From the NCBI RefSeq assembly GCF_002277955.1, contig NZ_CP018477.1, positions 558,001 through 622,000 on the forward strand: 64,000 nucleotides of DNA. Direction: 5' to 3'. The position numbers and the translations under genes were made by a program. This DNA is from Thermogutta terrifontis (lineage in GTDB: Bacteria > Planctomycetota > Planctomycetia > Pirellulales > Thermoguttaceae). How positions within the stretch are numbered: the first letter of the stretch is position 1; every line of letters begins with the position of its first letter. A model generated the notes under the pieces. That model was not told the origin of the DNA and made no database searches. It saw nothing but the letters and a program-made list of their open reading frames with translations. Below are positions 1 to 64,000 of this stretch, piece by piece.

Positions 1-1763
1 TCCAGGCGGTCCAGGCAGAAGACGCCGACCCGGCCGGTGAGGCCCGCATTGCCCTGCCGAAGTTGCTCCAGGAAGGGACGGCTATCTCGAAGGACGACCC
101 ATTGGGGGGCGTCTCCCAGCGCTGCGTCCACGAGGAACGCCACCTGTAGCTCCACCTGAAACAGATCGGCGACCAGGCCGCAAAGAGAAGCCGCTGCGCC
201 GTCACCGCTCTGGCGCATTCGCTGCAAGAAGTCCTTGACGCCGCTATCGATCCCTTCCAGGCGTTCCTCCCATTCCTGAAGCAGTCGGGCACGTTCCCGC
301 GCCGCCGTCCGTCGTTCCTGCAGCTCGGCCAGTTCCGACTGAACACGAAGACAGTCCTCGCGGCACTGGTCACGGCGTTCCGTAGCCAGGTGGATGCCGT
401 GCTGGATGTCCTCCAGTTCGCGAAGCACATTCTCGTGCCGACGGCGAACGGCCTCGTGCTCCTGGCCAAGGTCGGTGATGACCTGTTGCAGCCGCTCGCG
501 TTCCTGTTGCAACCGTTGAATCGTTGCCGCATGGACCTGCAACTGGCCTTCGTGCTGTCGGGCTTCCGCATCTGCTGCGAGGGATTTTTGAAGCAGTTCC
601 CAGTGCCGCGCGCGGAGTTCCTCATACTCCGTTCGGCGACGGTCGAGAACCTCGAGGCGCTCCGTGAGGAGGCGTTCGCCCTCGGCGATCTGGCGGACGA
701 GGTCGCGATATTGCGACTCCGCTGCCGCCAGGGCCTCCGCCAGGGAATGCCGCTGCGTCTCGACGTCTTCGGCACGGAGCGTCAAACCTGCCAGGGATTT
801 TCTGAGCCGTGTCAATTCCCGTTCCAGTTCGCGGGATCGGGTGTGCTCGTGTTCGAGTTCGGCTTCCGCCGCGGCAATTTGTTCGCGATTGACGGAAAGG
901 GCCTTCTGCAGAGTGGAGAGCTGTTCGTCGCACCGGCTCTGGAGGTCTTCCGCGGTGGCTAGCTCCTGTTCCAGGTGTTCGCACTGGGCGGAAAGGTCGG
1001 CCTGAAGCCCAGCCAGGCGGTTCTCTTGCTCTTCCAATCGAGCAAGTTCCTGATTGAATTTCTGCCAATCGAGTCTTGCCAGATGGATCCGCAGGGAGCG
1101 TAGTTCCTCGGCGTATTTCTGATAGCGCTGGGCCTTTCCCGCTTGGGAGCGGACCACGCGGAGGCGGCTTTCCACTTCCTCCACGATGTCGCGGAGGCGG
1201 ACGAGATTCTGTTCGAGGCGCTCCAGCCGCCGCTGCGCTTCGAGCTTGCGGCTTTTGAATCGGCTGATACCGGCCGCCTCTTCGAACACGGCCCGGCGTT
1301 CTAACGGGGTTGCCTGGAGAAGCTGGTCGATCTTGCCCTGTTCAATGACCGAGTAAGCCTGGGTGGCCAGGCCGGTGCCCGCCAGCAAATCGCGGATATC
1401 CCGCAGTCGGCAGGGCTGCCGATTGATGAGATACTCGCTTTCCCCGCTCCGATAGAGTCGCCGGGTGATGTGAACCTCGGGGGTATCGATGGGCAAAATG
1501 CCCCGGGAGTTATCGAGGGTGATGGTGATCTCCGCGAAATTGAGGGGCCGCCGCGTCGCCGACCCATTAAAGATGACATCCGTCATCTCCTTTCCGCGGA
1601 GATTCTTGATGCTTTGCTCGCCCAGGACCCACTTGATGGCGTCAACAACATTCGACTTTCCGGAGCCATTTGGCCCGACAATGGCGGTGATCCCCGGACG
1701 GAACTCAAACCGGGTCCGGTCGGCGAAGCTCTTAAAGCCCACTATTTCCAACGCTTTGAGCAT
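1..1763 (-). CDS. smc: Chromosome segregation ATPase SMC, N-terminal part (runs off window)
   Basis: This is the first ~587 residues of SMC, the ATPase that compacts and organises the chromosome as a ring-shaped dimer with ScpA/ScpB. Reading down from the ATG at 1763, the protein begins MLKALEIVGFKSFADRTRF. The Walker A motif GPNGSGKSN follows at about residues 32-40, then GEQSIKNLRGKEM and the Q-loop region IEQGKIDQLLQATPLERR ending in EEAAGISRFKSRK. From about residue 170 a long Glu/Arg/Leu-rich coiled coil continues to the window edge, where DAPQWVVLRD and GRVGVFCLDRL look like the start of the hinge. The C-terminal coil, ABC signature and Walker B lie outside the window. No frame break was noticed in the parts checked. 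Confidence 0.95.
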   Translation of the reverse strand, partial: MLKALEIVGFKSFADRTRFEFRPGITAIVGPNGSGKSNVVDAIKWVLGEQSIKNLRGKEMTDVIFNGSATRRPLNFAEITITLDNSRGILPIDTPEVHITRRLYRSGESEYLINRQPCRLRDIRDLLAGTGLATQAYSVIEQGKIDQLLQATPLERRAVFEEAAGISRFKSRKLEAQRRLERLEQNLVRLRDIVEEVESRLRVVRSQAGKAQRYQKYAEELRSLRIHLARLDWQKFNQELARLEEQENRLAGLQADLSAQCEHLEQELATAEDLQSRCDEQLSTLQKALSVNREQIAAAEAELEHEHTRSRELERELTRLRKSLAGLTLRAEDVETQRHSLAEALAAAESQYRDLVRQIAEGERLLTERLEVLDRRRTEYEELRARHWELLQKSLAADAEARQHEGQLQVHAATIQRLQQERERLQQVITDLGQEHEAVRRRHENVLRELEDIQHGIHLATERRDQCREDCLRVQSELAELQERRTAARERARLLQEWEERLEGIDSGVKDFLQRMRQSGDGAAASLCGLVADLFQVELQVAFLVDAALGDAPQWVVLRDSRPFLEQLRQGNAGLTGRVGVFCLDRL

Positions 1764-2091
1764 ATCTCCCAGATTCTCACGCCAGTCAGGATCTGTGGGG
1801 GAGCATACGACGTTTGGGTGACCTGCCGTCTTCGTCGCGCGCCAGTTCGGGTTATTTTCCCCAGGATACCCGATTCCACCAATCAGGACGAGGTCGTTTT
1901 TGAGACGGGGTCACAAGGAGCTTAACGGGAGGGCGGAAGTGGCCCGGCGATGGCCCCTCGGATGTGGCAAATTGAATGTTCTATAGGGGATCTGCTGCGT
2001 GCCGGCCTTTTCGCGCCGCGGAATGCCGCAAATATACGACGTTTCCCCTACTTTTTGGCCCCCTGCAAAGACGACATAGGTCCTTGGTAGT

Positions 2092-2202
2092 GTGAAAAAA
2101 CTTTACTTCAAGGATTCCAGCGTGGTTGCCCTTCAGCTTGTGCTTGCTTTCACATTTCTGGCCGTGGCCGCCTTTGCGGGGCTTGTGTCTGTGCGTGGTT
2201 GA
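2092..2202 (+). CDS. Possible 36-residue single-span membrane protein
   Basis: A GTG-initiated frame reads VKKLYFKDSSVVALQLVL and continues with FTFLAVAAFAGLVSVRG before TGA. Two lysines precede about 24 uninterrupted apolar residues, the shape of a one-pass inner-membrane mini-protein or a signal-peptide fragment. There is no clear Shine-Dalgarno sequence upstream, and it ends only 13 bases before the convergent superoxide reductase stop. I do not recognise a family. It may be chance. Confidence 0.25.
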   Translation: MKKLYFKDSSVVALQLVLAFTFLAVAAFAGLVSVRG

Positions 2203-2214
2203 AACGGGATCGGC

Positions 2215-2595
2215 TCACACGTCCGTTTTCCACAGCCCGTGCAAATTGCAGTATGCACGGATGGTCGCCGCTCCTTTTGTGGCGGGTAATTTCACTTCGG
2301 GTTGCTGCCCGGGCTGAAGTTCCACCCGGCACACGGCCTCTTCCGTGACCACCTCCACCCATTCGATGAGATGTTCGGCGGTCATCGGGTGGGGCACACT
2401 GCCGACCTTGACATGGAAAGAGGAGCCTTCCCGGGTGGCCACCGGGACATGTTTTTCTTTGGACGCGTCCACGGTGTTTTCCACAAGATGCTTCATGGGC
2501 ATTTCACAGCAGGTGAGCGTGCCCCGGCCGGCATCCACCACTTCCACAATACGGCCACATTCCTCGCATCGGTACAGGTGATGTTTGTCACTCAT
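2215..2595 (-). CDS. dfx: Desulfoferrodoxin / superoxide reductase (2Fe type)
   Basis: Reduces superoxide to hydrogen peroxide without making oxygen, a detoxification route typical of anaerobes. The 126-residue protein has an N-terminal desulforedoxin domain with C10-x2-C13 and the pair C29-C30 (Fe(SCys)4 centre I). The catalytic SOR domain carries E47-K48-H49, H69, H75, C116 and H119 in CNLHGLW, the complete ligand set of centre II at the positions usual for 2Fe enzymes. The start at 2595 is chosen because GGAGG stands 7 bases upstream. The frame stays open further upstream, but that extension is low-complexity and unlike the family. It would pair functionally with the peroxiredoxin at 58.5-59.1 kb, which removes the peroxide produced. 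Confidence 0.95.
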   Translation of the reverse strand: MSDKHHLYRCEECGRIVEVVDAGRGTLTCCEMPMKHLVENTVDASKEKHVPVATREGSSFHVKVGSVPHPMTAEHLIEWVEVVTEEAVCRVELQPGQQPEVKLPATKGAATIRAYCNLHGLWKTDV

Positions 2596-3069
2596 GAGCC
2601 GACCTCCTCCCAGTGAAGGACCAAGACCAGGGGATGTGAGACCAATACCCTCCGACCGAGTTGAGAGAACCCATACAACACGGAATTGCGGTGGGGAACC
2701 GCAGGCCCCTTTTGGATCACCGCAATGCGGTAATTGTTTGCTACTATTTGACTTTATTTTGCTTCGCTTGACAATAATGGCGTGTTGTCGAGCCAACATG
2801 GCGGGGTTGGCCGAGGTCATCCATTCCGCCGTCTTTATTCCTCGGGCTTGGGGTTTGCCCGAGTAGTTCACGTCGGATCAGTTGAAATTTGCGGTTGGCA
2901 GGGGCAATTCATGAATCGCCGCTACGGGTGTTGTGCTCCGAAAACCATACGCAGGACATCGGTCTGGGCGATTAGTTAAATAACAAATTGTGTAGAGCTT
3001 CCTTGAGTCATTCGGGGACTTCTGGCCCGGTTTGCAGTTGTCCATGTGAAGAGAAGAAAGGATCCAGCC
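2596..3069. other. Divergent intergenic region dfx / aldo-keto reductase
   Basis: This 474-bp region holds the candidate dfx promoter and one degenerate copy of the AATTCATGAATT palindrome family (about 2901-2920). I see no convincing gene. Open frames crossing it are fragments with no family-like features. Confidence 0.5.
2746..2774 (-). promoter_or_regulatory. Candidate sigma70-type promoter for dfx
   Basis: On the minus strand TTGTCA (2774-2769) and TCAAAT (2751-2746) are separated by 17 bases in an AT-rich patch, 150 bases upstream of the dfx start. Matches are 5/6 and 4/6 to the consensus. A short hairpin (ACCGCAATGCGGT, 2719-2731) falls in the predicted leader. This is inference from sequence only. 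Confidence 0.35.
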
Positions 3070-4092
3070 ATGACAAATCGCGGTTCTCTTTCCCGTCGGG
3101 ATTTCGTGAAGCAGGCGGGCGTCTTGGCCGGCGGAGCCGTGTTTGTTCCAGCCGTGCTCACCAAAAATCAGTTCAGTGTTGCCGCGGCGGTCAACAGCGA
3201 ACCGCTCCCGCGCCGTGTGCTTGGGCGCACCGGCGAGCAGATCACCATCTTCACGCTGGGCACCGCTCCGTGTGGGAATTCGCGATCGGTGGAGGAAATC
3301 GCCGCGGTCGTTAACGCGGCGATCGATGCGGGGATTAACTCGATCGACACAGCCCCGGCCTATGTACGGGCGGAAGAAGGTGTCGGCCTGGTCATGAAGA
3401 ACCGGCGGAAAGAGGTGTTCCTGGCGACGAAGGTGCCCGCCGACACGGTGCAGCAAGGCGAACGCTCGCTCAGTCGGTCGCTCCGCCTTTTGCAGACCGA
3501 TTATGTGGACCTCCTCTATTACCACAGTGTGGGCAACCGTAAGGTGGAAGGCGCTCTCGATCCGGAAGGCGTGTTCACTTGGCTGGTCAAGCAAAAGAAG
3601 GCGGGCAAATGTCGCTTTGTGGGGATTTCCGGTCATAATTTGCCGGGCCGGTTTGCTCAGTTTCTGAACACCGGCGAGGTGGACGTCCTCTTGGCGGCCG
3701 TCAATTACGTTGATCGACACACCTACAACTTCGAGGAAGATGTGCTTCCCATCGCGCGGGAGAAGCAGGTGGGGATCATCGCGATGAAAGTGCTGGGCGG
3801 TGCCGATCCTGCCAAGGGAAGCTACGGCAACCCGAATTCCGTCGGCCGATTGGTTTCCGATAAGCCCGAACGCATCGAGGCCGCCATCCGGTATGCCCTT
3901 TCGCTGCCGGGGGTAGCGAGCGTCAATTTAGGAATCAACAGTGTCGAGCAACTCCATCAGGACCTTGCTTATTTCCGCAACCCGCAACCGCTTTCAGAGC
4001 AGGAGCTGGCGCAGCTTCTGGAAGAGGGGCGGGCGCTGGCCGCCAAGTGGGGTGAGCACTTTGGTCCGGCGAAGGAAAGGGGGCAATCGTAA
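3070..4092 (+). CDS. Tat-exported aldo/keto reductase
   Basis: NAD(P)H-dependent oxidoreductase of the aldo/keto reductase superfamily; the substrate is unknown. The protein starts MTNRGSLSRRDFVKQAGVL, a twin-arginine leader (SRRDFVK) followed by an apolar stretch, so it is probably exported folded. The barrel shows the catalytic set as DTAPAYVRAEEG (Asp/Tyr), LATKV (Lys) and DLLYYHSVG (His). The C-terminal cofactor region includes GVASVNLGINSVEQL. The ATG at 3070 is preferred over the GTG at 3046 because AAAGGA lies 7 bases upstream and the Tat motif then sits near the N-terminus. It converges on hypD with a 16-bp gap. Tat-type AKRs are common in planctomycetes and often have unassigned roles. 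Confidence 0.88.
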   Translation: MTNRGSLSRRDFVKQAGVLAGGAVFVPAVLTKNQFSVAAAVNSEPLPRRVLGRTGEQITIFTLGTAPCGNSRSVEEIAAVVNAAIDAGINSIDTAPAYVRAEEGVGLVMKNRRKEVFLATKVPADTVQQGERSLSRSLRLLQTDYVDLLYYHSVGNRKVEGALDPEGVFTWLVKQKKAGKCRFVGISGHNLPGRFAQFLNTGEVDVLLAAVNYVDRHTYNFEEDVLPIAREKQVGIIAMKVLGGADPAKGSYGNPNSVGRLVSDKPERIEAAIRYALSLPGVASVNLGINSVEQLHQDLAYFRNPQPLSEQELAQLLEEGRALAAKWGEHFGPAKERGQS

Positions 4093-4108
4093 AACGGAAG
4101 GGTGTCGG

Positions 4109-5209
4109 TCATCCCGTCGCTGCGTGCGCTCGCCGATAGCGATAGTAGGCAGCGCACGCGCCTTCCGAAGAGACCATCGGGGCGCCCAGCGGATGTTCCG
4201 GCGTGCAACGGGTGCCGAAGGCGGGACATTCCGGCGGCTTTTTGTGTCCCTGAAGAACTTCTCCGGCGATGCATTCGGGGGATTCTTCCGCCAGAAGCTC
4301 GGCCGCCGCGAACTTCTTTTCCGCGTCGAATTCCGCAAACTCGGGGCGAAGTCCCAGGCCGCTTTGCGGAATGACGCCGATTCCGCGCCATGCGCGATCG
4401 ACCACCTGGAACACCCGCTCGATCTGTGCTTTGGCTGCGGGATTTCCTTCCGGCCGAACCGAGCGGCGGTACTGGATGGTGACCTCTGCCTGATTGCGTT
4501 CCAACTGTTCGACGCACATCGTCAGCCCCTGGAGGAGATCCAGCGGCTCGAAGCCGGTCACGACAATGGGCACGCGGTAGCGCCGAGCGATTGGCTCATA
4601 TTCGGCTGTTCCCATAACGGTGCAGACGTGTCCGGCTGCCAGAAATCCGCGTACCTGACACTGGGGAGAACTGAGAATGGCCTCGATGGCTGGGGGAACG
4701 CGGACATGGGCAACCAGCACGGAGAAGTTTTTCAGGCTCCATTGGGCGGCCTGCCAGACGGCCATGGCGTTGGCCGGTGCCGTGGTCTCGAACCCCACGG
4801 CAAAGAAGACCACCTCTCGCTGAGGGTTCCGGCGAGCAAGGGTGACGGCATCAAGGGGTGAATACACCACCCGCACGTCACCGCCCTGAGCTTTCACGCG
4901 GAACAGATCACTCCGCGAGCCCGGTACCCGCAGCATATCGCCGAAGGAACAGAAAATGACGCCGGGCAGGGACGCGATGGCCACCGCGCGATCGATGAGC
5001 TCGATGGGCGTGACACACACCGGACAGCCCGGCCCATGAACGAGCGTGATTTCTCTGGGGAGCAGCTCATCGAGGCCAAACCGCAGAAACGAATGTGTCT
5101 GGCCTCCGCAAATTTCCATGATGGTCCAGGGGCGCGTGACGGTTCCGCGGAGCCGCTCCAACCAGGCCTTGACGGCCTGTGCATCGCGAAATTCGGCAAG
5201 ATATTTCAT
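4109..5209 (-). CDS. hypD: Hydrogenase maturation protein HypD
   Basis: Iron-sulfur scaffold on which, with HypC, the Fe(CN)2CO unit of the [NiFe] hydrogenase active site is assembled. The 366-residue protein starts [10 protein letters not shown]. It contains [16 protein letters not shown] (conserved Cys), [10 protein letters not shown] (redox-active CxxC) and [17 protein letters not shown]-terminal cysteine cluster (CPAFGTRC and [10 protein letters not shown]) binds the [4Fe-4S] cluster. Its ATG overlaps the hypC stop codon in an ATGA, indicating translational coupling in hypF-hypC-hypD. No hydrogenase subunits, hypA, hypB or hypE are in this window. Confidence 0.96.
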
Positions 5210-5484
5210 GACGACGTTTCCGTTTCCTCTGAAACCGGCGGCCAGGGGGATTCTTCTCCAGCGGCTTCCATCTCTCGGAGCAGAGCAAGTTGCTCCATGG
5301 CCTCGGCCTCATCCAGCCGGCTGATGGCGAAGCCCACGTGGACGATCACATACTCCCCCACTTCCGCCTCCGGAACGTACGCCAGGCAGATTTCCTTGGC
5401 GATGCCGCCGAAATCGACCTGGGCATAAGGAAGCCCTTCGCGGTCATATTTTTGAATGATTTTTCCTGGCACACCCAAGCACAT
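5206..5484 (-). CDS. hypC: Hydrogenase maturation chaperone HypC
   Basis: Small chaperone (92 residues) that carries the Fe(CN)2CO moiety with HypD and delivers it to the hydrogenase large subunit. It begins MCLGVPGKI, the family signature in which Cys2 is the essential ligand, and has the conserved VHVGFAI segment. The start at 5484 is fixed by this signature and by GAGGAG 6 bases upstream; the frame upstream of it is not family-like. The acidic C-terminal tail (about residues 75-92) is slightly longer than in short homologues. It lies 49 bases downstream of hypF and overlaps hypD by 4 bases. Confidence 0.96.
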
Positions 5485-5533
5485 GTGAAACTCCTCAACC
5501 TGAGCTGGCAGGCACACTTTCCGGCTTCTGATA

Positions 5534-8230
5534 TCAATCTTTTTCGTTGGAATCTTTGTTAACGTTTTCCGCAACACCGCCCCGCCCGGGGATGAAATCC
5601 CCTTGGAGGGCCCGCCGGGTCAACCAGATTTGGCCGAGGGCCAGGCCACCATCTCCGGGTGGGATTCGGCGGGCAAACCAGGGCGTCACCCCGCGAACAC
5701 GACAGGCAGCGGCCAACAACCGCCGAAGAAGTTGATTCTGAAAGCAACCGCCGGAGAACATCAACCCCTGGACGTTGAATTGTTCTGCCACAGTCAGGAC
5801 CGCCTCAACCAGTTGCCGATGGAAGTCGAGGGCCAGCCGCTCGCGGGGAACCCCCGCGCGAAGACCGGCCACAAGCGATTTCAGTACGGGCTGCCAGTCC
5901 AGCACGATCGGCCTGCCCTTTGTGAGAGCGAATCGATGAACGCTCGGCATGAACGCGTCGCCAGGCACCTCACCAGCGGCGCGAGGATTGGGGCCCCGGG
6001 TTCCACTGGAGAGTGGCCCGGCTGAGGAGAAGTAAACCTGCTCGGCGGAAAATTGCAACGCCATGGCCGCCTGGCCTTCGAAACTGATCCGCGCCCCTAG
6101 ACCCAGCAGCGCCGCCACGGCGTCGAAAAGGCGTCCCATGCTGGAGGTCTGCGGGCACTGGATGCCGCGTGCCACGGAGTGAAGGAGGATGCGGGCCTCG
6201 GTTTCCGTGAACAGGTTTCTTAATAATCCGTCCGGGCTGTCCAGCTCGCGCTCCGCCATTCCACATGCCGCGAGGAGCCCCAAGAGCGAACGGCGCGGCT
6301 GGCGAACGACGACTTCCCCACCGGGGAGCGGGAACGGACGCAGATGCGCAACCCTCTGGAACGACCGCCCGTCAAAGAGGAAAAACTCACCGCCCCAGAC
6401 GGTCCCATCAATTCCGTAGCCCGTGCCATCCCAAATGACACCCAGGAGTGGTACGGGCAGTGGCCGGGTGGTTCGTTGTTCAATTTCCAACGGGCCAGGC
6501 TGTGGCGCAAGGACCCCGTCAAAGGCAGGATCGCTCCGAGGCGTTTCCCACTCCGCCAGGCAGGCCGCAAAGTGGACCACATGATGCTGCCAGCGAAAGA
6601 GCGGGGCCTTGAGACGGCAGGCGAACTCCTCAGCCACCCGCGTCGAGGCGTAGTCCGGGTGAAGATCGCACGCCACCACTTCCGGCACGGCCTGAAAGAA
6701 CCGTAACAGGTCTTCCACAGCCCGGCGGTGCGCTTCCCACGCCAGAAGATTGTCCAGGTCCCCGACATGGGCACTCAAGATGGCCTGGTCCTCCAGGGCG
6801 AGACCGACGACGTTCTTGAGATGTCCACCCGTGGCCAGAACGACCGGCCCCTTGGCGGCCAGGCGGATCGGACGGGGGGCGAATCCTCTGGCGCGACGAA
6901 TAAGAAAGATGTCGTCGGGCTCTCCCTCCGCCATAACCGAATCATCCACGGGGCGGACGATCGGCCGGTTGTGGACCAGGAACACATCAGCGATCTTCCC
7001 CAATCGCTGGAAGGCCTCGTCATTCGCGATGGCCATGGGCTCTTCCGTCAGGTTGCCGCTGGTGCAGACGATGGGACGACCCACGGCCTCCATCAACAGA
7101 TGATGGAGGGGCGTGTATGGAAGCATGACACCGAGATAAGGATTTCCCGGGGCCACCGCTTCGGCGACAGGACAGACGCCATTCTCGGGCCGGAAGTCCT
7201 CGGCTGGGCTCGTAGTTGCTTGGTTACGCCGCTCGTCTGAGGATGTCAATGGAGCATTGCCGGTCGCCGGTTTGCCTGTGTGGTCGGTCAAGTTGTGCCG
7301 TCGGCGAAGCAGGACGATAGGGGCAGTGGGAGATCGCAACCACCGCCAAACGGCCTCAGATGGCTCCTCGCACACTTGCCGAAGCATCTCTTCGGTCATC
7401 ATGAGTGCGAAAGGTTTATCTGGTCGCCGTTTTCGCTGGCGGAGCGTCTGCACAGCGGCTTCGTTCCCGGCATCGCAGATTAACTGGAATCCCCCCAGCC
7501 CTTTCAAGCCCAGGACTTGGCCCTCGCGAATGGTCTGGGCGGCGAGGCGGATGGCGGTTTCCCGTTCGGCGAGCAGTTCGCCTGAGGCACTCCGTAATTC
7601 CACGTGGGGACCACACGCCGGACAGGCGACGGGCTGAGCGTGAAAGCGACGATCCGCGGGGTTGTGGTATTCGCTTTCGCACTCCCCGCACATGGGGAAA
7701 ATCTTCATCGAGGTGAGCGGCCGATCGTACGGGACGCCCTCGATGATGGACCAGCGCGGTCCACAGTGGGTGCAGTTGATAAATGGGTACTGATACCGGC
7801 GGTCGGCAGGATCACGAAGTTCGGCGAGGCACTCGGCACAGGTGGCCAGGTCCGGCGGGATTGTCGGCTGGCGGACGCCGCCCTCCCGGCTGGGAAGAAT
7901 TTGAAACGTCGGTTCCTCCGGAGCAAGCGGCGGAAGTTCCGTTTTTTCCAGCGTTTCGTAAACGACCCCCGCCGGCCGGTGATGCAGGAACTCTTCCCAG
8001 AAAGGCATGAGTTGATTCCGGCTCCCCTGAACCTCCAGCGTGACCCCGTCCGACGCGTTGCGCACCCACCCGGTCAGCCCGTGCTTTCGCGCAGTGCGGT
8101 AGACAAACGGGCGAAAGCCGATCCCCTGAACAACGCCGGTCACGTGAATCCGCCACCGAGCGAGGCTGGTCGCGGCAGTCGCTTCGGTTGTTGAGTCGCT
8201 CAATCGGTGCTCGGGGACGGGCGAGGCCAT
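5534..8230 (-). CDS. hypF: Carbamoyltransferase HypF, hydrogenase maturation
   Basis: Makes the cyanide ligands of [NiFe] hydrogenases from carbamoyl phosphate and passes the carbamoyl group to HypE. Domains in order: acylphosphatase (about 26-112, HVTGVVQGIGFRPFVYR), two CxxC-x18-CxxC zinc fingers (CAECLAEL...CTHCGPR and CGECESEY...CPACGPH, about 130-205), a YrdC-like domain (GLKGLGGFQLICDA onward) and a Kae1-like domain (CDLHPDYAST, HHVVHFAACLAE, GVIWDGTGYGIDG). At 898 residues it exceeds the usual ~750-800. One extra is a Ser/Thr/Asn-rich stretch inside the YrdC part (about residues 310-355) that looks like a surface loop. No strong ribosome binding site is visible at the ATG at 8230. First gene of the hypFCD operon. 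Confidence 0.96.
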   Translation of the reverse strand: MASPVPEHRLSDSTTEATAATSLARWRIHVTGVVQGIGFRPFVYRTARKHGLTGWVRNASDGVTLEVQGSRNQLMPFWEEFLHHRPAGVVYETLEKTELPPLAPEEPTFQILPSREGGVRQPTIPPDLATCAECLAELRDPADRRYQYPFINCTHCGPRWSIIEGVPYDRPLTSMKIFPMCGECESEYHNPADRRFHAQPVACPACGPHVELRSASGELLAERETAIRLAAQTIREGQVLGLKGLGGFQLICDAGNEAAVQTLRQRKRRPDKPFALMMTEEMLRQVCEEPSEAVWRWLRSPTAPIVLLRRRHNLTDHTGKPATGNAPLTSSDERRNQATTSPAEDFRPENGVCPVAEAVAPGNPYLGVMLPYTPLHHLLMEAVGRPIVCTSGNLTEEPMAIANDEAFQRLGKIADVFLVHNRPIVRPVDDSVMAEGEPDDIFLIRRARGFAPRPIRLAAKGPVVLATGGHLKNVVGLALEDQAILSAHVGDLDNLLAWEAHRRAVEDLLRFFQAVPEVVACDLHPDYASTRVAEEFACRLKAPLFRWQHHVVHFAACLAEWETPRSDPAFDGVLAPQPGPLEIEQRTTRPLPVPLLGVIWDGTGYGIDGTVWGGEFFLFDGRSFQRVAHLRPFPLPGGEVVVRQPRRSLLGLLAACGMAERELDSPDGLLRNLFTETEARILLHSVARGIQCPQTSSMGRLFDAVAALLGLGARISFEGQAAMALQFSAEQVYFSSAGPLSSGTRGPNPRAAGEVPGDAFMPSVHRFALTKGRPIVLDWQPVLKSLVAGLRAGVPRERLALDFHRQLVEAVLTVAEQFNVQGLMFSGGCFQNQLLRRLLAAACRVRGVTPWFARRIPPGDGGLALGQIWLTRRALQGDFIPGRGGVAENVNKDSNEKD

Positions 8231-8463
8231 AAAAGAATAAGATGAATGGAATTCCGCTGGTTCCAGGTTTTACCGTGTGGCCCATGGGGGCAATTTGACC
8301 GGCAGTCCTGGGAAGCCTGGCCAATTATTCCTATCCTGAAATGTAATCAAAGAGCGAGGAAATCGGCGGTGCGAACGCCGGTCTTTCCATTCTACGCATT
8401 GAGCCTGGAAAATTGTCGTCAGCAGGTACGGCGCTTTCCTTACGACGGATTTCAACGCGAGGC

Positions 8464-9552
8464 ATGCAGTTTTTTTCCATCGAGAACTATTTGCGGATTA
8501 TCAGCGGCCAGGACAGGACGCCACGAGCGGCACTTCTTCGTGTCGGGCTCTGGCCTGCGGGAGCGCTTTATGCTGCCGCGATGGTGCTTCGCAACAAAGC
8601 GTATGATTGGCGCTGGCTGCGGACCGAGCAAGTGGAAGTGCCGGTCATCTCGGTGGGGAATCTCACCCTGGGAGGAACCGGGAAGACGCCGTTTGTTGCC
8701 TGGCTTGCCCGATGGTTTCGTCGTCACGGCGTCCGGGTGAGTATCGTCAGCCGGGGATACGGGGCGGAGGAGGGGAGTCGCAATGACGAGGCCAAAGCCC
8801 TCGAATGGGCGCTGCCGGATGTGCCGCACCTTCAGAATCCCGATCGGGTGGCGGCTGCCCGAACGGCCATCACGGAACTGGAGACCGAGCTCATCCTGCT
8901 GGATGACGCGTTCCAGCACCGCAGAATCGCCCGAGATCTGGATATTGTGCTTCTGGATGCCCTCCAACCATTCGGATTTGGGCATGTCGTTCCCCGGGGT
9001 TTACTCCGGGAACCCCTCCGGGGAATCCGTCGTGCCCAAATCGTGATCCTTTCTCGGGCCGATCTCGTCTCGCAAGACCTCCGGGAAGAAATTCGGCAGA
9101 GGGTGGCCAAACTCCATCCCAGCGCCATCTGGGCAGAAATACGCCAGCAGCCAACCGCGTGGGTCAACGCAGCGGGAGACGCGCAGACGCTGGAGTCATT
9201 TCACCCCGACAAAGTCCTGGCTTTTTGCGGCATCGGCAATCCAGAGGCCTTTCGACGAACGCTCGAACGGCTTCAATTCACGCTGGATCCCGGAGCTGTA
9301 CGCGTCTTCCCGGACCATCACCCGTACACCCGGGAAGATGTCGGCGATCTGACGCGGTGGGCGGAACAGATGCAGGCAAAAGCGGTGGTGTGCACGGAAA
9401 AGGACCTGGTGAAGATCGGGCTTACGCACCTGGGAAAGATCCCGCTGTGGGCCCTGCGGATTGAGGTGGCCTTTATCTCAGGACTTTCGGACGTGGAAGC
9501 CGCGCTCCAGCCCTTGGTGGAACGAGTCATCCGGAATCGGGAGAGCAGGTAA
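8464..9552 (+). CDS. lpxK: Tetraacyldisaccharide 4'-kinase LpxK
   Basis: Membrane-associated kinase that phosphorylates the 4' position of the lipid A disaccharide, implying a lipid A-containing outer membrane. The protein starts MQFFSIENYLRIISGQ. It has the family Walker A VGNLTLGGTGKTPF (about 68-81), SIVSRGYGA, LLDDAFQHRRIARDLDIVLLDA (the DD.xQH catalytic region) and FGHVVPRGLLREP. The C-terminal domain contains FCGIGNPEAF and CTEKDLVKI. The frame is open from a TTG at 8413, but the ATG at 8464 gives the usual N-terminus. The Shine-Dalgarno sequence is weak, so the exact start is uncertain. It is divergent from hypF across 233 bp and stands apart from other lpx genes. Confidence 0.93.
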   Translation: MQFFSIENYLRIISGQDRTPRAALLRVGLWPAGALYAAAMVLRNKAYDWRWLRTEQVEVPVISVGNLTLGGTGKTPFVAWLARWFRRHGVRVSIVSRGYGAEEGSRNDEAKALEWALPDVPHLQNPDRVAAARTAITELETELILLDDAFQHRRIARDLDIVLLDALQPFGFGHVVPRGLLREPLRGIRRAQIVILSRADLVSQDLREEIRQRVAKLHPSAIWAEIRQQPTAWVNAAGDAQTLESFHPDKVLAFCGIGNPEAFRRTLERLQFTLDPGAVRVFPDHHPYTREDVGDLTRWAEQMQAKAVVCTEKDLVKIGLTHLGKIPLWALRIEVAFISGLSDVEAALQPLVERVIRNRESR

Positions 9553-9588
9553 TGGTCGCCGGTGGGGCGGGCGGCACCTGTTCAGACA

Positions 9589-10089
9589 TCACCCCCGGGG
9601 ATACTGGCGACAGTATTCATACAGCGCGATGGCGGTCGCGGTTGCCACGTTGTGGGCATAGGGCAAGCCATACACAGGGATTTCCACCACGTGATCCAGC
9701 ATTGCCAGAATTTCCTCTTCGATGCCCAAGCGCTCGTGTCCCACCACGAGAACACACCGCCGCGGAAAAGTGAATTCATAGATGCAGGTCGAGTCTGTTG
9801 TTTGTTCCAGGCCAATAAGAGGATAGCCTTCACCCTTGAGCTTCTTCAGGACCGGCGGAAGCGTGCGGTGAAACTCAATCTGAAGTTCGGGGCCTGTGTC
9901 CCGGGCGATTTCGGGAAGAATCCGTGCGTTGCCGCAACAGATGAGACGCCGGATCCCGCAGCAGCCTGCCGCCCGCACGATCCGGGACAGATTGACGTTA
10001 CTCTTCATGGGCGGGCAGGCTACGATGAGCTCCCGCGGCCGTTCCAATTGAATCGGCTGCTTGTGACGTTGCTGGACGAATCGGGTCAT
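9589..10089 (-). CDS. SpoU/TrmH-family RNA 2'-O-methyltransferase
   Basis: SAM-dependent methyltransferase of the knotted SPOUT fold that modifies a ribose 2'-OH in tRNA or rRNA; the target is not predictable. The 166-residue protein is a bare catalytic domain with NLSRIVRAAGCCGI (motif 1), CVLVVGHERLGIEEEIL (motif 2) and EIPVYGLPYAHNVATATAIALYEY (motif 3). Motif 1 lacks the usual NVGNI(A)R wording, having NVNLSRIVRAA, but is in register. The ATG at 10089 follows the stop of the upstream membrane-protein gene by 6 bases, so the two are probably co-transcribed. Confidence 0.9.
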   Translation of the reverse strand: MTRFVQQRHKQPIQLERPRELIVACPPMKSNVNLSRIVRAAGCCGIRRLICCGNARILPEIARDTGPELQIEFHRTLPPVLKKLKGEGYPLIGLEQTTDSTCIYEFTFPRRCVLVVGHERLGIEEEILAMLDHVVEIPVYGLPYAHNVATATAIALYEYCRQYPRG

Positions 10090-10095
10090 CGGCGG

Positions 10096-10554
10096 TCAGG
10101 AGGCTTTCTCGGGGGAAGTGCTCGATGGGGGATTGTGTGAGGGGCTGGCGGAGCACTCCTGGGGAGAGGTTGTCGGTGCGGCGGTTGTTTTTTTGTCCCA
10201 CCCCAGCATCGCCGATCCCTGGGTGAGCCCGGCGTCCACGTAGCCTTTGAGGCGTTTAAGCAGCCGTCGGGCCCAGGCGTATTCCAGCCCGAGGATGGCA
10301 AGCCCCATAGGAATAACCAGCGTGGCAGGTCCAGGGGCAACGATCATGATCACGCCCACCAGCAGCAGTGTCAACCCGACGATTGTAATGACGATCCGTC
10401 GGACCCAGCGAATGCCGATACGCAGCAGGACGCGGTCGAGCCAACTGAGCGAGGCCAACAAATCTTCCAGAGCGGCGGTTGGCTGGCCCTCGGGCGTGAA
10501 TTCAATGTGCGGGGACTCCTTCCCGGCGAGGCTATTTTGGAGCGGTGTCCACAT
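10096..10554 (-). CDS. PGPGW-type small transmembrane protein
   Basis: This 152-residue membrane protein has unknown function. After a polar N-terminus, WLDRVLLRIGIRWVRRIVITI leads into two closely spaced apolar segments (about residues 60-105). The loop APGPAT between them resembles the PGPGW motif of the putative transmembrane family PF09656, and GLEYAWARRLLKRLK follows. The C-terminal ~35 residues are Ser/Pro/Thr-rich and probably disordered. The start at 10554 is set by AAAGGAG 7 bases upstream; an earlier in-frame codon (10593) lacks one. It precedes the RNA methyltransferase by 6 bases. Confidence 0.75.
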   Translation of the reverse strand: MWTPLQNSLAGKESPHIEFTPEGQPTAALEDLLASLSWLDRVLLRIGIRWVRRIVITIVGLTLLLVGVIMIVAPGPATLVIPMGLAILGLEYAWARRLLKRLKGYVDAGLTQGSAMLGWDKKTTAAPTTSPQECSASPSHNPPSSTSPEKAS

Positions 10555-10714
10555 CGATTTCTCCTTTCCTCGTGCTTCTTGCGGAGTTTGCACCTATTCA
10601 CAATCATAAAGCCAGGAACGCCATGTGCGGCAAGATGAGTTCCCTGCCTGAAAGGTGCTCCTGAAATACCGTGAGAATAACGGCTGCCCTGTCAAACGAA
10701 AAGGAATTAGCACG

Positions 10715-11077
10715 ATGGACGTAAGAAACCTCAACGAAGTCCCGGCCTTTATCACAAAGGATGGCTCCGAGATCCGCGAACTTCTCTCTTATAGGAATTC
10801 GTGCATTCGCAACCAATCTTTGGCCGAGGCACGGCTTCCCCCCGGTGGCAGCACACAAGGCCACCATCATATCAAAACAGAAGAAATTTACTACATTTTG
10901 GAAGGTTTTGCCCGAATGCAGGTGGGTGACGAAATCCGCGATGTCGGTCCCGGTGATGCCATCGCGATCCCACCTGGAGTGTATCATCAGATCACCAACA
11001 CGGGGACAACCACGCTTCGTTTTCTGTGCTGCTGCGCCCCCTGTTACGAGCACGAGGACACGGTCATTCGCGCGTGA
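10715..11077 (+). CDS. Cupin-domain protein
   Basis: A single-domain cupin of 120 residues, probably a metal-binding small-molecule enzyme or sensor. Cupin motif 1 reads PGGSTQGHHHIKTEEIYYILEG with three metal-ligand candidates in GHHH plus the Glu. Motif 2 reads GDAIAIPPGVYHQITNTG with the fourth His. The C-terminus contains CCCAPCYEHED, an unusual run of four cysteines in six residues that could add a second metal or a redox site. Start at 10715 because AAAAGGAA precedes it by 8 bases. It stands alone, 82 bases before the HEPN module on the same strand. Confidence 0.85.
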   Translation: MDVRNLNEVPAFITKDGSEIRELLSYRNSCIRNQSLAEARLPPGGSTQGHHHIKTEEIYYILEGFARMQVGDEIRDVGPGDAIAIPPGVYHQITNTGTTTLRFLCCCAPCYEHEDTVIRA

Positions 11078-11158
11078 GGTGGCTTGGAAAGGACGCATAC
11101 TTTCGTGGGTTGAGAAGGGCTTCGGTAGGTCCCACTATCGAGAATCGGGGAGGGGGTT

Positions 11159-11587
11159 GTGCCACCTTGGACGAGTCAGGACTTTCTCGTAATTGCGGCT
11201 CAACGGATGCATGCCGCGGATGTACTATTCCAATACGGGTTATATTTGGATGCCGCATACATTGTAGGTTATGCTGTGGAATGTTCCCTGAAGGCGCTGA
11301 TTATGGAGCACACGGCAGTCGAGAAACGGTCGCAGCAACTCGCCAGGATCACCCGTGGTGCTACGATGCATCGGCCGGAAACGCTCGTAGGTATTCTGCA
11401 TGGTGAATTAGGAGTGCAGCTGCCGGAAAAGATTGTAGAAAGATTTCGTCGGCAGTCATTCGCATGGAGTGTTGATTTACGCTACGAAACGGGCCGCGGA
11501 GATAAGAACGCGACAGAAGCTTTGTTCGAGACGGCGAGGATGATCTACGAGTTCGTGTCCCAACAATTGTCGGGGGGATCGTCATGA
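11159..11587 (+). CDS. HEPN-domain protein, first gene of a two-gene module
   Basis: This 142-residue all-helical protein starts at GTG (MPPWTSQDFLVIAAQRMHAAD) just after GGGAGG. It shows the HEPN pattern: helix 1 with a QDF.x.AA.RM.AA start, then the hallmark helix 2-3 segment YLDAAYIVGYAVECSLKALIM, then MHRPETLVGIL. HEPN proteins are often RNase toxins or nucleotidyltransferase partners. The RNase motif R-x4-6-H is usually near the C-terminus. Here the only R-x4-H (RGATMH) lies mid-protein, where non-catalytic HEPN members also have a His, so nuclease activity is not established. The stop overlaps the next start (ATGA). Base use is visibly more AT-rich than neighbouring genes. Confidence 0.8.
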   Translation: MPPWTSQDFLVIAAQRMHAADVLFQYGLYLDAAYIVGYAVECSLKALIMEHTAVEKRSQQLARITRGATMHRPETLVGILHGELGVQLPEKIVERFRRQSFAWSVDLRYETGRGDKNATEALFETARMIYEFVSQQLSGGSS

Positions 11588-11937
11588 GTCAAAGCACTGA
11601 GCCGCGTTGGCAGACAATGCGTACAGAAGAGTCATGCATTGTCGAGACGGTACTCAAAGAGGCCGGCTTCCACCAGGTGGATGCGTATCGATATAACCCC
11701 GGTTCGATTCGAGTTCGTGTCATCGACCCGCGTTTCGCGAACCTTTCCGAGGACGAACGGGCAGATCTGGTGGAACCTCATTTGAAGCGTGTTCCCGAGG
11801 ATATTCGCCGAAAGATTATTATGCTCCTGGCGTTTGCACCAGAAGAGTTGGAGTTCCAATCACACCCAACGACAACAAATTGGAAATTCCTGTTCCTCAA
11901 CGAAGAGTTTGAGAACCCCAGTCCTTCCCTGCTGTAA
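11584..11937 (+). CDS. Unknown partner protein of the HEPN gene
   Basis: This 117-residue cytosolic protein is translationally coupled to the HEPN gene by a 4-base ATGA overlap. It is mostly charged and compact: an N-terminal helix (ESCIVETVLKEAGF), a strand pair (VDAYRYNPGSIRVRVIDPRF), a helix rich in acidic residues (ANLSEDERADLVEPHLKRV) and a long helix (PEDIRRKIIMLLAFAPEEL). The RYN.xSIRVRVID pattern recurs, as I recall, in uncharacterised proteins beside HEPN genes, but no function is established. It is not a MNT-type nucleotidyltransferase, since no GSxxxG..D.D motif is present. It could be an antidote or a substrate adaptor. Confidence 0.7.
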   Translation: MSQSTEPRWQTMRTEESCIVETVLKEAGFHQVDAYRYNPGSIRVRVIDPRFANLSEDERADLVEPHLKRVPEDIRRKIIMLLAFAPEELEFQSHPTTTNWKFLFLNEEFENPSPSLL

Positions 11938-12448
11938 TTCCTTAGGCTTTGCGTGGGAATACAATCGCGACATGTAAGTCACCACCGACAGAGCCAACCC
12001 GCAAGACTTGCAATTCGTGCAGTGTCCCTGCCTACTCTGACGGGTTCAGGCATTGATAGGGGCAATTCGTGAATTGCCCCGACCAGGGATTGTCACGTCG
12101 TACGACCAAGTCTCACCGGGCACGACAAGCGTGCCCCTCCGACCTTGGGAAAATCCTTCGCGGGGAAACATTGCCTCGGAGGGACCTGCATGTCGGGTCC
12201 GCTTGTCAACCTTGGATGATCCACTCTAATTTACTCGCGCTCCGGTAGGGGCGATTCATGAATCACCCCTACAACACATGGCGATTTTGCCTTTTTCGCG
12301 ATTTTCACATAAAGTGGGGACGCGGCAAGTGCTTGTCACCGCCGGCAGAGTTGCTCCGCGGGCGGGATGCCGACCCTGTTCGGTCACGCGAGATGCTGCT
12401 TAATCGCCTGTTGTGGGCAAAGGGCCATGGGTGAACGCCGGAAAGAGA
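11938..12448. repeat. Intergenic palindrome cluster
   Basis: This 511-bp region has no convincing gene. It holds palindromes of the two dispersed families: an AATTCGTGAATT element (12059-12080), GGGCACGACAAGCGTGCCC (12118-12136), a degenerate GGACCTGCATGTCGGGTCC (about 12186-12204), and a TAGGGG..CCCCTA-flanked GATTCATGAATC element (12246-12271). Confidence 0.8.
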
Positions 12449-15400
12449 TCACGGGTTGGATCCAGACTGCGGGGAAGGCGGGGGTAACTCTTCGGCGACA
12501 ATGCGAAAGCCGACGTTGAAGACTCGCGCATAAGGTGGATAGGCGAGCCGGAATGAAGAAGTGGCACGCTTTGGCCGATCGTACCAAGAACCGCCACGCA
12601 CCACCCGGCATTCAGACGAGTCTCCATCATTTCGCCCATCATTTTCAGAATAGGGATAGCCTCGGTAGCAGGAAAGCGTCCATTCCCACACATTGCCGTG
12701 CATGTCGTAAAGGCCACAGGGATTCGGCCGATAGGAGCCAACAGGCATGGAAACCAGCCCGCCGTCATTCCATCGCGGGTCTTTGGGAATCCAGTCATCG
12801 AACGGGTTTGGGTTGGGAATGATTCTCACCTGGATGTAGGTGTCGATGACGAATTCGCTCAACTTTTTGTCCGCCAAATTGGCATAACTGGAGAAGTCAT
12901 CGTCCGATGTGCCATACCAGAAGGGCTTTTCACTTCCGGCCCGGCAGGCGTATTCCCATTCTGCTTCACTGGGAAGACGAAAGCGAACTCCGTGACGTTG
13001 CGACAGCCAATCGCAGAACGCAACCGCCTGGTGCCATGTCACGCGGACGACAGGCTGTTCCGGTTGATCGAGCGGCAGCCCGTGAAATCCAAACTGATAC
13101 CCGTGAATTGACTCCACATGGCTATCATGGGTCGGATCAAACACCGCGAACTGGCGGTTTGTGATTTCGCAGGCACTCATCCAGAGGTCGTGCGGAATCT
13201 GGACCACGCATGGGGGAGTTTCGTCGGCCTCGCCATTTACACTTCCCATGATGAATCGACCCGCGGGGATTCTGACCATCGGAATTGTTACTCCTGGTGC
13301 AATCGTGATCACACGTTGCCACTCCCCGAGGCGCCTCTGGCGTTCCTTGGCCACTTCAGCGGAAAACGGCCAATCATCAAGCGCGGGCAGCGCAACGTCG
13401 TTTTGATAGCGGCGTGCCTTTTCGGAATCCATGCCCGGAACGGTGTAACCAACCGGCTCCACGCGATCTTCCTTGGTAGTGGACTGCTGCGTCGGCTGAA
13501 TCTCTCTTCCGAAAGCAGTCACCGCGGGGATCTCTTCCCAGTTGTCATCCATGCCGGTGTACCGTTTTCGCATTTCGCGGGCACGGGCCAACAGGGGTGC
13601 TACCGTTTGGGGACCGACAATTTCTGACCAGGTTCCGTGATAGGGAGCATTAAGGTCAATCCACGTGTAGAGTCGATCCCAGGCTTGGGGCGGTAACTGA
13701 ACCCCGTAATGTCCTTTCTTCAGGATCTGAACGAGCTCAGTTGTGGCCGCGTGGTATTCCATGGGCGAGAGAAGGTGAATATCGCTTTCGATCCCTGGTC
13801 GTCGTACAAAGCGATGCAGGTTGGCGTAAGCGATTGAAAACTTTCCGCCCACTTTTTCCGAAACATGCCCCGCAATTGCCGACGACCAATCCTTGAGGGG
13901 TATGTTTCCCCGCAGATCAAAGGCATTTGGTGGCCCGGATTCACCGTTGTGGCAGGATACACAATAGCGATCCAGGACCGGTTGCACCTCCCGGGCAAAG
14001 CTGAATCCCCGGGGCGGACCATACCAGGGCTCAATCGTGGCGGGTGGCTGTGAGAGAGCCAGAGTGGCGAGATTGGGGACCGCCTCGTTGGGGTGTTCAT
14101 GACAGCCGATGCAGGAGAGAATCTCCCCGGGCATTGCCGTGAACCAGCTCCGCATGATTTGCAGGGCCCGCCCTTCCGCATCCAGGGGCTGAACAGCGAT
14201 TGGGGTGTAAGCCGGCACCCGGAATAAGGCGGAACCGTCCTCCTGGACTGGAACGGTGCCCAGGATGCGTTTGACATCCCAGGGACCGTCCATCCCGATG
14301 GCCCCCAGCAATCCGCCCATCCCTCGAAAGCTGAATTCGTAGCTGATCAATCGAAGTTTCTTGACCGTACCGCGTGGGATGTCCTTTAATCCAGGTCCAC
14401 GGTACACATCAACGAGATAGACGAGAGCCTCTTTTTGCGAAGGATCGACCCGATCAGCAATCACAGGCGGTCGGCGACGGGGAACGAGCGGAATCGGTTC
14501 AAGCAAGGCATAACCCGGTTTTTCCCGCATAAGAACTAAATTGCCGAACACGTCAACCAGGTAAATTCCCCATGGTCGGTCGGGAGAGGGCTTGCAGCTC
14601 ACCAGGAAATAGTTCTCGCTCAATGGCCAGGGTGTTAAGAACTGCGGCCAGACCCCGTCAACGAGTTCGTCCCGGATGATAGGTTCCACCTTGCCCTCAG
14701 CCGGTGGGATTTCCTGAACCACGCCCTGGGCCTCATGCCGCCCCACCGCCGGATCGATGACGATCAGTCGCCCCGATCGTCGCACTCCATGGTGACCGCT
14801 CACGATGCCCACGACCTTTGTGGGATGGTTGGGAATTGCACGGGCATAGAAGAATGAATTGGGAAAGTAGCTATTACTTCCGTAATACGCCATCTGGTTT
14901 GTGCCATCAGGATTCATGGAAAAGAGAATCCGTGAATGGGCGTGCGGAAGGTCTGTATATTCCCAGCGCAGATAGAGAACGCGCCCATTGTTGAGCAGGC
15001 TGGGATGCCAGTTGTGTTCCTGGTCCACCGTCAACTGTCTGATCGACCCATCAGGGTCCAGCCGGTACATGTTCGTGACATGAGAGCTGCCATAGACACA
15101 AGGAACTCCCACGAAGGGAGCCGTGGATGTGAAGATGATCCGATCATCGGGAAGATAACAAGCGTCATAGTTATCAACGTCGGGCTCGCGAATGAGTGGT
15201 AATTCCCTGACTTCACTCACCGACAACCGCCCATTGTCGCGTTTCAAGGAAAGTTCGAAGACCTGGAATCGGTCGAACGAACCCGGCATCGAAACAAGGA
15301 GCTTCTGGGCGTCAAAGTGCAGGTCAATCTCGCCCACGTAACGACCATCGGGCGGTTCAAATAAAATCTGGGGCGGGTCATTCATGCGACGAGGTGAGAC

Positions 15401-16564
15401 CACGCACAAGCGGTTGTCGTACCCTCTCGTGGGAAGACTGGAGTGACTTTCCCAATTCGCGGGCAATCCGAGATTGGGCTCCTTCCTTTCCACATAGAGA
15501 AGTTCATCGAAATCCAGGAGGGGATTGGCCTCGACAAGGGCTTCCCTTTGAAGTTCCAGGAACGACTTGCGAATATTCTCCGCTGACTGGCGGTCAATCG
15601 AACTTTGATCTCGCAGGTGATCACAGGCAGCCGCCAGTTCGCTCAACCTTTGCTGGAAAACCTGACCCCTGGGATAGCGGTCACCAAAAGTGGCGATCAG
15701 ATCATCGATAGCAGCTTTCAAAGCCGACAATTCTTTTGCCGTAGGGATTTCTGAACCCGTGGATGATCCGACGATCGAGTCCTGCACCGTCCACTCCACC
15801 CATTTCGTCTTGTCTGAAAGATAGTCAAGGATATTACAGGTCAGTTGTTCCAGGGCTTTGCGATGGAGATTGTTGGTCAGGGAATAATGTGGGATTCGCC
15901 ATCCAAGAACGATGATCCGGCCTTTCCCCAGGCGGTATTCGACCAAAGGGTTTTCGTCGGCGTAATTAGCGCGGGCTAAAAGCCGTCCCGCCAAGGGACG
16001 TGGACTGCCATGGAAATCCGCAAAGGCCGGATATCCACCCGATGTGAGAAAAATGATGCCGATTGGGCTCACAGGCAAGCTCGCGAAGATGGGATGATCC
16101 TTCACAACAGGGATCAAAGCTGCCTGAAAGCTGTCGTGACCTGGCGATACGGTTCGCATGGACGCGGTTTCCACGCCCATCTCAACGACCAATCGGGCAG
16201 CAACTCCCGACAGGAAGAGCCCTCCCCCTTCGGCAACGAAAGTCCGAAATGCCTCCAAAGTGCCAGGGTTTTGGAGGTCTGCAGGCAGTGTCGCCAAATC
16301 CCCGTCGTGGCACCACACGACATCGAACTGGGTCAATCGAACGCTTTGCTTCTGCTCGTCGACAAAACGTTCGGGTCCCTGGAGGTAGACAGTTTGACAA
16401 CCCCGGGCTGTCTGGCACCAACGCAGGGCGGCTTCGCTCTCCCTGCCAAGCGGTGTTTCGTGTTCCCGCGGGACCAGGAATGCCACGCCGGAGGCGAAAC
16501 TCAGTTGACCCACCAAGGCCAGGAAATAAACCAGGACGCTCGAGACCAGCCCGCGCCCAATCAT
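12449..16564 (-). CDS. Giant secreted propeller / di-haem / FGE-sulfatase-domain protein
   Basis: A 1371-residue predicted periplasmic or surface protein. Order: signal peptide (MIGRGLVSSVLVYFLALVGQL, cut near 25); ThuA/amidotransferase-like domain (about 27-255, FVAEGGGLFLSGVAARLVVEMG); helical linker (about 270-350); a beta-propeller-like region (about 380-800, YDACYLPDDRIIFTSTA) reminiscent of hydrazine synthase alpha-subunit-like proteins; two c-type haem motifs, CIGCH (818-822) and CVSCH (868-872); and an FGE-sulfatase domain (about 1085-1355, MVRIPAGRFIMGS, RLPSEAEWEYACRAG, DMHGNVWEWT, VVRGGSWYD). The last domain lacks the catalytic Cys pair of formylglycine-generating enzymes (the site reads SSFRLAYPP), so oxidase activity is unlikely. 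No neighbour explains its substrate. Confidence 0.85.
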   Translation of the reverse strand: MIGRGLVSSVLVYFLALVGQLSFASGVAFLVPREHETPLGRESEAALRWCQTARGCQTVYLQGPERFVDEQKQSVRLTQFDVVWCHDGDLATLPADLQNPGTLEAFRTFVAEGGGLFLSGVAARLVVEMGVETASMRTVSPGHDSFQAALIPVVKDHPIFASLPVSPIGIIFLTSGGYPAFADFHGSPRPLAGRLLARANYADENPLVEYRLGKGRIIVLGWRIPHYSLTNNLHRKALEQLTCNILDYLSDKTKWVEWTVQDSIVGSSTGSEIPTAKELSALKAAIDDLIATFGDRYPRGQVFQQRLSELAAACDHLRDQSSIDRQSAENIRKSFLELQREALVEANPLLDFDELLYVERKEPNLGLPANWESHSSLPTRGYDNRLCVVSPRRMNDPPQILFEPPDGRYVGEIDLHFDAQKLLVSMPGSFDRFQVFELSLKRDNGRLSVSEVRELPLIREPDVDNYDACYLPDDRIIFTSTAPFVGVPCVYGSSHVTNMYRLDPDGSIRQLTVDQEHNWHPSLLNNGRVLYLRWEYTDLPHAHSRILFSMNPDGTNQMAYYGSNSYFPNSFFYARAIPNHPTKVVGIVSGHHGVRRSGRLIVIDPAVGRHEAQGVVQEIPPAEGKVEPIIRDELVDGVWPQFLTPWPLSENYFLVSCKPSPDRPWGIYLVDVFGNLVLMREKPGYALLEPIPLVPRRRPPVIADRVDPSQKEALVYLVDVYRGPGLKDIPRGTVKKLRLISYEFSFRGMGGLLGAIGMDGPWDVKRILGTVPVQEDGSALFRVPAYTPIAVQPLDAEGRALQIMRSWFTAMPGEILSCIGCHEHPNEAVPNLATLALSQPPATIEPWYGPPRGFSFAREVQPVLDRYCVSCHNGESGPPNAFDLRGNIPLKDWSSAIAGHVSEKVGGKFSIAYANLHRFVRRPGIESDIHLLSPMEYHAATTELVQILKKGHYGVQLPPQAWDRLYTWIDLNAPYHGTWSEIVGPQTVAPLLARAREMRKRYTGMDDNWEEIPAVTAFGREIQPTQQSTTKEDRVEPVGYTVPGMDSEKARRYQNDVALPALDDWPFSAEVAKERQRRLGEWQRVITIAPGVTIPMVRIPAGRFIMGSVNGEADETPPCVVQIPHDLWMSACEITNRQFAVFDPTHDSHVESIHGYQFGFHGLPLDQPEQPVVRVTWHQAVAFCDWLSQRHGVRFRLPSEAEWEYACRAGSEKPFWYGTSDDDFSSYANLADKKLSEFVIDTYIQVRIIPNPNPFDDWIPKDPRWNDGGLVSMPVGSYRPNPCGLYDMHGNVWEWTLSCYRGYPYSENDGRNDGDSSECRVVRGGSWYDRPKRATSSFRLAYPPYARVFNVGFRIVAEELPPPSPQSGSNP

Positions 16565-17005
16565 CGATCTTGCTCCTTGCGATACAAAAGACCTCGGAGG
16601 AATGCGTCTATTGGCGGAGCAGAAGCGACATTCCTCGGGCGCCCATCAAGTCTAATAGGTAACCCCGGCCCAGTAAATCTCGCTGAGCATTGAGTAACCC
16701 GTCCGCGCGGGTTCTCTGCGGTGCCCATGAAGCGGAGGCAGGACGAATCGGGAAAGAACGTTCACCGCAGGATTTGCCGGAAGGCTGACAGCGTTTTCAC
16801 GCTAAAACATCCCCAATTTTGTAAAAACTATGAGATGCCGCGGCCGCAAAGTATCGTAGGGGCAATTCATGAATTGCCCCTAGCGGGAGGGCACACCACG
16901 GGGAAAATATTGCTACGGGCGATTCATGAATCACCCGTACGTAAATGGAACTGGTTGGCAGGCCCTTGCCGAGCCATGCGGGCAATGGGTGAATTGCCCT
17001 GGAGA
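16565..17005. repeat. Intergenic region with three AATTCATGAATT-family palindromes
   Basis: This 441-bp region has no gene I can support. Palindromes are at 16857-16882 (ends TAGGGG/CCCCTA), 16914-16939 (ends TACGGG/CCCGTA, both arms changed together) and about 16979-17000 (degenerate). The last abuts the stop of the FGGY kinase. Confidence 0.8.
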
Positions 17006-18565
17006 TTATTCCCGCAATCGGGCGAGTTCCTCCCGGAATCGGGCGAGCCCCTGGCGGTAATTCTCTGACCAAGCGGGATTGGGCTCCACGGTGCCGCGGA
17101 ATCGTACCATCACGGAGACGGCGTCGGCCACGGTAAATTTTTTGCGAATCCCCTTTTGCTTTCGCAGGTATGACTCCATCGCCGCGAGGGCCGTCACAGC
17201 CGCCCCCAGCGCAGGTCCCTCCTCGGATTCCAGCCGAAGGAGCGGCCGATTGAGCACCGTCGCCAGGATTTCGCACATTAGATTACTGCGGGCGATTCCA
17301 CCGGAGACGGTGATGCGGGTGATGTTCTGCCCGGCGTCCTCGTGCTCGGCAACGGCCAGCGCGATGAGATACGCGATCGCTTCGAGGGCTGCTCGGAAGC
17401 GACGGCCCATTTCCTCGGGCATGCGCGGGATCCAGCGGAGCTGGGCATCTTTCTGGGAGATACCGAGGGATGGTTCGGGATTCACGAAGGGGAGGACGAG
17501 GATGCCGTCGCAACCCGGCGGAACGTTCCGCGCCGCCTGTTCCAGGGCTGCCCAATCGGGTTTGGGCCCCACAACCTGGTCCAGGAATTGTGCTCCATTG
17601 TTGTAGCAGCGCATCCACAGGTAGGGACCCCAGTTGAGCCGCATGACATCGAGCTGGCCGCGCTGCGGTCGATCCTTGGAGGAACTGTTGACCACAGCGG
17701 AGTTCCCCAAAATGACCGCGACCTGCCCAGCGTCGACGGCGCCACCCCCCACCAGGCCGGCCTGCTGGTCGTCGGAGGTCGGGAAAATCAGGGGTCTCAC
17801 TCGTGGCGGCAGGCCCGCCTGAAGCGCGACTGCTTCCGAGAGTGCTCCCACCGGCGTGTAATGATCGATGATCTTGGGGAGCTGTTTCCACGCCAGGCGG
17901 CGATATTCCTCGTTTTCGAGGGCCTCCAGCATTTCCCGCCGCCATTTGTTTGTGCGGAGGTCCATGATGCCGGAAGAGGCTCCTACCGAAACACTGCACA
18001 CGTCGAAATTGCCGGTCAGATACCCGGCAGCGAGGACGCCGTGGGCGGCGATCCGCCGCGTTCGACGCCAGTCCGCGGGACTGAGGTGCACCTCGTCTTT
18101 GACCAGGTGACTCAGGCCGTAGCGAATGGCCCAGGGACCGCCGATCAGTTCCTGCACGCGTTCCTGGCCGCCGAGTCGCGCCAGTCCCTTGGCGTGATAC
18201 TCCGCCAGGGTGGCGTCATTCCAGCAGATAGCGCGGCGGACCTGATTGCCGAGGGCGTCAATGCGGGCGGAGGTGTGGTGCGTCGCCGAAATTCCTCCCG
18301 CCACCCAATCCTTTATTCGGCCCAGTCGGGTCAATTCGGCGGCAATGGCCCGCACGGAGGCATACGCCTGGCCCTCCAGTTGCATCACGTTGAGCTCCCG
18401 AATTCCCGTGGCGGGACTGTCGCCGAACCAGATATCGGTGGGCAGACGGACCTCCGCCAGCACGTGTCCTTCAGTGTCGAAGGCGAGGCATTTCACACCC
18501 CCGGTGCTGAAATCCCATCCCGTGATAACGGCGCTTTTCTTAACACACTGGAGCCCTTCCGACAT
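17006..18565 (-). CDS. FGGY-family carbohydrate kinase
   Basis: ATP-dependent kinase of the xylulokinase/gluconokinase/rhamnulokinase fold, 519 residues. The N-terminal phosphate-binding segment reads VITGWDFSTGGVKCLAFD. Substrate-side residues are seen in GGISATHHTSARIDALG and RRAICWNDATLAEY, and the second domain has FPTSDDQQAGLVGGGAVDAGQVAVILGNSAVVNSSS and ITVSGGIARSNLMCEIL. The start at 18565 has AAGGAG 9 bases upstream. It lies 60 bases downstream of a sugar isomerase-like gene on the same strand, so the pair probably converts an aldose to a ketose and phosphorylates it. Sequence alone does not settle whether the sugar is L-fucose, L-rhamnose, D-xylose or another. Confidence 0.9.
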   Translation of the reverse strand: MSEGLQCVKKSAVITGWDFSTGGVKCLAFDTEGHVLAEVRLPTDIWFGDSPATGIRELNVMQLEGQAYASVRAIAAELTRLGRIKDWVAGGISATHHTSARIDALGNQVRRAICWNDATLAEYHAKGLARLGGQERVQELIGGPWAIRYGLSHLVKDEVHLSPADWRRTRRIAAHGVLAAGYLTGNFDVCSVSVGASSGIMDLRTNKWRREMLEALENEEYRRLAWKQLPKIIDHYTPVGALSEAVALQAGLPPRVRPLIFPTSDDQQAGLVGGGAVDAGQVAVILGNSAVVNSSSKDRPQRGQLDVMRLNWGPYLWMRCYNNGAQFLDQVVGPKPDWAALEQAARNVPPGCDGILVLPFVNPEPSLGISQKDAQLRWIPRMPEEMGRRFRAALEAIAYLIALAVAEHEDAGQNITRITVSGGIARSNLMCEILATVLNRPLLRLESEEGPALGAAVTALAAMESYLRKQKGIRKKFTVADAVSVMVRFRGTVEPNPAWSENYRQGLARFREELARLRE

Positions 18566-18625
18566 GGTGATGCACTCCTTCCCACGCGATCCTTGACCTC
18601 AGCACGTCGTTCCGCGATGAGGCTC

Positions 18626-20290
18626 TCACGCCCACGGCTCGCCATTTTTGCGAGTTCCACACATGTTGACGCGGATGCCCAGGGCGTCCGCCATGGCAGC
18701 TTTGGCCAGCGCTGCTTCATCCGCCGCATCCGCGTCTTCCGCATACGCGACCTGTATGTGATTGGCCTTGTGCTTGGCCATGAATTGATCCCGGGTGATG
18801 CCGTATGTGACGGCGTGCATGATCGGCCATTGAGGTGTGGTTTCTTTCCAGCGGCGCTCTGTTTCCTCGGGGGGCAGTTCGACCACCCCCGCCCGACCGA
18901 TGTCCATGCAGAGGCGACCATCGTCGATGTACACCCGGGACCACACAATTTCGCCCGGCTTGGAGATCCCTTTGAGTGTGCCCCCACCGAGGCGGAAATA
19001 CATGGGGGGCTGGCGTTCGCTGGAGGCCCCAGCCCAACCTCCGATAAAGTGGGCAGGCGGTGCCGAACCACTGATGAGGAACACCCACACATAATCCTGC
19101 ACGGTTCCGGAGCGATCCCAATCGCCCCAGCGGACATCGTGGAGTGTCGTTTCCACCGGCTGTCCCATCGCCTTGTGGATGCGGTAGGTCATGAGGGCGT
19201 CCAGGCCCGCGCATTCGTCCACCTCGTTGAAATGCGGGAGCGGCTCTCCTTCATAGAGAATTCGCTTGCCATCGCGGCTTTTGACGGGAGGACGATCAGC
19301 GTTGTTGAGCATTCCCTCCACCAGATCGCTGGCCGGTAAAAGGTCTTTCAGGCCCTGCTGGTACTGAATACCAATCGTGTCGCAGCCGAAGTCGTCGGCC
19401 AGCCGCAATGCGGCAATGTACATCTTGCACTGGGTGAGGACCTGGTCTTCGGTGAGGTCGGTTTCCGGGTTGGTGCCGAAGACAAACTTCATGCCCCGGT
19501 CCACCATCCACTGGAAAACTTCGCGGGCCTCGCCATCGCTGACCTGGGTTGTTTCGTAATAGAGGGTGGACTGGCTGAGGCGTTCCTTGAAGACGCCCAG
19601 GGGCATCAAAAGCTCGTCGGGAATGATGGCGTTGTACATCCCCATGCAGCCTTCATCAAACACGCCCATGATGGCCTTTTTCCAGCGGAGCTCGTCCGCC
19701 AGAGCCTGCCCCAGTCGCTTGATGGCGCCCGGGATCTTCACTTTTTTAAGCGGCGTGACATGCTTGAGAGGATGCCGCACCTCACCTTTTTCCAACCACG
19801 TGGCCAGTTTCTTGCGAAATTCCGGGGCGGAAAAATCCTCACTCCACAGTGTCGAATAAGGCTTGCCGGCCTTGGTCAGACAGGCATTGAGGTTGAGCAT
19901 GCCCACCAAGCCAGGCCACTGTCCGGACCAATTGGCGACAGTGAGGATCGGCCCCTCGTGGCTGAGCAGCCCCGCCAGAACGTGGTGGGAGTACTGCCAC
20001 ACGGCCTCGGCGACGATGAGTCGCGCTTTGGGATCAATATTGGCAAAGACCTCCATGCCCTCTTTCTGCGAGCTGATAAAGCCGTGCCCTTCTTCTGGCT
20101 TGTAGGGATGGGCACGGACCAGCTCGTAGCCTGCCTCGCGCACTGCCTCCGCAAGGGCATCTTCCATGGCTTTTTGCGCCGGCCAGCAAACCTGGTTGGC
20201 CGACAGGCGAAGATCCCCACTGGCAACGAGATAGACCTGTTTCCGTTTTGCCTTCGGGGGCTTGGGCAGTTTAGGCAATTGATAGGCCAT
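18626..20290 (-). CDS. L-fucose/L-arabinose isomerase-fold protein
   Basis: Predicted Mn-dependent ketol isomerase of the fucose isomerase superfamily, 554 residues, cytosolic. A Pro/Lys-rich N-terminus ([18 protein letters not shown]) precedes [23 protein letters not shown]. Family features include [21 protein letters not shown], the central [21 protein letters not shown] and [15 protein letters not shown] with candidate metal-binding Glu/Asp, and a C-terminal domain with [26 protein letters not shown]. Start at 20290 because AAGGAG lies 8 bases upstream, in preference to 20308. It is the first gene of a two-gene operon with the FGGY kinase. Similarity to characterised fucose isomerases looks remote, so the substrate may differ. 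Confidence 0.82.
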
Positions 20291-20794
20291 AAGCGTGACT
20301 CCTTGCATGTAAAAGACGGCCTGCCATCAGCGAAGATGATTGTTTGCTGGAGATATTAAGTGCTGTTTGAGCTTTGGCGATCCATGATAGCCGTTTATCT
20401 CCATTCCGAAAAGAACCCAGCAGAGACGATCTTCACATGTTTTCCAACTTATTTTGCGCGAGGCGGAACCGCCGGTTGTACAACGACAGAGAATCAGGCG
20501 AATATCGGTGTACCGATTGCCAGCGTGGCGGTGTGCAATGGGCGGAATGGCCTGATCGTGAAAACCGAAAACGCGCGACTTGCACGGATTGGGGCGACAT
20601 CTCCAGCCCATATCGGGGCATGAACCGACCTCGCTTGTCCAGGCAAAGCGCCCGGGAACGGTCCGCCGGACAGCCTGCCCGCCAAAGTTGGACTATTTGG
20701 GGCAAGGGCGGCTTGGTATTATAGATGGGTTAGATTGAAGGGAAGACGTCCTGCTTCTGCGTCTCAGGCGCGGATTCTGCGGCTGCGTTGGACA
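20291..20794. other. Divergent intergenic region, isomerase / shikimate kinase
   Basis: A 504-bp region between divergent genes, presumably carrying both promoters. I see no dispersed palindromes and no convincing small gene. The open frames crossing it have no family-like composition or ribosome binding site. Confidence 0.4.
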
Positions 20795-21337
20795 ATGAAC
20801 ATCATACTGATCGGTTACCGAGCCACGGGGAAAACCACCGTCGCCCGACTTCTCTCCGAGCAACTCGGCTGGCCCTGGGTGGATTTGGACGTGGAGATTG
20901 AGCGGCTGGCGGGCAAATCCATCGCTCAGATTTTTGCAGAGGACGGAGAACCGGTCTTCCGGGATTTGGAATCTCGGGTGGTGGCTGACTTCTGTGCCCG
21001 GCAGGGCTGGGTCATTGCGGCAGGTGGGGGGGCACCGCTGCGGGCGGAAAATCGCCAGGCCATGCGCCAGGGTGGGAAGGTATTCTGGCTCACCGCCACG
21101 CCGGAAACCATTTATCGACGCATGACGACCGACCCCACGACGGGAGCGCGACGCCCAAATCTCACGGCACGCGGCGGGCTTGAGGAGATCGTCGAACTCC
21201 TTACCAAGCGTGAACCGGTCTATCGAGAAACCGCCGATTGGGTGATCGATACCGAGAATAAATCTCCATCCCAGGTAGCGGACGAAATTCTCGCCCACTG
21301 GTCCAGGATCAGGGACGATAAAGGAATGCATTTGTGA
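20795..21337 (+). CDS. aroK: Shikimate kinase
   Basis: Phosphorylates shikimate at the 3-OH in aromatic amino acid synthesis. The 180-residue protein begins MNIILIGYRATGKTTVARLL with Walker A GYRATGKTT. It then has VDLDVEIERLAGKSIAQIF (Asp for shikimate binding), GEPVFRDLESRVV (conserved Arg), AAGGGAPLRAENR (GGG binding loop), TDPTTGARRPNL (lid Arg) and KREPVYRETADWVIDT (Arg). The ATG at 20795 matches the normal N-terminus; only a weak TTGGA precedes it, and an earlier in-frame start at 20735 would add 20 non-family residues. The stop shares one base with the next start (TGATG), so it is coupled to the prepilin peptidase. Confidence 0.95.
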   Translation: MNIILIGYRATGKTTVARLLSEQLGWPWVDLDVEIERLAGKSIAQIFAEDGEPVFRDLESRVVADFCARQGWVIAAGGGAPLRAENRQAMRQGGKVFWLTATPETIYRRMTTDPTTGARRPNLTARGGLEEIVELLTKREPVYRETADWVIDTENKSPSQVADEILAHWSRIRDDKGMHL

Positions 21338-22611
21338 TGTGGCCGGCCTTTCCATTCCCCGTCCAAATGATCGTGCTGGCGGTGGTCGGCGCGTTTCTTG
21401 GATCGCTCGCCACCTGGGCGGCGGACCGGCTGGCCTGGCAGTCCCGCGCGGTTTCCCTGTGGAGCCGAGTAGGTCGGCTCGGACCACGCCACCTGGCCGC
21501 GTATGTGCCGATTTTGGGCTGGTTCTTTCAAAAGAGTCCTTCAGAGGGCCAGGGACGCTGGTCCTGGCTGCCACCGTTTTGTGTGGAGTGTCTCAGTGCG
21601 GCGGGGCTTCCCTGGCTCTACTGGTGGGAAGTTTGCGAAGCGGCGATTGTTCCAGCGGGCGTCCTACCGCCGCCTTTTCCCGTTCTGCTGGTGGTGTTCA
21701 TCAAGCACACCATTCTCTTCCTCTTCATGTTGGTGGCCTCACTTATCGACTGGGATGAGAAGGTGATCCCCGATGCGGTGACCATTCCGGGAACGCTCCT
21801 GGGGCTGATCTTGGCGGCGGTTGTGCCTGCCAGCCACCTGCCGGTGCCGCAGGAGCGGGCACGTCCACCCCTGATTTCGGCGAGCCGGGCGGTTCCAGGA
21901 GCGGTGCCGGCCACCTATCTGAAACTCACGTCGCCTTCCCCCTGGCCGGAATCTCTCAATGGCCAGCCCCACGGCCATGCCCTGAGTTTGGGGCTGTTTT
22001 GCTGGTGGTTGTGGTGCTTTGCGCTGATGCCCCGGCGGTGGTACCGCCATCGGCGATTCTGGAAGGCCGTGCAGTTGATGTGTGCGCGGCTCTATCGATC
22101 CCAGGTGACCGGGGGGCTTCTGGTCATGGGATTTATCGGCACCGCGGTGATCCTGTTCGTGTGGATTCTCGGTGGGGATCCGTGGCGTTCGTTGCTCTCA
22201 GCCCTGGTGGGGATGGCCGCCACGGCGGGACTGACATGGATTGTGCGGATCGTGGGGACGCTGGTCCTCGATCGGGAAGCGCTCGGCTTTGGCGATGTGA
22301 CTTTGATGGCGATGATTGGCTCCTATTTGGGCTGGCAACCGGGGCTGATTCTCTTCTTTCTCGCCCCCTTTGCGGGACTTGTGGTGGCGATCTACATCAT
22401 CGTGCGTCATCAGGAGGTGGAAATACCCTATGGGCCATTTCTTTGCCTGGGGGCCCTGGCGACAATTGTGTTCTGGCGAGACGTGTGGGGGTTTGCGTCG
22501 CTGATCTTTGAACTGGGCGGAATCCTGCCGCTACTTCTGGTCGCACTGATTGTGCTCCTCGCGTTTCTCCTGTTGGTGATCCGCCTCATCCGCGAGGGAT
22601 TGAGGATTTAG
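21337..22611 (+). CDS. Type IV prepilin peptidase-like membrane aspartyl protease
   Basis: Predicted inner-membrane peptidase that cleaves leader peptides of prepilins such as the DUF1559 protein at 27.6-28.6 kb. Its two catalytic Asp segments are SLIDWDEKVIPDAVTIPG and the GxGD-type LGFGDVTLMAMIGSYLGW. The N-terminal part keeps AYVPILGWFFQ, equivalent to the PILSW motif, but the tetra-cysteine zinc site of classical PilD is missing, so methyltransferase activity is doubtful. At 424 residues it is far longer than the usual 200-290, mainly from an insertion between the two Asp segments (about 165-260) with polar and membrane stretches. It overlaps the shikimate kinase stop by one base. Confidence 0.88.
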   Translation: MWPAFPFPVQMIVLAVVGAFLGSLATWAADRLAWQSRAVSLWSRVGRLGPRHLAAYVPILGWFFQKSPSEGQGRWSWLPPFCVECLSAAGLPWLYWWEVCEAAIVPAGVLPPPFPVLLVVFIKHTILFLFMLVASLIDWDEKVIPDAVTIPGTLLGLILAAVVPASHLPVPQERARPPLISASRAVPGAVPATYLKLTSPSPWPESLNGQPHGHALSLGLFCWWLWCFALMPRRWYRHRRFWKAVQLMCARLYRSQVTGGLLVMGFIGTAVILFVWILGGDPWRSLLSALVGMAATAGLTWIVRIVGTLVLDREALGFGDVTLMAMIGSYLGWQPGLILFFLAPFAGLVVAIYIIVRHQEVEIPYGPFLCLGALATIVFWRDVWGFASLIFELGGILPLLLVALIVLLAFLLLVIRLIREGLRI

Positions 22612-23815
22612 GAAGAGAAGTCAGGCTGGCCTGCGTGTGCAGCACCACCCCGCGGTTTTGTTCCCCTTCCGGATTCGTCTGTCCAGGACGTCCGCCACGG
22701 ACATCGCGCATTCCGGTCGGGGTAATTCATAAATGGCCCCTACCCGCAACAGGGCAATCACGCAACACGCAGCGCGTAGGGGCAATTCATGAATTGCCCC
22801 CACCGCTGAGCCCTTCTGGTGCCCATGGAATGAAATGGGTAATCAAGGGTTGGAAAATCGGACCTGACGAGCAGGTCCATCCAACTCCGAAAATGGAGGG
22901 GCACGCTTGTCGTGCCCGGTGAAAGCGAATAGATGATCGAACGTGCGCGAGCGGACCCGACGAGCGGGTCCCTCCGGAAGATGCACCTGACAACGCATGA
23001 ATGGACGCCCTGGAACGTGTCCTTCCATTGGATGGATTGGAGGGTGGGGTTCCGCTCCGACCGGTCATCGTCGTGCGATCCGGGCCGAGGACAGAGTGGT
23101 GAAGGCTAAAGCCTTAATCGAAAAGCGGCGATGAATCGCCGCACTCCATGGAGTGCGGGGCTTTAGCCCCGCTTTCGGCGCGGGACTTCAGTCCCCGGCG
23201 AAAGCGAACGGATGATCCAACATTGAACGGCGGACGTGACAAGCACGTCCCTCCAAACAGGGACCTGACAAGCAGGTCCCTCCGAAATACGATTCGGAGG
23301 GGGCACGCTTGTCGTGTCCGATGAGAGCGAATGGATGATCGAACGTGCGCGAGCGGACCCGACGAGCGGGTCCCTCCGGAAGATGGACCTGACAACGCAT
23401 GAATGGACGCCCTGGAACGTGTCGTTCCATTGGATGGATTGGAGGGTCGGGTTCCACCCCGATCGGTCATCGTTGCGCGAGCCGGGGCGAGGGCAAGGTG
23501 GTGAAGGCTAAAGCCTTCACCGAAAAGCGGCGATGAATCGCCGCACTCCATGGAGTGCGGTATGTGTGGAGAATGCCGTAATAGGCTGTGAAACTGTGCA
23601 AGCAAACGGTCATGCAAGATGACGGTCTGCGCACATCGAGCGCACAGGACCAACGTAACACTGTTCCCCCTAATTTTTCTTCAAAGACCCGCGTCCTATC
23701 TCTGAAACACACCTTTTTCAGCCTCGCTGCACCACGCAACCACTGATTCTTCTTCTGTGACTTTTCCTGGTTTATCCAGTTTCAATCTCCTAACTCATCT
23801 CCTCGCCAACAGAGG
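22612..23815. repeat. 1.2-kb palindromic repeat island
   Basis: No supported gene. Palindromes: AATTCATGAATT family at about 22717-22742 (degenerate) and 22777-22800; fixed-loop family at 22860-22878, 22899-22917, 22952-22970, 23232-23250, 23261-23281 and two more between 23300 and 23375; and a five-palindrome cassette at 23102-23195, partly repeated at 23505-23560. A block of about 240 bp is present twice in direct orientation, about 22918-23160 and 23322-23560, with scattered substitutions. The last 250 bp (23565-23815) are unique, AT-richer, and show nothing I can name. Short open frames over the repeats are artefacts of their composition. Confidence 0.85.
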
Positions 23816-26728
23816 TTACAACGCAAACGGCTCTCCCCGACCGGCTGTGAGGAGTTGGAGGGGCTCGCGTCGGAAGACAGCCAGTGCCGCTGGAACGGCA
23901 GCGACACCACAAACCAGGAATGTCGCGCCAATCCCGAGCATTAGTTTCTGCCATGGAATGATCAGTGGGGTCTCCATGCCACCGAAAAAGCTCGTGTATT
24001 GTGCCAGACCAATTCCGCACCATCCGGCGGCGATGCCGAAAAGAAGACTAATCATGGAGGCCACCGCAGCAATGAGGAATCCTTCGACAAGCACCTGCCG
24101 CGCAATGAGGGTTGAAGGAAAACCAATAGCTCTCATGACGCCGAACTCCCATTGTCTGGTTCGCACCGATGCATTGACGACAGTCATAAGACCTGGCAAC
24201 GTGATCAACAAGGTCACAAACGGCAATTGTGCCATACCCCAGATCATTGTGTCGGCTCGTCGGTTGATCTGTTGTCGGATCTCGTCCCGAAGCGTCACGC
24301 GGAGGGAGCGTCCAAACATTCGTGCGCCAAAAGCCCACGTTCCCTGAAAATTCACCGGCTGGCCGGGTCCAAGGTGTCGGTCTGCCACTTCCTGGAGTTT
24401 CCGACAGACCAGATCAAGGTTGGCATCGTCTTCCAGGTCGATCCACAGAAAGTTGATACCTACTAGCTTGAAATCCTTTCTAACGACGTTCTCATCAGCA
24501 AAGACCAGGGCCGCCGAACGTCCAAACCGTCGGCGAAGGCCAGAGAATTTTGTCATCCAATGCCAACCAGGCAGGGAAACGACACCAGCAATTCTGTATT
24601 CGACCGTTTGCTCTGGTTGATCGGGTAAGCACACAGAAAACGTGTCGCCAAGTCTCAATCCCGTGGCTTTCAAGAAATGATCAGGCACGATGCATCCCCT
24701 GTTCGATTTGAGCTGTTGAACAGCGGCGTCTCGAGATCCTTCAACAAAATCAACTGTGAACACAGGGTTTTTACCGCCGAATGCCAAATCGGGATTGACC
24801 CCCATTATGATGACATTGTCCTGCCGGACGACAGATGCCCCCCGGGAGGCGCCAGTCAGGTCCTCAGCCAATCTGGGCTGCTCCACCGCGACAGGGAGCA
24901 ATTTGGAAATGCCTGGAATGGTGCTGATTGATTCCAATTCACTCTCAGGCACATGACCAAGTTGAAATGCCGCGAGAAGATCCGGCGCCCAGGTCGTGGG
25001 TTTGAACGGCTCCAGCATGGAGTAGCCCCAAACCATCATCGCAGTAAACACGCCCAAACCTACGGACACCGCCATGCAGATCCCCACGCTGCGGGGCAAG
25101 TTTCGCGTCAATTCCATCTTGCAGAGCTGCCGGGGAATCCCAAGCACCATTCCCAAGGGGATTGAAAACGCCTTTTCCGCAATGACGACGAGGGCTGGAG
25201 TCCAACAAACAAAGCCCAGAACCATCAACGGTGCTCCCACAGTGGTCGCGATCGACACTCGAATAACTTCGTCGAGTGGTAGGATGTACACAACAAGTGG
25301 ATGAATCACAATCAGAAGACTCCCTAGAAAAGCCAGCCAACCCAGGGTCGAGGGTCTCGCGTCACGAAGCAACTGGGTGTGCCTTGCTTGCAGGGCCTCC
25401 AAGGGCGAAACCCGGCTGGCGCGAAGCATTGGCCACACGGCAGCCACCCCGGCCCCTAGGAAGGTCACCGCCGCTGACAGCCCCAGGCTATATGGACCGA
25501 TTGTCCCGCTCCACGTGAGGTTCAGGCCAAATCCGCGTCCTAACTGGAACACGATTCCGGCTGCCCCAAGACCACCCACCCAACCGGCGATGGCCAGCAG
25601 CAAGGCCTGCGTCAGGATCGTTCCCGCCACTTGAGCTTGCGTCAGGCCCACAACACGACAAAGGCCGATCTGGCGCGATCGCTCGTCCACACCCATGTTG
25701 AGGGTTGCGAAGATAAGAAACACCGCAGCCATGATCGCCAGCCCGCACGCTGTCCACGCCTGTGAACGAATAGAACGACTCGCTCGCGCCGTCGTGAATG
25801 CCTTTTCCAATTGCCGCTCACCCATGAGGAGGTAGCTCCCCCCATCAACAAACGGCGACACTCGTGACGTCCACTCCGCGAGGAATTGGTCCAGTCGAGT
25901 TGCCGAAGTCAATTTGAGGCCAAGGAGATTTATGGCGCCGGGCATACCAAGAAACTCCTGGGCCACATCCAGCGGCACATAAATGGCACCTGGTGGCATG
26001 CCAAGGAATGGCCCGATCGTGGATCCGACAGGCCGACCCGTAGGTCCTTCTTTCTCCAAAGTGGGAACACTTTCCGGCTGTTGGACGATCCCCACGATCT
26101 GAACGGAAAGGTCTTTGCCACCAGAATTGAGCCTGATCGTCTGGCCAACATCCCATCGGAAACTCTCGGCCAATTGTTCCGAAATCACAGCCTGAACGAC
26201 AGGGTGTTTCTTAACGTCCAACCATTGGCCGGCAACCACGGGATACGGCGCGACTGGCGAGTCAATTCCCACCACAGTCGGGAGCAGAAACAACGGCCGT
26301 GTCGGTTGAGAGTCGCCGGGGGATCGTTGATTCTCTCCGCCCCGAACAACGGGTTGCCTACGTCCTGACCTACGGAGGTCGTCTGGAGATCCCCCGCGCG
26401 GCCCCTCACCTTGACCGAAAGATCTTCCTATCGTGACAGCTTTACGCAACGAACAATGCACGTCAGCAATCCGCGGATCTTTTCGCAACGCTTCGATGAG
26501 CCGGTCGGAAATGACCGCCTTCTCGTCAAGCGAATCCGGTACAACGAACAGATCGTAATGTCCGAGTGCCTCCCTGGCCGTTCCTTCAAATTCCGAGACA
26601 AGCTTGTCGTAAGCCGAGACGACCCACACCACCAAACAGGAAGCCGCGAGCAGAGCCAGAACCGCTCCCAGGATCCTTTGCGGGTAACAGAGGGCATCTG
26701 CAATCGCAAGTCTCACACTAACAGGCAT
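23816..26728 (-). CDS. FtsX/MacB-type ABC transporter permease (large)
   Basis: Permease of a MacB/LolCDE-type ABC system that exports or extracts substrates at the inner membrane without being a classical pore. The 970-residue protein has an N-terminal membrane helix (AVLALLAASCLVVWVVSAYD) and a long extracytoplasmic domain (about 45-315). A first FtsX core of three helices follows (about 330-450, CGLAIMAAVFLIFATLNMGVDERSRQIGLCRVVG). Two further helices, a second large soluble domain and a C-terminal FtsX core with RTRQWEFGVMRAIGFPSTL complete a duplicated layout. ATG at 26728 shares a base with the ATPase stop (TGATG). Third gene of the DUF1559-ATPase-permease operon. Confidence 0.9.
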   Translation of the reverse strand: MPVSVRLAIADALCYPQRILGAVLALLAASCLVVWVVSAYDKLVSEFEGTAREALGHYDLFVVPDSLDEKAVISDRLIEALRKDPRIADVHCSLRKAVTIGRSFGQGEGPRGGSPDDLRRSGRRQPVVRGGENQRSPGDSQPTRPLFLLPTVVGIDSPVAPYPVVAGQWLDVKKHPVVQAVISEQLAESFRWDVGQTIRLNSGGKDLSVQIVGIVQQPESVPTLEKEGPTGRPVGSTIGPFLGMPPGAIYVPLDVAQEFLGMPGAINLLGLKLTSATRLDQFLAEWTSRVSPFVDGGSYLLMGERQLEKAFTTARASRSIRSQAWTACGLAIMAAVFLIFATLNMGVDERSRQIGLCRVVGLTQAQVAGTILTQALLLAIAGWVGGLGAAGIVFQLGRGFGLNLTWSGTIGPYSLGLSAAVTFLGAGVAAVWPMLRASRVSPLEALQARHTQLLRDARPSTLGWLAFLGSLLIVIHPLVVYILPLDEVIRVSIATTVGAPLMVLGFVCWTPALVVIAEKAFSIPLGMVLGIPRQLCKMELTRNLPRSVGICMAVSVGLGVFTAMMVWGYSMLEPFKPTTWAPDLLAAFQLGHVPESELESISTIPGISKLLPVAVEQPRLAEDLTGASRGASVVRQDNVIIMGVNPDLAFGGKNPVFTVDFVEGSRDAAVQQLKSNRGCIVPDHFLKATGLRLGDTFSVCLPDQPEQTVEYRIAGVVSLPGWHWMTKFSGLRRRFGRSAALVFADENVVRKDFKLVGINFLWIDLEDDANLDLVCRKLQEVADRHLGPGQPVNFQGTWAFGARMFGRSLRVTLRDEIRQQINRRADTMIWGMAQLPFVTLLITLPGLMTVVNASVRTRQWEFGVMRAIGFPSTLIARQVLVEGFLIAAVASMISLLFGIAAGWCGIGLAQYTSFFGGMETPLIIPWQKLMLGIGATFLVCGVAAVPAALAVFRREPLQLLTAGRGEPFAL

Positions 26729-27519
26729 CACCTCACCCCTTCCGGTTCCTCGAGTTGAAGACTCTCCTCGTACCGCGCCGCCAGTGTGCGGACCGAATCA
26801 CAATTCCCGGTGGGAAACTCTGTAACGATTTGACCGTCCTTCAGAATCAGGATTCGATCCGTCCATATTGCCACGGATGGCTCATGCGTAACGATGAGGA
26901 TTGTGCGCGATTGTTGTTCGGCAAGCCCTCGGAGTAACCGGCACAACTCCTGACCAGCGATCGAGTCCAGGTTTCCTGTAGGCTCGTCTGCCAGGATGAG
27001 AGCCGAATCAAGCGCGAGGGTCCGTGCAATGGCGGTTCGCTGTTGCTCTCCGCCACTGAGTGCGTCGGGGCGATGCCGACGTCGTTCCCAAAGCCCCAGG
27101 TCGCGAATGATTCGGCGAGCATTGTCTATTTTGTCCGCGTGAGTTCGCTCGGCCAGCAGAGGCAGGAGAACATTCTCTTCCAGCGTCAACGTGGGAATCA
27201 AGTTGAAATGCTGGAAGATCACACCGATTCTTTGCCGCCGGAATATCGTCATCTGATAATCCGAGAGTTTGCTCGTCTCGCAACCATCCACGAGGATCCG
27301 CCCTGAATCTGGCGCCGTGAGACCGGCGATCACATGGAGAAGGGTACTTTTTCCTGAACCGCTTGGCCCCATAATGGCAACGAATTCTCCCCGAGCAAGG
27401 GAAAACGACACCCCTTTGAGGACCTGAATCACATTCCCGGCATACCTGAAACTCTTGGACACATTTTCGACAACCAGGGGGCACTCAATGTCCCCGTGAC
27501 CACGACTGCGCTCGTTCAT
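26728..27519 (-). CDS. ABC transporter ATP-binding protein (MacB/LolD type)
   Basis: ATPase subunit for the FtsX permease downstream. The 263-residue protein has Walker [10 protein letters not shown], a Q-loop in [19 protein letters not shown] (the LolD/MacB form), signature [15 protein letters not shown], Walker [15 protein letters not shown] and the switch His in [11 protein letters not shown]. The ATG at 27519 gives [21 protein letters not shown], the natural beginning of the domain. The frame extends further upstream into the preceding gene but without family similarity. It is translationally coupled to the permease through TGATG and follows the DUF1559 gene by 31 bases. Confidence 0.94.
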
Positions 27520-27550
27520 TCGCTTTGTCCCCGCAAAGAAGGCCAGAAAC

Positions 27551-28594
27551 TCATGGGACGCTCTCGACTTCTCCACCGGCCCGAGTCCAGAGAGCATACC
27601 AGGCGGTTGATGCAATCGTCTGACTGACGAATCGGACACTTCCATCGCATAAGCAGGCATTGACCCCACCAGGATGCCAGCTTCGCGCCGCGGTCACCTT
27701 GGCTGATCCGCTCACCAGATCGGGTATCCGAGAATTCGGGAGAAGGCGACCATTCATGACAGGGCCAGTGGGAGAACATCCCCGCAACCAGTACATGAGG
27801 CGCGTCCCATCCCAGCCACTGAGCTGGGAGTAGAGTACGGAGAGGTCGCCTGATTGCTCGATCGCATCGATTAACGTCGTGGGTGCTCTGGCTCGAAAGA
27901 TCTGATGATTTGGCCGATCTGTGGACGGCAGGGATGTTCCCGGTCCACGAAGCGATTCGGTCAAGGCCAGCGTGTTGCTCGTTCCGTCGAGAACATCGTC
28001 AAGTCGTATCTCAGCACCGACCCAGCAAAGCCCATCCGTCGCACCAAATCCGGGATTGAACATCCCGTCGCGACCGCTCCCCTGATTCATGGCATAGTTT
28101 GCCCCTGCCACAGGGATGACACGACCACTGGGTAATGTCAAATCGTGAAGGGGTTTCTCGCCATCACTGGGACACAGGAAGATGGAGACAGGAGTTCGGG
28201 CAGCCTCCCAAAGGGCTTCCGGAAGATCATCTCGTCCCACGTGCCCCAATGTGATGCGAAAGTCGATCAGGTTATGGAGATTCTGCTGCTCGACGAATGG
28301 AAGGAGCTTTGCCAGCGGGGAATAATCATTGGGGTATGTGGGACCGGCAAAACCGGCGTTTGGTAGCATACGATGGATGTCATGATAATTGTGCATCGCC
28401 AACCCTAACTGACGAAGATTGTTGCAGCACTGGGCACGGCGTGCTGCCTCCCTTGCAGCCTGAACCGCCGGGAGAAGGAGCGCGATCAGAAGCCCGATAA
28501 TTGCGATGACGACGAGCAATTCAACCAGCGTAAACCCAACTCGACTTAGGAGTGGTTTGACCGACGATTCCTTCGACTTTCTTCTCTCATTCAT
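27551..28594 (-). CDS. DUF1559 protein with prepilin-type N-terminus
   Basis: A member of the large planctomycete pseudopilin-like family. Residues 18-45 form the type IV prepilin signal: [20 protein letters not shown], cleaved after the Gly, with +1 Phe and +5 Glu, followed by [17 protein letters not shown]. The globular part ends in the H/X-DG tail [17 protein letters not shown]. The start at 28594 (MNERRKSKE) gives a short basic leader of usual length; no strong Shine-Dalgarno is visible. It is the first gene before an ABC ATPase/FtsX permease pair, so the pseudopilin may be part of, or exported with, that system. The likely processing enzyme is encoded at 21.3-22.6 kb. Confidence 0.92.
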
Positions 28595-29365
28595 ATGGCG
28601 ACTTTTCCCAATCACACTCCGCCAATTCTTCCGAACGAGCCGTTGTCCGTGCTCGCGAGCAAATCCCGTACCGAGCTTCAGACCTTGCTTGAGTTGGCCG
28701 CAAGACGTGCCTTTTTTCCGTAACAATGGAAGGAGCACTTGGAAGACCAGCCAACGTCTTTGTCGATCTGCGCAACATGATGTGTTGCGCAAGGCGACAT
28801 GCTCGGTTTGAGGTTCAAGTGGATTCGGCAGACAGTCCTATCAGAAACACTGTCGTGAACAACAGCGATAGACTCGCGAAATAGTGTTTCCTTGCCTGCG
28901 TCTTCATCGCCGGTCGGGGCGTCTCCTTCGTGGATGATCGTTGGTGGTGGTTTCGAGACTTGAGAGAGCCAAATGGTCTTGGATTTGCATCACCTGCTCC
29001 ACGACCTGAATCGCGTTCGTTGTAACGTCAAGAAGCTTGCGAAACCCAAGTGTGCCCCTGTGCGTTCTTACTTTTGAAGGACCGTTCAGAAGACTCATGT
29101 GGTCATCTGGAATGTCAAGAACGCCCGTGTTTTCTTGGCTTTTTTGCGGTTGAGTGTCATCCATCAACGGCAAAGCCAATTTGAGTTAACTGATGTCGTC
29201 CCTGGGTTTGCGGCAACGCTGAGGATAGGGGCAAAGCAGGCCCCCTTGACATGACGGAGGTTCTGGAAATCAAGAGAGGTACTGGTATCCTCAGAGATTT
29301 CTAACGGTAAACACTCACGGGGTTGTGATTAGATTCACCATTTGTCTGAAAAGGAGATTGGTCAA
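28595..29365. other. Intergenic region upstream of the DUF1559 operon
   Basis: A 771-bp gap. A minus-strand frame at 28904-29179 (91 residues, helical segment FRKLLDVTTNAIQVVEQVM, basic C-terminus) is open but has no ribosome binding site and no family I recognise, so I do not call it. The rest should hold the promoter of the DUF1559 operon and that of the DUF4405-like gene. No palindromic repeats are seen. Confidence 0.4.
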
Positions 29366-29896
29366 ATGCGTCAGACTTTGGGAATGCAAACATGGTCCGG
29401 GGCACTTACCATTGGTTCGTTCATCGTCATCTCCTTGACGGGCATCCTCATGTTTTTCCACATCAATATTGGATTGGTCAAGCTTGCTCACGAATGGCTG
29501 AGTTGGGTCTTCGTCGTCGCGGCCATTTGCCATGCGATCGTTCACTGGAAGCTCCTTCTGGGGTATTTTCGTAACCGGGCAGCCCTGGCCTTGATGGTGC
29601 CCATCCTCGTCCTCGGCGGCCTATCGCTGATCCCCGCTGGCGGGAATGGGCCGACACATCCCCTGGTCCAGGTCATGGCACGGCTGGAGCGTGCCCCCCT
29701 TGAATCCGTCGCAAAACTCGGCGAAAGCGATCCTTCCGCTGTGATTCAGACCTTGAAGGCATCGGGAATCGCAGTGGAGACCGCTGGCCAGACAATCGCG
29801 GAAATCGCCAACAAGAACGGCAAACGGCCTATGGATGTTTTGCTCATTCTCTTTTCGGACAGAAGCTTAACACAGCACAAATCCAGGAGGGGTTAA
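29366..29896 (+). CDS. DUF4405-like cytochrome b-type membrane protein
   Basis: A 176-residue inner-membrane protein. Three apolar helices (about 10-35, 42-65, 75-95) include GALTIGSFIVISLTGILMFFH and the His-rich AHEWLSWVFVVAAICHAIVHW, whose spaced His residues could ligate haem as in DUF4405 proteins. The C-terminal soluble part ends in a repeat-like IAEIANKNGKRPMDVLLIL. AAGGAG 9 bases upstream supports the start at 29366. The function is unknown; similar proteins are proposed to pass electrons across the membrane. It converges on the gene remnant on the other strand, overlapping it by 4 bases. Confidence 0.8.
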   Translation: MRQTLGMQTWSGALTIGSFIVISLTGILMFFHINIGLVKLAHEWLSWVFVVAAICHAIVHWKLLLGYFRNRAALALMVPILVLGGLSLIPAGGNGPTHPLVQVMARLERAPLESVAKLGESDPSAVIQTLKASGIAVETAGQTIAEIANKNGKRPMDVLLILFSDRSLTQHKSRRG

Positions 29897-30103
29897 TTCT
29901 GCATTTCCCAGACCACCTCCAACAGCGCCGGCTCATTCCCATCGACGGCTAACGTCCGCACAACCCAGGTGTTTCCTCTTCCTATCCGAACCAGGTATCG
30001 ACCGCGGAATCCCCGTACATGGTAAACCCCATTCTGATCCGTTTGGCCATCAGCGTGGGTCTTCCATTCCTCATGAATAAGCCGTTCAAGTTCTCGATAG
30101 GCA
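29893..30103 (-). pseudogene. C-terminal fragment of a GH10 xylanase-like gene, truncated by repeats
   Basis: About 70 codons on the minus strand end in TAA at 29893 and read YRELERLIHEEWKT, QTDQNGVYHVRGFRGRY and VVWEMQN. EWKT...TD..G.y..RGFrGrY is the C-terminal tail common in planctomycete endo-1,4-beta-xylanases of family GH10. Upstream of the tail the frame runs directly into palindromic repeats at about 30107, and no catalytic barrel exists nearby. The open frame continues through the repeats (to 30438), but that part is translated repeat. This looks like a gene whose 5' portion was deleted or displaced when repeats accumulated. Confidence 0.65.
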
Positions 30104-30600
30104 GAGGGGCACGCTTGTCGTGCCCGGTGAAATGGGAATGGATTATCGAACGTAGAACAACGGACCTGACGAGCAGGTCCCTCCGAGGCAGGTCCCGCCG
30201 AGAAAGATTTTGCGAAGGTCGGAGGGGCACGCTTGTCGTGCCCGGTGAAGCAAAATCGATGGTCCAACGTTGGAAAAAGCGGACCCGACAAGCGGGTCCC
30301 TCCGAAGCAGGTCCCGGCAAGAAAGGTTATGCGAAGGTCGGAGGGGCACGCTTGTCGTGCCCGGTGAAACAAAATCGATGGTCCAACGTTGGAAAAAGCG
30401 GACCCGACAAGCGGGTCCCTCCGACGATGTAGGGGCAATTCATGAATTGCCCCTACCGTTGAATCCTTCCCGTGCCCACAGAATGAAATGGGTTATCAAG
30501 GGTTGGAAAAGCGGACCTGACAAGCAGGTCCCTCCGAACACGGACCTGGTAGGCAGGCCCCTCCGGATACGGACGTGGCAAGCCGGTCGCTCCTGGAGAT
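30104..30600. repeat. Tandem palindromic repeat island
   Basis: Successive copies of a composite unit: GGGCACGCTTGTCGTGCCC, then GGTGAA.., a spacer containing CGATGGTCCAACGTTGG, then GGACCCGACAAGCGGGTCC. Two nearly identical copies start at about 30218 and 30339, with a more diverged one at 30107. An AATTCATGAATT palindrome with TAGGGG/CCCCTA ends lies at 30430-30455. Three further fixed-loop elements follow at about 30512-30595, two of them degenerate. No gene. Confidence 0.85.
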
Positions 30601-30686
30601 GACACGGTCCCCCAATTGCCGAACTGCTTTTGCCGGATTAGGCTTGGGAAAAGCGCGCCGTTTACAGCCCGGCCGTGCTTCGGGCA

Positions 30687-30741
30687 AATCCGAAAACCAA
30701 TGGCGTCCGAGAATTCACGCCAATTTTGAGGTTTTCGGATT
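30687..30741. other. Long imperfect hairpin upstream of serC
   Basis: AATCCGAAAACC (30687-30698) is exactly complementary to GGTTTTCGGATT (30730-30741). Inside it AATGGCGT pairs with ACGCCAATT apart from one bulge, leaving a loop of about 10 bases. It lies 134 bases before the serC start. With no T-tract it is not a plain terminator. It may be a leader structure or another mobile palindrome. Confidence 0.5.
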
Positions 30742-30875
30742 GGTTCTTTATGGCGAACAGCAATTGCCGAGCTGACAAAAGCCGTTCCACGCTAGATACC
30801 AGGTGATCGGCAAAGCGTGCCCGTCAGTCGTCGTAGACGTTTGAAAAACAAGGCAACAATCCCGAGGAGTTTGCG

Positions 30876-31982
30876 ATGGTGAAGCGTGTTTACAATTTTT
30901 CGCCCGGTCCCGCCATGTTACCTCTTCCCGCTCTGGAGGAGGCGCAGCGTGATTTGCTGGCCCTGCCGGGATTGGGCATGTCGATCCTGGAGATCAGTCA
31001 CCGTTCGCCAACGTTCAATGCCATTATCGAGGCCGCCGAGGCCAACCTCCGTCAGTTGCTGAAGATTCCGGACGATTACGCCGTGCTCTTCATGCAGGGT
31101 GGTGCACGGCTGCAATTCGGCATGATCCCGATGAATTTTTTGCGGAAGACCGGGCGGCCGGCATCCTACATCGTCACCGGTTCCTGGAGTAAGCTCGCTG
31201 CCAGCGAAGCCCAGACGCAGGGGCAGGTTCACATCGCGTGGGATGGCAAAGCGACCAACTATGATCGAGTTCCCACCAACGAGCAATTGAACATCGATCC
31301 TAATTCTGTGTACGTGTATATTTGTTCCAATGAGACGATTGCCGGGGTGCAATTCCCGACCGAGCCGGAAACCGGCGGACTGCCGCTCGTCTGCGATGCC
31401 TCTTCGGAGTTGCTTTCCCGGCCGGTGGACCTCCCCCGGTACGGCATCCTCTACGCCTGCGCCCAGAAGAATCTTGGCCCGGCGGGCGTGACGGTGGTCA
31501 TCATCCGGAAAGACTTCCTCGATATGTGCCCGGATGATTTGCCCTCGATGCTCAATTACAAGCGTTTTGCGGAGGAGAAGTCGCTGTTGAATACGCCGCC
31601 GGTCTTTGCCGTCTATATGGTGAAGCTTGTGACGGACTGGCTCATCCGGGAGTTTGGCAACCTGGAAAAGGTGAAGCAGTTCAACGAAGAGAAGGCCCAG
31701 CTCATTTACGACGTTATCGATCGCTGCCAGGGTTTCTACACCGTTCACGCCGCGCCGGGAAGCCGCTCCGCGATGAACATCGCTTTTCGACTGCCAAATG
31801 GCGATCTGGAGAAGGAATTCCTCAAACAGGCGGAGAGCCGTGGCCTGTGCAACCTCCAGGGGCATCGCTCGGTTGGTGGGTGCCGCGCATCGATCTACAA
31901 CGCCATGCCACGGGAAGGCGTCGTGGCCCTGCGGGATTTCATGCTCGAATTCTACGAGGCCAATCGCAACAAGGTCGGATGA
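30876..31982 (+). CDS. serC: Phosphoserine aminotransferase
   Basis: PLP enzyme that converts 3-phosphohydroxypyruvate and glutamate to phosphoserine in serine synthesis. The 368-residue protein begins MVKRVYNFSPGPAMLPLPAL, the family N-terminus. It has ISHRSPTFNAIIEAAE, LFMQGGARLQFGMIPMNFL (phosphate-binding region), VCDASSELLSRPVD (Asp to the PLP nitrogen) and YACAQKNLGPAGVTVVII, in which the Lys forms the Schiff base. The C-terminal HRSVGGCRASIYNAMP binds substrate. GAGGAG 6 bases upstream confirms the start at 30876. The length is normal and it stands as a single gene. Confidence 0.96.
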   Translation: MVKRVYNFSPGPAMLPLPALEEAQRDLLALPGLGMSILEISHRSPTFNAIIEAAEANLRQLLKIPDDYAVLFMQGGARLQFGMIPMNFLRKTGRPASYIVTGSWSKLAASEAQTQGQVHIAWDGKATNYDRVPTNEQLNIDPNSVYVYICSNETIAGVQFPTEPETGGLPLVCDASSELLSRPVDLPRYGILYACAQKNLGPAGVTVVIIRKDFLDMCPDDLPSMLNYKRFAEEKSLLNTPPVFAVYMVKLVTDWLIREFGNLEKVKQFNEEKAQLIYDVIDRCQGFYTVHAAPGSRSAMNIAFRLPNGDLEKEFLKQAESRGLCNLQGHRSVGGCRASIYNAMPREGVVALRDFMLEFYEANRNKVG

Positions 31983-32063
31983 AGGTCCGCGGAATTTGGT
32001 TCGCCTTTCCCGCTGCGGGTTTCGCGCCGGCCAACGGGCGTGATAATCGACAGATGTTCTGGT

Positions 32064-32182
32064 CGTGCCTCAGGGTTGGTAATGGGCAACCCAACGAGGC
32101 GTGCATCGTCAAACGATGCAAAGGCAAACCGCCGTGCAAAAGGCGGAGCTGTGTCGCCGACGGCACGGAAAACGGGTTTTCG
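32064..32182 (+). ncRNA. Candidate structured leader with four consecutive hairpins
   Basis: Between serC and the helicase gene four stems follow one another. First, CGTGCCTC (32064-32071) with GAGGCGTG (32096-32103), enclosing GGGTTG/CAACCC (32073-32078 with 32087-32092). Second, TGCATCGT/ACGATGCA (32102-32109 with 32113-32120), a perfect 8-bp stem with a 3-base loop. Third, CCGCC/GGCGG (32129-32133 with 32142-32146). Fourth, GAAAAC/GTTTTC (32168-32173 with 32176-32181). Stems one and two share two bases and may be alternatives. The unpaired GCAAAGGCAAACC resembles part of a c-di-GMP-I riboswitch, but the second conserved half is absent. The strand is assigned from the downstream gene. Confidence 0.4.
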
Positions 32183-32271
32183 GCAAGTGGCAGAATTCGG
32201 CTGCATTACCGGGATCTGATACATAAGAGCAAGATTTGGTGGCAGATTCTTCATATTTCAGGGACGGTTCC

Positions 32272-34509
32272 ATGCATGATGACTTACTGGCTCGTCTGAC
32301 CCCGGCGCAACGGGAGGCGGTGACACACGTGGAGGGGCCCCTGCTTGTCCTGGCCGGCCCAGGAAGCGGCAAGACGCGGGTCATCACCTATCGGATTGCC
32401 TATCTTCTCCGGTTGGGCATCCCCGACACGAGCATTCTGGGGTTGACGTTCACCAACAAAGCGGCCCAGGAGATGCAAAGCCGCGTGCAGCAACTTGTGC
32501 CCGGGGCTCGGGTGTGGCTGGGAACTTTTCACCGATTCGCCGCCCAAACGTTGCGCAAGTATGCCAACCTTGTGGGACTGGAATCACACTTCACGATCTA
32601 CGACAAGGACGACAGTCTGCGTGCCCTGCGTTCGGTGATTGCCGATGCCCGAATTGATCTGGGCTCCTACAGTCCCGAGGCGGTCGCCCATGCCATCAGC
32701 GGTGCCAAAAGCGCTCTGCTAACACCCCAGAATTACGAACCGCGGGATGGTTCGCCGCTGGGAGAGCTCGTCGCGCGGATTTACCCGCTTTATCAGGAAC
32801 GGCTACGGCGGTCCAACGCGGTGGATTTTGATGATTTGCTGATGTACCTCGCCCTCCTCCTGCGGCAATCGCCGGAGATACGCCACCGCCTGGATGCAAC
32901 CTATCGCTTCGTCATGGTCGACGAATACCAGGACACAAATCTTGTGCAGTACGCCATTGCCCGGGCGATCTCGGTGGAGTACCCCAACCTGGCCGTTACC
33001 GGGGATCCGGATCAATCGATTTATGGATGGCGGGGCGCGAATCTCAACAACATCCTCGAGTTTGAAAAGGATTTCCCCAACGTTCGTGTTGTGCGGCTGG
33101 AACAAAATTACCGCAGCACAAAACGGATTCTTGCGGTCGCGGCGAAACTGATCGCCCATAATGTGCGGCGAAAAGAAAAAGACCTCTTTACCGACAACGA
33201 AGAGGGACGCCCAGTCCGGCTGGTGACTTATGCGGACAATCAAGAGGAAGCGGAAGATATTGCTGAGCAGATTGCCCGGGCGATTCAACGTGGCGAGCGG
33301 CGTCCCCGTGATTTCGCGATTTTCTACCGGATGAACGCCCTGTCTCGCGGTTTTGAAATCGCACTCCGGGAACGCGGTATTCCTTACCAGATTGTTAACG
33401 GTGTCGAGTTTTTCCAGCGCAAGGAAATAAAAGACGTTATCGCTTACCTGCAACTGATCAACAATCCGCGGGACGATGTGGCGTTTCTGCGGGTGATCAA
33501 CACCCCGCCCCGATCCATCGGTGAAACGAGTGTGCGGCGCCTGCGGGAGTTTGCCGCTGCGCACGGGCTTTGTCTGCTGGAGGCCGCCCGCCGTGCCGAC
33601 GCCATCCCGGAATTCAGCCTCCGTACCATGGGGGCATTCCGGGCATTCGTCAATCTTTACGACCGGCTTGTGGCCGCCGCCCAGGGGTCCGTGGAGGAAT
33701 TGCTGGGGCTGGTGCTCACCGAAACCGGCTATCGCGAGTACCTGGAAAGATCCCAGCACATGGAAGATCAGGAGCGGTTGGCGAATATCGAGGAACTTCT
33801 CACCGTGGCCCGCCAGTTCGACGAGCGCTCCGGAGAAGCTGCCAGTCTGGAATCGTTCCTCGAAGAGACCTCGCTGGTCAGCGACACCGACGCACTCGAC
33901 GAGAGTGCCGACCGGGTGACGCTCATGACGCTCCACGCATCCAAGGGCCTGGAGTTTCCCGTGGTGTTTCTGGTGGCGTGCGAACAGGGCATCCTTCCCC
34001 ACGAACGCAGCCGCAACGACATGGATGAACTGGAAGAAGAACGCCGGCTCATGTTTGTCGGCATCACCCGGGCTAAGCAGGAATTGCAGATCAGCATGGC
34101 CGAGTACCGGGACTTTCGGGGCCAGCGCAAGCTGACCATCCCCAGCCAGTTTTTGATGGAATTGCCTCGCGAACATCTGGAAATTATCACGTCTTCCAGG
34201 GTGGCGACCCGGCCCGCATCGTGGGTGGGTACCAGTCCGGCTCCGCAATCCGTTTTCCGCGGCTCGACCTGGGAGGCTCCGCGCCGCACCAGTGCTATGC
34301 CGCCATCCCCACCGCGGCGTGCTCAAGGTGGCGCGCTGACTCCCGACGATTTCGTGCTCAATATGTCGGTCGTGCATCCTCGGTACGGCGTGGGCCGGAT
34401 TGTGGCCCTCAGCGGTTCGGGCGACGCCCGCAAGGCCACCGTGGATTTCGGCGGTGCTATCGGCAAAATGAAATTCATCCTCTCTCAAAGTCCGCTGCGT
34501 CCGAAGTAA
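32272..34509 (+). CDS. UvrD/PcrA-type superfamily 1 DNA helicase
   Basis: ATP-dependent 3'-5' DNA helicase of the UvrD/PcrA/Rep group, acting in repair and removal of protein roadblocks. The 745-residue protein starts MHDDLLARLTPAQREAV. It contains motif I AGPGSGKTR, Ia LGLTFTNKAAQEM, II VDEYQDTN, III TGDPDQSIYGWRGA, IV QNYRST, V MTLHASKGLEFPVVF with CEQGILPH, and VI EERRLMFVGITRAK. The C-terminal ~60 residues (VVHPRYGVGRIVALSGSG and VDFGGAIGKMKFIL) form a Tudor-like tail as in PcrA that can contact RNA polymerase. Start at 32272 because AGGGA lies upstream and the family N-terminus begins there. A hairpin-rich leader precedes it. Confidence 0.95.
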   Translation: MHDDLLARLTPAQREAVTHVEGPLLVLAGPGSGKTRVITYRIAYLLRLGIPDTSILGLTFTNKAAQEMQSRVQQLVPGARVWLGTFHRFAAQTLRKYANLVGLESHFTIYDKDDSLRALRSVIADARIDLGSYSPEAVAHAISGAKSALLTPQNYEPRDGSPLGELVARIYPLYQERLRRSNAVDFDDLLMYLALLLRQSPEIRHRLDATYRFVMVDEYQDTNLVQYAIARAISVEYPNLAVTGDPDQSIYGWRGANLNNILEFEKDFPNVRVVRLEQNYRSTKRILAVAAKLIAHNVRRKEKDLFTDNEEGRPVRLVTYADNQEEAEDIAEQIARAIQRGERRPRDFAIFYRMNALSRGFEIALRERGIPYQIVNGVEFFQRKEIKDVIAYLQLINNPRDDVAFLRVINTPPRSIGETSVRRLREFAAAHGLCLLEAARRADAIPEFSLRTMGAFRAFVNLYDRLVAAAQGSVEELLGLVLTETGYREYLERSQHMEDQERLANIEELLTVARQFDERSGEAASLESFLEETSLVSDTDALDESADRVTLMTLHASKGLEFPVVFLVACEQGILPHERSRNDMDELEEERRLMFVGITRAKQELQISMAEYRDFRGQRKLTIPSQFLMELPREHLEIITSSRVATRPASWVGTSPAPQSVFRGSTWEAPRRTSAMPPSPPRRAQGGALTPDDFVLNMSVVHPRYGVGRIVALSGSGDARKATVDFGGAIGKMKFILSQSPLRPK

Positions 34510-34546
34510 CACTCCGCTTCATTGCCAGACGAGAGGGATCTTACGG

Positions 34547-35323
34547 ATGAACGAAGAACACCAAGGCGATGCGGTCCATTCACAACCGGAAGAGTTGTCC
34601 AAACGATGGCGTCCTTTGCCCGCCATCGAGCGGCGTGTCCTCGGCGTGCTCGTGGAAAAGGCCAAAACGGTCCCTTCCTCCTATCCCATGACGCTCAACG
34701 CCATCGTCACCGGTTGCAACCAGAAGAGCAACCGCGACCCCGTCATGGAACTTACGGAAGAGGTCGTGGAGCGGGCACTGGACAATCTCCGCCAAATGGG
34801 TGCGGTGGGAATTGTTCAGGGTGTGGGTCGGGTGGATAAATACCGCCACTATCTTTATGAGTGGCTGGGGGTCAACAAAGAAGAACTGGCGATCATCGCC
34901 GAACTGCTTCTTCGCGGTCCCCAGACCGAAGGCGAACTCCGCGCCCATGCCTCCCGCATGGACCCCATCCCTGATCTACCCACCCTCCGCCAGCATCTGG
35001 ACTCGCTCAAGGAGAAGGGACTGATCATCGATCTGACGCCACCCGGGCGGGGACACGTTGTGGCCCACAATCTCTACCCCGAGCCGGAACTGGCACGACT
35101 CAAGCAGCGGTACTCGGCCGTGGCCGTTCGGGAGCCATCCGTTTCGGCCTCTGACGCCCCGGAGAGCTCGGCCACGTTCAGCGATGTTCCCGGCCCCGTC
35201 GCATCTTCTCCGGAAGTCGAAGAACTCCGTCAGGAACTCAACGAGTTGAAACAAACGGTGGCCGGTATCCTCCAGGAGCTGGCCACCATCAAAAAAGAAC
35301 TGGGGCTGAACGGCGAATCCTGA
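34547..35323 (+). CDS. YceH/DUF480-family winged-helix protein
   Basis: A 258-residue cytosolic protein of the UPF0502 (YceH) family, with two tandem winged-helix domains and unknown function. The first (about 24-105) contains LPAIERRVLGVLVEKAKTV, YPMTLNAIVTGCNQKSNRDP and VDKYRHYLYEWLGV. The second (about 108-185) contains ELAIIAELLLRGPQTEGELRAHA. A Ser/Pro-rich linker leads to a short coiled coil (VEELRQELNELKQTVAG). GAGGGA precedes the ATG at 34547. It follows the helicase by 37 bases on the same strand and is probably co-transcribed. Confidence 0.92.
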   Translation: MNEEHQGDAVHSQPEELSKRWRPLPAIERRVLGVLVEKAKTVPSSYPMTLNAIVTGCNQKSNRDPVMELTEEVVERALDNLRQMGAVGIVQGVGRVDKYRHYLYEWLGVNKEELAIIAELLLRGPQTEGELRAHASRMDPIPDLPTLRQHLDSLKEKGLIIDLTPPGRGHVVAHNLYPEPELARLKQRYSAVAVREPSVSASDAPESSATFSDVPGPVASSPEVEELRQELNELKQTVAGILQELATIKKELGLNGES

Positions 35324-35373
35324 GCGGCGGGCGCATCCTCCGCGGATCAATCGGCACCTTCCGCCCGGCAACA

Positions 35374-36630
35374 TCAGGTGAAAAGGGGGACTTCGGAAAA
35401 CTGTGAGCCCAGAATCGGTTGGCTTGGCACACCCAACCAGCGATTCAAAAACGTGGCATAGAGGGAGCGAAAATCCACCTGGTGTTTGACGCCTCCATTC
35501 TCGACCTGGTCGAGCGGGGGATGCTTGCCGATCAAACCACCGTGGATGGCTCCCCCCATGACAAAGACCGGGGCCGCCGAGCCGTGATCAGTCCCTTTCC
35601 GTCCGTTTTCACGAATTGTCCGCCCAAACTCCGAATACGTATAAACAACCACCCGTTCCAGGAGCCGATCGCGCTGGAGGGCTCGTCCAAAAGCGGCCAG
35701 GCCACTGGCGAGCTCACCAAGCAGGGCACCATGATTGGCGGCCTGAAGGGCATGGGTGTCGAAGCTGCCCGGCTCGGTTCCGCCCAGGTCCACGCAGAAG
35801 ATGCGGATGCCCAGGTCCGCGCGAATCAGGGCCGTCACGCATGCCAGTTGCTGGCCGAAATACGTATCAGGAAAATCCTCATGGCGAACCGAGGAAAGAA
35901 CGGCCTCCAATCGTCCCAGATCCCGAGCAGCCTGTTCCCGCGCCGCTGCCACCCGATCCAGGAGGGATGCACTGGTCGTCAGCCGGGAACTTGCCCGGGC
36001 TAATCCTTCACGCAGATTCTGCAGCGCGTCTCGCCCGGCAGGAAAAGCAAAGAGTTCTTCCGGCTTCTGGCACCGCACCGCAGGCCGATGATGGCCGAGC
36101 ATGGTCGTCGGCACCGGAATTCGGCCGGTGAACACTCCCCGCGTGGTCGCGCCCTGCGCGTGATCCGGAAGCGATTCCTCAAACCAGTGATCGAGCAGTC
36201 GGCCCAGCCAACCTGTTTCGCCGAGTGGGTCCTCGGGCCGAGCCGTCTGCCAGATTTCCATCGAGCGTTCGTGTGCTCCGGACGGATTGGGGTACCCCAC
36301 TCCCTGGACGACGGCGAGGTGTCCTCCTTCCCACAACTCCATCCAGGGACGCAGTGCCGGATGAAAGCCCACCGCGTCCTGGAGTTTGATCACCTCAGCC
36401 TCTCGAAGTGCCAGGGTGGGGCGCTGCCGATGATAGTGGTCATCCTCATAGGGAACGACTGTATTGAGCCCGTCATTTCCGCCCGCCATCTGAACGGCTA
36501 CGAGAATGGTCTCGTCCTTTGCCCGTGACAATTGCGTGCCCGTGTGGGCCAGGACCGCGGGAATCGGTGCGGTGGCACCGACTGCTACCGCCGCTCCGGA
36601 AACTTTGAGGAAATCACGCCGCGTCCACAT
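35374..36630 (-). CDS. DUF1501 protein, Tat-exported
   Basis: A 418-residue member of the DUF1501 family, an alkaline phosphatase/sulfatase-like fold of unknown activity that is abundant in planctomycetes. The N-terminus MWTRRDFLKVSGAAVAVGA is a twin-arginine leader. The body contains LVAVQMAGGNDGLNTVVPYED, GYPNPSGAHERSMEIWQTA, DTHALQAANHGALLGELA and VYTYSEFGRTIRENGRKGTDHG, the metal-site-like segments typical of the family. GAGGATGG precedes the start. It follows the DUF1800 gene by 126 bases; the DUF1800-DUF1501 order is conserved in many bacteria, and the products are thought to act together at the cell envelope. Confidence 0.92.
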   Translation of the reverse strand: MWTRRDFLKVSGAAVAVGATAPIPAVLAHTGTQLSRAKDETILVAVQMAGGNDGLNTVVPYEDDHYHRQRPTLALREAEVIKLQDAVGFHPALRPWMELWEGGHLAVVQGVGYPNPSGAHERSMEIWQTARPEDPLGETGWLGRLLDHWFEESLPDHAQGATTRGVFTGRIPVPTTMLGHHRPAVRCQKPEELFAFPAGRDALQNLREGLARASSRLTTSASLLDRVAAAREQAARDLGRLEAVLSSVRHEDFPDTYFGQQLACVTALIRADLGIRIFCVDLGGTEPGSFDTHALQAANHGALLGELASGLAAFGRALQRDRLLERVVVYTYSEFGRTIRENGRKGTDHGSAAPVFVMGGAIHGGLIGKHPPLDQVENGGVKHQVDFRSLYATFLNRWLGVPSQPILGSQFSEVPLFT

Positions 36631-36756
36631 GGGTATCCATCCTCGCTATTTGACCAAGTTGGGTTCGCTCCAAAGCTTGACGGTGTTTTGACCGGCAATC
36701 ATCACGCTCGGCCGGCCGCTAATACCAGGCCAGCACGGTTGTTTTTCGACCATCGC

Positions 36757-38055
36757 TCAGGAGAGTTGGAACTCGGGCAAAGTTGCCAGAAAGGCCAGCG
36801 CCTCCTTTTTCGCGGTCTCGTCATGGGCCTCCTGGACAAGTTTCTGCCAATCCGCGCGGACCTCAGCGGGAGGCTCGCCGCTTAGGAGTGTTTCCACCAG
36901 CCTGGACGACCAGTCCGGCCGCGAGAGGACTTCCGACATCTGGGCCGTGGCCCCCCAATTTTCCCCACCAGACAGAAGCGCCCGGACGAGAGCCACATGC
37001 CGGGCAACCTGAGAACCCGTCAGCCAGGCCTGTCCGCGAGGCCAACCGGCCAGCGTGGGTGGATGGACGACATCCCAACCCAATTCAGCCAGCGTTTCCG
37101 CCGCACGGATGGTTGCCCGATATCCAAAGGGGCGTGCCACGGCAAGGTACACCTCGAGGGGTGATTTCACCCGGCGATAACGCTGATCTTTCAGACACTC
37201 CTCCCATCCCAGAAGAAGCGTCAATAACTCCGAGACCGGCCGCCCACCGAGCACCACCTCCTCTGCGGCGAGCAGCAATTGCTGGGGAATGGCAACCTCT
37301 GTGGTCACGAACCATCCGAACAATCTTCGCACCACGTTTTCAGCGGTTTCCCGATCCCGCGCCAGGGCCCTGGCCACATCCTCCGCCCGCAGATCCCCCG
37401 TCTGCTCGCCGACTGTTTTCGGCCGCGGATCGTGTTCGTAGTCCAACACCCGCAATCGGCCGGAGGAAACAAACATCCCTGTGTACGCCCGGGCAATATC
37501 CGCCACCAGGGCTGCTTTTTCACGGGGGTCGTCGCCGACGACATACTGCACAAGGAACCGGCCGATTTGCTCCTGGGGCTGGGATCGATAGTTTGAGGGA
37601 GCGCGCAGATTGAGCAAAAGCGCCGGATGCGTCAAGGCGAAGGTGAATACTTTCTCCAGCGGCTCAAACGCCCTTTCCCGCAATCCACTACGAAAATCGT
37701 GGTACAAGCGGAGCGGCTCCACACGCAGGGCTGACACGGCAAACAGGTCCAGCCAGAAGAGAGTCAGCATTTCGCGAAATGGCTGGGGCGATTCCACTAA
37801 TCGACCAAGTTGCCAGGTGCGGTACCCTGCCAACTGGCCGCGCTCGGCGCTTAGCCCCTCCAAATCTTGAATCTCTTGCCAGCGCGGACCTGCTTGCATG
37901 CCACCAACAAGCCGCGCCAAAGCCTGCGGTACATCCAGACCCACCAGGGCCTCGCGCTCCTCGATGACGAGGGAACCAACAGCCCGGCGGAGTAATCGAC
38001 CGGCCAACTCTCGGTCCAGCGCCCCACGATGGAAGCCCTCGGGCTGCGCGATCAT
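36757..38055 (-). CDS. DUF1800 family protein
   Basis: A 432-residue helical protein of the DUF1800 family, usually encoded just upstream of a DUF1501 gene as here; the biochemical role is unknown. It starts MIAQPEGFHRGALDRELAGRLLRRAVG. Family elements include FREMLTLFWLDLFAVSALRV (normally WHnHFa), NLRAPSNYRSQPQEQIGRFL and VVRRLFGWFVTTEVAIPQQLL. No signal peptide is evident, whereas DUF1501 has a Tat leader. GGAGGA 8 bases upstream supports the start at 38055. The usual HFa motif is altered to WLDLFAVSAL, so this member is divergent. Confidence 0.82.
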   Translation of the reverse strand: MIAQPEGFHRGALDRELAGRLLRRAVGSLVIEEREALVGLDVPQALARLVGGMQAGPRWQEIQDLEGLSAERGQLAGYRTWQLGRLVESPQPFREMLTLFWLDLFAVSALRVEPLRLYHDFRSGLRERAFEPLEKVFTFALTHPALLLNLRAPSNYRSQPQEQIGRFLVQYVVGDDPREKAALVADIARAYTGMFVSSGRLRVLDYEHDPRPKTVGEQTGDLRAEDVARALARDRETAENVVRRLFGWFVTTEVAIPQQLLLAAEEVVLGGRPVSELLTLLLGWEECLKDQRYRRVKSPLEVYLAVARPFGYRATIRAAETLAELGWDVVHPPTLAGWPRGQAWLTGSQVARHVALVRALLSGGENWGATAQMSEVLSRPDWSSRLVETLLSGEPPAEVRADWQKLVQEAHDETAKKEALAFLATLPEFQLS

Positions 38056-38089
38056 GATGGGAATCCTCCGCTATGGGACGGCCTCTGAA

Positions 38090-39844
38090 TCACGGCCTCG
38101 TCAATTCAAGCTGAAAATCCCATCGATTGCTGCGGTCGCGAAAACTCTCGGTAACCCGCAGTTCGCTCAGCAGCTTGAGCACCGTGAGAAGCTGCGAGAG
38201 CTCTTGCTCCGCCTTCTCCCGGCTGTGTCCTTTTTCCGCCATATTCTGGGCGATCAGGGCCTCCTTGTTGAGTTCCAGCAGACGAACGATCTGCGTTCCC
38301 AGGACCTCAAGCTGCGTCGTTACCGCCTTTTGCACGCTTTGCACGGCTGCCTCCTGCGCTGCCAGGGCATCCAGGATGTCTTTGGCCAGCGGCTCGGCCG
38401 TGCTGAGGATCAGGTCCCGATCGCGACATGCCAGTACCGGGCTGAAGTTGAAGCGAATGTCAGCATGTTCTTTGTCACCTTCCGGATCTGGATTGAAATA
38501 CGCCAGTGTGTATTTAACGCCCTTATACACCGGCCGATCGAGAATCATGCCCGGCTTGGCGTCCTGCCCGCGAACAAAATTGATCAGCCCCAGCGCGTTC
38601 TGGAAGCCCTCTTCCACAACCGGCTGAAACTTTTCCGGATTCTTCATGCGGAAGACAACCGCCACGGCGGGAAGCTGCACGGCTGGCGTGCCGACTTCCG
38701 GTGCATACCGCTGGGCCGCCACCACCACGCGGACATACGGCTCGAGCTCGGCAAGCACCTCCTCCGTGAAATTTCGACCCGTGAAGAAGATGCCCATCAT
38801 GTTTTCGAAGAAGATCAGGCCGGATGTCCTCTCCGGGAAAAGCTCATTCTTCTGGGCGTAAAAATCGCGAAGGTTCCGGTAGAAGCTCGCCGTGAGTACG
38901 GTGCCGGGCACATGAATCGGCGGCAGGACGCCATCTTCCGGAGACGTCACGGCGAAAGAGAGCGTGCTGGGCCACTCGGCGACTTCCCCTGTTTGCAGCG
39001 TACCCTTCACACGGTTTCCCTCAATGCTCAGTCCCACAGCGAGCCACGGGGCCTTCTGAAGGGCCGTCACTGTTCCCGCCAGCAAGAGGATGGGCAACGG
39101 CTGGCGCCCCTGTTCCAGGCCTTTTGCCACGTTGGGAAGTGCCCGAAGTGTCTCTAGGTCCAGATAGAGCACCAAGTTATGATCAGCGGTGGCCTTTGCC
39201 GCGGCGGCAAATTTCGGATTGTCCCGCAGGCCCCCGCCGCGAGAATCCTGGATGCGGTCGATGATCTGCTTCATTAAGTCGGGCTTATTGGTCAGGATGA
39301 GGCGATTCTCGACAATCGCGTGAATCTCATCTCCGCCGAACGTCCATGCCGTCACACCGCGGTAATCGGCCGATTTTACCCGATCCGGCTGGCCCTTGTT
39401 CTCCGCGTCGAGTTTCGCCAATCCAAGGAGAAACTCGTGCACGTCCCGCAAGAGCTGACCGTCCTGGGCCTCCGCGATCACGAGGACCTCTCCCCGTGGA
39501 AGGGCCGCCACAAACAGACCACCGCCCAGCAATTGCTTGAGGAGCGTCCAGCGGTCCTTTTTCGTGTGGACCTCCACCAGCCCCACCAGGGCGTCGGCCT
39601 GCTTGAGTCCGGGATTGGCCAGCGCTGCGCGGAACCCCGGATTGCTTTCGACGGCCTGGCGCAACGGGGATTTTTCCCACTGTTCGATCAGGCTCGTCGG
39701 ATTCTTCAGGACCAGGGTGGCCACCGCGTTCTGCGGGATCCAGGCGGTGGTGGACTGGATGTCGCCCGCCGGACACCAGCCTTGCCAGCCCCCAATTAGC
39801 AACGCGACCACGCTCGTCAGCAAAAGCGATTTGAGACCTCGCAT
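38090..39844 (-). CDS. Secreted DUF3352-like protein
   Basis: A 584-residue predicted secreted protein. The signal peptide is MRGLKSLLLTSVVALLIGG, cut near residue 30. The mature part begins with IQSTTAWIPQNAVATLVLKNP, the opening of the DUF3352-like family in planctomycetes, in which a protein of alternating strands and helices is repeated twice. Notable stretches are GGGLFVAALPRGEVLVIAEAQ, HNLVLYLDLETLRALP, and a Lys/Glu-rich coiled coil near 520-560. GGGAGG precedes the ATG at 39844; the earlier in-frame start (39865) lacks support. The function is unknown. It lies 34 bases upstream of the DUF1800 gene on the same strand and may be first in a three-gene operon. Confidence 0.75.
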   Translation of the reverse strand: MRGLKSLLLTSVVALLIGGWQGWCPAGDIQSTTAWIPQNAVATLVLKNPTSLIEQWEKSPLRQAVESNPGFRAALANPGLKQADALVGLVEVHTKKDRWTLLKQLLGGGLFVAALPRGEVLVIAEAQDGQLLRDVHEFLLGLAKLDAENKGQPDRVKSADYRGVTAWTFGGDEIHAIVENRLILTNKPDLMKQIIDRIQDSRGGGLRDNPKFAAAAKATADHNLVLYLDLETLRALPNVAKGLEQGRQPLPILLLAGTVTALQKAPWLAVGLSIEGNRVKGTLQTGEVAEWPSTLSFAVTSPEDGVLPPIHVPGTVLTASFYRNLRDFYAQKNELFPERTSGLIFFENMMGIFFTGRNFTEEVLAELEPYVRVVVAAQRYAPEVGTPAVQLPAVAVVFRMKNPEKFQPVVEEGFQNALGLINFVRGQDAKPGMILDRPVYKGVKYTLAYFNPDPEGDKEHADIRFNFSPVLACRDRDLILSTAEPLAKDILDALAAQEAAVQSVQKAVTTQLEVLGTQIVRLLELNKEALIAQNMAEKGHSREKAEQELSQLLTVLKLLSELRVTESFRDRSNRWDFQLELTRP

Positions 39845-39933
39845 GAGCACACCTCCCAAATCCAATCAATGTTCACGGTTTTTCAGCGAATTGTCACAGC
39901 ATCAGCTTTCGCGATGACTCATTTGCGGCCACT

Positions 39934-40842
39934 TCACAAATCCCGGTACCAGAAGCACAGGTAGGACAGTCCAAAAAACAGCACCACCGGCAGGGTGTAG
40001 CTGAGGGCTACCCGCCCCGGTCGGATGTCCTTGTATTCCAGGTCATGCTGGAAAAAGTCGGGACGGCGTTCCCTTCGTTGCGGTTGCCCGGAAAAGACAC
40101 GCAGAAATTCGTCCGCCTGCTGTTGGAGGATGGCCACATCCAGCGGATTCACCTGATCGGAAGAGGTGGTGGCGCGCCAGCTCTTTCTGAACACGGTGGG
40201 CAGTGCCTGGTTGAGGCTGATGGGAGAAAACTCCGCCAGTCGAAACGTTGTCAGTACCGCGTTGATCGGATACCACACAAAAAGGACCACCAGAAGGGCC
40301 ACCCAGGCGTTCCGAAGGAGCACGCCCATCAAAAAGCCCAGGCTCAAAACGCCCAGCAGCACCAGCGCCACAATTCCCAGCCCGACAATCGCCCCGTAGG
40401 TCGTGACGGGGTCAGGCTTCACCGGCCGATCAGCCAAACCTGTGATCAATGCCGCGGGGATCACCGCCACGACAAACACGAGGAGCACCGCAATCGCTCG
40501 TGCCAGCCACGCCGCCCCGAGATATTCCAGCCGTGTGATCGGGCGACTCAAGATGCCGTCGGCAGCCGCTTCCAACTGTCCTGAACTGACCGCACTGGTG
40601 CCCAGAATGATGACCACCACAAACCAGGGGAAAACGAGGAAGGGAAAAACCAGCGAGGCCAGCATCACCGGCTGAGTCAGAAACGACCAACCCGTCAGCA
40701 CAGTCAAAAAGCTGAGCACGATCGCTGCTGCCAGCCACAGTCGCACCAGCCAGCTCCGAAAGAGTGTCCGGAGCTCAAGTCTGACTAGTGCCTGGGTGGG
40801 GAGCAGCAGGTCGCGGAGCATCTTGAAACCGCTTAAAGCCAT
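39934..40842 (-). CDS. ABC-2 type exporter permease
   Basis: A 302-residue inner-membrane permease for the ATPase upstream. The predicted start is at 40842 (MALSGFKMLRDLLLPTQ), because GAGGATG lies 7 bases before it. It overlaps the ATPase gene by 68 bases; the alternative ATG at 40821 would shorten the overlap. About six membrane segments are visible, including LWLAAAIVLSFLTVLTGWSF, LVFPWFVVVIILGTSAV and VALVLLGVLSLGFLMGVLL, separated by GQLEAAADGILSRPITRLEYLGAAW, typical of ABC-2/NosY-type permeases. A soluble loop lies before the last helix (VALSYTLPVVLFFGLSYLCFW). The substrate is unknown. Confidence 0.88.
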   Translation of the reverse strand: MALSGFKMLRDLLLPTQALVRLELRTLFRSWLVRLWLAAAIVLSFLTVLTGWSFLTQPVMLASLVFPFLVFPWFVVVIILGTSAVSSGQLEAAADGILSRPITRLEYLGAAWLARAIAVLLVFVVAVIPAALITGLADRPVKPDPVTTYGAIVGLGIVALVLLGVLSLGFLMGVLLRNAWVALLVVLFVWYPINAVLTTFRLAEFSPISLNQALPTVFRKSWRATTSSDQVNPLDVAILQQQADEFLRVFSGQPQRRERRPDFFQHDLEYKDIRPGRVALSYTLPVVLFFGLSYLCFWYRDL

Positions 40843-41830
40843 GGAGTTCATCCTCTTGGAGAAGCTGCAAATAGGCGTCTTCGGTGGCCCCCAAGCCCGT
40901 TTGCACACCATGCAACACCACGCCCGCCTGATCCACTCTTCGGAGCACCTCGGCGAGTGCCTCGGCCCGGCTGACTTCGCCGTTGACAGAAATCCGTACC
41001 CGCCGCGGATCCAGCCACTCCGCGGAAACCACGGGAAGCTGAGCCAGCATCCCCGCCAGTCGTCGCAGGTTGTCTTCCGTGCCCTCCAGGTCCAGAAAGA
41101 AGCTATCTCCCCGCAGCCGCCGCTTCATCTCCGCGATCGGACCGCAGAAAATCATTCTGCCTTCGTGCATGACCCCCACGTGTGTGCATACCTGGTCGAT
41201 ATCCGCCAGAATGTGCGTCGCCACAAGAATCGTTCTTTCTCGCCCAAGCTCGCGAATCAGATCGAGGGCGAAGCGCCGGGCGGCCGGATCGAGTCCTGCC
41301 GTGGGCTCGTCCCACAAAAGTAAGAGCGGATCCCCCACGAGGGACGCGGCAATTCCCAGACGCGTCGTCTCGCCGGTGGAAAGGGTCGCGATTCGCTGGT
41401 CGGCCACACCCAGCAGCCCTACCGCCCGCAGCAAGGACGCGATCCGTGGTCGCCGCACGTCCGCCGGAATGCGATACAACTGTCCGACCAGGTCGAGGTA
41501 TTCAAAAGGTTTCAGATGTCCAGGGAATCGCGGGTTGGTGGGCAGATAGCCGACCAACCGCCGGACCGTCACGGACTGCGGCCCACACACATGGCCGAAA
41601 ATCCATGCCCGCCCTGCCGTGGGACGCTGAAGCCCCAAAAGCAGCTGCAGGGTGGTCGTTTTTCCGGCCCCGTTCGGTCCCAGGAAGCCGAAAATAACCC
41701 CCTTGGGGACGCGAAAACTCAGATCGTTGACGGCGATCACTTCACCGCCGTAAACCTTCGTCAGATGTTCGGTTTCGATTGCCCAGGTCTCGTCCGCCAC
41801 ACCGGTTGCCTCGCCATGGGGCCGTTTCAT
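40775..41830 (-). CDS. ABC exporter ATP-binding protein with altered signature motif
   Basis: ATPase of a CcmA/NatA/NosF-type exporter, 351 residues. Walker A is LGPNGAGKTTT, Walker B LLLLWDEPTAGLD and the switch His lies in LVATHILADIDQV. The signature, normally LSGGQ, reads LSTGETTRLGIAASL, which is unusual. A C-terminal domain of ~110 residues (LDLEGTEDNLRRLAGML, VRISVNGEVSRAEAL) resembles the regulatory tail of such ATPases. The start at 41830 is chosen over 41854 from the usual N-terminus (TEHLTKVYGGEVIAVNDLSF begins soon after). It overlaps the permease gene. It is divergent from a ThuA-like gene. Confidence 0.92.
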   Translation of the reverse strand: MKRPHGEATGVADETWAIETEHLTKVYGGEVIAVNDLSFRVPKGVIFGFLGPNGAGKTTTLQLLLGLQRPTAGRAWIFGHVCGPQSVTVRRLVGYLPTNPRFPGHLKPFEYLDLVGQLYRIPADVRRPRIASLLRAVGLLGVADQRIATLSTGETTRLGIAASLVGDPLLLLWDEPTAGLDPAARRFALDLIRELGRERTILVATHILADIDQVCTHVGVMHEGRMIFCGPIAEMKRRLRGDSFFLDLEGTEDNLRRLAGMLAQLPVVSAEWLDPRRVRISVNGEVSRAEALAEVLRRVDQAGVVLHGVQTGLGATEDAYLQLLQEDELHGFKRFQDAPRPAAPHPGTSQT

Positions 41831-42262
41831 TGCTATTCCCTCGTCGCCTGCCAATCAATACACCTGTCAATGAGTATTCGTTACAGATGGCAAAATCTTT
41901 GCAAGACCCCTGGTGGACAGACCGGTTCGGGTTGCCCTCTCAATTCCCCAAATTCTCAACTCCGGATCCCCATCCCGTTCCACACCCGTCCCCCGGATCC
42001 GGTGGCCTGTGATCGCCGCGGGGCGGAGAATCACCGCCGCAAAGGTTCTCCCGCCCTTGATGTTTGCCTCATTGCTACAGAAGCCAATTTTTTCTCCTGG
42101 AACTCTGTAACTCTTTTGCCACCGTCTTGTTCGAGAGGGATCCCAGGACGCGGCTCGGATTGTTGGACACCGTTCGCAGCCGCGGTCATAATAAATGTGC
42201 CAGAGACCAGCGTGCCCAATTATTCGCGCCGTGTTCTGCAAAGAGGTTTGGGGGATGTAACG
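41831..42262. other. Divergent intergenic region, ABC exporter / ThuA
   Basis: This 432-bp region carries the start areas of two divergent genes. No repeats of the dispersed families and no supported small gene are seen. Long open frames on both strands are uninterrupted but lack family-like features. Confidence 0.4.
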
Positions 42263-43054
42263 ATGTCTCGTTTGAACCGCCGCCGGTTCATTTTCCATTC
42301 TGCCCATACCACCGTGGGTCTGTCAGCGACGTTAGCATCGCTTCGAGCGGGAGAAGTTCTCGCGGAGTTCCTGGAAGTCGAGACGCCGCCCCGCAAGAGT
42401 GCGCCACCCCTGCGGCTGTGTCTCATCTCGGGAAGCGAAGAGTACCGCTCCGATGACAGTCTGAACTGGCTGGCGGACTATCTGGAGCTGAATTACGGGG
42501 TCAAGTCCCATAAGGTCTTCGCCAAAGGACTGACCGAATTGCCGGGGCTTGAGGCCCTGGACAGCAGCGATTGCATGGTCCTCTTCACCCGGCGGCTGGA
42601 AATCACCGGCGAACCGTTGGAACGGATCAAACGCTACATCGAATCAGGCCATCCCATTGTGGGAATCCGCACCGCCAGTCACGCCTTCCAGAATTGGCTG
42701 GAACTCGACAAGCTCGTGTTCGGAGGCGATTACCAGAACCATTACGGTAAGGACCTTCACCCTTACATCGAGGTTGCCGAGACGGGAAAAAATCACCCCA
42801 TCGTGCAGGGCTTTGAGCCTTACACATCATCGGGTAGCCTGTATCGCAATCCCAATCTCGCACCGGATACGACGGTTTTTCTCAAGGGAACCATACCCGG
42901 GCACGTTGAACCCGTCGCCTGGGTCCGCCTATATAAGGGGGCCCGCGTGTTTTACACCTCGCTGGGCCATCCGGACGACTTTCGGCAAAAATCGTTTGTG
43001 CGGATGCTCGTGCGGGCGATCTTTTGGGTGTGTCGCCGCGAGCCCCCGGATTGA
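42263..43054 (+). CDS. ThuA-like protein with a Tat-like leader
   Basis: A 263-residue protein of the ThuA/trehalose-utilisation family (class I glutamine amidotransferase-like fold), commonly found in planctomycete carbohydrate contexts. The N-terminus MSRLNRRRFIFHSAHTTVG looks like a divergent twin-arginine signal. The core has LRLCLISGSEEYRSDDSLNW, SDCMVLFTRR, HPIVGIRTASHAFQNW (Cys of the nucleophile elbow replaced, so not a glutaminase), GGDYQNHYGKDLHP and VFYTSLGHPDDF. The ATG at 42263 follows GGGGGA by 7 bases. The open frame upstream extends to 41516 but is not coding-like. The role is unknown, possibly sugar binding or hydrolysis. Confidence 0.86.
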   Translation: MSRLNRRRFIFHSAHTTVGLSATLASLRAGEVLAEFLEVETPPRKSAPPLRLCLISGSEEYRSDDSLNWLADYLELNYGVKSHKVFAKGLTELPGLEALDSSDCMVLFTRRLEITGEPLERIKRYIESGHPIVGIRTASHAFQNWLELDKLVFGGDYQNHYGKDLHPYIEVAETGKNHPIVQGFEPYTSSGSLYRNPNLAPDTTVFLKGTIPGHVEPVAWVRLYKGARVFYTSLGHPDDFRQKSFVRMLVRAIFWVCRREPPD

Positions 43055-43127
43055 TCGTTCACGTCCGATCCAGCGTTCGTCCGATTCTTGGCCGGCTTTC
43101 TCCACCAGCTCGTTCGCACCACGGAGT

Positions 43128-43679
43128 TTACTGGGCGGCGATAAACAGTCGCTTGCGTAAAAGATAGGCGTGGCACAGGGCGAGAGCCAGGGCATCGGCC
43201 ACGTCGGGTGGTTCAGGAGGCTCAACCAGCGCCAGTTCCCGCTGGATGGCCCGCTGGATCTGGGCCTTGCTCGCACGCCCCGATCCCGTCAGAAGTCGTT
43301 TGACCTGCGTGGGCGCGTAGGCCACCACGGGAACCCCCGCCTGTTCTGCAGCCAGACAGATCACCCCTCGGGCATGACCCATGAGGATAGCGGTTCTTGG
43401 TCGCTGGTAATGAGAAAAGACTTCTTCCAGAGCGACCGCGGCAGGGTGGAAGCTCTCCAGGATTTCCCGCATGCCGTGAAAAATGGCGCCGACCCGGGCA
43501 GGGAGGTCTTTGTGAGTGGGAGCGCGAATGACTCCCGCTTCGCAGAGCGTCGGCGGCGTTCCCTCTGTAATCTCGATGACACCGTAGCCGGTGACCCGCA
43601 ATCCGGGGTCGACCCCCAGAATGCGCTGTTTTCCCAAGGACTCCGAAGCCGTCATCGATTGCGAGGAAAATCGCTTCAT
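43128..43679 (-). CDS. ruvC: Holliday junction resolvase RuvC
   Basis: Endonuclease that resolves Holliday junctions with RuvAB. Catalytic acids sit in ILGVDPGLRVTGYGV (first Asp), VALEEVFSHYQRP (Glu) and the C-terminal PPDVADALALALCHAYL (Asp). LMGHARGVICLAAEQAGV and AYAPTQVKRLLTGSGRASKAQIQ are family segments. I chose the ATG at 43679 (MKRFSSQSMTASESL), with AGGGATGG 8 bases upstream. The ATG at 43655 would give the more usual length of ~175, so the start is uncertain within 24 bases. It is not linked to ruvA or ruvB here. It lies downstream of cysS on the same strand, with a 93-bp gap. Confidence 0.94.
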   Translation of the reverse strand: MKRFSSQSMTASESLGKQRILGVDPGLRVTGYGVIEITEGTPPTLCEAGVIRAPTHKDLPARVGAIFHGMREILESFHPAAVALEEVFSHYQRPRTAILMGHARGVICLAAEQAGVPVVAYAPTQVKRLLTGSGRASKAQIQRAIQRELALVEPPEPPDVADALALALCHAYLLRKRLFIAAQ

Positions 43680-43772
43680 GAAATTGACCATCCCTGAATG
43701 GCAAGCCAAGAACGGCCGATTCTCCGTGGCCAGCAATTCATTTTTTGTCGTTGATGCGCTTCGGAAGTTTGC

Positions 43773-45329
43773 TCAATCGCCGGAGCGATTCTCGATTCGC
43801 CAGGTGGTGCCGTCGGGACGATCCTCCAGGACCACCCCGAGTTCCGCCAGGCCGCTGCGGATGCGGTCGGCTACCTGAAAGTTTTTGGCCTTGCGTGCTT
43901 CCGCCCGAATGGCCACCAGTAGGTCCAGCAGTTTGGCTGTCAGGCCGCTTTCCTCGACCGTTTTTCGCGAGGGTGGCGGCGTGCGGAACAGTCCCAGGAC
44001 GTTACCCAGTTCTTTCAAAACAGTCGCCCCCTTGACCAGATTCGTCAGCTTTTCCGGGGTTCGCGAGGCCGGCTCCTCCAGCCGATTTTCGTCGATGTAC
44101 CGATTGAGGCGACGTACCAGCTCGAAGAGTTCACCAATGGCTCCCCCGGTGTTGAAATCGTCGTCCATGAATTCGAGGAATTTTTCCCGGTGGGCGTGGA
44201 CATCCTTGAGAAATGGATCGTCGCCCGGCGAAAACTCGCCCTCTTCCCGTCGTGTGGGAGCAGGCAGCGTGTAAAACGACCGTCCTGTGATACGCTCAAA
44301 ACGTTCGAAAAACCTGTAGAACGTCTCGACGGCGGTTTCCATCTCTTGCAGGCGACGCTCGCTGAACTCAATTGGCCGTCGATAGTGTGTGGAGAGAATG
44401 AAAAAGCGAATGGTCTCGGGCCGGTACTCCGCAAGGAGTTCCCGGAACGGACTGGCCCCTTTGGACTTGCTGATCTTGCCTACCTGCTGAGCTTCCAGAT
44501 CGTCGGCGGGTCGGGTGTGTCGGCCGCCCACTTTGCCGATTTCGTCGGCGGCCTGCATCAGCCCGTTGTGCAGCCAGTAGCGGACCATCGGCTTACCGTG
44601 CCGGGCCTCACTCTGGGCGATTTCATTCTCGTGATGGGGGAAAACCAGGTCCAGCCCGCCGCCGTGAATGTCGAACGTCTCGCCGAGGATCCGACTGCTC
44701 ATCACGGAGCACTCAATATGCCAGCCAGGGCGGCCGGGACCCCACGGACTGTTCCAGAACGGCTCATTCGGCTTGGCGGACTTCCACAGGGCAAAATCGT
44801 ACGGCGATCGTTTGCGGTGGGCACCTTCCCCACCCTCGGGCAGCATGGATTCCAGTTTTCGGCCGCTCAGTTTGCCGTAATCGGGAATTTTTGTTACGTC
44901 GAAATAAACATCGCCGTCCGCGGGATAGGCATAGCCTTTGGCAATCAGGTCCTGAATGAACTCGATGATGGCGTCGATATTCTCGGTAGCGCGGGGAAAA
45001 TGGTCGACCGTGTCAATTCCCAGGGCCTGAAGATTGGCCATGTAATCGGCAATCATTTCCTCCGCCACCTGGGACATGGGGATCCCGCGCCGCTGGCTTT
45101 CCGCGATGAGCTTGTCATCCACATCGGTGATGTTGACGACCCACGTCACCCGGTAGCCGTTGTAGGTGAGATAGCGTTTGATCGCATCGAAGATCACCGG
45201 ACCGACCATGTGGCCGATGTGGCTGGGTTTATAAACCGTCGGTCCGCACAGATAGATGCCCACCTGGCCGGGTTTGACGGTTTCAAAAGGCTCTTTTTTT
45301 CGGGTCAGGGTGTTATAGACGCGGATCAT
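43773..45329 (-). CDS. cysS: Cysteinyl-tRNA synthetase
   Basis: Class I aminoacyl-tRNA synthetase for cysteine, 518 residues. It starts MIRVYNTLTRKKEPFETV. The first zinc ligand and signature are LCGPTVYKPSHIGHMVGP (HIGH box). The zinc site continues in PGWHIECSVMSS and LVFPHHENEIAQSEA, and the KMSKS loop is KISKSKGAS. The C-terminal anticodon-binding region is helical (DDDFNTGGAIGELFELVRRLN), with KNFQVADRIRSGLAELGVVLED near the end. An insertion of ~15 residues (LQQADEIGKVGGRHTRPADDL region) precedes KISKSKG and is longer than in E. coli. ispF lies upstream on the same strand, 134 bases away. Confidence 0.96.
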   Translation of the reverse strand: MIRVYNTLTRKKEPFETVKPGQVGIYLCGPTVYKPSHIGHMVGPVIFDAIKRYLTYNGYRVTWVVNITDVDDKLIAESQRRGIPMSQVAEEMIADYMANLQALGIDTVDHFPRATENIDAIIEFIQDLIAKGYAYPADGDVYFDVTKIPDYGKLSGRKLESMLPEGGEGAHRKRSPYDFALWKSAKPNEPFWNSPWGPGRPGWHIECSVMSSRILGETFDIHGGGLDLVFPHHENEIAQSEARHGKPMVRYWLHNGLMQAADEIGKVGGRHTRPADDLEAQQVGKISKSKGASPFRELLAEYRPETIRFFILSTHYRRPIEFSERRLQEMETAVETFYRFFERFERITGRSFYTLPAPTRREEGEFSPGDDPFLKDVHAHREKFLEFMDDDFNTGGAIGELFELVRRLNRYIDENRLEEPASRTPEKLTNLVKGATVLKELGNVLGLFRTPPPSRKTVEESGLTAKLLDLLVAIRAEARKAKNFQVADRIRSGLAELGVVLEDRPDGTTWRIENRSGD

Positions 45330-45463
45330 AGGTACGACGATCGCTTACAATGCCATGTTCAGAAGTGTTTTCCGAGTTTTTTCCCTTTGCCTGTTGGAAA
45401 GCGTTGAAGGTGACCGATGGAAATCCACGACAGCTCTGGCGAGAGCGGCCATGGGACTCGTTT

Positions 45464-45958
45464 TCAATCCTGAGCGGTCGACCTCCACAAGAGGACGACG
45501 GCCTGGGCAGCGATGGCCTCCTCGCGACCGACGGCGTCCACGCCTTCACCTGTTTTGGCCTTGATACTGATCTTCTCCGGGGAAACTCCCAGGATGTCTG
45601 CCACGCGTTTTTTCATTTCGGGGATATAGGGGGCCAATTTGGGTTTCTGAGCGTGGATGGTGCAATCGAGGTTGGCGAGCTGCCATCCCTGTTCGCTGGC
45701 CATCAACCACGCCCGCCGCAGCATATCATCGGACGCCCGGCCGCGGTTGGCTGGATCGGTGTCCGGAAAAAGCTGGCCGATGTCGCCCAGGCCTGCCGCC
45801 CCCAAAATGGCGTCGGTGACAGCATGGAGGAGCGTGTCGGCATCGCTGTGTCCTACCGCATGGCGATTGTGCGGGATCACAACCCCCCCTATGAGAAGCG
45901 GCCCTGGCTCCTCCAGGCGATGGATATCCGTCCCAAGCCCTATCCTGTGCGATATCAT
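45464..45958 (-). CDS. ispF: 2-C-methyl-D-erythritol 2,4-cyclodiphosphate synthase
   Basis: Catalyses the cyclisation step of the MEP isoprenoid pathway. The 164-residue protein begins MISHRIGLGTDIHRLEEPGPL with the metal ligands Asp and His of GTDIH. Next come GHSDADTLLHAVTDAILGAAGLGDIGQLFPDTD (third ligand His), LANLDCTIHAQKPKL and ISIKAKTGEGVDAVGREEAIAAQAVVLL, the complete family set. The length is normal. No strong Shine-Dalgarno is visible at 45958. It lies upstream of cysS on the same strand, an arrangement known from other bacteria. Confidence 0.97.
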   Translation of the reverse strand: MISHRIGLGTDIHRLEEPGPLLIGGVVIPHNRHAVGHSDADTLLHAVTDAILGAAGLGDIGQLFPDTDPANRGRASDDMLRRAWLMASEQGWQLANLDCTIHAQKPKLAPYIPEMKKRVADILGVSPEKISIKAKTGEGVDAVGREEAIAAQAVVLLWRSTAQD

Positions 45959-46554
45959 TCGCTTCGTTAAAAAACCTGGTCACTTCAAGCACGTTGTGGA
46001 CTCGTAACATGTCACCGAGCCACAACCATTTGCATGTTGGGTGAGCGTCTTCTTTCCAACGACTTCTGACTGCCGGTGTAAAATTCTCGGAGTGGCGGAC
46101 TCTTTGACCGATTGCAGCCACCACGCGTATTCGGTGCTCCATCGGGTGGTTTTAATTATCGACAAACTTTGCCTGGATTATAGCCCTTTCCCGGTATTCT
46201 CACAACTCCGCATCTGGATGGTGGATCCCCGTTTTGGTGGAGATCTGTGAGAGGTCAGAGGTTCGTAACGAGGGGTAGCGGCAATCCATGGATTGCGTCT
46301 CCTCAACACGAGCTGAACTGAACGGGCGGGACTCGGTCGGTGGAATGGATTGTCCGAGGTTGAAATATGGGCCTGACAAGCAGCTCTGGCCGGGCAGGTT
46401 GCACCGGCGAGTATGCCCCCGTCGAGGTCCGCATCCCATTCCACTGGCGTAGCTGAAAAGGGATGACGCCACCTGTGTCGTGCCGGCCGGTGGCGGATTG
46501 GGTCTGTGATTGGTTTGCGGTGGGCAGGCGATTTTTCCGTCAGAGAGCAGCAAA
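45959..46554. other. Intergenic region with a diverged palindrome
   Basis: This 596-bp region lies between ispF and the DUF488 gene. It contains GCAATCCATGGATTGC (46281-46296), a member of the AATTCATGAATT family in which both halves of the centre have changed, and a degenerate GGCCTGACAAGCAG element (about 46371-46390). No supported gene. Confidence 0.55.
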
Positions 46555-46956
46555 ATGAAAAAGTCAAGCAGCCGAGTTCCTTCCATCCGTGTGAAACGGG
46601 TGTACGATCCTGCCTCGCCAGACGATGGTTTTCGCGTTCTGGTCGATCGGCTCTGGCCCCGTGGGATCAGAAAGGAGCAGCTCGTTCTCGATCTATGGAT
46701 GAAGGATGTCGCACCGAGCGATGCGCTGCGCAAATGGTTCGGGCACGATCCTGCCAAATGGGAAGAGTTTGGGCGTCGCTATCGCGAAGAACTTCAACAA
46801 CGGCCCCAGCAATTGGACTTGCTCCTTTCCCACGCCTTGAGCTCTGGATTGACCCTCCTGTTCGCGGCTCACGATCGCGACCACAATCAAGCGGTTGTTC
46901 TGCGGGAAGTGCTCCTGGAACGCGCCAGGAGCGGTGAGAACCAGACCGGTCGTTAG
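46555..46956 (+). CDS. DUF488 family protein
   Basis: A 133-residue cytosolic protein of the DUF488 (YeaO-like) family; the function is unknown. Family segments are IRVKRVYDPASPDDGFRVLVDRLWPRGI, LWMKDVAPSDALRKWFGHDPAKWEEF and LTLLFAAHDRDHNQAVVLRE. The basic N-terminus (MKKSSSRVPS) is the usual start. Only a weak GAGAG precedes the ATG at 46555; earlier in-frame codons (46510) have no support. It is encoded on its own, 122 bases before the MFS gene in the same direction. Confidence 0.9.
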   Translation: MKKSSSRVPSIRVKRVYDPASPDDGFRVLVDRLWPRGIRKEQLVLDLWMKDVAPSDALRKWFGHDPAKWEEFGRRYREELQQRPQQLDLLLSHALSSGLTLLFAAHDRDHNQAVVLREVLLERARSGENQTGR

Positions 46957-47078
46957 ACCGTCTCGAAAGATGAAAGCAGCTACGGGCCCACGCGTTTTTT
47001 GTCCCCGAAGTCGTTTCCCGCGTTAGTTGACCGGTATACCGAGAACCCTTTTTCCGTTTGGGTGAAGAGGTACAGTCC

Positions 47079-48266
47079 ATGGAAACTGACCCAGCCAGTC
47101 GTCAGCTACGTCAGGCCATTCGGTTGGTTGTCCTGTTAGGACTGGTAAGTCTGCTCGCGGACGTCACCTACGAAGGTGCGCGGAGTGTCGTCGGGCCTTA
47201 TTTTCAGGTGCTCGGTGCCAGCGCTGCCGTGGTGGGTGTGGTCGCTGGGCTGGGAGAACTCGTCGGCTACGTGCTACGGTTGGGATCGGGTTACCTGGCG
47301 GACCGTACACGCCGCTACTGGATGCTGACCCTCATGGGATACGCGATCAACCTGCTGGCCGTCCCAGCGCTGGCTTTGACCAGTCGCTGGGAGGTGGCTG
47401 CCGCTCTGGTGGTCCTCGAAAGAACGGGCAAGGCGCTGCGGACTCCGGCCCGAGATGCCATCCTGTCTCACGCCACGGCAAGAATCGGACGAGGATGGGG
47501 CTTTGGACTCCATGAGGCCATGGATCAGATCGGCGCGATACTCGGGCCGATGGTCGTGGCGGGCATCCTGCTGGCGGGCGGATCGTTCCGTACGAGCTTC
47601 GCTGCGCTGGGGATTCCCGCGATCCTGGCCCTTCTGGTACTCGCGGTGGCCTGCGCGCTTTATCCCCGTCCCCAGGAACTCGAGTCCAAAGCTCCCGATC
47701 TTCGTATCAGGGGGTTTTCGGCGTCATTCTGGCTTTATATGATCGGGGCTGCCTGCGTGGCGGCAGGTTTTGTGGACTTTCCCCTGATTGCTTATCACTT
47801 CGAGAAAGTTCGCCTGTTGCCGGCCGGTTGGATTCCCATTTCCTATGCCCTTGCGATGGCAGTGGACGCGGTGGCGGCCCTTATCTTTGGACGGCTCTTT
47901 GATCGCATCGGGTTTCTGGCCGTCGCCATAGGGGTCCTGGCCTCGGCACTTTTTGCACCGCTTGTTTTTCTGAAGGGAACGGTCGGCGCGGCCGTTGGTC
48001 TGGCATTGTGGGGCATTGGCATGGGAGCCCAGGAGTCGATCATTCGCGCGGCCGTGGGGGCCATGGTGCCCTCCGAATGGCGCGGCAGGGCGTACGGGAT
48101 TTTCAATGCCGGCTATGGTCTGGCGTGGTTCGCTGGCAGTGCCTGCATGGGTGTGTTGTACGGTTTCTCGCTCCCGGTATTGGTGGCTTTCTCCGTGGGG
48201 GCACAACTCGCCTCGCTGCCGTTCTTCCTGCTTGTGATCCGCACTGTGAGGAAAGAATCAAGCTGA
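47079..48266 (+). CDS. Major facilitator superfamily transporter
   Basis: A 395-residue inner-membrane secondary transporter with about 11-12 membrane helices. The N-terminal half begins LRQAIRLVVLLGLVSLLADVTYEGARSVVGPYFQVLGA. The loop 2-3 signature is GYLADRTRRYW, and helices 4-5 include GKALRTPARDAILSHA and GFGLHEAMDQIGAILGPMV. The central loop is short, and the second half has LIFGRLFDRIGFLAVAIGVL, the repeated loop motif. The ADVTYEGARSV wording marks a subfamily of MFS proteins of unknown substrate. AAGAGG 8 bases before the ATG at 47079 supports that start. Confidence 0.92.
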   Translation: METDPASRQLRQAIRLVVLLGLVSLLADVTYEGARSVVGPYFQVLGASAAVVGVVAGLGELVGYVLRLGSGYLADRTRRYWMLTLMGYAINLLAVPALALTSRWEVAAALVVLERTGKALRTPARDAILSHATARIGRGWGFGLHEAMDQIGAILGPMVVAGILLAGGSFRTSFAALGIPAILALLVLAVACALYPRPQELESKAPDLRIRGFSASFWLYMIGAACVAAGFVDFPLIAYHFEKVRLLPAGWIPISYALAMAVDAVAALIFGRLFDRIGFLAVAIGVLASALFAPLVFLKGTVGAAVGLALWGIGMGAQESIIRAAVGAMVPSEWRGRAYGIFNAGYGLAWFAGSACMGVLYGFSLPVLVAFSVGAQLASLPFFLLVIRTVRKESS

Positions 48267-49011
48267 GTAGCCAGACGATCATTTAAGAGGGGATGACTGG
48301 GAGGGCAGATCACGCGCCGGCGCGGAACGGGCCGTATGGACCATAGCCGAACCGCATTCCGGTAGGGGCAATTCATGAATTGCCCCTACCAAAGCTTTTG
48401 ACGCTCACATATCCAGGCGTCGGAGGGACCTGTTCGTTAGGTCCGGTTTTTCCGGAGGGACGTGCTTGTCACGTCCACTTTTCAACCTTTGATAATCCAT
48501 CCCTGTTTGACCGGGCACGATAAGCGTGCCCCTCCGAGTCGTGTTTCGGAGGGACGTGCTTGTCACGTCCGCTTTTCGACGTTGGACAGTCCACTGCCTT
48601 TCGCCGGGGACTGAAGTCCCGCGCCGAAAGCGGGGCTAAAGCCCCGCACTCCATGGAGTGCGGCGATTCATCGCCGCTTTTTGGTGAAGGCTTTAGCCTT
48701 CACCACCTTGCCGTCGGTCCAAATGGAACAACGATGACCGATGGGGCCGATTCCCGAATCGCCGTGACGCCCCATGGACCGTGGCCGGACCGCATTCCGG
48801 TAGGGGCAATTCATGAATTGCCCCTACCAACAGATTGCGCCCGTGGTATCTCACACATCGCTGCAAAAGTAGGGAAGGGTCAAGCGCACGCCGCTTCGAG
48901 AATCCAGGTGACACTTACCCAAGAATCTCGAATAGATTTATCTTTCAGGCCAGCTTTTCAGCGACAGCAAAGTTATTCCGTTCCATTGCGATCAGGACGC
49001 AATTTCACTGA
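48267..49011. repeat. Palindromic repeat island downstream of the MFS gene
   Basis: No gene. A perfect 30-bp palindrome (GGTAGGGG arms around AATTCATGAATT) occurs at 48361-48390 and again at 48799-48828. Fixed-loop elements lie at about 48425-48445, 48455-48475 (GGACGTGCTTGTCACGTCC), 48511-48530 and 48551-48571. The five-palindrome cassette occupies 48607-48701, in the opposite orientation to the copy at 23.1 kb. The last ~180 bases before the Rrf2 stop are unique. Confidence 0.85.
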
Positions 49012-49449
49012 TCAGATGTAATACATCTGCGTGTCGAACTGTCGGGCGCGTTCGAGGAGTTCGGCAAAAGTGATCGAATAGAGCATGTCCCGCTCTTTTT
49101 TCTGGATCTCCTGCCATGCCTGGACGAGTGCCTTGACGGCGGGCGAATCGGGAGAGGAACTCACGGCAAAATTGACGTCCGGCTGCTTGTTACCCTCGAC
49201 GATGTCCATCACCTGGCCCAGCGTGATTTCAGTGGGGGGAACGGCCAGCCGGTAGCCTCCTGCCGCCCCTCGCGTGCTTGCCACCAAGCCAGCGGCTTTC
49301 AGTTGCAACATGATCTGCACGAGAAACCTTGAGGGAACGGCGTGACGCTCCGCGATTTTCCTTACCTGGACCGGCCCGCCGGATTCGTACCGGGATGCCA
49401 GTTCCAACATGGCCACACACGCATATTCCGTTTTCGCGGATATTTTCAT
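49012..49449 (-). CDS. Rrf2-family transcriptional regulator without iron-sulfur cysteines
   Basis: Winged-helix DNA-binding regulator of the Rrf2 family (145 residues). The DNA-binding part reads MKISAKTEYACVAMLELASRY, VRKIAERHAVPSRFLVQIMLQLKAAGLV and STRGAAGGYRLAVPPTEITLGQV, the family signature. The three cysteines that ligate the cluster in IscR/NsrR are absent; only Cys11 is present. That places it nearer CymR-type regulators, which sense cysteine metabolism through partner proteins. AGAGAGG 6 bases upstream supports the ATG at 49449. It lies 263 bases downstream of cysH on the same strand, and a palindrome inside the cysH promoter is a plausible target. Confidence 0.92.
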   Translation of the reverse strand: MKISAKTEYACVAMLELASRYESGGPVQVRKIAERHAVPSRFLVQIMLQLKAAGLVASTRGAAGGYRLAVPPTEITLGQVMDIVEGNKQPDVNFAVSSSPDSPAVKALVQAWQEIQKKERDMLYSITFAELLERARQFDTQMYYI

Positions 49450-49712
49450 ATCAACCTCTCTTGCACGAGAGAGCTTTCCCAATGGTTTTCACCAGCCAAT
49501 TGTTTACCGCATGTCCCTTTCCGCTGCCCCACTCTCCCAGCTACGCCTTCCTCGGTTCCCTGATCAGCCCGCGGCTCCAGGTTCGGTCCTGTGAATGATG
49601 GCCGCCGACGATGTCCTTTCGCACGTATTATCCTGCTACGCTGCTCATCGCTCGGACCGCCGTCCCATGGCCGCCGTGCCCCGCTGGATGCCTCTTAGGT
49701 TTCCCCGCCGCG

Positions 49713-50627
49713 TCACAGATTTCCGTAGGTTGTCGGCGGAGGTGGTGGCGGTTGATCGTCCGCCAGATGCAAGCCGCACTCCGTTTTGCCCGTGCCGCTC
49801 CAGCGTCCCGCACGTTCATCCTCGCCGAACAAAACTGGCCGAGTGCATGGCCAGCAACCAATGCTCGGATAACCCTGGTCGTGGAGGGGATTGTAAGGGA
49901 TCTCTTCCGCGAGAATTCTTTTCCACACGTCGTTCTTGGTCCACCGAGCAAGAGGGTTGATCTTTACCAGTCCGAATTTCTTGTCCCACCCCACGATGGG
50001 GGCGTTTGCCCGATGGGGACTCTGATCCCGCCGAATCCCGCTGATCCACGCCCGATAGCCGACCACCTTGCGCTTCAAAACCAGGACCTTTCTTTCGTAG
50101 CAGCACCGGTCAGGGTTGGTTTTGTAAACGGGCCCACCATTCTGCCGTTCGTATTCTTCCACGGACAACTCCGGCCGGGCAAATTCCACCTCGATTCCAT
50201 ACTTTTCAGCGATCCGATCCCGCAGCTCCAGTGTTTCCTTGAACTGATAACCGGTGTCCAGGTTGAACACGTGGACCCGGGGCTCGAGCCGGGCCAAGAT
50301 CGAGAGGATCACGCACCCTTCCGGGCCGAAGGCCGTGGCCATGGTTAACTTGGGAAAGAACGTATCAATGGCCCAGCGGAGGATGACCTCGGCTGGCGCT
50401 TCTTCCAGGATGGTGCTCACCTCCTGGAGCCGGCGGAGTTGGTCCTCCGTGGGGGAGAAGACCACCCCTTCTCCGGCCACGGGGGGAAAGTCGGATAAAT
50501 CCACTCGCCACGCCGGGCGCCAGGGATCTATTTCCGCCAAGTGGTTTTCTTTCGATCGCCATTCATCAGTAATTTTATCAACCATTTCAACCGCCGGGAT
50601 AGGTCGTCGAGTCGTTGTGTGAAGCAT
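49713..50627 (-). CDS. cysH: Phosphoadenylyl/adenylyl-sulfate reductase (CysH)
   Basis: Reduces activated sulfate (APS or PAPS) to sulfite in assimilatory sulfur metabolism. The 304-residue protein has the adenylyl-binding PP-motif-like region FPKLTMATAFGPEGCVIL, then VHVFNLDTGYQF, ISGIRRDQSPHRAN and NPLARWTKNDVW. Two cysteine pairs (DRCCYERK and GCWPC) form the [4Fe-4S] site seen in APS reductases. The catalytic ECGLH tail is present (GKTECGLHLADD) before a polyproline end. The ATG at 50627 follows AAGGGAGT by 9 bases; the ATG at 50585 and the GTG at 50735 are alternatives. The Cys4 pattern favours APS over PAPS as substrate. Confidence 0.93.
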   Translation of the reverse strand: MLHTTTRRPIPAVEMVDKITDEWRSKENHLAEIDPWRPAWRVDLSDFPPVAGEGVVFSPTEDQLRRLQEVSTILEEAPAEVILRWAIDTFFPKLTMATAFGPEGCVILSILARLEPRVHVFNLDTGYQFKETLELRDRIAEKYGIEVEFARPELSVEEYERQNGGPVYKTNPDRCCYERKVLVLKRKVVGYRAWISGIRRDQSPHRANAPIVGWDKKFGLVKINPLARWTKNDVWKRILAEEIPYNPLHDQGYPSIGCWPCTRPVLFGEDERAGRWSGTGKTECGLHLADDQPPPPPPTTYGNL

Positions 50628-50770
50628 TCGAGGGTTACTCCCTTGGTCGCGTTCGATGATCTGAAGGCTGGGAACGGTCCAGGGGACCTTTTTGCCCGCG
50701 CGCACCAGGGCGTATTTTGTCCACCGGTTGGACACAAAAATGGTCCGGTTTCGCCGACAGAATCACCGAT

Positions 50771-50799
50771 ATTATTACATTGTTGGTCAACAAAGTCAA
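50771..50799 (-). promoter_or_regulatory. cysH promoter with palindromic operator in the spacer
   Basis: On the minus strand TTGACT (50799-50794) and AATAAT (50776-50771) are spaced by exactly 17 bases; each matches 5 of 6 consensus positions. The spacer contains the perfect inverted repeat TTGTTGACCAACAA (50793-50780). A regulator bound there would cover the promoter. The neighbouring Rrf2 protein is the obvious candidate. The predicted transcript would have a leader of about 135 bases before cysH. Confidence 0.65.
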
Positions 50800-51105
50800 C
50801 TATTATCATTAATCTCATCGACCAGACACTGGTTCGGGCTGAAAAGTTCGCATCCGGTACGGCCGCGGAATTAGAAAGGGGGCCAGCTTTTCGAGAGAGT
50901 CTGGGATTGCGTACCCGACACATCTGCACTTCCTCTCGGCCGACGAGGACGAGGACGTCCCCACGGGCTGGCGCGGGCGCAGGGATTCAATCGGTAGGGA
51001 CCTGACGGTAGGGGCAATTCATGAATTGCGCCTACGGAGCCGCTTTTTTCCGCGTTGGATTAGCCACTTGGAACGGCGGCCTGTTGCCGACGCGATGATA
51101 TCCTG
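50800..51105. other. Intergenic region between the SHOCT protein gene and the cysH promoter
   Basis: It contains one AATTCATGAATT palindrome with GTAGG/CCTAC ends (51008-51035, one arm mismatched). Otherwise nothing I can name. Confidence 0.5.
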
Positions 51106-51621
51106 TCACACGAAGAATGGGATGGCCAGCGGATATTTGACCAGGCGACCCTGATTGGCCTGCCACGCCACGTAGAAAACGCACAGCACCACGGCGACGG
51201 CAAACCCGTACCAGAGCGGGAGCGATAGTGTAATCCCCAGCGGAATGAGGGAGACGATGAATCCCACCGCGGCGACGCACGCCCCGTAAATCAGATAAGA
51301 CATCACAAAATTGGCCGCGTTCTTGCCATGGGCATCCAGCTCAGGGAAGCGATCTTTTCCCAGTTGCCAGATAAGAAATGGCACCACAAGGGCAAACCCG
51401 GGAAGCGTGATGTTGAGGAGCAGCGACAGATGGAGAAGCATCGCCCAGAACCGACCGTCCTGGAGCCGTTCCCGTAATCGCCATCCGACGACAGGCGAAC
51501 TTCTTTGTTGGCCGGAAGAATCAGAAAGCAGCCGGGCCTTGGCTGCCGCAAACTCCTCGTCGGTCAGGGCTCCCGCCTCGTGAAGGCGATGAAGGCGTTC
51601 CAGTTCTTCCGCCAGTGTCAC
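51106..51621 (-). CDS. SHOCT-DUF4870 membrane protein
   Basis: A 171-residue protein with an N-terminal SHOCT motif (EELERLHRLHEAGALTDEEFAAAKARLL, residues 5-32), a short oligomerisation or localisation element. A DUF4870-like membrane domain follows with three or four apolar helices (FWAMLLHLSLLLNITLPGFALVVPFLIWQL, HGKNAANFVMSYLIYGACVAAVGF and LWYGFAVAVVLCVFYVAW). It starts at GTG 51621 with GGGAGG just upstream. The function is unknown. It follows the DUF4190-like gene by 42 bases on the same strand. Confidence 0.88.
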   Translation of the reverse strand: MTLAEELERLHRLHEAGALTDEEFAAAKARLLSDSSGQQRSSPVVGWRLRERLQDGRFWAMLLHLSLLLNITLPGFALVVPFLIWQLGKDRFPELDAHGKNAANFVMSYLIYGACVAAVGFIVSLIPLGITLSLPLWYGFAVAVVLCVFYVAWQANQGRLVKYPLAIPFFV

Positions 51622-51663
51622 AGCCCAACCTCCCGCAGTGCACGAGCCGAAGTGTCGTTCTCG

Positions 51664-52494
51664 TCACTCTTCGGGTGACGGCATCTCGCCGAGCGCCCGC
51701 GTCTTTTCTTTTTCCCTCTGCGCCTTTTCCCAGGCCTTTTGGAGATGTTCCAGGGCATGGGGCGGATTGTAACTGCTGATATCGCTGACGTACCAATCAG
51801 AAATCTTCGCGGTTCGCAGGGGATAGCGATTTAAAATGACTGTGACGAAGAACGTCCGCTTGACATTGTTGGTGTCAAAGTAGGTCACTGCGTAGCTTTG
51901 GGCAACCTTGATGAGCGTGTCCTCCCGCCAGACGCCTTCGTTGTCGAAAAACCTGATTTTGGTACGGGGATCTTTACCCAGCAGGATGATCGCGCGCACC
52001 TCCTTCCGCTCCAGAAACGCCTCGAGGTCCTTTCGGGCGGTACTGTCCGGGGGGTATTTTTCCCATAGATGCTCGTCCAGGGGAGCCCGATCGAAAGCCG
52101 ACCGACTGAGCTGATGCGCCTTGTGTGGCTGGTCGTGGAGGAGATAGTCAAAAAACAGCATGGCGAATTTCTGGGCCTCCTGATTGAGCAGGTAGCGCCG
52201 CAGCATCCAGTGAGACGGCCCTCCGACCAGGCAGAAGACGCTCAAACCCAGTCCGATCAGGGCGGCCGTCCTTCCGGTAAGCGGCGGCTCAAACTGATGA
52301 ATGCGGATCCAGGCCCAGAGACTCACAATGACACCGGCAAGGGCAACCACCCATAAAGCCGGCCCAAGGAAGGCACTCAGCGAGAGGACACCCAAAACCC
52401 AGGCCACCACGGCTGCCGCACTGAGAGGACGGTAGGCCGCCGCTTCTGGCACGACTGTGTCGGGCGGTGCCGCCCGTGCTGTTTCCTGGCTCAT
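51664..52494 (-). CDS. Membrane protein of unknown function, DUF4190-like N-terminus
   Basis: A 276-residue protein. The N-terminal ~110 residues hold three apolar segments (LSAAAVVAWVLGVLSLSAFLGPALWVVALAGVIVSLWAW and TAALIGLGLSVFCLVGGPSHW), similar to DUF4190-type small membrane domains. The remaining ~165 residues are soluble, contain FFDYLLHDQPHKAHQLSRSAFDRAPL and YDFTVT-like strands (SYAVTYFDTNNVKRTFFVTVILNRY), and resemble an NTF2-like fold, which is a guess. GGGAGCC precedes the ATG at 52494. No function can be assigned. Confidence 0.75.
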   Translation of the reverse strand: MSQETARAAPPDTVVPEAAAYRPLSAAAVVAWVLGVLSLSAFLGPALWVVALAGVIVSLWAWIRIHQFEPPLTGRTAALIGLGLSVFCLVGGPSHWMLRRYLLNQEAQKFAMLFFDYLLHDQPHKAHQLSRSAFDRAPLDEHLWEKYPPDSTARKDLEAFLERKEVRAIILLGKDPRTKIRFFDNEGVWREDTLIKVAQSYAVTYFDTNNVKRTFFVTVILNRYPLRTAKISDWYVSDISSYNPPHALEHLQKAWEKAQREKEKTRALGEMPSPEE

Positions 52495-52799
52495 ACGCTG
52501 GCTCCCACGCGATACGACAGATGAGGCCTGAATCCGCGCCGCGATTCCTTTGTTTCGGCCCACAACGGCCGGGGCACTCTTCCAAAAAAGCTATCCATGG
52601 CGGGTGGGACTGATGACCCTGGAACGACATTCAGTGGCGTCAAAAGACTTCTGCCACAGTCAATCTTCCCTCGACGCCGACGATTTCCACCCAATCCGGA
52701 CCGGGGATTGTTATTTTCCTAAATTACCCGGTTTCACAAGCCGCGCCGCGACCCTTTTCGATCTACGCTCGTCACGCTGCTTTGTTTTACTGGCCGACA
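52495..52799. other. Intergenic region upstream of the DUF4190-like gene
   Basis: A 305-bp region between cvpA and the DUF4190-like gene on the minus strand. I see no repeats, terminator or gene. The AT-rich stretch near 52708-52730 could hold a promoter. Confidence 0.35.
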
Positions 52800-53441
52800 C
52801 TATCTCGGCGGGGCCGATTCGGTGGTGAATCCTCCGCCGGAAGTCACCTGCTCTTCCAGCTTCTGGGCCCGTTCGTAATACGTCTGGAAAATATTCTTGG
52901 CCCCTGGGAAGGCGGCCACTGGCCCGCCGTAGCGAGCCGCTTCCGCTTCCGAAACGGACCGCGAGAGCGCTCCTTTGGAAAGATAACTGGCCACGCGGGC
53001 CCACTGAACGCCCAGCGGCGTGCCGTCCTCGCTAAGAATCGGCGTCATAAATGGTTTGGTACCGAGCGGAGCGAGATGGAGGGAAAAATTGAACAACCAG
53101 CACATGAGGATGCCGGTGAAGAGACCCATTACCACCGCCCCTGCCTGGTTGAGATAGAGATTGAATCGCACCTTCACGCGGGACAAGAATGCCGTCGCGA
53201 TATGAAGAATGATCATCGACACAGAAAAGACCAGCCAGAATGCCAGAAAGTCGTAAAAGTATGTGAGGTTCGGGCCGATCATGTCCTCCATCATTCTGGC
53301 GGCTGGCTCGAAGAAATTCGTGGCCAGGATACCCGCCATCAAGATGTTGACGAATCGGATGAAGGCACTCCACAGCCCCTCGCGAAAGATGAAGCCCACG
53401 CACGCGCCAACGATGACGATCCACAACAGGTAGACCAGCAT
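52800..53441 (-). CDS. CvpA-family membrane protein
   Basis: A 213-residue protein of the CvpA family, inner-membrane proteins linked to colicin V production and envelope integrity. Four apolar helices are visible: MLVYLLWIVIVGACVGFIF, AFIRFVNILMAGILATNFF, FLAFWLVFSVSMIILHIATAFL and AGAVVMGLFTGILMCWLFNFSLH. A soluble C-terminal tail of ~90 residues with a short coiled segment follows. AGGAGAA stands 7 bases upstream of the ATG at 53441. It is the third gene after pilT and the GspE-like gene, 64 bases downstream of the latter. Confidence 0.85.
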   Translation of the reverse strand: MLVYLLWIVIVGACVGFIFREGLWSAFIRFVNILMAGILATNFFEPAARMMEDMIGPNLTYFYDFLAFWLVFSVSMIILHIATAFLSRVKVRFNLYLNQAGAVVMGLFTGILMCWLFNFSLHLAPLGTKPFMTPILSEDGTPLGVQWARVASYLSKGALSRSVSEAEAARYGGPVAAFPGAKNIFQTYYERAQKLEEQVTSGGGFTTESAPPR

Positions 53442-53505
53442 GAGTATGTTCTCCTGTCTTTATTCGCTGTGAGCTGACCGCAACGGCCTCTCGGAGCTGT
53501 AATTC

Positions 53506-55281
53506 TCAGCCCTGGAGGACGCGGGCAAGTTCCTCGTAGGAGGTGATTCCCTGAGCCAGCAGGAGCACGCCCTCTTCCTGGAGCGTGGCCATCCCAGCCG
53601 CCCGGGCCGCCTTCCGGAGTGTGGCGTAATCCGGCTGTCGGCCAAGAATTTTTCGCAGATTGTCGTTGACCACCAGGACCTCGAAAACGGCGCACCGTCC
53701 GAAATACCCCAATCCCTGGCATTGCGGGCAGACTTCTTTTTCCTCCGGAGTGGGCACGTGGGGACGGAAGAACGCCTGAATTCGTCCTGGTGGAATCCCC
53801 AATCGCTGAAGTAACTCCGGGGGAGGCGGATACGGTTGACGACATTTGTCGCACAGTCGCCGCATCACCCGCTGGTTCACCACTCCGATTACCTTCTCCG
53901 GAAACGCCTTGGCGGGTGGCTGAAGGGCCATGAGCTTGAGCAGGGCCTCACAACAGTCCTTGGCGCGGACCGTGGTGATGACCAGCCGGTTGTTTTCGGT
54001 TTCTTCCGCCAGCCGCTGGAGCACCTTGCCATTGGGAAGGTCGCGACACACAACGACATTCGGCTCCATGTGGAACACTTTGTCCAGGAAGCCGTCGAGA
54101 TTCTGCCGATCCTGCGCGGTGATGATGTAGGGTTGAACGTTCTCGATAACCTCGTACGTTTTCTGCTCGTCTTCGATACTGATCCACTCCCGCGAGAAGC
54201 GATCTCCGCTGAGAATGGCACAGGTCACCGTGGTCGTCAAACCATGACCAGGCGGTGCGGAAAAGACGATGATTCCCTGGGGAGCGTTGAGGAAATTCTT
54301 GATCGTTTCCTGAAGTTTGGGCCGCATCCCCAGGTCTTCCAGCTTGCGAAATCGGCTCGTCTTCTCCGAAAACTGGATGACAACTCGCTCCCCACCCGCC
54401 ACACCCTGAGAGGCGAAGGTAAGGCTCAGCGGCACGTCGTGATAGCGAAGATCGAGTTTGCCCTGCTGTCGGCTTGTGCGGTCCTGGGGATTGAGACCAC
54501 AGAGGATTTTCAGTACCTCAACCGCTGCCATCGCGGACTCCGGGGGCACCGGAGGCATATTGATCCACACGCCGTCGATCATGTAGCGGAGCGTCGTGGA
54601 AGTCGGAGCCACCATCAGATCGATCGCTTCGCCACGTCGGTCGAGTGCCTCGGCGATGAATTCCCGGGCACTCTGATAACCCGGATGCTGCCGCGCCGGA
54701 ATGAGGCGGAGGTTCTTCTCCTGCTGAGTCTTGGCGATAGGATCGAAACGAATCGGTGGAGGAAGATCGTCCGGCGAAACGGCCACTTTGACCTCTTTAC
54801 CGCTCAGTCGGCCGATAATTCTCTTAAAATGGGCGGCCGTAAGGACGCGATCTTCGATCGACACTTTCTTGTTGCGATGGCTGGTGTAAATCAGGGCCGG
54901 AACGAAGGTCGCCAGACAGACCAGAAGGTATCCGACAGGGAAGAACGGGATCAGCAGAAACAGGAAAAACGCGGCCACGAAGGAAAAGAAATAGAGGCCG
55001 TTCCAGAGATTGTGGTCCAGGTCCAACCGCTGGACATCCTGATTGATCCAATCCCCGATCGCCACCCAAAGAAGATACACAATCAAAAAAGCGACGATCT
55101 TGAGGATGCTGAAGTAAAAGCCCGGGCCGGACCACCCTCCGCCCTCCTGACCCCAGAGAAGCTCTGGCAGCAACCAGGGCGTGGCTGCCGACGCCACTGC
55201 CGACGTAAGTCCCATGCTGGCTCCCGCCAGAGAAAACAATATTCGACCCAGTTGCCGAAACGACAGACTGCTCTGCGTCAT
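53506..55281 (-). CDS. Membrane-anchored GspE/PilB-like protein with degenerate ATPase motifs
   Basis: Looks like a type II/IV secretion ATPase, but the active site is altered. The N-terminus (about 1-125) has a signal-like helix and two or three membrane segments (LKIVAFLIVYLLWVAIGDWI, FVAAFFLFLLIPFFPVGYLLVCL), which normal PilB lacks. The rest follows PilB/GspE: an N-domain with DLMVAPTSTTLRYMIDGVW, then the Walker A site SAPPGHGLTTT, in which Leu348 replaces the essential Lys. The Walker B/Asp box reads MEPNVVVCRDL instead of DPDVIMVGEIRD. A four-cysteine zinc site (CDKC...CPQC) and the C-terminal AAGMATLQEEGVLL are retained. 591 residues; 11 bases after pilT. Confidence 0.88.
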   Translation of the reverse strand: MTQSSLSFRQLGRILFSLAGASMGLTSAVASAATPWLLPELLWGQEGGGWSGPGFYFSILKIVAFLIVYLLWVAIGDWINQDVQRLDLDHNLWNGLYFFSFVAAFFLFLLIPFFPVGYLLVCLATFVPALIYTSHRNKKVSIEDRVLTAAHFKRIIGRLSGKEVKVAVSPDDLPPPIRFDPIAKTQQEKNLRLIPARQHPGYQSAREFIAEALDRRGEAIDLMVAPTSTTLRYMIDGVWINMPPVPPESAMAAVEVLKILCGLNPQDRTSRQQGKLDLRYHDVPLSLTFASQGVAGGERVVIQFSEKTSRFRKLEDLGMRPKLQETIKNFLNAPQGIIVFSAPPGHGLTTTVTCAILSGDRFSREWISIEDEQKTYEVIENVQPYIITAQDRQNLDGFLDKVFHMEPNVVVCRDLPNGKVLQRLAEETENNRLVITTVRAKDCCEALLKLMALQPPAKAFPEKVIGVVNQRVMRRLCDKCRQPYPPPPELLQRLGIPPGRIQAFFRPHVPTPEEKEVCPQCQGLGYFGRCAVFEVLVVNDNLRKILGRQPDYATLRKAARAAGMATLQEEGVLLLAQGITSYEELARVLQG

Positions 55282-55292
55282 GAGGTTGCCTA

Positions 55293-56441
55293 TCAGAGAA
55301 TCCCAGGTGCCTTGACTTCGATCCCTTTCAAAGCCATCTGGAGAGCTTCCGGATTGGGAGCCACTTCGAAGGCCGTGGCGCGATCGATCAGGCGTCGCTC
55401 CACAAGGTCCTTCAGACTCATCGTGAAATCCTGCATGCCTTCCTCTTTCGACATGCGAATGACGTCCGCCAGCTTCTGGTCCTGCTCTTCCAGAACCAGC
55501 TTCTTGACCATGGGATTAAAAATCATGATCTCCACAGCCGGCACGCGTTTGAAATCGGGATGAATGGAAGGCAGCAGCTTTTGGGCGATAATGGCCTTCA
55601 TGTTGAAGGCAATTGCACTACGGATTGCCCGGTGCATCTCCTGCGGGAACAGGTCCAGAATACGGCTGATGGTGCTCGGGGCGCTGGAAGCGTGGATTGT
55701 TCCGAACACAAGGTGCCCGGTTTCCGCGGCCTGGATCGCCGTCTCGAAGGTCTCCCGGTCACGCATTTCGCCCACGAGCATGACGTCCGGGTCCTCACGC
55801 ACGGCGTGTTTCATACCGATCATGAAGTTTTTCACATCGATGCCGATTTCCCGCTGGTTGATCAGACATTTGTCCTCCGTGAAGGTGAACTCAATGGGGT
55901 CTTCCAGGGTGAGAATGTGCTTGCGGTAATGGCGATTGATCCAGTTGAGCATCGACGCAATGGTCGTACTCTTACCGGACCCCGTCACACCAGCGAGAAG
56001 AATCATCCCCTGATCAAACTGACAGAGCTTCTCCAGAATTGGGGGCAAATTGAGTTTTTCGAAGTCCGGGATGTAGTTATTGATGCGTCGCGCCACCAAT
56101 CCCAGGTAGCCCATCTGCTGAAGCACGTTCACCCGAAAACGCCACGTCACGCCGTCCACATCCACGACGTGGGCGAAATCGCACCCTCCGTCTTCCTCCA
56201 GGATGCGACGCAGTCGCTCGTCCAGCATGGGCAGGATCAGCCGGATCATCTGCTCTTCATCAATCGGAGGGTGGTTTAACGGTCGCAGCGATCCCGCGAC
56301 CCGGATATACGGCGGTCTGCCGACTTTCAAGTGAAGGTCGCTCCCCTCGAATTTGACCAGAGCGCGGAAGAGTTTATCGATTTCCAGATTTTTGGGTCGC
56401 TTGCCGAATACTGGCCGAACCGGCTCCTGCATTGTAGCCAT
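55293..56441 (-). CDS. pilT: Type IV pilus retraction ATPase PilT
   Basis: Hexameric ATPase that drives pilus retraction (twitching). The 382-residue protein has a PAS-like N-domain (SDLHLKVGRPPYIRVAGSL) and the catalytic domain with Walker A GVTGSGKSTT. It also has the Asp box LEDPIEFTFTEDKCLINQREIG, Walker B EDPDVMLVGEMRDRETFETAIQAAETGHLVFGTIHA with the His box, and the PilT-like AIAFNMKAIIAQKLLPSI. All motifs are intact, in contrast to the GspE-like gene that follows. GAGGTTGGGAAA precedes the ATG at 56441. The C-terminal ~50 residues differ from E. coli/Pseudomonas PilT, and the AIRNLIRE motif is replaced, so it could be a PilU-like paralogue. Confidence 0.93.
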   Translation of the reverse strand: MATMQEPVRPVFGKRPKNLEIDKLFRALVKFEGSDLHLKVGRPPYIRVAGSLRPLNHPPIDEEQMIRLILPMLDERLRRILEEDGGCDFAHVVDVDGVTWRFRVNVLQQMGYLGLVARRINNYIPDFEKLNLPPILEKLCQFDQGMILLAGVTGSGKSTTIASMLNWINRHYRKHILTLEDPIEFTFTEDKCLINQREIGIDVKNFMIGMKHAVREDPDVMLVGEMRDRETFETAIQAAETGHLVFGTIHASSAPSTISRILDLFPQEMHRAIRSAIAFNMKAIIAQKLLPSIHPDFKRVPAVEIMIFNPMVKKLVLEEQDQKLADVIRMSKEEGMQDFTMSLKDLVERRLIDRATAFEVAPNPEALQMALKGIEVKAPGIL

Positions 56442-56611
56442 TTTCCCAACCTCGCTTTTCTGCGATGACGTGCCTGAGCTACAGGGCGGTCTGCCCGCCC
56501 CTGCGACAAGACCCCTCCGTGCGGCGCCAAGGCCTCCTTTCCCGGAACCCCCACGTACCCAACCAAATGTTTATTATGATCGGAAACGCCTGTGGCGGAA
56601 ACGTAGGCCCT

Positions 56612-57379
56612 TCACAGCCGGACCGGGATTCCGCAGCGGCGCAGATACTCCTTGGTCTCTCGGATCGTGTACTGGCCGAAATGGAAGATTCCGGCGGCCA
56701 GTACGGCGTCGGCCCCCGCTTTGAGAATCGCGTCGGCCATGTGCTGGGGGCACCCCGCCCCACCACTGGCCACAAGGGGAATCGACACGACCTCCCGCAC
56801 GGCTCGGGTGATCTCCAGATCGTAGCCGGCCTGCGTGCCGTCTGCATCCATCGAGGTCAGCACGATCTCCCCGGCGCCCAGCCGTTCCACCTCTTTCGCC
56901 CAGGCCACCGCCTCCAGTCCGGTGCCCACCCGCCCGCCGTTGATATGGACCTCCCAGAACTCTTTGCCGTCCTTGATGACGCGTTTGGGGTCAATGTTCA
57001 CGACGATGCACTGACTGCCGAATCTGCGAGCCGCCTGATAGACAAATTCAGGATTCCGGCAAGCGGCCGAATTGATGGAGACCTTATCCGCCCCCGCGTT
57101 GAGGAGCTTGCGGATGTCGTCCAGGGTGCGGATGCCACCACCTACCGTCAATGGCATGAAGACCACCTCCGCGGTCCGCCGAACGACGTCCAGCATGATC
57201 TCCCGTCCCTCATGGCTGGCCGTGATATCCAGAAAGACCAACTCGTCAGCGCCTTCTTCTTCGTATCGGGCGGCCACTTCCACGGGGTCACCGGCATCGC
57301 GGAGGTTGAGAAACTTGGTCCCCTTGACGACGCGGCCACGATCAACATCGAGACACGGAATCACACGCTTCGCCAGCAT
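56612..57379 (-). CDS. hisF: Imidazole glycerol phosphate synthase subunit HisF
   Basis: Cyclase subunit of the heterodimeric histidine-biosynthesis enzyme (with HisH). The 255-residue TIM barrel starts [23 protein letters not shown], including the catalytic Asp11. It has [43 protein letters not shown], the second catalytic Asp in [19 protein letters not shown], and the phosphate loop PLVASGGAG. The length is normal. AGAGG 5 bases upstream supports the start. The adjacent genes are not histidine genes, so it stands outside any his operon here. Confidence 0.97.
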
Positions 57380-57472
57380 GGCGACCTCTGATCATCCACC
57401 ATCCAAACCTTAACCGCCATTCATTCGTCTGGCACCAGCCAACTTTTTGTTCGGTGCTTCCACGTTCGGCGT

Positions 57473-58141
57473 TCACTCTTCGCCCAGAATGAGCCTACGA
57501 AAAACCGCCGGAGACAGTTCCTTCAAAGAGGACACCACCAGATCAGCCGCCGCCAGCATTTCTTTTGTTCGACCTGTGCTGGCCAGTCCAACGGCCTTCA
57601 TCCCCGCCCGGTGCGCCGCCTCAATGCCCGGCGGTGCATCTTCCACCACGGCACAGTAGCGGGGATCAACACCCAGACGCTCCGCCGCCAGAAGAAATAC
57701 TTGGGGATCAGGTTTCCCCCGGGTCACGTCCTTGCCTGTGACGATCGCTCCGAAATGGGCGGCCGGCCCCAACTTCCGCACGGTCAACTCCACGTTCTCC
57801 GGTGGGCCAGACGAGCCAATCGCCAATGCGAAACCCGCCTGATGGAGTGATTCCAGAAGCTCCGGGGCACCCGGCATGATGGGAAAATTCTCCCTAATCA
57901 GTTCGCGAAATGCCGCCTCTTTTCGCTCATCCAGTTCCAGAATCTTGGCGTCGTTCGGCGTGTGCTGTCCCCACAGAGCGGCGATGATTTCGCGACTCGT
58001 TCGCCCGAATGTTTTGGCAAATTGTTCCTCGGTGATCTGGAGACCCTCTTCCGCCGCAATGATCCGCCAGCTCTCAAAGTGCGCATGGTACGAGTCGATG
58101 AGGACGCCATCCATATCGAAGATAACGGCCAGTTTCTCCAT
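57473..58141 (-). CDS. HAD phosphatase of the beta-phosphoglucomutase type
   Basis: A 222-residue HAD-superfamily enzyme. The nucleophile motif is VIFDMDGVLIDSYHAHF (Asp9 nucleophile, Asp11 acid/base). Motif II is AIGSSGP (Ser), motif III TRGKPDPQVFLLAAERLGV (Lys), and motif IV CAVVEDAPPGIEAAHRAGMKAVGL (Glu-Asp). The cap is a small helical bundle. It resembles beta-phosphoglucomutases and sugar phosphatases; Asp11 allows either reaction, so the substrate is undetermined. It lies 93 bases upstream of hisF on the same strand and 49 bases downstream of a short reading frame. Confidence 0.92.
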   Translation of the reverse strand: MEKLAVIFDMDGVLIDSYHAHFESWRIIAAEEGLQITEEQFAKTFGRTSREIIAALWGQHTPNDAKILELDERKEAAFRELIRENFPIMPGAPELLESLHQAGFALAIGSSGPPENVELTVRKLGPAAHFGAIVTGKDVTRGKPDPQVFLLAAERLGVDPRYCAVVEDAPPGIEAAHRAGMKAVGLASTGRTKEMLAAADLVVSSLKELSPAVFRRLILGEE

Positions 58142-58190
58142 CGTTGTGATCCGGTGTCACCTTTTTGCAGACTGACGTCAATGACCGCAG

Positions 58191-58316
58191 CTAGCCTTCG
58201 AGCAGCATGCGCGAAATATGTCTTTCTCGCCCCCTTCGGAGTAACACGCCCATCGAGCGGCGGAACGCTTTCAAGGAACCAGCCCGAGGTGCGATAACCT
58301 CTTGCGAATCTTTCAT
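58191..58316 (-). CDS. Possible 41-residue basic protein or leader peptide
   Basis: A short frame starts MKDSQEVIAPRAGSLKAF and continues with RRSMGVLLRRGRERHISRM before TAG. It has a good ribosome binding site (AAGGA 7 bases upstream) and no other call in its position. It sits between the peroxiredoxin terminator and the phosphatase gene, 49 bases before the latter, in the same direction. Nine arginines suggest nucleic-acid or RNA binding. I do not recognise it; it could equally be a translated leader of the phosphatase mRNA. Confidence 0.35.
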   Translation of the reverse strand: MKDSQEVIAPRAGSLKAFRRSMGVLLRRGRERHISRMLLEG

Positions 58317-58330
58317 TTTGGTTTCCTTTT

Positions 58331-58372
58331 TGAAAAAAACAAAGCGACCCCGCCTGGGTAGGCGAGGTCGTC
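58331..58372 (-). terminator. Intrinsic terminator of the peroxiredoxin gene
   Basis: Reading the minus strand, CGACCTCGCCT pairs with AGGCGGGGTCG (58370-58360 and 58355-58345, one mismatch) around an ACCC loop and is followed by CTTTGTTTTTTTC. It lies about 120 bases past the peroxiredoxin stop. It is the clearest rho-independent terminator I found in the window. Confidence 0.85.
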
Positions 58373-58492
58373 CTGGGACATCGTGAAATCGCCAGTCCTC
58401 GTTTTCGCAGACGGGCGGCCTCTCACTTCGCCGCCCCGTCTGTAGTTAACGCCCTGATCCGGCTTAATCCGGCAGGTGGTACGGGGACGCGA

Positions 58493-59086
58493 TCAATCCT
58501 TGTAAACCTTCGAGAAGAATTCCTGGCTCGCCTTGGGATCGGGCTTGATGGTGGGTTTTCCCTCGTTCCAGTCGGCCGGGCAGACTTCGCCATGCTGTTC
58601 GTAGAACTGCCAGGCCTTGACCACGCGGAGAGCCTCATCCACGCTTCGGCCCAGCGGCAGGTCGTTAACCACCTGATGCCGCACGATGCCCTGCTTGTCG
58701 ATGAAGAACAATCCCCGCAAGGCCACGCCATTCGGCAGCAGCACGTCGTAGTCCTGGGCGATTTTCTTGCTCAAATCGGCAATGAGCGGATACTTGACCT
58801 GGCCAATGCCACCGTGGCTGCGAGGCGTGTTACGCCAGGCCAGGTGGGTATAGTGGCTGTCTACCGAGCAACCAAGAATCTGCACGCCGAGCTTCTCAAA
58901 TTCCTCTGCCCGATCTGAGAAGGCGATGATCTCGGTGGGGCAAACGAACGTGAAGTCCAGGGGCCAGAAGAACAGAATCACGTATTTGCCACGGTAATCT
59001 TTGAGCGAAATTTCCTTGAACGAGCCATCCGGCATGACGGCCGTTGCCTTGAAATCGGGGGCTTCTTTCGATACGAGCACTGCCAT
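58493..59086 (-). CDS. Typical 2-Cys peroxiredoxin
   Basis: Thiol peroxidase that reduces hydrogen peroxide and organic peroxides. The 197-residue protein has the peroxidatic Cys49 in [13 protein letters not shown] and the resolving Cys169 in GEVCPADW, plus [15 protein letters not shown] and [14 protein letters not shown]. It is an AhpC/Prx1-type 2-Cys enzyme. The reductant (thioredoxin or AhpF) is not encoded nearby. GAGGAGG 8 bases upstream supports the ATG at 59086. It has a candidate promoter and a strong terminator of its own, so it is a single-gene unit. It would consume the peroxide made by the superoxide reductase. Confidence 0.95.
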
Positions 59087-59194
59087 GGACTGAACCTCCT
59101 CTTTAACTCAAAACGAACCAAACACCTGCCAAGTAGATATCCTTCGTGGGAGCAACCCTTGCCATTGTCCCGACACCGCTGTCGGGATCATTCA

Positions 59195-59221
59195 ATCATA
59201 TCAATCCGAATATTTAGTCAA
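59195..59221 (-). promoter_or_regulatory. Candidate promoter of the peroxiredoxin gene
   Basis: TTGACT (59221-59216) and TATGAT (59200-59195) lie on the minus strand, each 5/6 to consensus but with a 15-base spacer, shorter than ideal. Just downstream is a perfect hairpin, TCCCGACA/TGTCGGGA (59168-59187, 4-base loop), in the predicted leader. It lies 109 bases before the gene. Confidence 0.45.
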
Positions 59222-59405
59222 GGGATAGTGTATATCGATGGGCGGTCGATCTTTCAAAAAATTCGCCGAAGTGATCTGCCAGCAGTCGCATAACAGTTGT
59301 AAATGATTGTTCCACAATAATATGCGCACGACGGCGGGCATCAGCACGCGCAAAAAAATAGCCGGGGCAGTTCCCTGGACACCCCGGACATTTCGAGCGA
59401 CACAT
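59214..59405 (-). CDS. Possible 63-residue Cys-rich small protein
   Basis: A frame starts MCRSKCPGCPGNCPGYFFAR and has a CxxxCxxCxxxC cluster (Cys 2, 6, 9, 13) that could bind a metal or cluster. An amphipathic segment (AHIIVEQSFTTVMRLLADHFGEFFER) follows. No ribosome binding site is visible, and the stop lies within the candidate peroxiredoxin promoter. It overlaps another frame on the same strand. I give it low weight. Confidence 0.2.
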   Translation of the reverse strand: MCRSKCPGCPGNCPGYFFARADARRRAHIIVEQSFTTVMRLLADHFGEFFERSTAHRYTLSLD

Positions 59406-59516
59406 TGCAAAGTTTTTGGGTGAGTGACCGTTCGCAGCGGAATTAGCTTATTGCCCGATTGCAGTCTCCGTTTTTAGTTGGCGTGCCACGGAGTTCTCGG
59501 GTGGGTCAGCCCCGTG

Positions 59517-60323
59517 TCATGCGCCGGAGGTCTGCGGCGGACAGGTGACGCCCTTTTTGGCCATTTGCGCCCTGGCTGCGCGGTCGCTCGAGAGCACCTG
59601 CCGTAGCAGGGCCGAGTAATCTTCATAGGGAACCTGGTCCGGCGGCCCCGCGGAATACTGCAGGATCGAGTGGTGCGTCTTCTTAGTGAGAGAAAGGAGG
59701 GTGGAGCTGACCGTTCCGAAATTGCCCCGGGTAAATACGACCCCCCACTTCCCGTTGGCGTCACACCGTCGGGCGAACGTTCGACTGGCCACCGCCAAGA
59801 ACGCCACGGCGGAATCCAGCCGTTGCAACGTGAGCAGCCGTCGCACAAATTCCTGGCGGGAGTCGTTCGGGTCGTTGATGTCCCCATTGGTCAAAATGTG
59901 GAGTCCGGGCGGAAGCTCCACCAGACGAACTTCGTCGCCGCCGTAAACCACCGCGGCAAAGTTGGCGTCCGCGCAGATATAGTTGGCACCCATGTACTGG
60001 CCGGTGGAAAGTTCCTCGACGGCGTACTGGGCAGCGTCCCGTGCGTTGGTGAAGCCCAGCAACTTTCGGCACAGGATGCCGCGGGAAATGGGTTCCAGCG
60101 GGACGTTCCGCTTGGGCCGATTGCCTACCGCCACAAACAACCCATGCTGATTGACGCCCAGCCAGGTCCCCCCGGCTTTTCTGTCCACCGGACAGACCAC
60201 ACGGGGTCGCCCGGACTGGATCCGCGGCGGTTGACTCGGCCGATCAAGAGCCTCCTCCCGATTGTGTGCCACAAGAATCGGTGCGTCTTTCGCTATTTGA
60301 TATTGCAGAGCAAGGATACACAT
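59517..60323 (-). CDS. NRDE family protein (TANGO2-like)
   Basis: A 268-residue member of the NRDE/TANGO2 family, an Ntn-hydrolase-like fold. It begins MCILALQYQIAKDAPILVAHNREEALDRP, with Cys2 at the position of an N-terminal nucleophile after Met removal; the family NRDE motif reads NREE. GGTWLGVNQHGLFVAVGNRP and LPPGLHILTNGDINDPNDSR are also typical. The function is unsettled; eukaryotic TANGO2 is linked to lipid and haem handling. The Shine-Dalgarno sequence is weak. It stands alone. Confidence 0.9.
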   Translation of the reverse strand: MCILALQYQIAKDAPILVAHNREEALDRPSQPPRIQSGRPRVVCPVDRKAGGTWLGVNQHGLFVAVGNRPKRNVPLEPISRGILCRKLLGFTNARDAAQYAVEELSTGQYMGANYICADANFAAVVYGGDEVRLVELPPGLHILTNGDINDPNDSRQEFVRRLLTLQRLDSAVAFLAVASRTFARRCDANGKWGVVFTRGNFGTVSSTLLSLTKKTHHSILQYSAGPPDQVPYEDYSALLRQVLSSDRAARAQMAKKGVTCPPQTSGA

Positions 60324-61371
60324 CGCGTCTCACCACACTCCTGTCGCTATTCCAAAGCCAATCCCTCAGTGACTCCAACCCATCACTCCCAGCAAGCCGC
60401 CCCAGCCCCCCGTGTTTCAGGAAAGCCCCGACACCCCCTCGCGGTTCAGCCGGGGAGGATCCTCCAGGTTTAAACGTCGAGCCCCCAGGCGAAGAATCTC
60501 GAGTACTTGGGGAGGCGGCGGGGGGTTATGTGATACCTAATGGTGACTCGTTTCAGATACAAACGCTCTCTAATGAATTATTTATTGGCGACTCCACGGG
60601 CAACACGTCCTGGAACGAGCCCACAAAAAATTTCCGTCGGAAATGTCCCCCTAACTGCCGGCCGAGTTCCGCTATTGGTCAGGCGGAAATGTGGCGTATC
60701 CGGGAGGGTACTGGCCCGTTCCCCTAGACCTTGATGGCCGCTACTGACAGCAACCCGGAACGCCGCCCGACGGTACGCTGTCGTAAAATCGCCCCGGTCG
60801 CCCCGCTTTATGCAACGATTTCGGAACCCAAAGCCCTATAAGACTCTCAAGATAATGTCTTTGTGACAAATGAAAACCCCTCGATATGGGGGAAAGCAAA
60901 AATAAGACCCGGTGGCACGCTCGGGATGCCTGGAAGGCGGGGCCATTGATGAATTGTCCCACCCCTCGCTGTCTCACCAGCGACCCAACCGAGCAGTTGG
61001 AGCCTCACCCGTGAAACGGATCATCCAAACGTCGGAATGGGGGCCTGACGAGCAGGTTCCTCCGAAACAGCGGACGGGCACGCTCGCCGAGTCCCATATG
61101 ACGTCGGTGCCGCGCTGCGTTGACGGTGCTTGGGTTCGCCCCTAAATTGGACGTTTCAGGTTTTTTTGGTCGAAGTGTGATTCCCCTGCTGATCCGCGGG
61201 CGGGTAGCACAGAGGATATTCAGCGAGAATAATCACCGGACGTCGCGATCCGTGCAAAACCAGCCCGGCCCACCGAATGTGTTGGAGGATACGCGCACCG
61301 AATATTGAGAAAATCGGGCAAATCGTGAGGACACAGGACCTGCATCTTTCTAAAGACTTCAGGGAGTGACA
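60324..61371. other. 1.05-kb region without a supported gene
   Basis: Between the NRDE gene and transketolase I see only weak open frames without ribosome binding sites, and eroded copies of the palindrome families (about 60937-60962, 61040-61060 and 61077-61095). The frames look like decayed DNA. An AT-rich stretch near 60840-60910 with CCCCTCGATATGGGG could include a promoter, but I cannot assign it. Confidence 0.45.
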
Positions 61372-63438
61372 ATGGCGGAACCCCACACCTGTTCAATCGA
61401 GCAACTCGCAATCAACACCATTCGAACGCTCTCCATGGATGCCGTGGAAGCGGCCAAGAGCGGCCATCCTGGCACCCCGATGGCACTGGCCCCGGTTGGG
61501 TATGTCATCTTCAACGAAATTCTTCGTTATGATCCCACGCATCCCCTGTGGGTCAATCGGGACAGATTCGTCCTATCTTGCGGGCACGCCTCGATGCTTC
61601 TTTACTCGCTGCTGCACCTGGCGCAGGTCCAGCAGGTGGATGAGAATGGCAGACCCACCGGGGAGTTGGCGGTGCCTCTGGAACACATCCGGCAATTCCG
61701 GCAGCTTCACAGTCGTTGTCCGGGCCACCCGGAGTACCGGCATACCTCCGGCGTTGAAGTGACTACCGGTCCGCTTGGTCAGGGCGTGGGGACGAGTGTG
61801 GGCATGGCCATCGCCGGAAAATGGCTTGCCGCACGCTACAACCGACCGGGCTTCGATCTATTTAATTACGGCATCTATGTGCTCTGCAGCGATGGCGACC
61901 TGATGGAGGGCATCTCCAGCGAAGCGGCTTCACTGGCCGGTCATCTTAAGCTGGGAAATCTCTGCTGGATTTACGACGACAACCAGATCACCATCGAAGG
62001 CCACACGTCGCTGGCGTTCAGTGAAGACGTCGCCACGCGTTTTCAAGCTTACGGCTGGGATGTGTACCGCGTGGGCGACGTCAACGATCTTGATAGCCTG
62101 CGGAATGCTCTCAAGCGGTTCAATCCTGCAGGTGAGCGGCCCACGCTTATCATCGTCAAGAGCATTATCGCCTGGGGAGCGCCCAATAAGCAGAACACTC
62201 ACGAGGCCCACGGGGCTCCGCTCGGCGAGGAAGAAATTCGGTTGACCAAGCAATTTTACGGCTGGCCGGTGGACGCCAAATTTCTTGTACCGCCGGAAGT
62301 GTTGGAGCATTTCCGTCAGGGAATTGGCACGCGGGGGCCGCAGTTCCGGGAGCAGTGGGAGTCACTTTTCGCAAAATACGCTCAAAGCTATCCCCAAGAG
62401 GCCGAGGAAATCCGAAAGATCACGAGCGGAGAGCTTCCTGAGGCTTGGGATCGCGACATCCCCACGTTTCCCGCTGATGCTAAAGGTCTGGCCACCCGAG
62501 CGTCCTCCGGGAAGGTCCTCAACGCCGTCGCCAAGCGCATCCCGTGGATGATCGGTGGTTCGGCCGACCTGGCGCCATCCAATAACACGCTCCTCACATT
62601 CCCGGAGGCAGGTCATTTCGCCGCGAACAATTACGCCGGGCGGAATCTTCATTATGGAATCCGGGAGCACGCGATGGGAGCGATCAGCAACGGTCTGGCC
62701 CTCTGTGGGCTTCGCCCTTATGCAGGGACCTTTCTGGTTTTCAGCGATTACATGCGGCCGGCGATCCGTCTGGCTGCCCTGATGGAATTGCCTGTTCTGC
62801 ACATCTTCACTCACGATTCGATCGGGGTGGGCGAGGATGGCCCGACGCATCAACCGGTTGAGCATGTGGCGGCTTTGCGGGCGATTCCTCATCTGGTGGT
62901 CATTCGCCCCGCCGATGCCAACGAAGTGGCAGAAGCCTACCGTGTGGCGCTGCGGATGCGTCGTAATCCGGTCGCCCTCATTCTGACGCGGCAAAACCTG
63001 CCCACGCTGGATCGGAGTCAATACGCCTCGGCAGCCGGACTGGCATGCGGGGCGTACATTCTGGCCGAAGCTTCCAAGTTGCCACCGGATGTGATTCTCA
63101 TCGGAACGGGAAGCGAAGTGGCTGTATGCCTGGCTGCCCGCGAGCTACTTGCCCAGGACGGGATTGCCGCCCGAGTCGTGAGCATGCCGAGTTGGGAACT
63201 CTTCGAAAGCCAGCCGGAAGAGTACCGCAGGTCTGTCCTGCCGCCGGAAGTGGCGGCACGGGTGGCCGTGGAGGCCGGCATCGCGCAGGGATGGGAGCGC
63301 TATCTCGGGCCGAAGGGGATCTTTGTAGGAATGAAAGGTTTTGGGGCCTCCGCTCCCGCCGGAGTGCTCATGAAACACTTCGGAATCACGCCCGAAAATG
63401 TCGCAGCGGCCGCCAAAAAGTCGCTCGGCCAGGCGTGA
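61372..63438 (+). CDS. tkt: Transketolase
   Basis: ThDP-dependent enzyme of the pentose phosphate pathway, moving two-carbon units between sugar phosphates. The 688-residue protein has the N-terminal SIEQLAINTIRTLSMDAVEAAKSGHPGTPMALAP and LSCGHASMLLYSLLH. The ThDP motif runs from GDLMEGISSEAASLAGHL to DDNQITIEGHT. It also has the middle-domain MIGGSADLAPSNNTLL, GIREHAMGAISNGLALCG (catalytic Glu), THDSIGVGEDGPTHQPVEHVAALR and the C-terminal GMKGFGASAPAGVLMKHFGIT. AGGGAG 5 bases upstream supports the ATG at 61372. The length is normal. It is followed by a small membrane-protein gene. Confidence 0.96.
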   Translation: MAEPHTCSIEQLAINTIRTLSMDAVEAAKSGHPGTPMALAPVGYVIFNEILRYDPTHPLWVNRDRFVLSCGHASMLLYSLLHLAQVQQVDENGRPTGELAVPLEHIRQFRQLHSRCPGHPEYRHTSGVEVTTGPLGQGVGTSVGMAIAGKWLAARYNRPGFDLFNYGIYVLCSDGDLMEGISSEAASLAGHLKLGNLCWIYDDNQITIEGHTSLAFSEDVATRFQAYGWDVYRVGDVNDLDSLRNALKRFNPAGERPTLIIVKSIIAWGAPNKQNTHEAHGAPLGEEEIRLTKQFYGWPVDAKFLVPPEVLEHFRQGIGTRGPQFREQWESLFAKYAQSYPQEAEEIRKITSGELPEAWDRDIPTFPADAKGLATRASSGKVLNAVAKRIPWMIGGSADLAPSNNTLLTFPEAGHFAANNYAGRNLHYGIREHAMGAISNGLALCGLRPYAGTFLVFSDYMRPAIRLAALMELPVLHIFTHDSIGVGEDGPTHQPVEHVAALRAIPHLVVIRPADANEVAEAYRVALRMRRNPVALILTRQNLPTLDRSQYASAAGLACGAYILAEASKLPPDVILIGTGSEVAVCLAARELLAQDGIAARVVSMPSWELFESQPEEYRRSVLPPEVAARVAVEAGIAQGWERYLGPKGIFVGMKGFGASAPAGVLMKHFGITPENVAAAAKKSLGQA

Positions 63439-63497
63439 TGGATTGATAGGTTGGAGGCTCCCTCAAACCGGGGGCTGGGTCGTTCAGGGTCCCCCGG

Positions 63498-63797
63498 ATG
63501 GCTTCACCACAACCGCAGCGAGACGAGGACAACACCCGCCGTAAGTCGCCCCCAAGGCGACTGCACCGGGAGATTGTCCGCCTTCGCCTGCAGCTTCGGG
63601 ATCAACTGCGTGCGCAGTGTTCACGCTTTTGCGCCCGACGCCGGGAGATTCTCACTCCGGCTTTTCAGAACGGCCTGGGGTTGGCTCTCGTAGTGGGGGG
63701 CGGAATCTGGCTTCTCGCCGCGGGACATCCCCTGGCACTGGCACTTTTGTACGCAGGACTGGCCATCTGGCTGGCCACTCGTGAAAATCCTCGCTGA
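63498..63797 (+). CDS. Small membrane protein of unknown function
   Basis: A 99-residue frame. It has a very basic N-terminal half (MASPQPQRDEDNTRRKSPPR and RLRLQLRDQLRAQ) and then two apolar segments (FQNGLGLALVVGGGIWLLAAGHPLALALLYAGLAIWLA) ending in TRENPR. The pattern of a positively charged cytoplasmic arm plus a membrane hairpin is plausible for a real protein, but there is no strong ribosome binding site and no recognised family. It is 59 bases downstream of transketolase. Confidence 0.45.
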   Translation: MASPQPQRDEDNTRRKSPPRRLHREIVRLRLQLRDQLRAQCSRFCARRREILTPAFQNGLGLALVVGGGIWLLAAGHPLALALLYAGLAIWLATRENPR

Positions 63798-63867
63798 AAT
63801 TGACAGGAGAATCGCCACTCGATGAAAGCCGAACGATGGGAAAGGGACCTGGCGGGCCCGAAAGGGC

Positions 63868-64000
63868 TTAATTCAGCCACGGATGAGCCGGTTGATGCCT
63901 CAGGTTCAGGGCGTTAACAAGGATCGTGCGGCCAATCGAAAAGACGACTCGTTTCCACAGCTCACGCTCGTTTTCGGGAAACACCAGGTCCTTTGTGGCC
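63868..64000 (-). CDS. 3' end of a gene continuing beyond the window
   Basis: The minus strand has an open frame from the window edge to TAA at 63868, reading ATKDLVFPENERELWKRVV and ILVNALNLRHQPAHPWLN at the C-terminus. The sequence looks protein-like but is too short to identify. Confidence 0.45.
   Translation of the reverse strand, partial: ATKDLVFPENERELWKRVVFSIGRTILVNALNLRHQPAHPWLN

Follow-up and report, generated by a model that had tools for sequence, protein, structure and literature searches.

A GGAG-tagged hairpin family with a constant loop and changing paired stems in Thermogutta terrifontis: probable ends of a REPIN/BIME-like unit

Hundreds of short hairpins lie between the genes of T. 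terrifontis, each with a GGAG tag at its foot, a CTTGT loop and a stem that varies from copy to copy while mostly remaining paired. We consider it probable that these are the terminal hairpins of a non-autonomous, REPIN/BIME-like inverted pair of ~81 nt, moved now or formerly by a RAYT-type transposase.

Results

A fixed tag and loop around a variable paired stem

The window analyzed here, a 64-kb stretch of T. terrifontis DNA, contains the heptamer GACAAGC 24 times, as compared with 8.8 expected occurrences and 19 in the richest shuffle. An earlier note on this DNA had described the heptamer as the constant loop of palindromes with compensated stems, and all its words were recovered: GGACCCGACAAGCGGGTCC at 30281 and 30400, GGACCTGACAAGCAGGTCC at 23261 and 30513, GGACGTGACAAGCACGTCC at 23232 (with further inverted copies at 48458 and 48552), and GGGCACGACAAGCGTGCCC at 12118 (inverted at 22899, 30107, 30225, and 30344). 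Read on the opposite strand, the hairpin has the form GGAG + GG-NNNN-G[CTTGT]C-NNNN-CC, in which tag and loop are fixed and the stem is variable and mostly paired. The heptamer is indeed constant, but it is not all loop: its outer G and C pair with each other, so that the stem is 7 bp long (GGNNNNG/CNNNNCC) and the loop 5 nt. On this strand, GGAG stands at the start of 17 of the 19 window copies found with one tag change allowed, and 15 copies are both GGAG-tagged and fully paired, for a mean of 0.0 in 20 Markov resamplings.

Some of these hairpins lie outside the paired units described below. Copies with the CTTGT loop map to 12118..12140 (stem GGGCAC, minus strand), 23232..23254 (GGACGT, minus), 23261..23283 and 30513..30535 (both GGACCT, minus), and 48548..48570 (GGACGT, plus). 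The GGAG hairpin at 12178..12200 (plus) has the stem GGACCT/GGGTCC with 1 mismatch and the loop CATGT, the GGACCT hairpin at 22860..22882 (minus) has a tag decayed to GGAT and the loop CTCGT, and that at 61041..61063 (minus) is a decayed GGAG hairpin with 2 mismatches and the loop CTCGT.

The window also hosts other palindromes. A second family, GTAGGGGCAATTCATGAATTGCCCCTAC, has 11 window copies (at 2900, 12058, 12247, 16858, 16915, 22718, 22778, 30431, 48364, 48802, and 51010) with GTAG/CTAC tags at both ends, and a 107-nt block common to 22776-22882 and 30429-30535 includes one such palindrome per copy. A third, AAAGCGGCGATGAATCGCCGCACTCC.GGAGTGCGGGGCT..., at 23122-23175, 23524-23577, and 48627-48680, is of the type that flanks the intact RAYT gene of T. 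terrifontis. Positions 22898-23158 and 23300-23560 form a 261-nt tandem block (402 nt apart, 93% identity) with hairpins of two families inside.

Copy number and stem pairing across the genome

The T. terrifontis genome (complete, single contig, 4,810,751 bp) contains 522 exact copies of GGAGGGNNNNGCTTGTCNNNNCC and 835 copies at up to one mismatch, with 0 matches of the reversed control in either search. In a motif-free raw count over 1.264 Mb, CTTGT (with its complement ACAAG) was the second commonest loop among all 6-bp perfect hairpins, and GAGG, that is, the GGAG tag, nearly always preceded the counted stem of these CTTGT hairpins.

Pairing was scored over 2.064 Mb, made up of the window and 100 stretches, at sites anchored on the tag and the loop, with one loop change allowed and the 3' arm left free. 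Among the 540 sites, 359 were fully paired, 107 had one mismatch, 34 two, and 40 more. After prior removal of the 26 of 540 sites with at least four mismatches, full pairing in 359 of 514 contrasted with a mean of 96.8 and a maximum of 125 in 500 arm shuffles, which bears out, far above chance, the proposed change of paired stems around a fixed loop. When the sites with no more than one mismatch (466) are classed by their inner four pairs, four stems dominate, GCAC in 142, ACCT in 106, ACCC in 70, and ACGT in 68; the covariation in this genome is therefore strong, yet based on few stems.

Two unlike ends of one unit

The hairpins form head-to-head pairs whose GGAG tags face outward; 99 of these pairs measure 80-84 nt and 8 measure 85-89 nt, and a first sample had 39 of 53 pairs at exactly 81 nt. 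With 1 mismatch allowed, 105 of the 107 T. terrifontis units combine one GCAC-like and one ACNN-like end, the latter being ACCC, ACCT, or ACGT, and 62 of 63 units in the related species MAG-77 follow the same rule. The GCAC and ACNN stem types are the ends of one unit, not independent elements. The alternative named in the earlier note, that the copies are fragments of one larger element, is therefore half right, since the stem types mostly correspond to the two ends of an ~81-nt element. Neighboring units lie back to back with junctions mostly of 5-15 nt, resulting in arrays with a period of ~92 nt.

Within the window, and with coordinates on the plus strand, an 81-nt unit with outward tags spans 22895..22975 (GGGCAC, plus, at 22895-22917; GGACCC, minus, at 22953-22975). 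The 82-nt unit at 23296..23377, which lies inside the tandem duplicate of 22898-23158, joins a GGGCAC/GTGTCC hairpin (plus, with an extra G after the tag and 1 mismatch) to a GGACCC hairpin (minus, 23355-23377), and that at 30103..30184, also of 82 nt, joins a GGGCAC hairpin tagged AGAG to a GGACCT hairpin (minus). Two 83-nt units at 30221..30303 and 30340..30422, each with a GGGCAC and a GGACCC (minus) hairpin, are tandem copies at a spacing of 119 nt, and an 82-nt unit at 48454..48535 has a GGACGT (plus) and a GGGCAC hairpin (minus, loop CTTAT).

Predicted DNA folding of 65 natural units gave the end hairpins mean probabilities of 0.55 and 0.57 (38 of the 65 units have both above 0.5), with 7.9 end-to-end pairs on average. 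With a copy of the left end put in place of the right one, both hairpin probabilities were 0.0 (0/65 units keep them) and end-to-end pairs rose to 22.9. This contrast, which is a prediction with 37 C DNA energies and no proof of selection, suggests separate folding of each end as a reason for unlike ends.

Extragenic placement

The hairpins had been said to lie only between genes, and their extragenic position is upheld: just 5 of 500 in the 2.064 Mb fall in open reading frames (ORFs) of at least 400 aa, of which four lie 13-24 nt inside the called start and one is a chance match. ORFs of at least 200 aa overlap 77 of 500 hairpins versus 15602 of 20200 random points; at 100 aa the figures are 287 of 500 and 17411 of 20200, the ORFs concerned being nearly all short. 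The intergenic context defined by 100-aa ORFs (107 tandem, 51 divergent, 40 convergent) resembles that of random points (1358, 746, and 487, respectively), with a convergent share of 40 of 198 intergenic hairpins versus 487 of 2591 random intergenic points. At larger ORF limits the hairpins lie somewhat more often at divergent sites than random points do (122/331 versus 1049/3369 at 150 aa), and convergent sites at the 150-aa or 200-aa limits are rarer than random or like random.

A loose terminator pattern matched 15 times in 22700-30700, counting matches of any kind, versus 9.1 in shuffles. Although 4 of these matches belong to the GGAG-CTTGT family, an ordinary terminator as the main role was rejected given the lack of a convergent-gene skew. 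A known structured RNA was likewise rejected, as an Rfam search of 22600-23700 returned two matches far under the gathering score and no family at threshold. In the compared stretches L011 and L012, Rfam recognized a single riboswitch, nhaA-I, at L011:18491-18541.

Resident copies decay in place

MAG-77, a draft Thermogutta sp. genome, is syntenic with T. terrifontis at ~75-95% identity in most long blocks. Orthologous hairpins were kept when their flanks were identical at 40 or more of 50 positions and the next-best place scored lower by 4 or more, which left 32, four of them listed at 40-43/50; an earlier rule had removed 35 of 58 candidates for gaps. Out of their 224 base pairs, 204 are unchanged, 17 changed in one arm, 1 changed in both arms and is unpaired, and 2 are paired changes. 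The 17 one-arm changes lack Watson-Crick pairing in one or both species, with 6 of them leaving G-T, and both paired changes belong to one hairpin (L066:1397 in comparison with L008). Substitutions per site amount to 0.051 in the stem, 0.056 in the loop, 0.067 in the flank, and 0.023 in the tag, rates that are biased low because the MAG-77 copies were picked by tag, loop, and near-pairing.

With uncompensated stem changes and a stem rate near that of the flank, the resident copies are not far from free decay. Since stems decay at shared sites, pairing reflects the origin of the copies, not a job done by each of them. The covariation had been taken to mean selection for, or copying by, a hairpin. 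It does not show the first for resident copies, in which changes between species are mostly uncompensated; copying from few paired source stems is compatible with the data.

At L066:1397 and L008 the flanks are identical at 49 of 50 positions and two adjacent pairs differ as pairs, ACGT versus ACCC, both of them standing stems of the family; this swap looks like conversion rather than stepwise compensation. Comparison of L024 with L102 revealed a whole unit gained or lost, and at three compared sites just one of the species has hairpins. The comparison of T. terrifontis with MAG-77 gave no clean empty site; the sites differ by whole units, and such differences could stem from recombination.

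Two stretches stood out for their similarity between the species. One is a 3.6-kb block at 99% identity (L011 11782-15426 versus L081), attributable to recent transfer, strong conservation, or a binning error. The other, L012 8412-8491, has three tandem hairpins with unusual ACAC/ACAT stems that are unchanged in DNA that is 98-99% identical.

A patchy distribution across phyla

In 297 genomes of the class, the exact pattern revealed the family in T. terrifontis only, two others having a single unpaired chance match. A one-mismatch search of 61 genomes of the taxonomic family yielded at most 3 matches in each of the others, the level of the reversed control, and 0 and 1 in two genus mates. Among the matches listed for GTDB contigs, the GGAGGGAC..GTCC form appears in MAG-77, in Kiritimatiellae, Lentisphaerae, Verrucomicrobia, Spartobacteria, and Victivallales MAGs, and also in one labelled Paludibacteraceae and some labelled uncultured bacterium; whole-genome counts in 13 of the matched genomes ranged from 1 to 275. 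When the loop CTTGN was allowed in the class of a Lentisphaerae MAG, 5 of 148 genomes had 14-80 copies and 3 had single matches.

Outside Thermogutta, 32 loci contain 57 hairpins with such a loop; 55 of them bear the GGAG tag, and 14 different paired stems occur. Pairing and tag are partly built in here, since tag and loop served to pick the loci and a hairpin needed 5 or more paired bases to be retained. Inverted pairs with two unlike stems, exactly 74 nt long, were found six times (L109, L116, L137, with two, L138, and L176). The GGACCT stem is common to T. terrifontis, a Spartobacteria MAG, and a Verrucomicrobia MAG. The family likely arrived in Thermogutta horizontally.

Of the two end types of the CTTGT repeats in genome G470, that with CGAG/CGAC stems (e.g., G470:C9:14955-14977) has a constant G-A/A-G double mismatch, so a perfect stem is not needed everywhere. 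Genome G306 has stems TCGC/ACGC with the loop CTTGT, and its RAYT at locus L302 is flanked by GGAG hairpins TCGCG/ACGCG with the loop CTCCGT.

RAYT transposases beside the hairpins and in T. terrifontis

The absence of a REP-associated transposase, as stated in the earlier note, holds for the 64-kb window, in which no RAYT was seen and none was placed by genome-wide searches. It does not hold generally, given an intact RAYT in the genome and same-loop RAYTs in other phyla. The intact gene (G000:C1:896448-897035, minus strand) lies 274 kb from the window, scores 83 bits against NF047646 (cut-off 80), and has TnpArep 4ER8 as nearest solved structure (E 2e-7); its flanks carry GGAGT-GCGGCGAT and GGAGT-GCGGGGCT hairpins, not the CTTGT family. 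A second RAYT-like match of 37 bits, below the cut-off (L325 2153-2897, ~3676.2-3676.9 kb), is apparently broken in frame, with a GTAG-tagged palindrome inside. NF047646 at E 0.001 detected only these two in the whole genome.

In three other genomes, RAYT genes adjoin hairpins with this tag and loop. The L299 gene (Verrucomicrobia MAG Tb.RUG.75) has same-tag hairpins on both flanks, with loops CTTGT and CTCGT and stems ACGC and CCGA, the L324 gene (genome G470, of the class of a Lentisphaerae MAG) has CTTGT hairpins on both sides, and the L244 gene (Lentisphaerae GWF2_50_93) likewise lies between two, a CTTGT hairpin and a CTTGC hairpin at distances of 98 and 193 nt. When the L299 and L324 proteins were used as queries on 43% of the T. 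terrifontis genome, the intact RAYT was the best or near-best match, weakly. At the thresholds used, the complete T. terrifontis genome yielded no member of the cognate RAYT group. None was found in MAG-77 either, a draft in which contigs of at least 3 kb were covered and repeat-flanked genes may be missing.

A tree of 43 of 48 RAYT proteins (three omitted without clear repeats and two as duplicates), with repeat labels assigned in this analysis, placed L299, L324, and L244 in a group of 7 rows with support 93/85. The other members are three RAYTs flanked by CTCCGT/CTCTGC-type loops and L300 (2-nt loops); L331, whose loop is CTCCGC, lies immediately outside this group, and the CTTGT rows by themselves form no clade. 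The T. terrifontis RAYT falls within the GGAGT-flanked part, away from the CTTGT-flanked ones, and its sampled relatives L285, L286, L287, and L228 have GGAGT-type repeats too. Its candidacy as a clear cognate was rejected on this grouping and on its GGAGT-GCGG flanking hairpins.

By the rule used, 29 of the 48 RAYT loci have recurring tagged hairpins and 19 do not, L285 being counted among the latter because scoring was stricter than in the flank inspection. The hairpins stand on both sides in 27 of the 29, and in 21 two or more stems combine with a single tag and with loops that are identical or almost identical. Among the PF01797 loci L178-L207, two showed GGAG hairpins, ~0.8-1.2 kb from the gene, and there was one 4-bp chance match besides.

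Discussion

In the RAYT-type explanation that we favor, each unit end would be recognized as folded single-stranded DNA. Recognition would depend on two fixed marks, GGAG at the foot of the hairpin and G[CTTGT]C as its loop, and the stem would mainly need pairing during copying; because the ends carry different stems, each could form its own hairpin without annealing to the opposite end. A folded single strand read via tag and loop is the simplest reading of the constant tag and loop, the free but mostly paired stem, and the unlike ends. Its loop and stem part agrees with published tests of Marinomonas and Stenotrophomonas TnpAREP, for which loop positions and a mismatch-free stem matter and some Marinomonas stem positions do not (PMC8266576). 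The same work reports that changes in GTAG are largely tolerated by both proteins, and this makes the tag a weaker candidate for a general mark. The mover would be a tyrosine (HUH) transposase of the RAYT group that adjoins such hairpins in Lentisphaerae and Verrucomicrobia. Since T. terrifontis yielded no RAYT of that group, we infer its loss there, which would leave the family either orphan or served in trans by the intact RAYT, whose own flanking repeats also carry GGAG.

We find it improbable that the resident hairpins work as an RNA or DNA structure, be it a terminator, an mRNA end, or a gyrase/IHF site, with selection on each copy keeping its pairing. The full pairing of most copies, the four loose terminator matches, and the G-T pairs left by 6 of 17 one-arm changes speak for such a job, but the orthologs oppose 17 one-arm losses of Watson-Crick pairing to one hairpin with paired changes, stems diverge nearly as fast as flanks (0.051 versus 0.067), and gene context shows no skew to convergent genes. 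A mutational process, template switching or conversion, that swaps or corrects the whole hairpin in place without transposition is somewhat less remote, if still unlikely. It would account for the paired difference between L066:1397 and L008 amid near-identical flanks, and for an ACCT/ACCC difference between L024 and L102 within otherwise nearly identical DNA, but leaves unexplained why the ends pair up at 81 nt, why there are so many copies, why RAYTs adjoin such hairpins in other genomes, and why tag and loop stay fixed across phyla while stems differ; swapping in place and RAYT-type movement may act jointly.

Horizontal transfer would in turn be unnecessary if GGAG and CTTGT were favored by many RAYTs and had converged, a possibility that we regard as real but the weaker one. 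The core in common is short, the same RAYT group also includes the loops CTCCGT and CTCTGC, and CTTG is also found in Pseudomonas REPs (PMC3116915). Convergence is harder to reconcile with the absence of the family beyond chance from 296 other genomes of the class (exact pattern), with counts no higher than the reversed control (at most 3, one mismatch) in 60 other genomes of the taxonomic family, two genus mates included, and with the sharing of even the GGACCT stem with Spartobacteria and Verrucomicrobia MAGs.

The resemblance to REP/BIME elements noted earlier is supported by the extragenic, high-copy, inverted mosaics of two hairpin types. REPs in the strict sense are defined by a 5' tetranucleotide GTAG/GTGG at the hairpin foot (PMC3686654); the Thermogutta family is a high-copy, almost only extragenic palindrome (522 exact copies), but its tag is GGAG instead of GT(A/G)G. 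As in E. coli REP/BIME (y, z1, z2), several tagged hairpin types make mosaics at many loci, and GCAC and ACNN hairpins alternate in inverted order as the REP types of a BIME do. The E. coli elements are recognized and cleaved as single-stranded DNA by the RAYT TnpAREP, and have GTAG, bulged stems, and loops without a sequence role (PMC8266576), whereas the Thermogutta hairpins have GGAG, mostly perfect stems, and a fixed loop, and their cognate RAYT group was not found in the same genome. A REPtron has its repeat beside a RAYT of the same genome; in T. terrifontis this is not so, but the same tag-and-loop hairpin does flank RAYTs in other genomes (L299, L324, and L244).

The REPINs of Pseudomonas fluorescens SBW25 are likewise extragenic, RAYT-linked inverted doublets with a constrained spacer (PMC3116915), and the Thermogutta pairs, RAYT-linked in other genomes, share the near-constant spacing of two inverted repeats (99 at 80-84 nt, 8 at 85-89 nt). 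SBW25 REPINs are described as symmetrical and making one long hairpin (PMC3116915); the Thermogutta units have unlike stems, their ends are not predicted to anneal into one (7.9 versus 22.9 end-to-end pairs), and a symmetrized unit would collapse into one duplex in silico. Group 3 TnpAREP REPtrons of Stenotrophomonas and Marinomonas share the need for a mismatch-free stem, a critical loop, and some free stem positions, but differ in their change-tolerant GTAG tags, the 4-nt Marinomonas loop, and their phyla (PMC8266576).

Alternative complementary stems and head-to-head dimers are already known for the GTAG/CGTC palindromic repeats (24 + 4 families), which have members in Planctomycetes (PMC3733652); GGAG is not among the tags described there, the word being absent from the main text of that article. 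In keeping with the earlier statement that no named family is known to have this loop, literature searches, with preprints and most subscription papers outside their scope, gave no GGAG-tagged REP family and none combining the GGAG tag with the CTTGT loop. As far as these searches reach, the GGAG tag class, the fixed-loop pair with unlike stems recurring beside RAYTs of several phyla, and the apparent orphan state in Thermogutta are new.

The GGAG-CTTGT family bears on how RAYTs select their repeats and on why the stems of REPs vary yet stay paired. We advance, as a tentative generalization, that tag and loop are the address that the transposase reads in many RAYT repeats of the PVC phyla, that the stems of the two ends are unlike to let each end fold on its own, and that the Thermogutta family crossed phyla, multiplied to hundreds of copies, and persists without its transposase. 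With tag and loop constant over phyla, 14 stems in 32 loci, and the same stems with two loops in G306, the loop as address is directly testable. If this rule is true, stem diversity would be selected for difference between ends, not for any sequence. The ~500-800 copies in a complete genome in which no cognate transposase was found offer a natural test of survival by function, trans-mobilization, or inertia.
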